From a virus: DNA of 33,448 bases. Positions 1 through 33,448 of the stretch are shown piece by piece. Position 1 is the stretch's first letter, and the number at the start of each line of letters is the position of its first letter. The DNA is taken from positions 1 through 33,448 of IMG/VR virus record IMGVR_UViG_3300020452_000357. The stretch is one strand, 5' to 3'. The notes below the pieces were generated by a model. The model was given only the letters and a program-made list of their open reading frames with translations, searched no databases and had not been told where the DNA came from. Both the position numbers and the translations under genes were made by a program.

Positions 1-1997
1 TCATTGCCAGCAGTAACGTTTTGCACCGTTCTGATACTGTTAGCAGTAATCGTCGTTGCAGCGCCACCAGCTTTCCAGGCGTATGCGCTATATCGCTGGT
101 TATTTACATTGATATTTCCCTCCCCTACGTGTTCACCATTTGAGGTATCGAGTGTGAAGCCATCTGAATTAAATGCAGATAACCCTCTACCTGTATTTTC
201 TGTATATTCCGCAGTACTAGAAGAGGTTTGGATATGTTTGTAAACACCACGCACTGAATCGTATAAACAGTGATGTCCAGTGGATGAGTCGTCGTTTTTC
301 AACCAAACGAAATCTGGTTTGAATAGGAGAGGGGCAGCGCCACCACTATCTCGCAATTCCACCCCATCGATAAGTATTTTACGGAGTTCAGCAGCGCCAT
401 TATTAGTATTAGCTTTTTGTCGAGAAACTTTTATTTCTGAAATTTCTCCAGATCCACTAGCGACCGTATGTTGTGCCCAATTATTTGAACCTGAGACTGT
501 TTGCCAAGCGCCGCCGTTGATTGCAACTCGTACTGTATCAGTAGTGCCTGCATAAGCCTCAAGGACAACATTATTGCTGTAAGGAGGTCGATAACCAGGC
601 GGGAATGTTATGGTCAATATCGCGGGGTTAGAACTAACATTCCCAGCAGCAGATGCAAAGTAGGTATTACTATCACCATCAAACAAACCCCTAGCACTAT
701 ACTGGGTCGAATGCAGTCCAGTAACAGCACCTGATCCAGTTGCGGTGATGTGGTCGCTATAAACAGGATCGCCAATTGACTGCTTGACACCAATTCCAAG
801 GTATGAAAGTGCTTGGAATCCAAGATCGCCAGATTCTTCGGGCTGGTACTTTGCTACGCCTTTGTAGATACGCAGATCCGACAAGTACCCCCAAAAATCA
901 TTCTGACCAGTTCGATAACTTACATACAGATCTCCAGGGCCAGTTGGCACCGATCCATGAGATACAGCGGTTCCGACAGAAACGCCATTTACAAGATAAG
1001 TCCAAAGTGAACCATTCCTAGTGACTGCACAATGGCTCCAGGTATTAAGTGGCAAAGTATGGCTAATATTTACATCCCAGCTTGATTGGCTAGTCGTCTC
1101 TAAAAATCCAGCGGTAGAAAGAATAAATCCCGAATAATTACCAGTCCCTCCAGAAAAAGCCCTAGTAACAATATTTCGTGTGCCCGTATCCGTTGGATGT
1201 ACCCAGATCTCAATGGTGTAATCTCCTGAACCAAAGTCAAAATCGGAAGAGTTGGCAACTCCTAGGTAACTACTATTAGCGTCGTAATATCCGCTGCTTC
1301 CGTAGTATTTTGATTTAGTGGTGCTAGTTACAGCATTAGTTCTAGTGATTGCTTTCGCACTTCCGCTGCCCCTAATTGCTGCGCTTTGGTCGGCAAATGT
1401 TGTGCCGTTATTGCTGCCGTTCATTGGCACGGCCAGCACTAGGTTGGCTGCAAATGGATCTGGGTTTGTGCCTGATCCGAGTGTTGCACCGAACTGATCC
1501 GTCGTTTTCAGGATCGGCAGTGCAGCCGTAAACATCCCGGCATTGGCAGGCGTCGAAGCGCTGCCTCCCATACCAGTGTGGTTACCGCAATAGTAATAAA
1601 GATCCAGACCCCCAAAAGGGACAACCAATTGCGTATATGCGCCACTACTTCCTGGTGTGCCAACGTAAGAAACACCCTTGGTATATTCAGTGCCACGGTT
1701 CCACGTCCCGTTTGATGTCTGGCTAAATTTGAAAGGGTGACTTGAGTTGCTGCTATCGCTTTGGTCAAACTTATATACCCCGCCTTCAGTCAGACTAAGT
1801 GTGGCCTGAGATACACCACCAATAACGAACTTACCACCAGCAACAGTCACCGTATGGGTAACTTCTGCAGGGCGCTGGACTGTTCCTGTCGCACCGCTTA
1901 ACGGCAGAGACAGCTTGTTATATGAATAATACGGATCCTGAGTTTCCTCATGGCTACACCCGATGTAACCAGCATTATCGCGGTGCAGCTTGGCCAT
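1..1997 (-). CDS. Modular tail fibre/adhesin (cupredoxin-like, LamG-like, DUF7483-like), partial
   Basis: Reading the minus strand from the ATG at 1997 gives 665 codons without a stop, running off the left edge, so the C-terminus is missing. GAGG lies about 10 bases before the ATG. Modules in order: a short N-terminal region; residues 45-146, a cupredoxin-like domain with SSHPF (His87), YYYC (Cys137), GNH (His140) and GMGG (Met143); about 186-380, a LamG/concanavalin-like lectin fold (TIEIWVHP, NTWSHCAVTRNG, SDLRIYKGV); about 409-551, a galactose-binding-like segment ending AELRKILIDGVELRDSGG; and from 557, a DUF7483-like module (FVWLKNDD, LYDSVRGVYKHI, FNSDGFTLD, YAWKAGG). LamG and DUF7483 modules are typical of marine phage fibres. 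The role is inferred to be binding of host surface glycans. It is the most downstream gene seen, after the 109-aa gene. Domain assignments come from recalled sequence patterns, not a search. Confidence 0.85.
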   Translation of the reverse strand, partial: MAKLHRDNAGYIGCSHEETQDPYYSYNKLSLPLSGATGTVQRPAEVTHTVTVAGGKFVIGGVSQATLSLTEGGVYKFDQSDSSNSSHPFKFSQTSNGTWNRGTEYTKGVSYVGTPGSSGAYTQLVVPFGGLDLYYYCGNHTGMGGSASTPANAGMFTAALPILKTTDQFGATLGSGTNPDPFAANLVLAVPMNGSNNGTTFADQSAAIRGSGSAKAITRTNAVTSTTKSKYYGSSGYYDANSSYLGVANSSDFDFGSGDYTIEIWVHPTDTGTRNIVTRAFSGGTGNYSGFILSTAGFLETTSQSSWDVNISHTLPLNTWSHCAVTRNGSLWTYLVNGVSVGTAVSHGSVPTGPGDLYVSYRTGQNDFWGYLSDLRIYKGVAKYQPEESGDLGFQALSYLGIGVKQSIGDPVYSDHITATGSGAVTGLHSTQYSARGLFDGDSNTYFASAAGNVSSNPAILTITFPPGYRPPYSNNVVLEAYAGTTDTVRVAINGGAWQTVSGSNNWAQHTVASGSGEISEIKVSRQKANTNNGAAELRKILIDGVELRDSGGAAPLLFKPDFVWLKNDDSSTGHHCLYDSVRGVYKHIQTSSSTAEYTENTGRGLSAFNSDGFTLDTSNGEHVGEGNINVNNQRYSAYAWKAGGAATTITANSIRTVQNVTAGN

Positions 1998-2039
1998 TTA
2001 TTTAGATCCTCAGTAATAGATAAGTTTTAGCGCTTCCTA

Positions 2040-2369
2040 TCAGGTAATTTCGAGAATGCTTACGGTTGCAGAAAGACGACCACTAGCTGCTGCGCCAGTC
2101 AATCGCAGCTTTTCACCTGCTTCCAAAACAAGCTTGTTGGCAATCAATTCCAACGACGCATCTGCTGGAACTGTGATTGTGCTGGCGATTCGTGATAGCT
2201 CAGTGCTGCTGTTATTAGTAATCTTTGCAGTGATGTCGTCGGAGTTAACACCATCGACATTGGCGATCAAGCAACTCAGCACAATCGCCTGAGTAGAACC
2301 GGGGCATGTATAGACATCAGTCTCGGTCGAGGTGACGGCCAAAGACGTGCGTTGAAAAGTTTCAGCCAT
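2040..2369 (-). CDS. Small beta-rich virion protein
   Basis: A 109-aa protein starting with ATG (MAETFQRTSLAVT). It has alternating hydrophobic and polar residues and no membrane segment. The C-terminal pattern LEAGEKLRLTG followed by LSATVSILE resembles small accessory structural proteins found beside fibre genes in marine phages. The same EAGE-x-L-x-L signature occurs in the 140-aa protein at 10327-10749, suggesting a common fold. It lies between a repeat fibre and the LamG fibre, and it follows a 52-base gap that contains a stem-loop. A capsid-fibre or tail-fibre accessory role is plausible but inferred; no enzyme motif is visible. The RBS is weak (AAGAAAG about 14 bases upstream). Confidence 0.7.
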   Translation of the reverse strand: MAETFQRTSLAVTSTETDVYTCPGSTQAIVLSCLIANVDGVNSDDITAKITNNSSTELSRIASTITVPADASLELIANKLVLEAGEKLRLTGAAASGRLSATVSILEIT

Positions 2370-2401
2370 GGAACAAACTTACTTTCTTAAAAGAGAATCC
2401 T

Positions 2402-2430
2402 CTTGGTTAATTCTATCGAGTTTAACCAAG
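2402..2430 (-). other. 9-bp stem-loop at the end of the 613-aa fibre gene
   Basis: A perfect inverted repeat: CTTGGTTAA, an 11-base loop, then TTAACCAAG. The first arm contains the last two sense codons and the TAA of the 613-aa fibre gene. The second arm is followed by AGGATTCTCTTTTAAG, so there is no immediate U-run. The short AAGAG/CTCTT pair just after it ends in TTTT and could help. It could be a weak terminator or an mRNA 3'-end stabiliser separating the last two genes from the rest of the operon. Function is not shown by the sequence. Confidence 0.5.
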
Positions 2431-4263
2431 TGCGATTGCTAAACCTAAACTTGCGCCACCACCGCCAGAGGCAGTCGAGTTGATAGTCACATCAACCTCT
2501 TCGCCGCTCGCGTCATCTGTAATTGTCAGATTGACGTTGGTTCCTTCAATGAAATTGATAGTGCGGCGAGTACCAATAGAGCTGCCGTTCTTTTCAACAG
2601 CAATACGAGCATTTGTGTCAGCAGTAGACGGCAAACGTGCAGCGTTGAGTGCTGACGTTGCAGCATTGATGATTGCAATCAACTGATCTGGAGTCAGATC
2701 AACCGGATCGCCTGTGCTGGTCCCCGATGCCCGGCCTTTGACAGTCGCCTGCGCCATGTTGGCGAGCTTGGCGTTGTCTATGGAGTCAGCAGCAATGGTG
2801 GAATCACCAAAGACGCTGAATACCAACGCGTCAGTGTCCAGGGTTGGCCCTGAGACAGATTGAATAAAACTTTTACCTGAGTTGGCGGTGCCCTGCTCAA
2901 CGAACATAAACGCGCCAGCGCCAACCTCACTGCTGGTGTTGGAGTCCAGGGCTCTGGTCAGGACGAATGGGTTAGAGCCGTCACCAACGGTAGTGACTGT
3001 ATAAATTCCGTTTTGGGTGCTGTCAGCCTGTGCCCGTAAAAGCACACGATCAGCAGAACTCAGGGTGACCCCGTCTACCTGGATAGCTCCGTTGCTGTTA
3101 GCCGTCAAAGTTTGACCGCTAGTTGCATAGGTGCCGGCCAATCCGCCAACAGTTGCAACTTTTACAGCTTCTTTAACATCCAGGCCCTGGGCGACACTTT
3201 CGACAAAACCACGGGTGGCCAGATCACTGGAGTTAATTGGTTCAGCAGCACCAGTGATTCTCGCCCCGTTGATATTGCGTGCTCCTGTGACTGCATCCAG
3301 CACGTTGTTGGCATTCACGCCCACGGCCACGTCCGACCCATCGAGCGAAACCGTAATCTGGTTGCCCGTTGCTGGCTTGATACCTCGCAACTCCGCTCGG
3401 TAGGCACCGGACACCAAAGTTTGAGTGCTGTGAACGAGGCTTTGGCCGGAAGAGCCAACGTGAACAACGCTGTTCAAACCAACCAAGTTGGCAAGTGCTG
3501 CACTGCTGGTCGTGGCTCCAGTACCGCCTTGGGTGATAGATAGAGCAGTGGTCAGGCCACTCAAGGCGCTGATGTCCGAGTTCGCACCGGATTTTGCCGC
3601 GCCTAGATTAGTACGAGCATTTCCTGCCGTCGAAGCCCCTGTTCCACCAATGCTTACACCCAGAGGTGTAGAAGAATTAAGATCGTTTAAATTAATATTT
3701 CCTGCATCAACATCCAGCGTCAGCGACTGGTTTGAGTCACTGAATACTGCAGAAATCTTGTTAGAACCGAGCTTGATCGGGCGGATCTCAAGTGTCTTGC
3801 TGCCATTCGATTCGACATTGACACTGGATAACAGGTTAAATGACGTACCACTAACAGTGTTGTTAGCAGCATTAACAACACCAGTGTTTGAGACCGTAAT
3901 ATTTGCACGGTCGTTAGTTGAATCATCAGCTACTTCAACATTGACTCCGATTCCATCTACAAACCGGCCCTCTTGGCGGGTGCTACTGGTTGTGCCATCG
4001 TGAAAAATGGACTTTTGGACGGAAGTATTGTTATTAACAGATGCAGTTAGCAGCCCATTTGCATCGTCATAAGTGAAATTTAGTGAGGTAGTGTCCGTAG
4101 ACATCGCCCCGACTATATCTTGAATAGCCTCGGTCAGGGCTGACCATGTGATCTGTTTAGCTTCCGTGCTGGTTGCAGACAGTCGATCGACAATCAGCAG
4201 AATGTCATCCGCTGCTGGTACGGTCAGACTATTCAGATCTGTGATATTCCTTGTGGCAACCAT
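2422..4263 (-). CDS. Tail fibre with GGTGA-type and GLDVKEA-type repeats
   Basis: A 613-aa fibre-like protein. Residues 1-60 look like a short attachment region. The pattern RFVDGIGVNVEVADD at about 96-127 recurs near the C-terminus at about 564-595 as NFIEGTNVNLTITDD. Residues 200-255 hold the classic phage fibre repeat: GGTGAST, NLGAAKSGANSDI, LSGLT and QGGTGATT. Residues 360-487 form a GLDVKEAV...DRVLLRAQ...NGIYTV module known from many phage fibre proteins. The end is Gly-rich (SGGGGASLG). Low complexity, Ser/Thr/Asn richness and the repeats support an elongated trimeric fibre. Its ATG overlaps the stop of the 270-aa gene by one base. No enzymatic domain is visible. Receptor binding is inferred from family and context. 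Confidence 0.85.
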   Translation of the reverse strand: MVATRNITDLNSLTVPAADDILLIVDRLSATSTEAKQITWSALTEAIQDIVGAMSTDTTSLNFTYDDANGLLTASVNNNTSVQKSIFHDGTTSSTRQEGRFVDGIGVNVEVADDSTNDRANITVSNTGVVNAANNTVSGTSFNLLSSVNVESNGSKTLEIRPIKLGSNKISAVFSDSNQSLTLDVDAGNINLNDLNSSTPLGVSIGGTGASTAGNARTNLGAAKSGANSDISALSGLTTALSITQGGTGATTSSAALANLVGLNSVVHVGSSGQSLVHSTQTLVSGAYRAELRGIKPATGNQITVSLDGSDVAVGVNANNVLDAVTGARNINGARITGAAEPINSSDLATRGFVESVAQGLDVKEAVKVATVGGLAGTYATSGQTLTANSNGAIQVDGVTLSSADRVLLRAQADSTQNGIYTVTTVGDGSNPFVLTRALDSNTSSEVGAGAFMFVEQGTANSGKSFIQSVSGPTLDTDALVFSVFGDSTIAADSIDNAKLANMAQATVKGRASGTSTGDPVDLTPDQLIAIINAATSALNAARLPSTADTNARIAVEKNGSSIGTRRTINFIEGTNVNLTITDDASGEEVDVTINSTASGGGGASLGLAIALG

Positions 4264-5075
4264 CAGATAGCTCCTCTTACCTTGATTTCTTTCACAATTG
4301 GGGACGAATTAGAGGCCGACTGCTCACGACACCAATAAAAAAGACGCAGCGGGCTGGCCGAGTTTGTATTGGTAAAAGTCGCGATGGTAACGCCGTCTTT
4401 TTGAAGCGTCACACTGCCTGAACTACCGGCGCGAGTGAGCGTAAAAATCTCATCACTTTCTACAGTAATTGTACCCGAACCGGAAGATTGAATATCAATG
4501 TCACTTCCGCCAAGTGCATTTACGCGGGAACTAGCTAATTTAATTGTGTCGGCTGTGGCAACGATAACGTAATAACTAACCGCAGCGGACAGACCCCCTG
4601 GCACAGTTGCTGTACTCTTAACAACAACGCGATCACCAGTATTAAAAGGGTGACCAGAAACTGAAAGTGCGTTATCTGCCAGGCTAATAGAAGTGACTTC
4701 CTGTGTTTTGCCGATAGTTGTAACTTGCGTTCCTGCTACATTTACACCGACTTTATTTGCCGCCGTAGACATACGGCCAAATCCCACGGCAAATATATTA
4801 GAACTAGCAGTGCTGATAAATGATTCACCCCAGCCAGATAAAGAATTAAGTTGAGAATCAACCGCTAAACCAACCGCCAGATTTGAAGCTCCAGAAGCAA
4901 GTGAGCCGGCTAACAAGTCAGCGTTTGCTTTAAAAGAAATAACTGCGTCGGTCGGGTCATCAGTGGGGTTTAGAAAAATTTGCGTGCCGAGGGCAAATGA
5001 AAATGGGCGATCCTCATTATTCGTAGGCTGACCATTTGACGACGTATTAACAAGACTTGAGCCGGTTACCGACAT
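4263..5075 (-). CDS. Fibre/adhesin-associated structural protein, 270 aa
   Basis: A 270-aa protein. Residues about 125-206 match a small beta module that recurs in phage structural proteins (GHPFNTGDRVVVKS, LSAAVSYYVIV, DTIKLASS, then a SSGSGTITV strand). The N-terminal 100 residues are unusual (PFSFALGTQIFLNPTDDPTD, then GWGESF) and I do not recognise them. The C-terminal part (LTRAGSSGSVTLQKDGVTIATF, LRLFYWCR, VKEIKVRG) looks like a lectin-type beta sandwich. It overlaps its neighbours by one base on each side, so it is translationally coupled within the fibre cluster. The probable role is a distal tail or fibre accessory protein; this is inference from position and beta-rich composition. 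Confidence 0.75.
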   Translation of the reverse strand: MSVTGSSLVNTSSNGQPTNNEDRPFSFALGTQIFLNPTDDPTDAVISFKANADLLAGSLASGASNLAVGLAVDSQLNSLSGWGESFISTASSNIFAVGFGRMSTAANKVGVNVAGTQVTTIGKTQEVTSISLADNALSVSGHPFNTGDRVVVKSTATVPGGLSAAVSYYVIVATADTIKLASSRVNALGGSDIDIQSSGSGTITVESDEIFTLTRAGSSGSVTLQKDGVTIATFTNTNSASPLRLFYWCREQSASNSSPIVKEIKVRGAI

Positions 5076-7222
5076 TAGACAACCCCGTTAGTTAGATAAA
5101 GATTCACATTTGGTGCAGTCTGAACTGCATAAGCGTCAGAACTTGTCGTATTCACAAGCCGCATCCACTGGGCGTTGTACTCTTGAGTTTTATCAAAGTT
5201 GGAATATGAGGCGTTAAAGGGTTTAGCGACAAATACCAACTCTGTCCTGTAAATAGGCTTTAAAACAGAAGCTACATTAGTGGTCAAGTCCAGTTCATAA
5301 TGAGCGACGAGGGTGTCACCCGCAGAAACACCTGACAGTACAGGCGTTGTATCTACTTTAGCCGCTTTAATAGTAAACGACCTGGAACTTTCGAGGGAGT
5401 GAACATAGTAACTTACTAGACCCTTTGAAATTCTTTGCCCTTGATAAAGGCGAATAGGAAACGCCTGATTAACAGTAATTACACCGGTAGAAGTATTAAA
5501 GGATTTAACACTGATCGAGTCAGACTTAATTGGGAACTCTGGAGGTGCATCGTACTCAGCCGAAATATTCTCACGATCTGACCCGAAGATCTCTTTCAGG
5601 TCTAAACTTTCACCCTGGCTGTCAACGATAAATTTACCTAAACAAGTACCTGATTTAACAATCCTGTAGTCATTAAAACTTACATCCAAAGTAAGCAAAT
5701 CACCAGAAGCATATTGTGTATTAACAGTCAATCTTTCATTTGTTGGGTCTTCTTGTGTAATCGCAAACTCTGTTTGTGTCCCGTCAAAGCTTGTAATTAA
5801 TTGTGGCACAAGGTTAAACGGAGATACATAATCTCCGGTCCTGTGACTTAAAGAACCGTTGAGGTGTCCTATTTCATCAGGCTCAACCATCACAGGATCT
5901 TTAAAGATCTCAAGCTCAATCAGATCTGAGGATCCTACATTTAAAACTAGGGGATTCGTGACAAGTAAGTTATCTACTAGCAAGCCATCATTGTTTAGCA
6001 GTTTCTGTCTGGCTCGAAGCGTCATAACGGAGACACCAGCGCCGTTGTACCTACCACCCAAAACAGGATTAACGGCAGTATCGAAGCCGGCGTCAACCGT
6101 GGTTATTTTTGCTTTATCTGCTGTACCACCATCAACAAGAATGCTGGCACCGTAACGCTCAATAAATTCTGAGCGTGCGAGGTTACCTGTGTTATTAATT
6201 TCGATCCATATTGGCAAGCTGGGGCTGCGTAGTGACGGAACATCAAACGAGCGGGTCCCCCCGGCCCCATCCGATTCGCTGAGGTCGTTTCTTTTAGCCG
6301 TATCCGCTAGAACAAGTTCATGCGCGAGGATCCAACGGGCACGAGGTATTTGAGTAATAGAAGTCGGAAGATCTTCATCTTCATCGACTAAAAAACAATA
6401 AAACCTGACATCAGATGCACCATACCAGCCCCATTCACAGAGCCACATATGCGTCTTAGATAAATCTAAATTAGCCTTAGATTTACCCGTGCCATCCAAC
6501 TTGTCGCCGGTCCACTCCGACCGAGGTACTGTTTTCTCAAACTTCAGCCCATTGCCCGCACTGTTTCTATAGAGAATGCTAAGCCGGTCACCTACACCGT
6601 CACCTTTGCACTGAACAAAAAATCCGTCTGAAGTATCACCAACACCCCAAAGACGAGTGACGCTTACAGGGGTGGAATCAACGCTTAGTTTGACGGCTAA
6701 ACTGACACGGACAATCCGACCGGGCTGATAACGGTAACGCTTTTTGGTACAAATACGCGCACGTTGAAAACCACCGTCGTTACTGTTTAAAAACAGCTGG
6801 GCAGAGGATGCGGATGAGTTGTATCGAACTTCACCGTTTGGTGAAGGCGAGTAAATAGCAGTCGCTTCTGATAGTTGTGTCCACCGAGCGGACTGGGTGC
6901 TGTCTATCTCAGGACGCTCGTTTAAACCTGTAACATCGTAAATCCAATTATCACTGTTTAGGTCGTAAGCGTCGTTTTGTGTAAGAAAGTCAAAGCCTCT
7001 CGTAACACGAGGGAAGCCTAAAAGATCCCGATCAATTTCAGTCGTGGAACGATAATTATCAATCGTGGGGAGGGTAAAACCCTTCCGTGGAAGAACCGTG
7101 GGGATACTTTCTGAGGCCTGCTTTTGTCCAGCGGGAAATGAACCGGCGGCCTGAACCTCCTCCCCGTTTGCTGTGACGGAGTTTTGCCCGACATCTTCGG
7201 GTAGTTGATAGGCCGTAGTCAT
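5075..7222 (-). CDS. Large distal-tail/fibre protein, paralogue of the neighbouring 539-aa protein
   Basis: A 715-aa protein. Its N-terminal two thirds align by eye with the upstream 539-aa protein. Shared landmarks are DLLGFPR versus DLLGIPR, Y-QPGRI versus Y-QTGRI, GDTSDGFFV versus FDTSDGYFV, RSEWTGD versus RSRWNGD, EWGWYG versus EFGWYG, ARWILAH versus ARWVIAH, PSLRSPSLP versus PSLGNPTLP, and YGASILVDGG versus YGAQVTIDGG. The extra C-terminal 200 residues include an ISKGLVSYYVHSL strand module like that in the 270-aa protein. The RSxWNGDKLDG-type signature is familiar from large structural proteins of marine and T4-like cyanophages. The probable role is a fibre or tail-tip adhesin; no catalytic motif is visible. 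Confidence 0.8.
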   Translation of the reverse strand: MTTAYQLPEDVGQNSVTANGEEVQAAGSFPAGQKQASESIPTVLPRKGFTLPTIDNYRSTTEIDRDLLGFPRVTRGFDFLTQNDAYDLNSDNWIYDVTGLNERPEIDSTQSARWTQLSEATAIYSPSPNGEVRYNSSASSAQLFLNSNDGGFQRARICTKKRYRYQPGRIVRVSLAVKLSVDSTPVSVTRLWGVGDTSDGFFVQCKGDGVGDRLSILYRNSAGNGLKFEKTVPRSEWTGDKLDGTGKSKANLDLSKTHMWLCEWGWYGASDVRFYCFLVDEDEDLPTSITQIPRARWILAHELVLADTAKRNDLSESDGAGGTRSFDVPSLRSPSLPIWIEINNTGNLARSEFIERYGASILVDGGTADKAKITTVDAGFDTAVNPVLGGRYNGAGVSVMTLRARQKLLNNDGLLVDNLLVTNPLVLNVGSSDLIELEIFKDPVMVEPDEIGHLNGSLSHRTGDYVSPFNLVPQLITSFDGTQTEFAITQEDPTNERLTVNTQYASGDLLTLDVSFNDYRIVKSGTCLGKFIVDSQGESLDLKEIFGSDRENISAEYDAPPEFPIKSDSISVKSFNTSTGVITVNQAFPIRLYQGQRISKGLVSYYVHSLESSRSFTIKAAKVDTTPVLSGVSAGDTLVAHYELDLTTNVASVLKPIYRTELVFVAKPFNASYSNFDKTQEYNAQWMRLVNTTSSDAYAVQTAPNVNLYLTNGVV

Positions 7223-8842
7223 TTAGCGTTGTCCCCAAGTGATGGCTGCTTTGACGGTGTTGGATGAGTTATCCAGCGAACGTGCCGCGATCACCAACAC
7301 ATCACCCGCAAGACCGGAGGCGGCAGTTGATTCCCGCGTGAGGTATTGACGGGCAAAGCTAAAAATGTCTGTCAAGCTCTCGGTGGTGGCGTCTGCATCC
7401 CCCGTGAAAAAGCTCGCGAGCTGTTCCCCGCCAGTAAAGGCGCTGATTGCGTTTGAGCTGCTGTCTGGGTTGTTTTGTTCGATAGCAGACAGGGTTCCGG
7501 TGCTAGCAAACGTGGTGACGGCTGCGGTGCCTGAATCGGTCATTGTGGTCGGGTTTTTGACCAAGATGAACTGTGCTCTGTGCGAGCTGACCATTGACAG
7601 CATCAACGGGAAAACACGCATTAGGTTGCGCTTAGATTCGCCTTGATTATTGGTAATAAGCTCTTTGATTCTGATAGCCAGCAAGGGCTTGAATGTGGAA
7701 GTACCTACTCCAGTAACTTTTGCGCCGTCCTCTGAGTAAATATCAAGCTTAGAAAAATCACCACCATCGATCGTAACTTGGGCGCCGTATTTCCTGATAT
7801 AAGCATTAGCATTTAATGAACCGGTCTTCTCTGCCCGGAACTGCATCGGCAAAGTAGGATTGCCAAGCGAGGGATAACTTATTCTGTCACTACAATTTAA
7901 ATTATGCGCGATAACCCACCTTGCAGTCTTAACTACTTCACCAGAAGGTAAATTTGCATCGACGGGTACATAGAACAATAGGCGTGCTCCAGTGCCACCA
8001 TACCAACCAAATTCAACCCTGCTCATACATAAGTTAGTGAGCGAAAGTTGATGCACTGAATTACTATCTACTGCCCCAATTAGCGCGGCTCCATTCTCAC
8101 CAACCATGGTGTCACCATTCCAGCGAGAGCGCGGAACAATCTCTTCCATAATTGTCGGAGAGGAAGAAACTAATTTATAAATCGTTCCGCTATCTGTACG
8201 GCTTGGTTGTGCTGTCATCACAGCAGCATCAACAGTAAAGGTGACTGGGTCAGAGCCTTGTTGGGTGTAACCCTTTAGGTGGTCTTGAGGGCGCTCACCA
8301 CTAGATGTACGTCGAACAAAAAACAACTCATCGCCGGTGACTCGTACAAAGTACCCGTCACTGGTATCAAACATGCCAAACTCTTGCGTGGCGTTTGAGT
8401 CCCGGCTAAGAGCCACACCAAACGAAGCGGAGGTAATTCGACCTGTTTGATAAGGAAAGCTTTGCTTAGTAATTAGACGAGCAATATTGCCATTCGAGGC
8501 ACCCGGAGTTAGAAGCACCTCAGCAGCCGATTGCTGCAAAATATGATTTACTTGAGTAACTCGTACTCCACCAGTTACTTGTTCATTAGTGGCCCACACA
8601 TTCTGCGAGATGTCCACCAAATTAGTGTCATCAAATATCGCAAGCGGGACTTGCGTTCTTGGGATTCCAAGCAAGTCATCCCTGACTTGAGACGGTGCAG
8701 ATAGATTATCAAGAATTGGGATCGGAGATTGATCCGATGCAACTACAACTGGGAGTGACTGGGCACTTGTAGCCTGACCAGCCGGAATCGGCGTAGTCTT
8801 GCCGACTGTTATAGTGCTTACACCTTCAGATACGGTCGCCAT
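7223..8842 (-). CDS. Distal-tail/fibre protein, 539 aa, paralogue of the 715-aa protein
   Basis: A 539-aa protein starting with ATG. Its N-terminus (SLPVVVASDQSPIPI, then DDLLGIPRTQ) is a linker pattern I associate with marine phage structural proteins. The central region carries TSDGYFVRV, RSRWNGDTM, EFGWYGGTGARLLF, ARWVIAHNL, YPSLGNPTLP and YGAQVTIDGG, all matched in order by the next gene. The C-terminal 130 residues differ from that neighbour and are helical and Ala/Ser-rich. The two genes touch end to end, consistent with tandem duplication followed by divergence of the C-termini. The role in the virion is inferred, probably a fibre or baseplate-peripheral protein. Confidence 0.8.
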   Translation of the reverse strand: MATVSEGVSTITVGKTTPIPAGQATSAQSLPVVVASDQSPIPILDNLSAPSQVRDDLLGIPRTQVPLAIFDDTNLVDISQNVWATNEQVTGGVRVTQVNHILQQSAAEVLLTPGASNGNIARLITKQSFPYQTGRITSASFGVALSRDSNATQEFGMFDTSDGYFVRVTGDELFFVRRTSSGERPQDHLKGYTQQGSDPVTFTVDAAVMTAQPSRTDSGTIYKLVSSSPTIMEEIVPRSRWNGDTMVGENGAALIGAVDSNSVHQLSLTNLCMSRVEFGWYGGTGARLLFYVPVDANLPSGEVVKTARWVIAHNLNCSDRISYPSLGNPTLPMQFRAEKTGSLNANAYIRKYGAQVTIDGGDFSKLDIYSEDGAKVTGVGTSTFKPLLAIRIKELITNNQGESKRNLMRVFPLMLSMVSSHRAQFILVKNPTTMTDSGTAAVTTFASTGTLSAIEQNNPDSSSNAISAFTGGEQLASFFTGDADATTESLTDIFSFARQYLTRESTAASGLAGDVLVIAARSLDNSSNTVKAAITWGQR

Positions 8843-8851
8843 AATAAAACT

Positions 8852-9571
8852 TTAGCTGGTGGAATCTCGTGAAATTCTTGGGATACACTCAAGTGTCCCG
8901 ATAGCCAATGTGTCTTCTTTATAGACTTTGACTGTGCCTTGAGTGGCCTCTACAGAAAATGCAGGAGCACCTGCAGTCGTAGGATCAATCTCAAAAACTT
9001 GACTACTAATAATACTTAGTTTATTAGCATTGAAATTAACCCCATCATATACTGTTTGACCTGTACTACTCAGAATAATCTGATCCTCAGAAGTAAGTTC
9101 GTGCGGGGCGGATGTGGTAATCCTTATTTTGTTGGCAGTAACACCACCTGCAGTAAATGTACTTCCTGAGGAAATACTTGTGATGGTTGCTTGATCAACT
9201 GAGAAGTATTCGCGCAGATCCCAAAGATAAGATCCTTGTGATTCATCGGTCGAATCAATGCCAACAGCTAAACCAGAAGCTGGCCTGTTTCGTTCGTCAT
9301 AGCCTAAGGGAGTATTCCGCCCTAGGGATTCTGTTTGGCGGCTTGATAGTTTTAAAGCAATCTTGCCTTTGGTAGGATCTAGTTCAACAATTCCAAAGCT
9401 GCCAACCTCATGGGCCGGTGTTTGGCTGTCATTAAAAAATCGCCTAATATCAGCAACCAACACAGAATTTGAAATGTCGTGAGGAGTCCCCCACGGCTTT
9501 TCGATAACTAGGTGCAATTCATCGAAGCTATCACCCTCGCGAACTGTGACGGCGATATTATCTAGGGCCAT
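8852..9571 (-). CDS. Ig-like baseplate/fibre-attachment protein with inserted beta module
   Basis: A 239-aa protein. The N-terminus (VREGDSFDELHLVI, WGTPHDISNSVLVADIRR, GKIALKLSSRQT, SYLWDLREYF) resembles the Ig-like N-terminal domain of phage baseplate upper proteins (BppU-like or DUF2479-like). In that fold the last strand usually follows directly and ends in a pattern like LEG-x-V-x-V-x-PRVTR. Here that strand (GTLECIPRISRDS, about 225-237) is separated from the rest by about 95 residues (126-218). The insert contains an APHELTSEDQIILSSTGQ motif similar to the module in the 270-aa protein. It precedes the two large paralogues and may dock them to the tail tip. The function is inferred from fold resemblance and position. 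Confidence 0.7.
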   Translation of the reverse strand: MALDNIAVTVREGDSFDELHLVIEKPWGTPHDISNSVLVADIRRFFNDSQTPAHEVGSFGIVELDPTKGKIALKLSSRQTESLGRNTPLGYDERNRPASGLAVGIDSTDESQGSYLWDLREYFSVDQATITSISSGSTFTAGGVTANKIRITTSAPHELTSEDQIILSSTGQTVYDGVNFNANKLSIISSQVFEIDPTTAGAPAFSVEATQGTVKVYKEDTLAIGTLECIPRISRDSTS

Positions 9572-9574
9572 TGT

Positions 9575-10324
9575 TTACCTTCCAAATAGCTTACCCAAAA
9601 GACGTTGTTGAGGAGAGTTATCGGTAGAGACAAAGTTCCCCTGCGGAGTTTCACGCGCCTTATCTAACTGTAACTGATACTGCTTAACAACTGATTTATA
9701 GTATTCAGCATTCAGATCTGTCAGACGCTTATTCTCTCGCTCAAGTGTTTTTATGCGTTCGTGCAGTGCTGCAGGGGGGACTGGAACATCTCGATAGACA
9801 GTTCTGACTTTCGGGGTCTGCTGTTCAGCTAGTTGAGAAATTTGTTGATCTCTAGTGCTCATGGCATGATCAGATGACTGCCTCAAGGTGACAAGATCAG
9901 CTGTCAGTTCTTCAATTCTGTTATTTGCCTCATCTAAGCTAACTGTCAGATTTGTATTTGATTCGATGGCCTCTTCAAGTTCGCTGGCCACTGCTTTTAG
10001 TTGAACCCTTTCGTAAACACTCGCTGAGCTACTTGGAGCTTGCTGGGAATCCTTCGTTTCGGCTCCTGAAGTCACGTCAAAGATATCAGTATCGGGAACT
10101 CTCCATTTCAAGGTATAAGGCGTCTGGCGAGTATCACCCTGCTCTTTATACCCGACAAAATACATCACCCCTGGAGGAGTCGGTAGTAATTCAATATCAA
10201 TTGAACCTTGTGAAACTTGGTAAAAGCGTTCGTCTCTGGCAACTCCGAAAAAGGGCTGACTAGGTTTGACAGCTAAGATCCCATCTCGACCGTCGTTAAA
10301 TAATTTTCCTTTAATGCGAGTCAT
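9575..10324 (-). CDS. Coiled-coil tail protein, 249 aa
   Basis: A 249-aa protein with three zones. Residues 1-80 are beta-rich (KLFNDGRDGILAVKPSQPFF, ending TLKWRVPDTDIFDV), resembling small N-terminal domains of marine phage tail proteins. Residues 105-165 are a coiled coil (ERVQLKAVASELEEAIES, then NNRIEELTADLVTLRQ). After a Pro-rich break (VYRDVPVPPAAL) a second coil runs at about 186-222. The C-terminus is RLLGKLFGR. The coiled coils suggest a trimeric stalk or connector between the J-type tip and the distal fibres. No catalytic motif is seen. It is separated by only two or three bases from both neighbours. The exact role is unknown. Confidence 0.75.
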   Translation of the reverse strand: MTRIKGKLFNDGRDGILAVKPSQPFFGVARDERFYQVSQGSIDIELLPTPPGVMYFVGYKEQGDTRQTPYTLKWRVPDTDIFDVTSGAETKDSQQAPSSSASVYERVQLKAVASELEEAIESNTNLTVSLDEANNRIEELTADLVTLRQSSDHAMSTRDQQISQLAEQQTPKVRTVYRDVPVPPAALHERIKTLERENKRLTDLNAEYYKSVVKQYQLQLDKARETPQGNFVSTDNSPQQRLLGKLFGR

Positions 10325-10326
10325 AC

Positions 10327-10749
10327 TTAGACCTCTCTATAGGAAACCATGACTGAATAGGGTGCAGCAGCAGAAGATGTTCGAGCAAGTTTCAATGTCT
10401 CACCGGCTTCGGTCTCAAATAACCCAAGCTCACTGGACGCTGTTACTACGCTGTCAGCAGCCAAATACAGCGTCGAAGAAACTTGGACAGGTGCAGAAGC
10501 ATCTTGAAACTGCAGAGTTGCATTAGCAGTGGTGCAGCTAACAACAAAACTAAGAACTCGAATCTTTTTGTTGGTTACACCAGTAACAACGTCAAGCGTT
10601 GTGACACTGTTGGTTGCTTCCGCTTTGGCAAACTTGATTTCACTCGAAAACGAGTCATGGAAGGTCAGGTAACCATCAGCAGTGGTGCCAGCACCAGTGG
10701 CTCGAATATAAGCATCGTTGCCCTGTGCATCGCGTCCGTAAAGTGCCAT
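10327..10749 (-). CDS. Small beta-rich virion protein, 140 aa
   Basis: A 140-aa protein starting with ATG (MALYGRDAQGNDAYIRATG). The Ala/Thr/Ser/Val-rich body has regular strands (KKIRVLSFVVSCTTANATLQF) and ends with FETEAGETLKLARTSSAAAPYSVMVSY. The EAGE-x-L-x-L ending is shared with the 109-aa protein near the left end. Its stop lies beside the next gene, and its ATG overlaps the stop of the 115-aa gene by one base. It resembles small accessory structural or decoration proteins of marine phages, but I cannot name a family. A virion role is inferred from the structural operon context. Confidence 0.7.
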   Translation of the reverse strand: MALYGRDAQGNDAYIRATGAGTTADGYLTFHDSFSSEIKFAKAEATNSVTTLDVVTGVTNKKIRVLSFVVSCTTANATLQFQDASAPVQVSSTLYLAADSVVTASSELGLFETEAGETLKLARTSSAAAPYSVMVSYREV

Positions 10750-11096
10750 TAGAGGAATGAGAACATAAGTGTGCTGCCGGTTTTTCTGAGGTCATAAACA
10801 AACCCCCGAACCAAATATGTTTTGGAAACGACTGCTGGTAAAACTGTACCGTCTGTTTTGACTATCCGTATTCTCACTTTAACGGCTACGTTATCCTTGG
10901 GATCAAATTCTGCAAAACGTCTGCTTGTATTTGGAAGCGCTAAATAATCATCATTATCAAAATCGAATTGCTCTACTCTGTAACCTTCGATAGTAGTGTC
11001 ATCGATAGGTTGAGAAAACAATTTCCCAAACACAACAGAATCTAATGCTGCGTATGGAAGTATTTGATTTGCATCCCAGTTAACTTCAACAAGCAT
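10749..11096 (-). CDS. Unknown 115-aa protein after the tail tip gene
   Basis: A 115-aa ORF starting with ATG (MLVEVNWDANQILPYAALD), four bases after the stop of the I-J tail tip gene and overlapping the next gene by one base. It is acidic in the middle (EQFDFDNDDYLALP) with beta strands at the end (VAVKVRIRIVKTDG, then VSKTYLVRGFVYDL). It has no signal peptide, membrane segment or recognised motif. The tight coupling to both neighbours supports translation as part of the tail-tip cluster. It may be a small tail-tip accessory or fibre-attachment protein, but the sequence alone does not decide. Confidence 0.7.
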   Translation of the reverse strand: MLVEVNWDANQILPYAALDSVVFGKLFSQPIDDTTIEGYRVEQFDFDNDDYLALPNTSRRFAEFDPKDNVAVKVRIRIVKTDGTVLPAVVSKTYLVRGFVYDLRKTGSTLMFSFL

Positions 11097-11100
11097 TGAT

Positions 11101-13764
11101 TTAAGTAGTAGCGTTATTAATTGTAAATTGAATACTACTTCGTTTCACCCTGGAATTTGTTGCTCTTACAGTTGTAGATGACCCGTAGCCAATTCCAGAA
11201 TTTGAATCAAAAAGCTCGCCGTCTTCAATAAAATCAAACTTTCTTTCAACATACAAAATCGCAACGACAGAGAAAGTGCCATCACCAGATTCTTTTACGG
11301 ATTGTACTCTGTACCTTCTAAATGTATTTTCGTCATCTTCATCGACAAGAATAAACATCTGGGCACTAGACGGTGTACTGGTGAAAGAGTTTTCGATGGT
11401 GATATCTCTATTTGAAATTGTGCTTACTTTGTTTCGTTGTGCAATTCCAGTATCCCCGTATGTATAGACATACCAATCCTTTGTCAGGTCGTGACTACCC
11501 AGATCTCGATCAACAGTTAACCGTGTACTATTTGCACTTACGATCCTGCCGCCAGAACTAATTTGAGTCTTAAGGGGATCAGCAATAACAACAATATCGC
11601 CAGGAAGTAGCATCGCTCCCTCAGTTGCGACTTTAAAAGAAACTGTTTCCGTATTTAAAATATTGCTACCCAAGACATAACGACCCAACCTTCGAGCCTG
11701 TTCTCTATCCGTACAGCCCATTGCTCTGAGTGACTTGTGGTTGTACCCATAGCGTTGGATAGCGTCGGAGTCCTCTACAACCTCTTTATTCTCCTTATAG
11801 AACTCGGAAGGGTTGACCCAACTAACCTCAACCACTGACGTTCGGGCTTGTCTGCCAGTGCCCTCATAAGAAAAACAGGGGGCGGTTACTTGTCCGTTAC
11901 CTCCAACCTCTTGAATTACATTCGCCTCTGAATACAACCTGAATAAGCGGTGGATGCTACGCTGCGCGTGTAAGACCTTTCTATCTAAAACAAGGGTTAC
12001 ATAGCCTCCAGCGTAAACTAAAGAACCGTGGAAAGAAGAAGCAACGCTACGCACAAGATCTAGGGCGTCTGCTTTGCTGTTGATATATGCGTTAAAGGTA
12101 AAACGTTTTTTACCGTTGACCCTTTCGTCACAATATTGCGCTGCTGTATAGAACGAAGCCAAGTCGATGTCGTTCATACTTATGCCTGGAGTTGATCTAT
12201 CTACTGGTGTAGTAGGATGCGTAGTTGTATAATCTGAACGACCAAGTCCATACCTGGGGTTGGTTAATAGATCAAGCAACACATAAACAGGATTATCGCT
12301 GTGAGCGTAGCTGACTCTTAAACTACTACTTAAAACAGGAACCTTTAACCCCTTCATTAGAACCTGAAGTGAAGGCATTTGATTAAACTCTGAAGCTTCA
12401 AATCTGACGCCGACTAAAGATGTCCCTGGATAAATAAGTTTTTCAGCCCAAGTAACGTCCGCGGAAACCAGCTGCACGTCTCCTTTAGCCCACTGAAAAT
12501 TATATTGATTGGCCCCACCAGTAAATGTATCCGCGTCGGGAGCGGCACTTTTGTCAAGCCTGGTTAATTGAATAGATATCGGTACAGGTTTATTAGTGAT
12601 GTTGTAGGTTCTAATTTGTAACTTTCTTGCTTTAAGCTTCCTTTCTATAACGTCAAATGAATCATTTCCTTCACTATCGGTAATTGCGTCACCGTCTCCA
12701 TCGAAGACTCGTAAAACATACTGAAGGGGCTGAATTGGGTAATTTCCATCTGCATCCTTAGGTCTGTCGTCATATCGATCGTCGTCATGCGGCCTTTCAT
12801 CGTAATCTCTGTACTTACTGTCGGTGCTACCGCCGTCCTTTGGACTTCGGGTGCGTACTTGATAACAGGGCCCGCGTGTTAAACGGATTTTCAATTCATC
12901 GGCTGAGGTTTGAGCAAAGCTGCGAATCACCTGTGGATTCGGATCATTATCACCTGGAGTTTGTAAAGTCGATCCAATGCCTAGGTGAAAACCTGCAGAT
13001 TTAACACCAGTAATGCGAACAGCGTCTTGAGTGCCGTCTGTCACCTGAATATTGTCAATCGCTGTGCTGCTTGCTCTAAGGCCATTAAAATAAATATCTT
13101 CACTAGATCCGTTTGGAAAACCTTCAATAGGTCCCTCGGAAATAATCGCCAGTAAATACCCCTCTTCCTCTTGAATGTAGGAAGAAACAATAGGCATATT
13201 ATTTGCCAAATGCGTCCCATACAACAAAGGAATAGGCGTGCCTGCAGTGCTAGTTTTGGCCCCTCCTCCAAAAACAGCATCGTCGGCCTCGCTCCCTTCC
13301 TGCTTGCCTTCCTCAGGGACACCCGGTGCCATCAATCCTGATATTCCTGTAAATATCAACCCGGCACCCAAAACAATCATTGCTGATTGGAAACCGGCTG
13401 AGATTGTTCCTACCCCACCGAACGACATAAGACCCACACCGGGCAACGCCAAAGCCAGCAGCAGAACACCGACTGCAATAAGTCCAAAGGAAAAACCTTT
13501 TCCGCCAAACAATGCACCCGTGATTACGGGGACCAAGACAAATTCACTGCAACCGAGCGCCATCTCGTCGTAAGAAGTGGCTGTCGAATTATTTCGCTTG
13601 ATTTGAAAATATATTCCATGCTCATGTGCCGAGGTCATGAACTCTCGAAAGCCTGGCACTAATTGGCACAAAGAACGAATTGCTTCGTTCACATTTTTAA
13701 CATTCAGTTGATAATGACCGCCAAATCGCTTTGCAAGGACTCCCTCAAGTCTGATATCCATCAT
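11101..13764 (-). CDS. J: Tail tip/host-specificity protein J with fused tail assembly protein I-like N-terminus
   Basis: An 887-aa protein. Residues 1-80 (VLAKRFGG, VNEAIRSLCQLVPGFREF, FVLVPVITGA) match the ubiquitin-like start of lambda tail assembly protein I. Residues about 91-145 are strongly hydrophobic and Gly-rich, as in protein I. GTPIPLLYG (about 175) and ISEGPIEGF (208-216) then begin the J-type tip protein, followed by LDLLTNPRYGLG and the later hub-like domains. In lambda I and J are separate genes; here they are one reading frame. J forms the tail tip and contacts the receptor. This J part is only about 690 residues against 1132 in lambda, so the long receptor-binding end is probably replaced by the downstream fibre genes. 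It overlaps the K-like gene by ATGA. Confidence 0.88.
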   Translation of the reverse strand: MMDIRLEGVLAKRFGGHYQLNVKNVNEAIRSLCQLVPGFREFMTSAHEHGIYFQIKRNNSTATSYDEMALGCSEFVLVPVITGALFGGKGFSFGLIAVGVLLLALALPGVGLMSFGGVGTISAGFQSAMIVLGAGLIFTGISGLMAPGVPEEGKQEGSEADDAVFGGGAKTSTAGTPIPLLYGTHLANNMPIVSSYIQEEEGYLLAIISEGPIEGFPNGSSEDIYFNGLRASSTAIDNIQVTDGTQDAVRITGVKSAGFHLGIGSTLQTPGDNDPNPQVIRSFAQTSADELKIRLTRGPCYQVRTRSPKDGGSTDSKYRDYDERPHDDDRYDDRPKDADGNYPIQPLQYVLRVFDGDGDAITDSEGNDSFDVIERKLKARKLQIRTYNITNKPVPISIQLTRLDKSAAPDADTFTGGANQYNFQWAKGDVQLVSADVTWAEKLIYPGTSLVGVRFEASEFNQMPSLQVLMKGLKVPVLSSSLRVSYAHSDNPVYVLLDLLTNPRYGLGRSDYTTTHPTTPVDRSTPGISMNDIDLASFYTAAQYCDERVNGKKRFTFNAYINSKADALDLVRSVASSFHGSLVYAGGYVTLVLDRKVLHAQRSIHRLFRLYSEANVIQEVGGNGQVTAPCFSYEGTGRQARTSVVEVSWVNPSEFYKENKEVVEDSDAIQRYGYNHKSLRAMGCTDREQARRLGRYVLGSNILNTETVSFKVATEGAMLLPGDIVVIADPLKTQISSGGRIVSANSTRLTVDRDLGSHDLTKDWYVYTYGDTGIAQRNKVSTISNRDITIENSFTSTPSSAQMFILVDEDDENTFRRYRVQSVKESGDGTFSVVAILYVERKFDFIEDGELFDSNSGIGYGSSTTVRATNSRVKRSSIQFTINNATT

Positions 13765-14102
13765 GATCCAAGGATCCTCTCAAAAATTTCTAAGCCTTGT
13801 GATGATGACCATTTTTCAAGACGGTCGGATTCAATCACATAAACGTATGACGTTAACTCCATATTCGCAGCTACGTTCAAGTCGTGTTCGCTAAATCCAT
13901 TCTTACCTTTGGGGTGCGAATGATAAATGGTTTCTGGTCTGTATTTAAGCCATGTATCCGCATCCATCATGAAACACTCCTTAGGATCTTCCGCCATGTT
14001 GGCGCAGGGAATTGCTTTACCATCCACAACGCAGCCACAAGCCTCCAGAGGAGCCGCTTTAAGAGACTGTTTTGCTATTGCTTTGTGAAGTCTTTTACTC
14101 AT
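13761..14102 (-). CDS. K: Tail assembly protein K-like JAMM peptidase, single domain
   Basis: A 113-aa protein when started at the ATG at 14102, which overlaps the stop of L as TAATG. A longer reading to 14189 would overlap L by 88 bases and is less likely. The JAMM/Mov34 zinc peptidase motif is complete: Glu20 in PLEACGCV, then HSHPKGKNGFSEHD with His61, His63, Ser71 and Asp74. Lambda K carries this domain plus a C-terminal NlpC/P60 domain. Here nothing follows the JAMM domain, so the cell-wall-cleaving half is absent. Family members act in tail tip assembly and may process partner proteins. It sits between L and the I-J fusion, matching lambda gene order. Confidence 0.88.
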   Translation of the reverse strand: MSKRLHKAIAKQSLKAAPLEACGCVVDGKAIPCANMAEDPKECFMMDADTWLKYRPETIYHSHPKGKNGFSEHDLNVAANMELTSYVYVIESDRLEKWSSSQGLEIFERILGS

Positions 14103-14776
14103 TAACCTTGAACCGTAGGGAACCCTCCATACCTGAGATCCGCATTTCTTCCAAACCTTTCGCGACATCCCTGAAGAGTCTTTGGACATCCATCAGGCAA
14201 GCCTGCGTGTGCAACATTTGCTCCCGGGTATGTGCATTCCGGCCCCCTATATTCAAAAGGGCAAAAATTACTAAACATTCTGCGCCTCGGTAAGCTCATA
14301 CCCTCCACATCAAAAATAGAGGTCAACTCATAATTGATACTTAAACTGTTCTCGTTGGTTTTTCTAGAGAAGTACCAGTAATCGGGGGTAAAGTGCGCGT
14401 CTTTGTCATAACTACTTTGCGTTGTACCATTGCCGAATTTATCAACAAACTTTGCAAAAGTTCTTATTCGTATAAGTCTAAAACCGATTAAATCATCGTA
14501 GTCTTTGGACAATCTAGTAAATACACCATCAACATTAGAAACAGTCAACTTCGGATTTGGCAGCTTGTTACTGCCTGATATCTCAATGCCACCAAATTGG
14601 ATGGGATGAGTCGAATATCTAATGTTTTCATTACCGGCCTCGTTGACATAGGTAACACTCTCACCGCCTGTCTGTTCTGGCGATACAAAATGCCTTCTAG
14701 CAAAAGATGGTGTGAATTGAGCGTTGTTTGAGTCGATTATAAAAAGACTCAAAAGTGCATCTTGCTTAAGTGCCAT
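14102..14776 (-). CDS. L: Minor tail protein L (Fe-S cluster type)
   Basis: A 224-aa protein starting with ATG at 14776 in a TGATG junction with the previous gene. The N-terminal part contains the beta domain typical of L (PIQFGGIEISGSNKLPNP, LIGFRLIRIRTF, YWYFSRKTNEN, YELTSIFDVEGMSLPRRR). The C-terminal region has four cysteines at 172, 181, 197 and 204 in FCPFEYRGPECTYP and DGCPKTLQGCRERF. Lambda L coordinates an iron-sulfur cluster through a comparable C-terminal cysteine set, and the length is close to lambda L (232 aa). The protein joins the tail tip between the tube/tape measure and J. Identification rests on motifs and order M-x-L-K-I/J. Confidence 0.9.
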   Translation of the reverse strand: MALKQDALLSLFIIDSNNAQFTPSFARRHFVSPEQTGGESVTYVNEAGNENIRYSTHPIQFGGIEISGSNKLPNPKLTVSNVDGVFTRLSKDYDDLIGFRLIRIRTFAKFVDKFGNGTTQSSYDKDAHFTPDYWYFSRKTNENSLSINYELTSIFDVEGMSLPRRRMFSNFCPFEYRGPECTYPGANVAHAGLPDGCPKTLQGCRERFGRNADLRYGGFPTVQG

Positions 14777-15585
14777 CAGTTAAACCCCATTGCTTCCTTT
14801 CTGAGTTTGCTGTCAAGGTCAGTTGGCCTGTTGTACCCTCCAGCCGTTCCTTGAACGTTGTTCCACGCAAAATCAAATGAATTTCTAATTATGGCCGTAG
14901 AAGCTACAGTCCCATTGTTATTGTCGTAAGTATTTTTAGCGGATACATAAGCGTTGTATTTTGGACCGACTATCGAATCATATATGGGGCCTAACTTGCT
15001 AAACATGTGAAGTTGCTTGCCCGTGTAATTACTATTGGCATTGTAAAAAGTTGGCACCTCGCCAAAACCAGTTCTAAAACTTTCATATTCTGCATCATTA
15101 ATTTCAAACGAGCCGGTTGAGCCTGCTTGAAATAAAGAAGTATTCTCAAAAGTTAGATCAAGCTTAAGCACTCCAACGCCGGGATCATAAAGCAAATAAT
15201 GCTCCTGACTATTATCGTGCGGTACGACTGTTCCCGTAATACCTTCCAAGATTCCGTCTTTGTTACTGAACGGAATTTTGACGTAAACCAGATCTGCATC
15301 AAGGCCAGCCGCAGTTGTAGATGCGTCGGTTTCTGTACGTTCGTTCGACGATGAACCGCCCCTAGAGGTGTAGTTCCATGGATCATTGCCGTACAACCTG
15401 TCGTATTCTCTTTCTACTGCACCATCTGTAGTTGAAATACCTGGATACCTATTGAGCTGGTCTCTTCTTGCTTTGTAAAAGTCCTCCTCTGCATCTTTAA
15501 ATTGGTCAAGGGCCTCGGCTACTGCGCCATAACCAGCCACATTGACACTAAGAGAACTCAACCTAACAACGTTTCTACGTCCCAT
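14776..15585 (-). CDS. Unknown 269-aa tail protein between M and L
   Basis: A 269-aa protein starting with ATG four bases after the M gene and ending in a TGATG junction with L. In lambda no gene lies between M and L. The N-terminus is helical (AVAEALDQFKDAEEDFYKAR), the centre beta-rich (ADLVYVKIPFSNKDGI, YLLYDPGVGVLKLDLTFE), and the C-terminus Asn/Tyr-rich with TAIIRNSFDFAWNNVQ. I recognise no family. There is no signal peptide or membrane segment. Its place inside the tail-tip assembly genes points to a tail-tip or tail-assembly component specific to this phage group. Function unknown. Confidence 0.8.
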   Translation of the reverse strand: MGRRNVVRLSSLSVNVAGYGAVAEALDQFKDAEEDFYKARRDQLNRYPGISTTDGAVEREYDRLYGNDPWNYTSRGGSSSNERTETDASTTAAGLDADLVYVKIPFSNKDGILEGITGTVVPHDNSQEHYLLYDPGVGVLKLDLTFENTSLFQAGSTGSFEINDAEYESFRTGFGEVPTFYNANSNYTGKQLHMFSKLGPIYDSIVGPKYNAYVSAKNTYDNNNGTVASTAIIRNSFDFAWNNVQGTAGGYNRPTDLDSKLRKEAMGFN

Positions 15586-15589
15586 TAGA

Positions 15590-15946
15590 TCAAAAAGCCT
15601 CCTGAAGTGTGAACTGCAAAGTCTCTCTGAATGTATCGCTTACAGTTAAAAGTTTTCTTTGGTATCCCCCATCTTTGATCCTGTATCTACGGGATTCAGA
15701 ACTAAACGGGGTCAGTGTGGCAACAAAATAATCGCCCTTAATGACACGATCCAGATTTGTACGCAGTGTTAATGAATCAGCCGTTGATAAAGGTCTTGTA
15801 GTAACGCTGTACTCGGTAATACGAGTGTTTGCGCCATCGGCTGCTATCTGCTCATAACCATCACCAAATCCAAATCTTTTTGTGCGATGGTTGGTGGTTT
15901 CTTGAACCTCACGAAGTAGGTCCAAAGTCAAATTAACGTCGGCCAT
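15590..15946 (-). CDS. M: Minor tail protein M-like
   Basis: 118 aa when started at the ATG at 15946, which has GGGAGGA 10 bases upstream; a start at 15976 would lack an RBS. It overlaps the end of the tape measure gene by 14 bases. Lambda M-type landmarks are visible: TKRFGFGDGYEQIAADG near the N-terminus, ATLTPFSSESRRYRIKDGGY in the middle, and LTVSDTFRETLQFTLQEAF at the end. M-type proteins form a distal tail ring linking the tube to the tip, between tape measure H and L. Position directly after the tape measure agrees. Length is close to lambda M (109 aa). Confidence 0.85.
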   Translation of the reverse strand: MADVNLTLDLLREVQETTNHRTKRFGFGDGYEQIAADGANTRITEYSVTTRPLSTADSLTLRTNLDRVIKGDYFVATLTPFSSESRRYRIKDGGYQRKLLTVSDTFRETLQFTLQEAF

Positions 15947-18900
15947 TGTAAAGAAGTCCTCCCGAACGGCGCTCATCCATGATGACTCGCTTAACAGCTG
16001 AGTCGATGGCTAGGCCTAATTTGTTTGCGTTATCACCTTCAGTATCGGTGGAAGCATTTCCACCTTGATCCACATTAACGGTGATATTTGTATTTACATT
16101 ACTTCCCGCAGATTTCTTACCCATATCGATCGGTATGGACTTGCCATCTGGAAGTGGGACGACAGCTTCATTCATACCACCTTCACCAATTAGCGCTCTG
16201 GTAGGTCGAGTAACAATGCCTCCCTTTGCCATTTTCTTTTCTCCACCGCCAAAAAGGCCTGAGAGGAATCCCAGAAGCCCTCCGCCACCAGCACCGCCTC
16301 CCCCTCCGCCGCTCATAAGGGCTCCCGCAGGCATTCCCGTCGCAGCTGAAATTACTGAGATCAGTATTAGTTTTGCAATCATCTGAGTTGCCAACTTCAA
16401 GAAACTCTTTCCAATATCTGCAAAGAAATTCTGAAATGCTTCGCCAATCGTGGCGGTGCCTGATACCACATCATTAATTGCATTGCCCAGACTGGATTCA
16501 ACCATTCCAGCCATATCAACCATGCGGCCTTCAATATCACCCAGATACTGTAAATTGCTTGAGACATATCCGGCTAATTTACTATTGTTGGCCGCTTGAG
16601 CCTCAGACAGCTCATTAATTGATGTGGTTGCAGCTTGCGCTGCCTCGTCTAGATCTGCGACCGCGATATTATACATATCTTGGTTTAGCTTGCCTGAAAT
16701 AAGACCTTCATTAAGTTGAGCAACATTCACAGTACGCACACGATCAATTTCATTTACTGCCATTAATCGTTCGATCTGCTCAGGACTAAATCCTTCAAGC
16801 ATTAATCGATTGCGTTCTCTTAACGCCTGCGCTTCAAGCTTCGCCCCGGCTGCACGTTCTCTGAAGCCTGCCGTTGTTTGAGCAACCATCATCCCTAGCG
16901 CGTTGTTGCGCATTTCGAGGGTTTCTCCTGCAAACTGCTCACGTTGATCCTGGGCTCCAGTCAAGCCTGTTTGTGCCCTTGTAACCCCTGTCTGTGCTCT
17001 TGCACGATCAACCGGGTCACTTGCTGCATCTAGGCGTGCTTGAGCCGCTCTTAGGCGGTTCTCCGCAGCCGTGATATTTGCATCGAGCTGTTCTACTTGT
17101 GCATCAATAGCCCTGTTGGCTTCGACAAAGCTGTTAATTATTCCGAGCTGTGTTCTGGCTTCACCTGTCAATAATGACTCTGCTAATCGATGCCTTTCGG
17201 TAAGAAGCTTTGACTCAATCTGAAAACGCTGTCTGACCAGCGCCAGCGTTTGTCTAGCAAGTAGCTGCTCATTGCGCAGCCTGGCGTCAGAGTAAATTTT
17301 TGCAATGCGTGGTGCATCCTTGGCTGCTTTCTTGGCTGCTTCTTCACGGGCCTCATTTGCTTCCTTTTCCTCCCTTTCACGCCTGTCTGAGACGGTTTCA
17401 GGCGGGTTGACCGGGGTCAGACGACTCTTACCGTCAGTCTCGTACTCAATACCTCCGATCGTGCTGTTCGGAATAATTACATCAATAATCAGCTTCCGAC
17501 GCTTTGTAAGTTCATCTATCTTTCCCTTAAGCTCATTAATCTTTCGCTGGAATTCCTTAATTTCAGCCTCTTGACCTACATAGAATGCAGCCTTTTTGGC
17601 ATTGCTTAGGGCCTTTTCATACTTAACAGTAGTTTCCTGTAGCTTTTTAACTTGCTCATCAACCTCAGTTACATCCTCGGTATTCAGCGCATCATCAAAT
17701 TCCTGCTTCTTTCTGGTTGCGTCTTGTATTGACGCAGCAAGCAGTACAAACGGAGCAGCAATAAGTGCAATCTTGGCAGCAAGAATCGCAATTGGTATTA
17801 ACGCCGCCGCACTTGCAAAACCTAGAAGCTTCACCGCTCCTGCAAGAGCTGCAACACCAAGTCCTGCCGACGCAGCTACCGCACCAAACGTTTTTAACGG
17901 CTTTGGTAGATCGTTAAGAGTATTTAATAGATTAGTTAAAAGCTTAACAAGGGGTTCAACGACTGGTAGTAACGCATCGCCAATAGATATAGCAGCATCG
18001 TCAATTGAATTGCGCAGTGACTGAAAAGTTTGAGATGGTGAAAGTGCTATAAGTTCTTTGATCTTCTCGCTGTTTGCGTCAAAGCCTCTAGAGAGTGCTC
18101 CAACCAAAACCTCAGATGTAATCTTGCCTTCGGAACCTAGCTTTTTCAGCTCTCCAACTGTGACACCCATTTCTTTGGCAACAGGCACCAAAATACCGGG
18201 TATCTGCTCCGCAATTGATCTAAATTCATCACCTTGGAGACGACCACTTCCGAGCGCTTGCGCGAGCTGTTGGAAGGCAACTCTGCTCTCATTCGCAGAA
18301 GCGCCACTAGCCAGAGCAACCGCATTAAATCCTTTATAAACCGTCTGGATTTTGCTTAGTTCAAATCCAAGTGGACGCAGTCGAGCATATACGTTTGCGA
18401 ATTCTTGAGTTGCGTCTCTTTGTGATTTATTGAATTGAAGTTGGTTACTCTCAATGAGTTTTAGAATTTTTGAATATTCCCCATACTCCCTAGATAGAAC
18501 CGACAGTTTTAGCTGTTGCTGCTCCAGATCTACAGAGGCACCAACTGATCCTGAAAGTGCTGCGCCAGCCCCCAGGGTCGTGGCAAGAGGCCCCAAACCG
18601 CCCCCTGGTCCCATTGCACCCCGAACACCTGCAAACGGTGTTCCGACCGCACCCCGGACCTTCCCCATAAAGGAGGCCTGCCTTGGTGCAGGGATGCTGG
18701 GGGCTCGACCCGGGCCTGTTATTTGTGGAAGGCCGGGAGCTTGTAGCGTTTTTAATCTTGTGAACTCTCTAGCAAAATCTTTGGCTTCTTTTTTGCCTTT
18801 TCGTAAGGCCTCAGTAGTTCGAGTAAGTTTTTTATTTAGATGTTCAACCTTGGCAGCAGCTTCTTTAGCGCCCTGTACCGTTTGATCTTTAAACTTGCTT

Positions 18901-19106
18901 GCAGCTGTTACAGATTTATTAAATTCCTTTCTTGTTTTATTTACCGCGACTGCCAGTCTGGCGTTTCCTGTCTCTCTTTTCTTAAGCTGATCCTCGGTAG
19001 CCTTAGTAGATTTTTCAACTTCCTTCGCAAATTTTGTCTGCTCCTTAATAGCCTGAGCAGCGCCTTTGACGTTGATTGTATATGTATATTGACCTTGACT
19101 TGCCAC
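15933..19106 (-). CDS. H: Tail tape measure protein
   Basis: A 1057-aa protein starting with GTG at 19106; no in-frame ATG lies nearby upstream. Residues 1-120 are Lys/Glu-rich coiled coil, then a Pro/Gly linker. Residues about 190-345 match the tape measure N-terminal domain (DLEQQQLKLSVLSREYG, QEFANVYARLRPLGF, QLAQALGSGRLQGDEFRSI, EQIPGILVPVAKEMGV, KITSEVLVGALSRGFD). Residues about 405-465 are very hydrophobic, as expected for membrane insertion during DNA entry. Long helices follow, with repeated RAQTGVTRAQTGLTGAQ. The end has a Gly-rich stretch and GGIVTRPTRALIGEGGMNE, typical of lambda H-like C-termini. At about 0.15 nm per residue the tail would be near 160 nm, a rough inference. Confidence 0.95.
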   Translation of the reverse strand: MASQGQYTYTINVKGAAQAIKEQTKFAKEVEKSTKATEDQLKKRETGNARLAVAVNKTRKEFNKSVTAASKFKDQTVQGAKEAAAKVEHLNKKLTRTTEALRKGKKEAKDFAREFTRLKTLQAPGLPQITGPGRAPSIPAPRQASFMGKVRGAVGTPFAGVRGAMGPGGGLGPLATTLGAGAALSGSVGASVDLEQQQLKLSVLSREYGEYSKILKLIESNQLQFNKSQRDATQEFANVYARLRPLGFELSKIQTVYKGFNAVALASGASANESRVAFQQLAQALGSGRLQGDEFRSIAEQIPGILVPVAKEMGVTVGELKKLGSEGKITSEVLVGALSRGFDANSEKIKELIALSPSQTFQSLRNSIDDAAISIGDALLPVVEPLVKLLTNLLNTLNDLPKPLKTFGAVAASAGLGVAALAGAVKLLGFASAAALIPIAILAAKIALIAAPFVLLAASIQDATRKKQEFDDALNTEDVTEVDEQVKKLQETTVKYEKALSNAKKAAFYVGQEAEIKEFQRKINELKGKIDELTKRRKLIIDVIIPNSTIGGIEYETDGKSRLTPVNPPETVSDRREREEKEANEAREEAAKKAAKDAPRIAKIYSDARLRNEQLLARQTLALVRQRFQIESKLLTERHRLAESLLTGEARTQLGIINSFVEANRAIDAQVEQLDANITAAENRLRAAQARLDAASDPVDRARAQTGVTRAQTGLTGAQDQREQFAGETLEMRNNALGMMVAQTTAGFRERAAGAKLEAQALRERNRLMLEGFSPEQIERLMAVNEIDRVRTVNVAQLNEGLISGKLNQDMYNIAVADLDEAAQAATTSINELSEAQAANNSKLAGYVSSNLQYLGDIEGRMVDMAGMVESSLGNAINDVVSGTATIGEAFQNFFADIGKSFLKLATQMIAKLILISVISAATGMPAGALMSGGGGGGAGGGGLLGFLSGLFGGGEKKMAKGGIVTRPTRALIGEGGMNEAVVPLPDGKSIPIDMGKKSAGSNVNTNITVNVDQGGNASTDTEGDNANKLGLAIDSAVKRVIMDERRSGGLLYNGRR

Positions 19107-19137
19107 GGATACACCACGCCTTAGATTAATTTTATCG

Positions 19138-19581
19138 TCATGTGGTAATAACTTTATTCAAAGCTGCAATCACATGCACAGGCAATTTTTTCAGTTGTAT
19201 TAGCTTTTTAATTACCTGCTGGGTCTCCATTCTAGAAGCACTATGTTCAGGATTAAGATCGAACGGCAAATACTCTGTTAAAGGGATTTGCTTGGCTTTG
19301 TTTTTACCACCACCGAAACTCTGAGCAATTGCCACCACAATCGAAGTCAGCCTGGCTGTAGTCATCGAATAGGTATTCGCTAAGCGTTTATCACGCTCAC
19401 CACCAAGCCGGATGACTTCAAAGATGCACTGCATAGGCATCTCTAGAAATTCAGCTTTATCGATGTTCTGTCCTATAGGAGTTGCTTTGAACTCCGTGTA
19501 AGCCATCAGTAAATCAACTTCTGAGGTCGCCAAATATTCGCGCAATGTCGCAATTCTGGTGTTGACGACCTCAAGGGTTAG
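19138..19581 (-). CDS. T: Tail assembly chaperone GT: T extension reached by -1 frameshift
   Basis: This frame has no credible independent start: it opens with TTG at 19545 without an RBS. A -1 slip at GGGAAAC in the G gene joins it in phase, reading through L-T-L-E-V-V-N-T-R-I-A-T into LREYLATSEVDLLMAY. The predicted GT product is 314 aa (167 from G, 147 from here). T-type extensions bind tube subunits while G binds the tape measure during assembly. The segment is helical, with FEVIRLGGERDKRLANTYSM and a final VIKKLIQLKKLPVHVIAALNK. It ends 31 bases before the tape measure start, matching the G-GT-H order of siphophages. Confidence 0.88.
   Translation of the reverse strand, partial: LTLEVVNTRIATLREYLATSEVDLLMAYTEFKATPIGQNIDKAEFLEMPMQCIFEVIRLGGERDKRLANTYSMTTARLTSIVVAIAQSFGGGKNKAKQIPLTEYLPFDLNPEHSASRMETQQVIKKLIQLKKLPVHVIAALNKVITT
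19522..19573 (-). promoter_or_regulatory. Candidate frameshift-stimulating stem-loop
   Basis: TGAGGTCG (19566-19573) is exactly complementary to CGACCTCA (19522-19529), an 8-bp stem enclosing 36 bases. A further T-G pair at the base and an inner CCA/TGG plus AAT/ATT helix could extend it. The stem starts 7 bases after the slippery heptamer, the spacing usual for structures that stall ribosomes and stimulate -1 frameshifting. It lies inside the T coding frame. The complementarity is seen directly; the stimulatory role is inferred. Confidence 0.6.
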
Positions 19582-20081
19582 TTTCCCTCGTCTTCCTCCT
19601 CTTCACCCTCAGGCCAACCATTACGCTCCCATTCGACAAATGAATAGATTTCATCCAGCAATTTGCTGGGCATCTCTTTGGTGTCGGTCTCTTCCCAATC
19701 AGAAGTTTTCGCCCACTTGCCTTTTTCTTTGTATTCAGCTCGATAACGCATTAACAGCGTTACCGTTTGGATTTTTTGTTCGCTGGCGGATTGACCGCTG
19801 CTCTGAATTGCAGCAAGCTCATCCACATAATCGAATAGGACATCTTGATTCTCGTCGGCGTTTCCTAAAATGTCTAGAGCTTCCTGAACAGGAATATCCC
19901 GTTTTAGTGAAAGATCGCGTGCGATCTTTAGCAGCTTGTATGTATTAGCTGCTTGCTGTCTTCCGACCTCCTCAATACCTTCGATCTCCCCGGCAACTAA
20001 GTCCTTATAGATCGGAAAGCGAAAGGGTGGAATGTCGTAATACTTTTTCTGGCCAAAAAATACTTTTGAATACTTACTCAT
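19578..20081 (-). CDS. G: Tail assembly chaperone G
   Basis: A 167-aa protein starting with ATG at 20081 in an ATGA overlap with the 76-aa gene. It is mostly helical and acidic: FRFPIYKDLVAGEIEGIEEV, ANTYKLLKIARDLSLKR, VQEALDILGNADENQDVLFD, ending GWPEGEEEEDEGN. Siphophage G proteins coat the tape measure and recruit tube subunits. They lie directly before the tape measure gene and share a start with a frameshifted GT form; both conditions are met here. The slippery GGGAAAC overlaps its last codons. Sequence similarity to lambda G is not obvious; the call rests on position, acidic helical character and the frameshift architecture. Confidence 0.88.
   Translation of the reverse strand: MSKYSKVFFGQKKYYDIPPFRFPIYKDLVAGEIEGIEEVGRQQAANTYKLLKIARDLSLKRDIPVQEALDILGNADENQDVLFDYVDELAAIQSSGQSASEQKIQTVTLLMRYRAEYKEKGKWAKTSDWEETDTKEMPSKLLDEIYSFVEWERNGWPEGEEEEDEGN
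19581..19587 (-). other. -1 programmed frameshift slippery heptamer GGGAAAC
   Basis: In the G reading frame the sequence reads GAG GGA AAC TAA, so the heptamer G GGA AAC fits X XXY YYZ exactly and is followed at once by the G stop codon. Lambda uses GGGAAAG in the same position. The -1 frame is open from here through the T region to 19138. Confidence 0.9.
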
Positions 20082-20308
20082 CTGATGATGTAAAACGAGG
20101 TATCAGCAGCCACAACCTCAAAGGGTTGATTCGCGCCTTTTTCAGAAATTTCTACTAATAAACTAGCACCATCTTCCGTCACAAGTTCTAAAGGCGAGGG
20201 CGTAGAGGGGGCGATGTAAACCGCCCCAACCTCTAGTAGCTCTTTGTGTGATCTGCAATTAACAAAATAAGAACGTGCGTCCTTAGATAAGAGCAGATCA
20301 AACTTCAT
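20078..20308 (-). CDS. Unknown 76-aa protein between tube protein and G
   Basis: A 76-aa ORF starting with ATG at 20308, which overlaps the tube protein stop by one base, and ending in an ATGA overlap with G. The sequence is a mix of helix and strand: MKFDLLLSKDARSYFVNC, then LELVTEDGASLLVEISEKG and a final TSFYIIR. No motif is recognised. Coupling on both sides supports translation. Small genes in this slot occur in some siphophages, but their function is unknown to me. Confidence 0.75.
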   Translation of the reverse strand: MKFDLLLSKDARSYFVNCRSHKELLEVGAVYIAPSTPSPLELVTEDGASLLVEISEKGANQPFEVVAADTSFYIIR

Positions 20309-20901
20309 CAGCCGTAGATGTCAATCTTGGAGGTGGCTTGCTCCAACATACCGCTATAGATTTGACCACGGCTAGAGAAAGTCCAGCTCAGTTCCAACAA
20401 ACCATCAGCAGGTGTCGATTCACTAATATCGCTCACACCTGCACAAAAACCACGTACGTGATAATCAAATTTAGGCCCGGTGTCTTCTCCCATAAAGGTG
20501 AGAACCTCGACGTAAACTTCTTTATTAAGATTGTGCTCCGCGGCCAAGATCAAGGCCAGAGCAGGGTCGGCTGCAGGGACTGATGCAACAGCACCGGTAG
20601 CCGGTACGGTGTCCAACGTGAAATATGCCGTGCAAGCAAGATCACCGGCAAGTGAAGTTCCCACAGAATCCCGATAACCCTCGTCTCCAAGCAGGAAAAA
20701 CTCTTGGTTATTAGTTACAGGGGTGTAATCAGCCGTGATCAGGCCTTTTAGGCCGAGCATGGTTACGCCGTCTGGGCTTTCATACGTTGCCGTGTGGCTG
20801 CCTGAAGTAAAAGTTTTAGCAGCTAGACGGGTCGGGGCATCGACTACTCGCACGATGCGATCCCGGCCCCTGACAAAAGCTGCACCTGGAAGTTGGGCCA
20901 T
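20308..20901 (-). CDS. Major tail (tube) protein
   Basis: A 197-aa protein starting with ATG (MAQLPGAAFVRGRDRIVRVV). The beta-rich sequence (MLGLKGLITADYTPVTNNQEFFLLGDEG..., YEVLTFMG-like strands, LLELSWTFSSRGQIYSG) fits a tail tube subunit of the lambda V / Hcp-like fold. The pattern of a central helix (DPALALILAAEHNL) between strands and a final strand-loop is typical. It lies just after the tail terminator-like gene and before the chaperones, the conserved siphophage order. It would polymerise around the tape measure in hexameric rings. Family assignment is by context and composition rather than a clear motif. Confidence 0.8.
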   Translation of the reverse strand: MAQLPGAAFVRGRDRIVRVVDAPTRLAAKTFTSGSHTATYESPDGVTMLGLKGLITADYTPVTNNQEFFLLGDEGYRDSVGTSLAGDLACTAYFTLDTVPATGAVASVPAADPALALILAAEHNLNKEVYVEVLTFMGEDTGPKFDYHVRGFCAGVSDISESTPADGLLELSWTFSSRGQIYSGMLEQATSKIDIYG

Positions 20902-20903
20902 TT

Positions 20904-21305
20904 TTAGACTTGCTCCGTGTAAATCTGTGGATCGGGGATGTTTACTTTCAGTGTCTCAAACGAAATATCGGTTTGTGACTGATGTACCGATGATGTAATG
21001 TCTGGAAACGACCGAAAAAGTAGCAACCGAAAATTATCTAATGTTTGAGATGTGTCATAACTTGTTAGAGTGATTACCCACTCATTTTCAAGAAGAACGG
21101 ATTTAGATAATGTCGGAATGTTCTTGGAAATTGGAACCTCGTCAATAACACATTCTGTGCCAGAAATTGTCCAATCTTTCGGAACTTGCTGAGAACCCCG
21201 GACCCAAAGGGCTGGGGATGTAGAACCATCTGGAAGATTATAGTTTCCTAGTTGGCTCCCTATAACTGAGTCTATAAGACTGCGAACCTGGGATACGCTA
21301 GCCAT
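20904..21305 (-). CDS. Tail terminator-like protein
   Basis: A 133-aa protein whose ATG at 21305 overlaps the previous gene by 8 bases; it ends two bases before the tube protein gene. The sequence begins with a helix (VSQVRSLIDSVIGSQLG), followed by strands: CVIDEVPIS, NEWVITLTSYDTSQTL, then helix FRLLLFRSFPDI and strand ISFETLKVNIPDP. That order of strands and helices fits small tail terminator proteins (lambda U-like or neck terminator type), which cap the finished tube for head joining. Position between the tail completion protein and the tube protein agrees. There is no diagnostic motif. Confidence 0.65.
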   Translation of the reverse strand: MASVSQVRSLIDSVIGSQLGNYNLPDGSTSPALWVRGSQQVPKDWTISGTECVIDEVPISKNIPTLSKSVLLENEWVITLTSYDTSQTLDNFRLLLFRSFPDITSSVHQSQTDISFETLKVNIPDPQIYTEQV

Positions 21306-21726
21306 CTAACTCTCTCCTAAGTATATCTGCAAAGTATCCCAAAGGCTGCACCTTATCTTCTGCAGTTTTTGTCCATGGACGCGCTGGATAAGGTCTGCCG
21401 TTCTTTAAAGCTCCCCCATCGTGGACAATGGCGGAGTAATTAACTTCCCACTTAATTAAGAACGAATATTTACTTGTTTGTTGGGGTTCTGATTGTGAAT
21501 CAAATAGATTTCCCAAGTCAACAATATCTCTGGGTTCGCCTACTTCTCTGCCGTTTTTTCTTAAAGTCTTTTTTGCTCCGCCGAGTGAATACCACTGCCA
21601 AGTCGAGGATTTAATCTCTTTTTTAAATTGATCCTCTAGTTTATTTACAGTCTCTTCAAGTGCTTTTTGTACTGCACGAGGAAACTTTCTAGCTATGTCT
21701 CTGGGTTGTACTCCTTGGGCACCCAT
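21298..21726 (-). CDS. HK97 gp10-like tail completion protein
   Basis: A 142-aa protein starting with ATG at 21726. The helical N-terminus (ARKFPRAVQKALEETVNKLEDQFKKEI) is followed by TSKYSFLIKWEVNYSAIVHDGG and RPYPARPWTKTAEDKV. The Y-x-x-x-VH-x-GG ... PARPW pattern is the hallmark of HK97 gp10-like proteins, which act in head-tail joining or tail completion. It sits between the stopper-type gene and the tail terminator-like gene, the usual location. Length is normal for the family. Confidence 0.82.
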   Translation of the reverse strand: MGAQGVQPRDIARKFPRAVQKALEETVNKLEDQFKKEIKSSTWQWYSLGGAKKTLRKNGREVGEPRDIVDLGNLFDSQSEPQQTSKYSFLIKWEVNYSAIVHDGGALKNGRPYPARPWTKTAEDKVQPLGYFADILRRELDG

Positions 21727-21728
21727 AA

Positions 21729-22106
21729 TTAACCTGCTGCACCGGTTTGTTCAAACTGTCCAGTAAAATTCTGAAATTGGCTTGCTCTGGCGTAGGTCAA
21801 CGTATTTGACCCCAGATCAGTTACCCGTAGTTTGCCGGTCACGCCGTTAATAACCGCCTCGGCAATCATCCCGGCTTTAATCTTTGAACTGAAGGTCGGA
21901 GGATTCAACAACTTGCCTGAGCAACTTGTCTCAATCTCGTTAACGCCTTCTTTGTTCTCTGTAAATTTGGAGTTCAGCTGAACATTACAGACATAGGTCT
22001 GGGGCTGATTTTGTTGAACCCTGTTACCAGTCGTCGGGTCTGTGACATACGACGAATAGACCTGAAAGGTCAGAGTCGCATTGTCAAATGGTGCATAAGA
22101 GCCCAT
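21729..22106 (-). CDS. Head-tail connector (stopper-like) protein
   Basis: A 125-aa protein starting with ATG that overlaps the stop of the adaptor gene by one base. It is all beta in appearance (ATLTFQVYSSYVTDPTTGN, QTYVCNVQLNSKFTENK, KIKAGMIAEAVINGVTGKLRVTDLG, NTLTYARASQFQNFTGQF). A beta-barrel protein of this size directly after the adaptor and before the gp10-like protein is typically the head-tail stopper. No motif confirms this, so the call rests on gene order and predicted fold. Confidence 0.6.
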   Translation of the reverse strand: MGSYAPFDNATLTFQVYSSYVTDPTTGNRVQQNQPQTYVCNVQLNSKFTENKEGVNEIETSCSGKLLNPPTFSSKIKAGMIAEAVINGVTGKLRVTDLGSNTLTYARASQFQNFTGQFEQTGAAG

Positions 22107-22435
22107 TAGAAGGTAAACCCGGTGAGATTGACTAGCCCCTCCCTCAGGTATAGATAGGTGGCTCCATAGGTTGTGTCGGCAAGTGTGTAGCCCGCCGCAC
22201 CCCTGTAGTTAATAGTTCTGACGTTGGTCGCAACTCCAATTTGCTGTCCGATGGACTGCGTTCGAGAGGCCAACAGATGAGCCGTCATGTAATTGACGGC
22301 ATCATCGTGCTGGTCACCCCAAATATCAGAGTCGTTCTGACGCTGTGCCTCGGTAATGGTCGCAGTCACAACAGCTGCCTCCAGGTTGTCAAACTCTGGA
22401 AAGCGAGCCAAAAATGTTGTGCTGGTAACTGCCAT
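22106..22435 (-). CDS. Head-tail adaptor, DUF4054-like
   Basis: A 109-aa protein with start and stop overlapping its neighbours by one base. The N-terminus FLARFPEFDNLEAAVVTATITEA, then NDSDIWGDQHDDAVNYMTAHLLASR, closely follows the DUF4054 pattern (FPEF near the start, a W-G-x-x-x-x-x-A helix, then AHLL). DUF4054 proteins are ring adaptors that bind the portal. The last third (YTLADTTYGATYLYLREGL) fits the extended C-terminus of such adaptors. Placement after the capsid genes agrees. Confidence 0.82.
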   Translation of the reverse strand: MAVTSTTFLARFPEFDNLEAAVVTATITEAQRQNDSDIWGDQHDDAVNYMTAHLLASRTQSIGQQIGVATNVRTINYRGAAGYTLADTTYGATYLYLREGLVNLTGFTF

Positions 22436-22845
22436 TAACCTTCACCCGATGTGACTGCTGTAATCCGTTTTTGGATAGCGTTTTTAATGCGAATCCGGTT
22501 CTCTGCCAGATCCCATTCCCTGAGTAGATCAAGGTCAAAACACTTGTTGACCAAATCCAAAGACGACTTGATGGACTTCGTAGAAAGTCCACCATTTGCC
22601 ACTGGAGCATCGGAAAGTACCTCCACGTCTTCTTCTACTCGTAGAGCACCCATCTCTAGGAGTTCGGGCACCAGTGGGAGCTTCTTAATCTCTTCCCAAA
22701 GAGCAGCATCAATATCACGATTGACACCGCTCTTTAGTCCAACATATTGAGTAGATCCCGCAGGCCCCGTGATTAAAGAGAAGCCTAAAGAGACATCCTT
22801 ATCACGGGGTGGATTTTCAAGTTGAGGGTTGTAAATTACGAGCAT
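22435..22845 (-). CDS. Unknown 136-aa head/connector protein
   Basis: A 136-aa ORF starting with ATG at 22845, 22 bases after the capsid protein gene, and overlapping the adaptor gene start by one base. The N-terminal part has strands (MLVIYNPQLENPPRDKD, GSTQYVGLKSGVN), and the rest is helical and charged (ALWEEIKKLPLVPELLEMGAL, CFDLDLLREWDLAENRIRIKNAI). I recognise no family. Location between major capsid and adaptor is where phages often encode a small head accessory protein. Function unknown. Confidence 0.75.
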   Translation of the reverse strand: MLVIYNPQLENPPRDKDVSLGFSLITGPAGSTQYVGLKSGVNRDIDAALWEEIKKLPLVPELLEMGALRVEEDVEVLSDAPVANGGLSTKSIKSSLDLVNKCFDLDLLREWDLAENRIRIKNAIQKRITAVTSGEG

Positions 22846-22867
22846 GATCTGAAGAAATTAACCCTTA

Positions 22868-23776
22868 TCAGGCTTTCTCAAGAACGATAGCGGACTTGGG
22901 ATAGTAGAGAGAAACGCCACCAACCTTAGCCATTGCGGAAACAGAGAATTCCAAGCCCTGGCGAATCGGGGGCAAGAACTCCAAAGTTTTAGGCAAGTGC
23001 AGCTGCAGCTTGTCAGGGGAACGATCGTAAGCGATCATCCGATCCTTAGAAAGCTGGCCATTAGCTGCAGACAGTTCGTTGATGGGTTCAACTGAACGGA
23101 TGTAGGGATTGGTCCGCAGGAAGAACTCCAAAACGGTCGTATCGCTAGTGCTGGAGCGAGGAGTCGTCGAAATCTTGCGATAAGATGACAGGTCCAAAAG
23201 CAATGTGTTTGGACGCTCCTTTTGCCGACTGTTAGAAACGATCCGGGTAGCGGGCTCGTTCAACAGGTCGATCATTTCATCGGTCGTAGTTGCCGAATCG
23301 GTGAACCACTTGTTAGGCACCACCTTGTCAATTTGTGGTGAATTGAAGAATCCTTCCAGGCCAACACTGCTGTCTCCAAAGAAAGCAATATCCTGAATCT
23401 TTTCCTCTGAAGCACGGCGGACGGCATTTGCACGCCGCTGCTCAAGGTTCATTCCAGGGATAGTCGCTGCTGCACGCGCCTCAGCGATTGTATAAGCAAA
23501 GGAACCACCAATCGTGGCGACCTTAGCGGTAACTTCCTTGCGGAGCACGTCGCTACGGGGCAGATCAGATGCCTTATCCTGAATGATCTTCATGCTGCCT
23601 TGAGCATCGAAGATTCGGTATGTATATGACTCTGCTGCTTCGCCAACTTCCTGGCTGACAGGAATCAGATTTTGATAGACAATATCTGAATAAGAAACTT
23701 CATAAGTTCTTGCCAGGATTGTCTGCAGTTCGCGGGCTAGGAAGATTCCTACCTCGTCGTTACGGATTTCGGACAT
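22868..23776 (-). CDS. Major capsid protein, DUF2184-type (HK97 fold)
   Basis: A 302-aa protein with a near-consensus RBS (AGGAGGT, 23785-23791) 8 bases before the ATG, the strongest in this region, suiting the most abundant virion protein. DUF2184-like landmarks: FLARELQTILARTYEV, LIPVSQEVGEAAESYTYRI, SDLPRSDV, GGSFAYTIAEARAAATIPG, LEQRRANAVRRASEEKIQDI, AFFGDSSVGLEGFFNSP, and late TVLEFFLRTNPYIRSVEPI and LEFLPPIRQGLEFSVSAMAK. DUF2184 capsid proteins adopt the HK97 fold. The protein follows the cement protein and protease/scaffold, as in phages with this capsid family. No long cleaved delta domain is visible at the N-terminus. Confidence 0.92.
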   Translation of the reverse strand: MSEIRNDEVGIFLARELQTILARTYEVSYSDIVYQNLIPVSQEVGEAAESYTYRIFDAQGSMKIIQDKASDLPRSDVLRKEVTAKVATIGGSFAYTIAEARAAATIPGMNLEQRRANAVRRASEEKIQDIAFFGDSSVGLEGFFNSPQIDKVVPNKWFTDSATTTDEMIDLLNEPATRIVSNSRQKERPNTLLLDLSSYRKISTTPRSSTSDTTVLEFFLRTNPYIRSVEPINELSAANGQLSKDRMIAYDRSPDKLQLHLPKTLEFLPPIRQGLEFSVSAMAKVGGVSLYYPKSAIVLEKA

Positions 23777-23796
23777 GAATTAGTACCTCCTAGTTA

Positions 23797-24381
23797 TCAA
23801 GTATCGGCGGTCACTGAAAGCGCAGCAGCGTCGATCTCCAGAAGAGCGATACCACCAGCAGCGCAGCTACTCAGCCAACGTGCGCCAGAGACCAAGAATG
23901 TCTTGCCTGCTTCCGCGGTCTTTCCAAATCTCCCGGCGTACCCGGAATTGCTGCCCACAGAAGCAGAATTAGTGTGGAACAGACGAACATCATCGCCAAC
24001 AGAAACGGCGTGGGCGCTATACACATAAGCGATACCCTCGCTAAGAATGTTGCAAGCCTTTTCTGCTGGATAGCCTTTACGACCATCAGCGGTTTTGGCG
24101 TTGTCGTCCAAAACAAAGGTCAGACTGTCGAGAGCAATACCGACGACCTGGGTGGCAGAAGCACCAGCAGGAAGCTTGGCAGACAGGTCTGCAGTGCCGG
24201 ATCCGTTGTTGATCACAGCATGTCCAAACGGAATAACCGCGCCGGACTCGTTTTCGTATGCAAGGGCGGTATAGGAAGCGGCATTGCCGAGCATTCCCTC
24301 ATGACCCTTGGTCAAATTAAGCTCATAAGAGCCTTGGACACCCGCCGGAGAACCGGTGGTGGTGGTGTAAGAAACTGCCAT
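23797..24381 (-). CDS. Capsid cement/decoration protein
   Basis: A 194-aa protein starting with ATG (MAVSYTTTTGSPAGVQGSYEL); AGGAG lies about 11 bases upstream. It is Ala/Gly/Ser-rich and beta-rich: VIPFGHAVINNGSGTADLS, ATQVVGIALDSLTFVLDD, CNILSEGIAYVYSAHAVSVGDDVRLF, GKTFLVSGARWLS. This pattern of a GHAVxx segment, V-G-I-A, I-x-x-E-G-x-A-x-V and V-G-D-x-V-R fits structural cement proteins (gp24-like/DUF2190 group) that stabilise capsids with DUF2184-type shell proteins. Its place just upstream of the capsid gene agrees. Confidence 0.82.
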   Translation of the reverse strand: MAVSYTTTTGSPAGVQGSYELNLTKGHEGMLGNAASYTALAYENESGAVIPFGHAVINNGSGTADLSAKLPAGASATQVVGIALDSLTFVLDDNAKTADGRKGYPAEKACNILSEGIAYVYSAHAVSVGDDVRLFHTNSASVGSNSGYAGRFGKTAEAGKTFLVSGARWLSSCAAGGIALLEIDAAALSVTADT

Positions 24382-24396
24382 TGATTTTTACTCCTA

Positions 24397-25638
24397 TCAG
24401 GCGTGTGCGGAAAGATTTTTCTTCCAACCGTTCAACAGTTGATCGCGGTAGGAATCGCTTGCGTCGAGTTTCTCTACAGCTTGCACCTGGGCAAGAGCTG
24501 CACGGACCTCGGCAACGTTTGACCCATCCGCTTCTGGGACAAATTCAGAGTCGTTCTTGATCTCTTCCTCATCCTCTGAAATGTCCTCCATCGCTGCAAG
24601 AACACCGTCCAGAATTCCTAGAAGGTAGTCAGCGCTGGCATCTTCACGAGGTGCCTTTTCAAAGACATTCTCATAAGCCATCGCCATGAGAGCAGCTTCG
24701 TCCTGACCGTCAAATTTGAATTGATCGGGAAGGATTGGGGCAAATTTTTGTAGAGCTTGCAAACGCTTGTTTACTGCATCATTGATTTCTGCAGCATCGT
24801 CACGTTGCTCATTTGCAGCAGAGGCCTCAGCCAATTGCTGCTCAAGTTCTTTAATACGCTCATTAGCCGCGTCAACGCGGTCCTGAACTTCAGACTTCTC
24901 AAGGTTCACGGATTGGATCTGCGCTTCCTGTGCATCCAGTTTTTGCTGGAATTCCGTCGCTGACCGCTCACTATCCTTCACGAATGAAGAGACGGCCCCA
25001 GCAACATCTGCAGGAAGTTCTAGTCCCATTCCGTCGATTTGAATGGTGGCCATGGTGATAAGTGGCGAATTCGACGGGATTTCAATATCGGCAACCGCAT
25101 CATTGCGGTCACACGAATCGAGTAATAAACGAACACTGGACCCTGCACGACCTCTCGGAACAACGGCGATATGGTTCGCACGAATTGTTCTTTGAATGCC
25201 GTCATAGGACTGTCCATCAGGAGTTACACCAGGAGTCGGGTCGTAATCCACGCGGTAACCCGCGCTTACTTCCTGAGCATCACCCCGTTCGATTTTGTTA
25301 ATTGCTTCCTCATCAGTGATGACAACCGCAACCTGAACAAAACCGTCCGAGTATCTAACCTCGCTACCAGCGTGGCCGATCTGATATAACTTTGTGTTTT
25401 CAGAATCCAGCGCCACTCTGGGATGACCCATTGTGACTGCTTTCATACCGAAAGAAGCAAGAGATTCAGGGCTTGAGACCTCATCTTCGGGGCGATATTC
25501 ACGCACTTGCGTTCCATCACCTCGCGTATAAAGCTGTACTCCCGTACGGGCAGCTTTACACCAGACTTTTAAATAACCCTCAGGAGTTTTTTCCTTTGAA
25601 GTTACCTGGCCGTAATCGTACCTAGAAACTTGTTCCAT
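24397..25638 (-). CDS. Prohead protease (DUF2213-like) fused to scaffold
   Basis: A 413-aa protein starting with ATG at 25638. Residues 1-180 follow the DUF2213 pattern: GYLKVWCKAARTGVQLY, MGHPRVAL (His72), AQEVSAGYRVD (Ser125), YDGIQRTIRANHIAVVPRGRAG (His156). His72, Ser125 and His156 are candidate catalytic residues of a herpesvirus-assemblin-like serine protease. Residues 215-285 are a coiled coil (VQDRVDAANERIKELEQQL), and the C-terminus is acidic (EDISEDEEEIKND), like a scaffold. One protein probably both guides shell assembly and digests itself, as in other phages with this fusion. A weak promoter candidate lies just upstream. Confidence 0.88.
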   Translation of the reverse strand: MEQVSRYDYGQVTSKEKTPEGYLKVWCKAARTGVQLYTRGDGTQVREYRPEDEVSSPESLASFGMKAVTMGHPRVALDSENTKLYQIGHAGSEVRYSDGFVQVAVVITDEEAINKIERGDAQEVSAGYRVDYDPTPGVTPDGQSYDGIQRTIRANHIAVVPRGRAGSSVRLLLDSCDRNDAVADIEIPSNSPLITMATIQIDGMGLELPADVAGAVSSFVKDSERSATEFQQKLDAQEAQIQSVNLEKSEVQDRVDAANERIKELEQQLAEASAANEQRDDAAEINDAVNKRLQALQKFAPILPDQFKFDGQDEAALMAMAYENVFEKAPREDASADYLLGILDGVLAAMEDISEDEEEIKNDSEFVPEADGSNVAEVRAALAQVQAVEKLDASDSYRDQLLNGWKKNLSAHA

Positions 25639-25658
25639 ACTTCGATACTAACGAAAAT

Positions 25659-25687
25659 ATAGTAATAGAAACAAAAACTCAAGCCAA
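25659..25687 (-). promoter_or_regulatory. Candidate sigma70-type promoter upstream of the capsid block
   Basis: In the 52-base gap before the protease gene the minus strand reads TTGGCT (25682-25687), 17 bases, TACTAT (25659-25664). Each hexamer matches the consensus at four of six positions, with ideal spacing, and the surroundings are AT-rich. It would give head genes an extra start independent of the upstream operon. The match is weak and untested. Confidence 0.35.
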
Positions 25688-25690
25688 AGC

Positions 25691-26104
25691 TCAATTTATT
25701 AGGTATTGATCCCAGTCAAATGCTGCTTTCTTTTTCCAGCAGCGCTTTTGAGGATCTACCCAGACCAGTGTACGTTTACCTATTGTCGCACTAATAGGTA
25801 CAAGCCAAATACTGTCGTAGTCCAAATTAATTATCCCAAAATAATCCACCTCATCAGCCGAATAAGGCTGATCTCTAACGCCGTTTCTTTTAGTTCCGAT
25901 ATTTACGGTGTAATTATTGGCCCGTTTGTCGTGTGACATCGTTTTGACTTGTACCTTTACAAGTCGGTTCTGCCACTCCAGAACGAAGTCAACCTTAAAT
26001 AAATCAAATCTTGGAGCCGCAATAAGACAACCCGCTCCGAAAAAATGGCGCTCAAAAGCCATTTCTCCCAGAGAACCTGTTAAGCAGGAGGTGTGCGCAG
26101 GCAA
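25691..26104 (-). CDS. Freestanding PD-(D/E)XK endonuclease-like protein
   Basis: A 137-aa ORF starting at TTG 26104; the frame is open upstream to 26122 but has no ATG, and no RBS is evident, so the start is uncertain. The pattern GSLGEMAFERHFFGAG (Glu14), FKVDFVLEW (Asp39), VKVQVKTMS (Gln52-Lys54), then DEVDYFGIINLD, fits the PD-(D/E)XK restriction-endonuclease fold, in particular the family that includes the cyanobacterial intron nuclease I-Ssp6803I. In such families the E ... D ... (E/Q)xK residues bind metal and cleave DNA. It is the only nuclease-like gene apart from large terminase in an otherwise structural operon, between the DUF5872-like gene and the protease. A homing endonuclease or an endonuclease acting on rival DNA are possible roles. 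Confidence 0.7.
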   Translation of the reverse strand: MPAHTSCLTGSLGEMAFERHFFGAGCLIAAPRFDLFKVDFVLEWQNRLVKVQVKTMSHDKRANNYTVNIGTKRNGVRDQPYSADEVDYFGIINLDYDSIWLVPISATIGKRTLVWVDPQKRCWKKKAAFDWDQYLIN

Positions 26105-26141
26105 GCCATAAGGTTTGGCTGCTTATGTCTAGCGCAGCAAA

Positions 26142-26651
26142 TCAGTATCTGTTTGAGTTTTTGTATGCGTCCATTAACTTGGCCAAACGCTCCCGTACAT
26201 TGTTGCGTTTAGAGTTACTTTCTTTGCTCATTGAGCCCAATGTTTCAGCATCTTTGGCTGTTTTGCTGCTGGACATAATCGCCTTTCCACGCCTGTCAGG
26301 ATTCGGATCTTTCTTGCGCTTGCGAGCCACAAGCCGTTTGCGCTCCTCTACGGACATTGCCTGGGCCTTGGCTCGTGGGAGGCACTTGGGCTTTCCCTCT
26401 TTTTCTGATCGACCCCCGCAAGGGCCTGCAATTTTTCCTGAGCTACCGATTCGGACCCACTTCTCTCCAAACCACTTACCCAGGTTGTCGCCGCGAAAAG
26501 CACCACTGGTGGAACCGTGCTTTCGCTTATAAAGCCTTTTGTAGTGTTGCACCACAAAGCCCGAGGCATAGGCACTCGGCCACACCTTGAATTTCCGCTT
26601 AGCCGCAGCAACGGCTTGCGAATGCAAAGCTTTGTCGGTGAACTTACTCAC
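26142..26651 (-). CDS. DUF5872-like basic protein
   Basis: A 169-aa protein starting with GTG at 26651, overlapping the previous gene as GTGA. Residues 20-70 carry FKVWPSAYASGFVVQHYKR and LGKWFGEKWVRIG, the DUF5872 signature. Next come GPCGGRSEKEGKPKCLPRAK and MSVEERKRLVARKRKKD, a Cys-containing, very basic tail that I have seen in marine phage and large algal virus proteins. The strong positive charge suggests nucleic-acid binding. It lies between an HSH-motif protein and the nuclease within the head genes, so it may be packaged with the genome. Function is not established for the family; the DNA-binding idea is inference. Confidence 0.75.
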   Translation of the reverse strand: MSKFTDKALHSQAVAAAKRKFKVWPSAYASGFVVQHYKRLYKRKHGSTSGAFRGDNLGKWFGEKWVRIGSSGKIAGPCGGRSEKEGKPKCLPRAKAQAMSVEERKRLVARKRKKDPNPDRRGKAIMSSSKTAKDAETLGSMSKESNSKRNNVRERLAKLMDAYKNSNRY

Positions 26652-27034
26652 AGACCTTTGTCAAACTCGCGGCCAATGGTGCCCTCATCACTGGCGATAC
26701 CGTCCATGTAGGGCGATTTTTTGCCGTGCTTATCGACTTTGCTTTTGTGGGAGTTTTTACGATAACCGCCCATATCTTTCAAAAGCTTCTGATACATGGC
26801 GTCACGAGCGGCCAAGTATTTGTTCTTTTTCTTTTTGTCCATTCCTTGGCCGTCGCCTTTACTTTGTTGCGCTTTCATAAATTCCTGATGCGTCTTGCCT
26901 GGCATAAAAAGGGTGCCGCCCTCACCTTTATGTGAATGTGAACCTTCGAGTCCTAGTTCCTGAGCGGCTTTTTCTGCTTCTGTCTTTGTCTTGAAAGTAT
27001 ATTTAGATGTATCAAATTTAACCATCTTTGCCAT
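26648..27034 (-). CDS. Small basic protein with HSH and MPGKTH motifs
   Basis: A 128-aa ORF; ATG at 27034 overlaps the end of the gpF-like gene by 17 bases (a second ATG at 27025 is possible). Its core, LGLEGSHSHKGEGGTLFMPG followed by KTHQEF, resembles a short His-rich motif (G-x-H-x-H ... MPG/C-x-TH-x-E) frequent in marine viruses, often in longer proteins. The His residues could bind zinc. The second half is Lys-rich (MDKKKKNKYLAARDAMYQKL, KNSHKSKVDKHGKKS). The gene is coupled to the DUF5872-like gene by a GTGA overlap, and the pair likely work together. No function is known to me. Confidence 0.7.
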   Translation of the reverse strand: MAKMVKFDTSKYTFKTKTEAEKAAQELGLEGSHSHKGEGGTLFMPGKTHQEFMKAQQSKGDGQGMDKKKKNKYLAARDAMYQKLLKDMGGYRKNSHKSKVDKHGKKSPYMDGIASDEGTIGREFDKGL

Positions 27035-27905
27035 CTTTTCTAAACGGTAAAGGATCAGACAACTCGAAGGCAGCGGGACCTTCGTTTAAACGAACACCCC
27101 TGGACTTAGCGTAACTCAAAACTGCTTTTCTGTGAGCTTTGCGTGCTGCATCATAGGAAGATGATGTCGCATAAGGATCTTTTGAGTATGGCACCATACT
27201 GCAGCGACAGTAAGGGTGTCTGGGCAGACTTGGAAACGCTTCTATCTTAAAAATACGGCCTGATTGAGCTGCACAATAAGGACATGTGCGTTCATCTGGA
27301 GTAGCGTAATAAATAACAAGCCTAAAACCGTTGGCCTTTAAATAATTCATTTTTGCTTGAAAATGTGCCCTGCATGACTCTGTCCTAATCACCATCTCAG
27401 CACGACTTTTGAGAACGTTTGTTCCCCTGCGTAACTCGTCAGTCATCTTTTCTACGGAGTGCCCTTTGGCTACTCCCTCCGTAATTACTTCCTCCGCCTT
27501 TATTGCAAATGATTGTGTATGTCGGAATAGGTATTCTCGGACTCTTTTTGCTTCTAGTTCAAGTGCTGATTTTGGGATCGATACAGCGACTGGAGACTGG
27601 GATACAGGCTTTGTTAACACTTCAGCTAAATCAAGACCCCTCTTTGTTGACTTTGTTAGAAGAGACTGGGCAGCTCTCAACAGCACGTCCGAGCCCCCAG
27701 GAGCAAGAGGGGCAAACAACTGATAAAGCTGGGTTCCTGTTGTTACAACACGAAATTGACCAGTTCGTAGCGCAACGGCGATTCGTTTCTGAAGACGATT
27801 GAACGCCTTCTCTATCGCGTCAAAAACAATCAATAATATTGCTGCTTCCTCAAGCTTCAGCTCGTCATCGGATTCATCAATTAACTCAAAAGGGTCTACT
27901 GTCAT
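27018..27905 (-). CDS. Head morphogenesis protein, Mu gpF-like
   Basis: A 295-aa protein starting with ATG at 27905 (ATGA overlap with the 69-aa gene). The C-terminal two thirds fit the Mu gpF/SPP1 gp7 family: MVIRTESCRAHFQAKMNYLK, then YYATPDERTCPYCAAQSGRIF and LPRHPYCRCSMVPYSK. Cys208, Cys211, Cys233 and Cys235 (with His230) form a likely zinc site. The N-terminal 130 residues are helical and probably contact the portal. Family members are minor head proteins bound to the portal and ejected or needed for correct head assembly. Location just after the portal gene is the norm. Confidence 0.9.
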   Translation of the reverse strand: MTVDPFELIDESDDELKLEEAAILLIVFDAIEKAFNRLQKRIAVALRTGQFRVVTTGTQLYQLFAPLAPGGSDVLLRAAQSLLTKSTKRGLDLAEVLTKPVSQSPVAVSIPKSALELEAKRVREYLFRHTQSFAIKAEEVITEGVAKGHSVEKMTDELRRGTNVLKSRAEMVIRTESCRAHFQAKMNYLKANGFRLVIYYATPDERTCPYCAAQSGRIFKIEAFPSLPRHPYCRCSMVPYSKDPYATSSSYDAARKAHRKAVLSYAKSRGVRLNEGPAAFELSDPLPFRKDGKDG

Positions 27906-28111
27906 AACAGGTTGTTATCCATCAATGCGCTATAGCGAGCAATAAAAAGTTCTTGTCTTAGTGCTTCCAAATCGACCTGTTCCTGTGGGTGGCCACCGGG
28001 CCAAGTTTTCAAACACTGCTCGACACATTCGTGCAACTTTCGCAATGCTTGTATGTTGCATGTGAAATGTACCTCTATGTCGTCTTCTGGGTTATTACTG
28101 GCTTTTGTCAT
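27902..28111 (-). CDS. Unknown 69-aa protein between portal and gpF-like gene
   Basis: A 69-aa ORF starting with ATG at 28111, three bases after the portal stop and ending in an ATGA overlap with the gpF-like gene. The sequence is helical with three cysteines (FTCNIQALRKLHECVEQCLK) and ends LRQELFIARYSALMDNNLL. No family is recognised. Tight coupling supports expression. The lack of membrane or signal features leaves its role open. Confidence 0.7.
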   Translation of the reverse strand: MTKASNNPEDDIEVHFTCNIQALRKLHECVEQCLKTWPGGHPQEQVDLEALRQELFIARYSALMDNNLL

Positions 28112-28114
28112 GAC

Positions 28115-30175
28115 TTACCATTTGTGGCGGGCTGACCACCAGGCAGCAGACATTTTTCCTTTTTTGATATTTTTAGCGTGTCGGGCCATAAATGATTTTC
28201 TGCGGTTGCGAGCCGTTTCAGACTCGCCCTTGGTCTTTGGGGAGCCTTTTACCCCCTGCTGACCAAATCGGATTAATTTGATTTCGTCCCCTTCTTTTGC
28301 CAAAACCGCGTGACTCGAAGAGTCGTGTCCGGGTGTAGCTACCGGTTTATTGAACCCTGGAAATTTCATACCCCTATATTCAATTTCGTCGTAGTGGTCG
28401 TAGGAGACTTTGAGGTGCTCCAGATCAGCCTCATCTAAACGCTTCAGGCCGCTTACATCACCTTCCCCAAACTCTTTTAATGCTCGGGTCGCTGCGCGAG
28501 ATGAATAGAAGCCCATCATCAACGGACCTGGCTCAATCTCCCCGTCTTCACGTTGATAAAAACCTCGGTAGATCTTGGTGTCATTAATGCGCTTGCCGAT
28601 CAACACCAAAGGTTCTGCGTCATTGCGTTGACCATCTGGCAACAGGACCTCAGCTACCCGATAGACACCGTTGGACGGACCTGCCATTAATGACAGACCA
28701 TTCATTTGAATAATGTCCTCAGAGTCCTGGCTAAAACCTGTTGGCTCAAAATCTGACTCCTGCTCGACTTTTTCTCCCGCTCCATTGGCTAAACGTTGTC
28801 GCTGGCCCTCAAATCCTTGTAAAGCTGCTTCGTGTTGCAACTCTCGTTTTGCTACCAGTCGAGCTTCCTCCTCCGCATGAAGCACCGTGTCGATCTCGTA
28901 GTTAGTGCCACCAAATCGGCTCGCACGAACCTCCATCGGGGTAAGTACCTGGGCCTGTAGATAAATCTGGTCTGTTAAGGCAATCTGCTGACGCAAATTA
29001 GCTTTGTCAGCGTCTGATACTGCAAAATAGGGTGGGAAATAAACCGACCATTGCTCGGGGACTGCACCCTCAGTAGGGCCACTACGCATCTCCAGAATGA
29101 TCTCGAAGTACCGTCGTAGTTGCTGATTGAGTGAATGTGTTTGGTAACGCTCCAGAGTTGCAGCCCAAACTTTGTCCTCGTATTTACCTGATTCAGAAAG
29201 ACCGCCTGCAGGGCTCATTCCAAACAACAGCGGTTTTGGAATAGATGACGCACAAACCAAGTCATCCAGTAACCGGTCGAACAATTCAGAAGCACCGCCC
29301 AGACTTCTAGCGGCAAAAGAAACTTGTTCCTCTGAGTCGATGATCATGCCCCCGTAAACAGATCGGGACAAGGCGTTGGCCTCCATCCGTGCTTTGAGTT
29401 GCGCTTCCTTACCCGCAGCCACCTTGTTTGACAATCCAGGTGTGGCATGGATAAACAAATCCATCTCATTCAACATCGTGCTCAAACCGTCGCAGGCACC
29501 TCGATACCTCTTCCACGGCTCGTAAAACGGCCCCAAATAAGAAGCCCCCCACCCGTCGTTATTGATACGCTGTTTCCACGGCAAGTACATACCGTCGAAT
29601 CGAATCACACGACTTGAGTGAACAAGCAGAAACTGCAGATCATTACTTTCAGTGATCGACTTAGAAGTAGATATTCGATAAAGCTCAGGATTTCTGTAAT
29701 TTAGATAGTTATAGTCGTGCGGCTTAATTTCTCTCTTACTAAGTGGAACAATATCTGTGATCTCCCTGATCCTGGCGACCTCCAGAGGCTCCTTAGGGTC
29801 GCGTCCGTCATCACACACCAAAAAGAGTGCTGAACCGCCGTACAGGCGCTGCAGGCGCAGTGCTTCCTCAAAGTAAAAGAAACAATTACTTGTCTCTAGG
29901 TAGTCCTCAAATTTACGGAGCATTTCGTCGTGCCCCTCTGCCTCTTCACCAAATCGAATGGTTGGACGCTTTGATAAAGCAGCCTCTGCATATAAATCAA
30001 CAACACGACGGCACAGCGCATCGTCATACAACGCCTCAAGCTCCCCTTCCGAGAGTTTGGCCTGAGATTGAATTGAGTAATAAGTGCTTTTATCTCTTTT
30101 GGTTCCTAGTCCAGTGATGGCATTAACCAATACACCATCAACCCTGAAATCGGAACTATCGCTAGTTTCAGCCAA
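28115..30175 (-). CDS. Portal protein with long C-terminal extension
   Basis: A 686-aa protein whose frame opens at TTG 30175; a stop lies two codons upstream and no ATG is near, so TTG is the likely start despite a poor RBS. Residues 30-450 fit the DUF1073 portal type: ALYDDALCRRVVDLYAEAA, EEALRLQRLYGGSALFLV, SSRVIRFDGMYLPW, GASYLGPFYEPW, ASSIPKPLLFGMSPAGGLSE and YEDKVWAATLERYQ. Portals form the dodecameric ring through which DNA is packaged. Residues 451-686 are an added region: acidic 465-490, an unknown domain around 500-600 (KRINDTKIYRGFYQRED), then FPGFNKPVATPGHDSSSH and a very basic tail (RRKSFMARHAKNIKKGK, ending AAWWSARHKW). That tail resembles a motif common in marine virus proteins. 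Confidence 0.9.
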   Translation of the reverse strand: MAETSDSSDFRVDGVLVNAITGLGTKRDKSTYYSIQSQAKLSEGELEALYDDALCRRVVDLYAEAALSKRPTIRFGEEAEGHDEMLRKFEDYLETSNCFFYFEEALRLQRLYGGSALFLVCDDGRDPKEPLEVARIREITDIVPLSKREIKPHDYNYLNYRNPELYRISTSKSITESNDLQFLLVHSSRVIRFDGMYLPWKQRINNDGWGASYLGPFYEPWKRYRGACDGLSTMLNEMDLFIHATPGLSNKVAAGKEAQLKARMEANALSRSVYGGMIIDSEEQVSFAARSLGGASELFDRLLDDLVCASSIPKPLLFGMSPAGGLSESGKYEDKVWAATLERYQTHSLNQQLRRYFEIILEMRSGPTEGAVPEQWSVYFPPYFAVSDADKANLRQQIALTDQIYLQAQVLTPMEVRASRFGGTNYEIDTVLHAEEEARLVAKRELQHEAALQGFEGQRQRLANGAGEKVEQESDFEPTGFSQDSEDIIQMNGLSLMAGPSNGVYRVAEVLLPDGQRNDAEPLVLIGKRINDTKIYRGFYQREDGEIEPGPLMMGFYSSRAATRALKEFGEGDVSGLKRLDEADLEHLKVSYDHYDEIEYRGMKFPGFNKPVATPGHDSSSHAVLAKEGDEIKLIRFGQQGVKGSPKTKGESETARNRRKSFMARHAKNIKKGKMSAAWWSARHKW

Positions 30176-30184
30176 ACTTTAGAA

Positions 30185-30442
30185 CTAACTCGTTAACTCT
30201 ACATTAGCGATAATGGTCTGCAGTTTTTCAGCCATTGTCTTGTGGTAGATCATCAACTCCACAGCGGACTGCAGGATATGAGCAAATAACAGTTTTTCTC
30301 CGGCAGGTTCCTCCAAATAGCCGCCCAGGATATCTTTCATGTGTTCCAACAGTTGAGAATCTTGCTCAAAACATGGGTCGGAAAAATTCTGGCCAATCGG
30401 ATCTTTCTCCTTATATCCCCAAGGACCTGTTTCGTCAGACAT
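30185..30442 (-). CDS. Unknown 85-aa protein before the portal
   Basis: An 85-aa acidic ORF starting with ATG at 30442 (MSDETGPWGYKEKDPIGQNF). The second half is one long helix pair (SQLLEHMKDILGGYLEE, LLFAHILQSAVELMIYHKTM). No family is recognised. It sits between the small membrane protein and the portal, with a nine-base gap to the portal frame. Its stop codon lies close to the portal TTG, so re-initiation could help portal translation. Function unknown. Confidence 0.65.
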   Translation of the reverse strand: MSDETGPWGYKEKDPIGQNFSDPCFEQDSQLLEHMKDILGGYLEEPAGEKLLFAHILQSAVELMIYHKTMAEKLQTIIANVELTS

Positions 30443-30475
30443 GCTTTTAAAACTGCTGTAAAAGTTCTAGCGCAC

Positions 30476-30688
30476 CTATCGAGGTAAAATGCTGATGTCG
30501 ATTCCCATAAACGGTGGGACAATACCCAGTAAACGCATCAATCCTTCAACAAACAATCCCAAAATCGTGAACCCCAGTGCTGCGCTGATAAGCGTCGAGG
30601 TTTGAACATGCTTAGTCATTGCCTCATCAATCATCGCTTTTACTTCATTCTTATAGTCTTGTGGCAGTGTCATATCAGGTCTAGCCAT
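30476..30688 (-). CDS. Small membrane protein, 70 aa (holin-like topology, unproven)
   Basis: A 70-aa ORF starting with ATG at 30688, overlapping the large terminase gene by 19 bases. A charged helical N-terminus (YKNEVKAMIDEAMTKHVQ) is followed by one long or two short hydrophobic segments (LISAALGFTILGLFVEGLMR, LLGIVPPFMGIDISIL). Size and topology would suit a holin or a membrane-associated accessory protein, but no endolysin gene lies nearby, so lysis is only one option. The predicted membrane segment is seen directly; the role is inferred. Confidence 0.65.
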   Translation of the reverse strand: MARPDMTLPQDYKNEVKAMIDEAMTKHVQTSTLISAALGFTILGLFVEGLMRLLGIVPPFMGIDISILPR

Positions 30689-32100
30689 TCAGCTGTCGGC
30701 GTTGCGGCGCACGCAGATAAACCCAGAGCAAGAGCCATTACGGCATCATCATGCGTACCCTCTCCAGCACAGCGATCACCGTTTTCTTGCTGCCTAAACA
30801 TAAGAAGCTCTTGATAAAAAGGTTCTCGCGGTAACATCAGCTCCTCACGTTCCAGCAAATATGCAATTCTGTCGGTATTGCTGATTTTATTGGGTCGATT
30901 CGTGTTGTAAGGCTCAACCATATATTTAGCCAACTTCTTTGATAAAACCTCTGAAACGATGGCACCAACACCGTTTTTCTCGACGATGACCTTGTCAGGA
31001 TAGAAATTTTCTGCTTGTTCAATGATTTGATTGATCGCGTAGTCACTTGATCTATGACGGACCCTAAAAACATTGACTACTCGATAAGGGATTGTGGTTA
31101 TATCTAGGATTATCGAGCACCAGTAATCCGACCCCCCAGCGGCTGGATCAATAGCCTGTATATAAGTCCTTCCAATAAACCCTGATTCAATGCACTCCCC
31201 ATTGCAAGCAAGTTCTACCAACTCAGGATCATAAATCTGGGCTTCACTGGCGATGAAGTCCAATTCATATTCCTGCCTGAAAGCTTTTTCTGAGAGTTTA
31301 GATTTTTGTCTGGTCTTAGCCGCCCATTGAGGGTCAGCGGCGTAAATTGGGATGTCGGAATAGTGAATTTTAAATTTATTCCAATCTCCGTCGTCTAGAT
31401 GCCACAAATTCGCAAAGAAATTTCCCAAACCATTGGGTGTGCTCATCATGATGAGCTTTCCTCTGTCCCTTACATTTTTATTCGCGGAAAGCGTGGCCAT
31501 CGTCGGCTGAACTGCTGTGTAGATTGCGTCAACTGAATCCAAAAATCCGGCCTCGTCTAGTACCACGCAGCTGACGCTGGGGATTCCGCGGGCTGCCCTA
31601 GGCGTTGCTGGTAAGAAGTAAATCGTTCCAAGACCGCGAATTGACAGTTCACTATTTGATTCTGTCAAGAATTCAATCTGTGAATCTGCAATACTTGCAG
31701 CTTGTGCGCGAATCCTTTTACCAAGAGCGCCCGAGTCGGTCGCAGTTTTACTAAATACAACTGCTGAAAACCCCGGCTCAGTAAGCGCTCTACACAGTAA
31801 ATAACTACATACTGTCTCTGACGCTCCGACCTGTCGGCTTTTTAAAACGATCGTGTATTGATTCTCTTCAATGCTTTGAACTAGCTTTTTCTGAATATCA
31901 AACGGTTTAAAACGTTTTACAGATCCTCCACTCCTGATCCAGGTCAAAGGTGCGAACTTCTCCCACTGATCAGCTGTCGGAAACTGTGGGACAAAACCCT
32001 CAGCTGTGCTTAGCTTCTTTCGCTCTTCCTCAGCTGTGAGTTTATCCTGCTGAAATCTCTCTAATTGGTTCAGCCTCGACCGTAACGTTCGTGCGTGCAT
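30670..32100 (-). CDS. terL: Terminase large subunit
   Basis: A 476-aa protein starting with ATG at 32100, overlapping small terminase by 59 bases. ATPase domain: deviant Walker A KSRQVGAS at 87-94 (first Lys used, as in lambda A), Walker B VSCVVLDEAGFLD with Asp182-Glu183, and coupling motif KLIMMSTPNG at 215-224. RNase H-like nuclease: IQAIDPAAGG (Asp318), KVIVEKNGVGA (Glu374) and GTHDDAVMAL (Asp451/Asp452). It packages the genome into the prohead by ATP hydrolysis and cuts it to length, partnered by the small subunit just upstream and the portal downstream. All catalytic residues look intact. Length fits the family. Confidence 0.96.
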   Translation of the reverse strand: MHARTLRSRLNQLERFQQDKLTAEEERKKLSTAEGFVPQFPTADQWEKFAPLTWIRSGGSVKRFKPFDIQKKLVQSIEENQYTIVLKSRQVGASETVCSYLLCRALTEPGFSAVVFSKTATDSGALGKRIRAQAASIADSQIEFLTESNSELSIRGLGTIYFLPATPRAARGIPSVSCVVLDEAGFLDSVDAIYTAVQPTMATLSANKNVRDRGKLIMMSTPNGLGNFFANLWHLDDGDWNKFKIHYSDIPIYAADPQWAAKTRQKSKLSEKAFRQEYELDFIASEAQIYDPELVELACNGECIESGFIGRTYIQAIDPAAGGSDYWCSIILDITTIPYRVVNVFRVRHRSSDYAINQIIEQAENFYPDKVIVEKNGVGAIVSEVLSKKLAKYMVEPYNTNRPNKISNTDRIAYLLEREELMLPREPFYQELLMFRQQENGDRCAGEGTHDDAVMALALGLSACAATPTAEWLDLI

Positions 32101-32467
32101 ACTTCTCTAGCTGTTCAATACGACGCTCGATGGTGCGTGTCTCGTATTGTTTCTGAGCACAATCTATCAAGATTTTACAAGCGGCAATTTGGTCACTTGT
32201 TTTTAGATCTGGATCAGGATCTTCAACAATACGCTGGAGTTTTTGAATTGCAGTAGGCAGGGCTGCAGTTGTTGCACCAAACGACTGCTGAAACATCTCC
32301 TGTTGATATCCCCAGATTGCATCTAGGAATTCATCGTGCTTTTTCCATTCACGTACAGCTTCTACAGAGCACTTGGCTCGCCTAGCTGTGTCACGCCAGG
32401 TCATGCCTGCTGCTAACGACTGTGCAGCAAGAACTTGACGCTCATTTAACCCAAGTGGTCGCTCCAT
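32042..32467 (-). CDS. terS: Terminase small subunit
   Basis: 141 aa when started at the ATG at 32467, chosen because GGGAGGA (32472-32478) lies just upstream; the longer frame would begin at an RBS-less TTG at 32539. The N-terminal half has a helix-turn-helix (LNERQVLAAQSLAAG, TWRDTARRAKCSVEAVREW). The middle is helical oligomerisation sequence (QQEMFQQSFGATTAALPTAI, QIAACKILIDCAQ), and the end is charged (RIEQLEKYARTN). Small terminases bind the packaging site and recruit the large subunit. The gene lies directly before terL with overlap, which fixes the call. Confidence 0.88.
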   Translation of the reverse strand: MERPLGLNERQVLAAQSLAAGMTWRDTARRAKCSVEAVREWKKHDEFLDAIWGYQQEMFQQSFGATTAALPTAIQKLQRIVEDPDPDLKTSDQIAACKILIDCAQKQYETRTIERRIEQLEKYARTNVTVEAEPIREISAG

Positions 32468-32654
32468 CAATTCCTCCCAGGTTGGAGGCTGCTTCGTGAG
32501 CAGCCCAGCGAATTGCAGCAGGCTGCATGAGTAGTGCAAGTCGGGCCAACTCGATCGCCACTTCCTTCAAAGACTCTCGATCCAAGTTGTCAAACTCTTT
32601 TACGAGCTTGGCGAACTTCATGTGATCGTTGACGCTAGGTTCAATCCTCCTCAT
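32442..32654 (-). CDS. Unknown 70-aa protein before small terminase
   Basis: A 70-aa ORF starting at ATG 32654, preceded by GGAGGAT (32659-32665), and overlapping the small terminase start by 26 bases. It is helical (MKFAKLVKEFDNLDRESLKE, VAIELARLALLMQPAAIRWA). It could be a small accessory of packaging, but I recognise no family. The upstream 143-aa gene overlaps it by 14 bases. Expression is supported by the good RBS. Confidence 0.7.
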   Translation of the reverse strand: MRRIEPSVNDHMKFAKLVKEFDNLDRESLKEVAIELARLALLMQPAAIRWAAHEAASNLGGIDGATTWVK

Positions 32655-33072
32655 CAAGATCCTCCAATAGAGGGTGCTGCTCAGCCAAAGCTGAACCGAT
32701 CTTTGAAATTAAAACTTTTGAATAAAGAAGCGTCTGATCCTCGTCACCCGACTTGATACACCTTTTTATCGCACTAAACAGCTTTTTGTTCTCGGATTCA
32801 GTATGGCGAGACTGTTCTAAGCATTCACCAATGACCATCTCCATCGAAGAGTATTCGGATTTGGTTTGAACTCTTCGTGTGTACGCATAGGTCAAAACGG
32901 AGGCCAAGCCCCATTCGTCATAAGACCTGCAAAGTTCGCCATCCTCATCAAGCTCTTCAAATTGACAGGCCAAAGGGTGTCGAAAGCCTGCAGGGACAAG
33001 ATTCAGCGGCACAGCCGCATCGGTGATGAATTGCACGTCACTAAAGAATCCTATATTCATGGTGCCGTACAT
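32641..33072 (-). CDS. Unknown 143-aa protein near operon start
   Basis: A 143-aa protein when started at the ATG at 33072, which forms a TGATG junction with the 56-aa ORF upstream; the frame is open further upstream but that part is a shadow of the 56-aa gene. The N-terminus (MNIGFFSDVQFITDAAVPLN) is followed by an acidic helical body (LACQFEELDEDGELCRSYDEW, KVLISKIGSALAEQHPLLED). No motif is recognised. Position two genes before terS suggests a role at the head of the packaging module, not defined. Confidence 0.7.
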   Translation of the reverse strand: MYGTMNIGFFSDVQFITDAAVPLNLVPAGFRHPLACQFEELDEDGELCRSYDEWGLASVLTYAYTRRVQTKSEYSSMEMVIGECLEQSRHTESENKKLFSAIKRCIKSGDEDQTLLYSKVLISKIGSALAEQHPLLEDLDEED

Positions 33073-33242
33073 CAAGCGGCGGCATGTTGCGTTTGGGATC
33101 CAACCCTGATAATCGCGTAGGGCAGGCCTCTTTCGGAGAAGTTTTGATTAGCCATCTCCATGTCTGAATCACTCAATGCCTTGATCAGATACAAATCCAT
33201 TTCCGGCGAGTGTGTCTTGATCATCATGGCAGGTTGAAGCAT
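33072..33242 (-). CDS. Unknown 56-aa small protein, first gene of the operon
   Basis: A 56-aa ORF starting with ATG at 33242 (MLQPAMMIKTHSPEMDLYLI, then SERGLPYAIIRVG). Two more Met codons at residues 6-7 are possible starts. It ends with TGA overlapping the next ATG (TGATG), which argues that it is translated. No good RBS is seen. It follows the leader after the terminator and would be the first gene of the operon. Function unknown. Confidence 0.5.
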   Translation of the reverse strand: MLQPAMMIKTHSPEMDLYLIKALSDSDMEMANQNFSERGLPYAIIRVGSQTQHAAA

Positions 33243-33362
33243 TTTTATTTACGTGCGATACTCAGATTAACCAGAATTCAACCACCAATCCTGAAGCAAT
33301 CGCTGTTAAATAGTGATGGAAAGTTTAACTAAAACGCGACACTGTTAACACGGTATGCCATT
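33243..33362 (-). other. Leader region between terminator and first gene
   Basis: 120 AT-rich bases with no ORF. The promoter for the late operon is expected here, but I find no convincing -35/-10 pair. CTGTTAA occurs twice (33303-33309 and 33344-33350, 41 bases apart), a possible factor site. The seven-base length makes chance plausible. Confidence 0.4.
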
Positions 33363-33389
33363 AAAAAAGCGGTAGTTATCTACCGCCTT
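33363..33389 (-). terminator. Rho-independent terminator of the upstream gene
   Basis: On the minus strand GCGGTAG, loop ATAA, CTACCGC, then TTTTTT: a perfect 7-bp stem with a tetraloop and a six-base U-run. It lies 13 bases after the stop codon of the partial gene at the right edge, so it ends that upstream transcript and marks the boundary of the late operon. Confidence 0.88.
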
Positions 33390-33402
33390 GTGCATTTAAT
33401 TT

Positions 33403-33448
33403 TTAACCCATCGCGGGTTCGGAATACGGACCATCGCCCCAATCAAAA
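33403..33448 (-). CDS. C-terminal end of an upstream gene (partial)
   Basis: The frame at the right edge reads FDWGDGPYSEPAMG and a TAA at 33403-33405, followed at once by a terminator. Only 14 codons are visible, so the product cannot be named. The terminator makes a genuine gene end likely. It belongs to a different transcript from the packaging operon. Confidence 0.55.
   Translation of the reverse strand, partial: FDWGDGPYSEPAMG

Follow-up and report, generated by a model that had tools for sequence, protein, structure and literature searches.

A probable programmed −1 frameshift joins two putative tail-assembly chaperones in an uncultivated marine phage family

The window, a 33,448-nucleotide stretch of DNA from an IMG/VR-type virus record, carries its structural module on the minus strand. 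Within this module, a short gene (G) stops directly after the heptamer GGGAAAC, and the −1 frame behind it (T) stays open almost to the tape-measure gene. This arrangement raises the question of whether ribosomes slip at the heptamer and fuse G to T. Our analysis indicates, with a probability of about 0.93, that a programmed −1 frameshift at G_GGA_AAC joins the two as putative tail-assembly chaperones. The basis is sequence and its comparison among relatives, namely the phase of the heptamer and its conservation, a conserved open −1 frame, a covarying stem, a preserved stop, and the position of the genes; from these, we predict that the slip occurs, how efficient it may be, and what roles the chaperones would play.

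Gene order and the signal in the window

Gene G (19578..20081, minus strand) encodes 167 amino acids, ends in WERNGWPEGEEEEDEGN before its stop codon, and reads as tail-assembly-chaperone-like from its open reading frame (ORF) and its IMG/VR homologues. Its last codons are GAG GGA AAC TAA, which place GGGAAAC at 19587-19581 (minus strand) in X_XXY_YYZ phase with G. No stop interrupts the −1 frame for 147 codons, until a TGA at 19140-19138, so that T (19138..19581, minus strand) would start with Leu-Thr after the slip and the G-T fusion would comprise 314 amino acids. Across 31 minus-strand ORFs, we found 34 in-frame X_XXY_YYZ heptamers; only the GGGAAAC of G abuts its stop, and the next nearest starts 55 nt before the end of its ORF. 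Judged on one genome, a heptamer at the stop is moderate evidence, and the frameshift case becomes decisive because the heptamer is conserved in relatives. The sequence-only reading had described the heptamer, its phase, the adjoining stop, the open −1 frame, and a predicted fusion of 314 aa; the heptamer, phase, stop, open frame, and predicted length were all confirmed in the ORFs of the window, and the heptamer with its phase is kept in relatives.

The neighboring genes follow a lambda-like tail order. Directly 3′ of T, in the position of lambda H, lies the tape-measure protein gene (15933..19106, minus strand), which is supported by Pfam TMP_3 (E 2.5e-33) and many PHROG tape-measure families and begins with a GTG 31 nt past the T stop. 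Genes matching Phage_tail_L, Prok-JAB and Phage-tail_3 lie beyond it. On the other side, the ORF at 20308..20901 (minus strand) probably encodes the major tail protein, an assignment made from gene order: its place before G and its size are suitable, and it has no profile match in Pfam or PHROG. The order of short gene and tape measure is the same in a relative (L005). The nearest isolate for the capsid protein is Synechococcus phage S-CBS4, at 51% identity, and this phage also carries a G homologue (29% identity, E 2e-13).

Several features of the surrounding minus strand were recorded on their own account. A 76-aa ORF (20078-20308) lies between the probable major tail protein gene and G, and L005 likewise has a 75-aa ORF there. 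The called ORFs of the lambda K-like Prok-JAB gene (13761-14189) and the Phage_tail_L gene (14102-14776) overlap by 88 nt, and the Prok-JAB gene likely has a later start. A PD-(D/E)XK_5 endonuclease-like gene (25691-26104) sits within the head module. Two adjacent tail-fibre-like genes (5075-7222 and 7223-8842) can be aligned across 473 columns at 26% identity (E 3e-42), and comparison of the two suggests that the pair at 5075-8842 arose by internal duplication.

Searches of Pfam and PHROGs returned no significant match of G or T to an annotated chaperone family, and the G homologues matched no annotated chaperone family in NCBIfam. A PDB sequence search gave nothing significant, Rfam gave no match, and we found no cellular or prophage relatives. 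The AlphaFold models are of low confidence (pLDDT 64 and 70). In a PDB fold search the HK97 tail chaperone ranked second at a nonsignificant E of 2.7 from a low-confidence model, and fold comparison was dropped as evidence of identity because the models are too weak. Since the ORFs of different phages share low similarity in chaperone pairs (PMC5009743), likeness in sequence or fold is not strictly defining for chaperones. Two high-ranking fold matches in BFVD, A0A346A5Z9 for G (E 8e-4) and A0A346A600 for T (E 0.22, not significant), bear consecutive accessions, so the two proteins may come from neighboring genes in a single phage.

Conservation of the heptamer and the T frame

To compare the site among relatives, we searched viral contigs with G as the query. 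A first scan gave 37 loci, and at all 37 a TAA or TGA stands immediately behind GGGAAAC. Profile scans extended the set to 90 distinct IMG/VR sequences, each of which has exactly one in-frame GGGAAA followed by C, G or A, located behind the residues W-E-R-N-G-W-P or variants of them. The heptamer is GGGAAAC in 71, GGGAAAG in 17, and GGGAAAA in two. Its last base changed at least nine times on the tree and the heptamer was never lost; because this base switches without such loss, the GGGAAAG of lambda represents a neighboring state of the same signal. The sequence-only reading was right that the last base differs from that of lambda, but the base is not unusual, since sister clades within the family use GGGAAAG and the haloarchaeal virus HCTV-1 has G_GGA_AAC. 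It had also named relatives lacking both the heptamer and a phased T frame as the observation that would speak against frameshifting, and the heptamer was kept in 90/90.

Synonymous variation was analyzed in 35 near-clade fusions over 323 codon columns and reaches its fusion-wide minimum around the slip site. Four codons show no synonymous change (each 35/35): GGA and AAC of the heptamer, GAG at T codon 4, and ACC at T codon 19. In the near clade, the acidic C-terminal linker of G varies in length and the final Gly-Asn is invariant.

The T protein is conserved from the first residue after the slip (LT.E...R...(L)REYLATS). Diversity in T codons 1-9 lies mainly at third positions (0.53 versus 0.18 and 0.27), and hhalign finds the T homologue of S-CBS4 in the −1 frame of that phage as well (probability 96, E 2e-9). 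We considered whether T might instead be translated as a protein apart from G, through re-initiation or from a start of its own, with the heptamer incidental. Start codons do exist in the T frame of the window (TTG 19545, TTG 19533, and ATG 19506), and a TTG-started ORF of 135 aa can be called; the earlier claim that T has no start of its own therefore holds for a conserved start and fails for starts as such. However, the first ATG, GTG or TTG in the relatives ranges from codon 4 to codon 55, whereas protein conservation begins at codon 1, and no Shine-Dalgarno-like sequence is evident by eye before TTG 19545. In some relatives the first start is codon 55 (L014 and L015) or codon 47 (L029 and L039), so the conserved part of T is not made by internal initiation there. 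Conservation from codon 1 together with scattered starts argues that the conserved T is translated by ribosomes arriving from G. The in-phase heptamer, invariant among relatives, also speaks against a separate T, and we regard this reading as very improbable. The chance that the two frames come from faulty assembly, or are one gene that has decayed through a frameshift, is close to nil, because the same arrangement occurs in 90 distinct sequences from many metagenomes and both frames are under purifying selection, which effectively excludes either cause.

Downstream stem, adjacent stop and upstream GAGG

A perfect 8-bp stem (19573-19566 paired with 19529-19522) begins 7 nt past the heptamer and encloses a 36-nt loop, as the sequence-only reading had described. 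The minimum free energy (MFE) fold carries it further, to 13 bp (11 Watson-Crick and two G-U) between a 5′ arm at 19562..19574 and a 3′ arm at 19521..19533 (minus strand; 19574-19562 with 19533-19521), and reduces the loop to 28 nt. The stem length is thus about 12-13 bp rather than 8, and the helix proposed to form inside the 36-base loop proved to be mostly a continuation of the main stem. Its energy is −23.7 kcal/mol (z −2.9 over 78 nt), a value matched by one in 200 dinucleotide shuffles; z falls to −3.8 when 60 nt are folded alone, and overall the fold z is about −3 to −4.

Comparison of the relatives confirmed the stem. Pairing is present in 83% of cells (74% in shuffles), changes on both sides number 44 (13 in shuffles), and covariation is 0.329, compared to 0.130 in shuffles and at most 0.08 in slid controls; 0/500 shuffles reach the observed value for pairing, both-side changes or covariation. 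RNAalifold gives the stem unprompted, and when all column pairs within 190 nt were scanned without bias, its two helices ranked first. The same scan yielded no further helix with real covariation, and a pseudoknot was rejected.

Both arms lie within conserved T codons, which raises the possibility that the stem is a by-product of the coding constraint on T (E-V ... A-T-S). The covarying pairs 18/69, 24/63, and 27/60, however, link third codon positions to third codon positions, a pattern that the encoded protein leaves unexplained. The fixed T codons 4 and 19 sit in the paired core of the stem, where GAG and ACC are kept although GAA and ACN would be synonymous. In addition, related clades (L076, L082, L086, and L087; L091, L094, and L096) form different stems that also start ~7 nt downstream. 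Taken together, these observations make a coding by-product highly unlikely. Not every relative has such a stem: where the stop lies 24-60 nt downstream, there is little trace of one, and most members of that clade show none.

The zero-frame stop itself (TAA, 19578..19580, minus strand) is adjacent to the heptamer in 50/90 relatives and lies 3-60 nt downstream in the other 40/90. Where it adjoins GGGAAAC, T codon 1 is CTA at 28 loci and CTG at 15 (43/43), which yield TAA and TGA as stops, and never CTC or CTT, although these two make up 48% of CTN codons elsewhere in T. At the same loci the first base of T codon 2 is A throughout, whether the residue is Thr, Ser, Lys or Asn, and the adjacent stop was kept through at least four CTA/CTG switches. 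Because codon 1 is restricted to CTA and CTG and codon 2 keeps its A while its residue varies, it is the nucleotides of the stop, and not the residues, that are preserved.

A Shine-Dalgarno-like GAGG (19595..19598, minus strand) ends 7 nt 5′ of the heptamer, and 34/37 near-clade sequences have it at this distance. Codon −5 is GAG in 34/34 rows with Glu, whereas almost every other Glu column contains both GAG and GAA. The anti-Shine-Dalgarno energy is −7.7 kcal/mol, compared to −6.8 ± 0.46 kcal/mol for codon-shuffled linkers. We rejected this element as a proven stimulator because codon shuffling showed that the acidic linker codons alone yield most of the energy; a dnaX-like upstream stimulator is a weakly supported possibility. 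The motif occurs twice on the minus strand, here (19598-19595) and in the 5′ arm of the stem (19572-19569), and it is possible that the CCTC of the 3′ arm pairs with the upstream copy instead of the 5′ arm.

We also compared these elements with each other. A stem with z ≤ −2 is found at 39/43 adjacent-stop GGGAAAC loci and at 1/22 loci with the stop more than 20 nt away, a difference that reflects very few independent changes. A correlation of the stem or the Shine-Dalgarno-like element with the adjacent stop, or with AAC versus AAG, was dropped, as independent changes are few and an independent-pairs test was unsupportive.

These data support the G/GT frameshift interpretation of the sequence-only reading, with heptamer, phase, stop, stem, and open T frame all conserved in relatives. 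According to the proposed mechanism, most ribosomes would end at the stop abutting the heptamer and free gpG. A minority would be delayed by the stem-loop 7 nt downstream, their Gly and Asn tRNAs would re-pair one base back on GGG AAA, and they would continue in the −1 frame (Leu-Thr-...) to give the 314-aa gpGT. In lambda, loading of the tape measure and recruitment of tail-tube subunits fall to gpG and gpGT (PMC5009743). By analogy, gpG would coat the tape-measure protein, a few gpGT copies would recruit the major tail protein through their T domain, the slip rate would set the G:GT ratio, and neither protein would remain in the finished tail. Since AAC as the second slip codon is described as mammalian-like, whereas G_GGA_AAG is the heptamer on which ribosomes of E. 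coli readily slip (PMC5009743), slip efficiency may be low. A reporter study of two HK97-type chaperone genes measured 6-7% frameshifting (PMC3711429), a figure that gives the scale and not the rate of this site.

A variant of this mechanism, rather than an alternative to frameshifting, places the slip one step later, when the tRNAs occupy the E and P sites and the A site holds the stop, so that the release factor competes directly with the slip. The stem, and perhaps the upstream GAGG, would then act on the state with the stop in the A site. Experiments with overexpressed release factor led to the proposal that bacterial ribosomes slip in this E/P-site state when a stop follows the heptamer (PMC4373837), and the persistence of the adjacent stop through the codon switches above is consistent with it. 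The Watson-Crick stem begins 10 nt from the first base of AAC and 13 nt from the first base of GGA. A stem at a distance of 11-12 nt from the P codon impedes the A site, an effect that is relieved at 13 nt (PMC7282821); these spacings speak in favor of the later slip, but the geometry matches neither ribosome state exactly. Furthermore, the 40 relatives with a more distant stop keep the heptamer all the same, and stop adjacency has few independent origins. On balance we consider the later slip rather unlikely. Its fullest form, a compact signal of GAGG 7 nt upstream, G_GGA_AAC, A-site stop, and hairpin 7 nt downstream in which a post-translocation slip competes with the release factor, appears more doubtful still. 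If it were true, the gpG:gpGT ratio, and through it the assembly of tails, would depend on how active the release factor is.

Comparison with known frameshift systems

For an uncultivated marine phage family and for S-CBS4, the frameshift reading provides a correct gene model, including a chaperone extension that no library searched recognizes and that in S-CBS4 was deposited as a truncated separate ORF. The 90 natural variants, which differ in the last heptamer base, the stop distance, and the stem, form a large series for testing how the position of the stop and the stimulators determine the −1 rate.

S-CBS4 has a homologous G (29%) and T in the gp032/gp033 region, at the same place before the tape measure. 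It differs in having an in-frame A_AAA_AAA in the overlap and a stop 39 nt downstream. In the deposited record both appear as hypothetical proteins, G starting later and T cut short: in this genome (L002) gp032 is annotated from 8070, and gp033 is an ORF on the scale of 74 aa (8750-8971). The homologous reading (8001-8543, 8504-8968) starts G at 8001 and passes through A_AAA_AAA at 8498-8504 into a longer −1 T.

The E. coli dnaX signal consists of A_AAA_AAG, an upstream Shine-Dalgarno-like element, and a downstream hairpin. The window resembles it in its heptamer and downstream hairpin, and possibly in an upstream element that pairs with the anti-Shine-Dalgarno, a likeness to which GAGG lends weak support. 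However, dnaX is an unrelated gene, and 5 nt (AGUGA, PMC7282821) separate its heptamer from the hairpin, compared to 7 nt in the window.

The likeness to lambda lies in a short G with a −1 extension, GGGAAAN at the 3′ end of G, a G-T pair directly upstream of the tape measure, and L, JAB-domain, and Phage-tail_3 genes downstream. The lambda heptamer is G_GGA_AAG, whereas the last base in the window is C. Unlike lambda, the window has a stop directly after the heptamer and a strong covarying stem 7 nt downstream, and in the libraries searched its G and T are not recognizably similar to those of lambda or to other annotated chaperones. The g-t frameshift of the haloarchaeal tailed virus HCTV-1 uses G_GGA_AAC (PMC5009743), the same heptamer in the same gene pair; HCTV-1 differs in being an archaeal virus, and the comparison covers the heptamer and the gene pair. 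In conclusion, the mechanism is already known from lambda and the heptamer from HCTV-1, and the window adds a new, unusually well supported case, in which three features are possibly noteworthy: a stop kept right behind the slip site, a stem that covaries, and the fixed GAGG 7 nt upstream.
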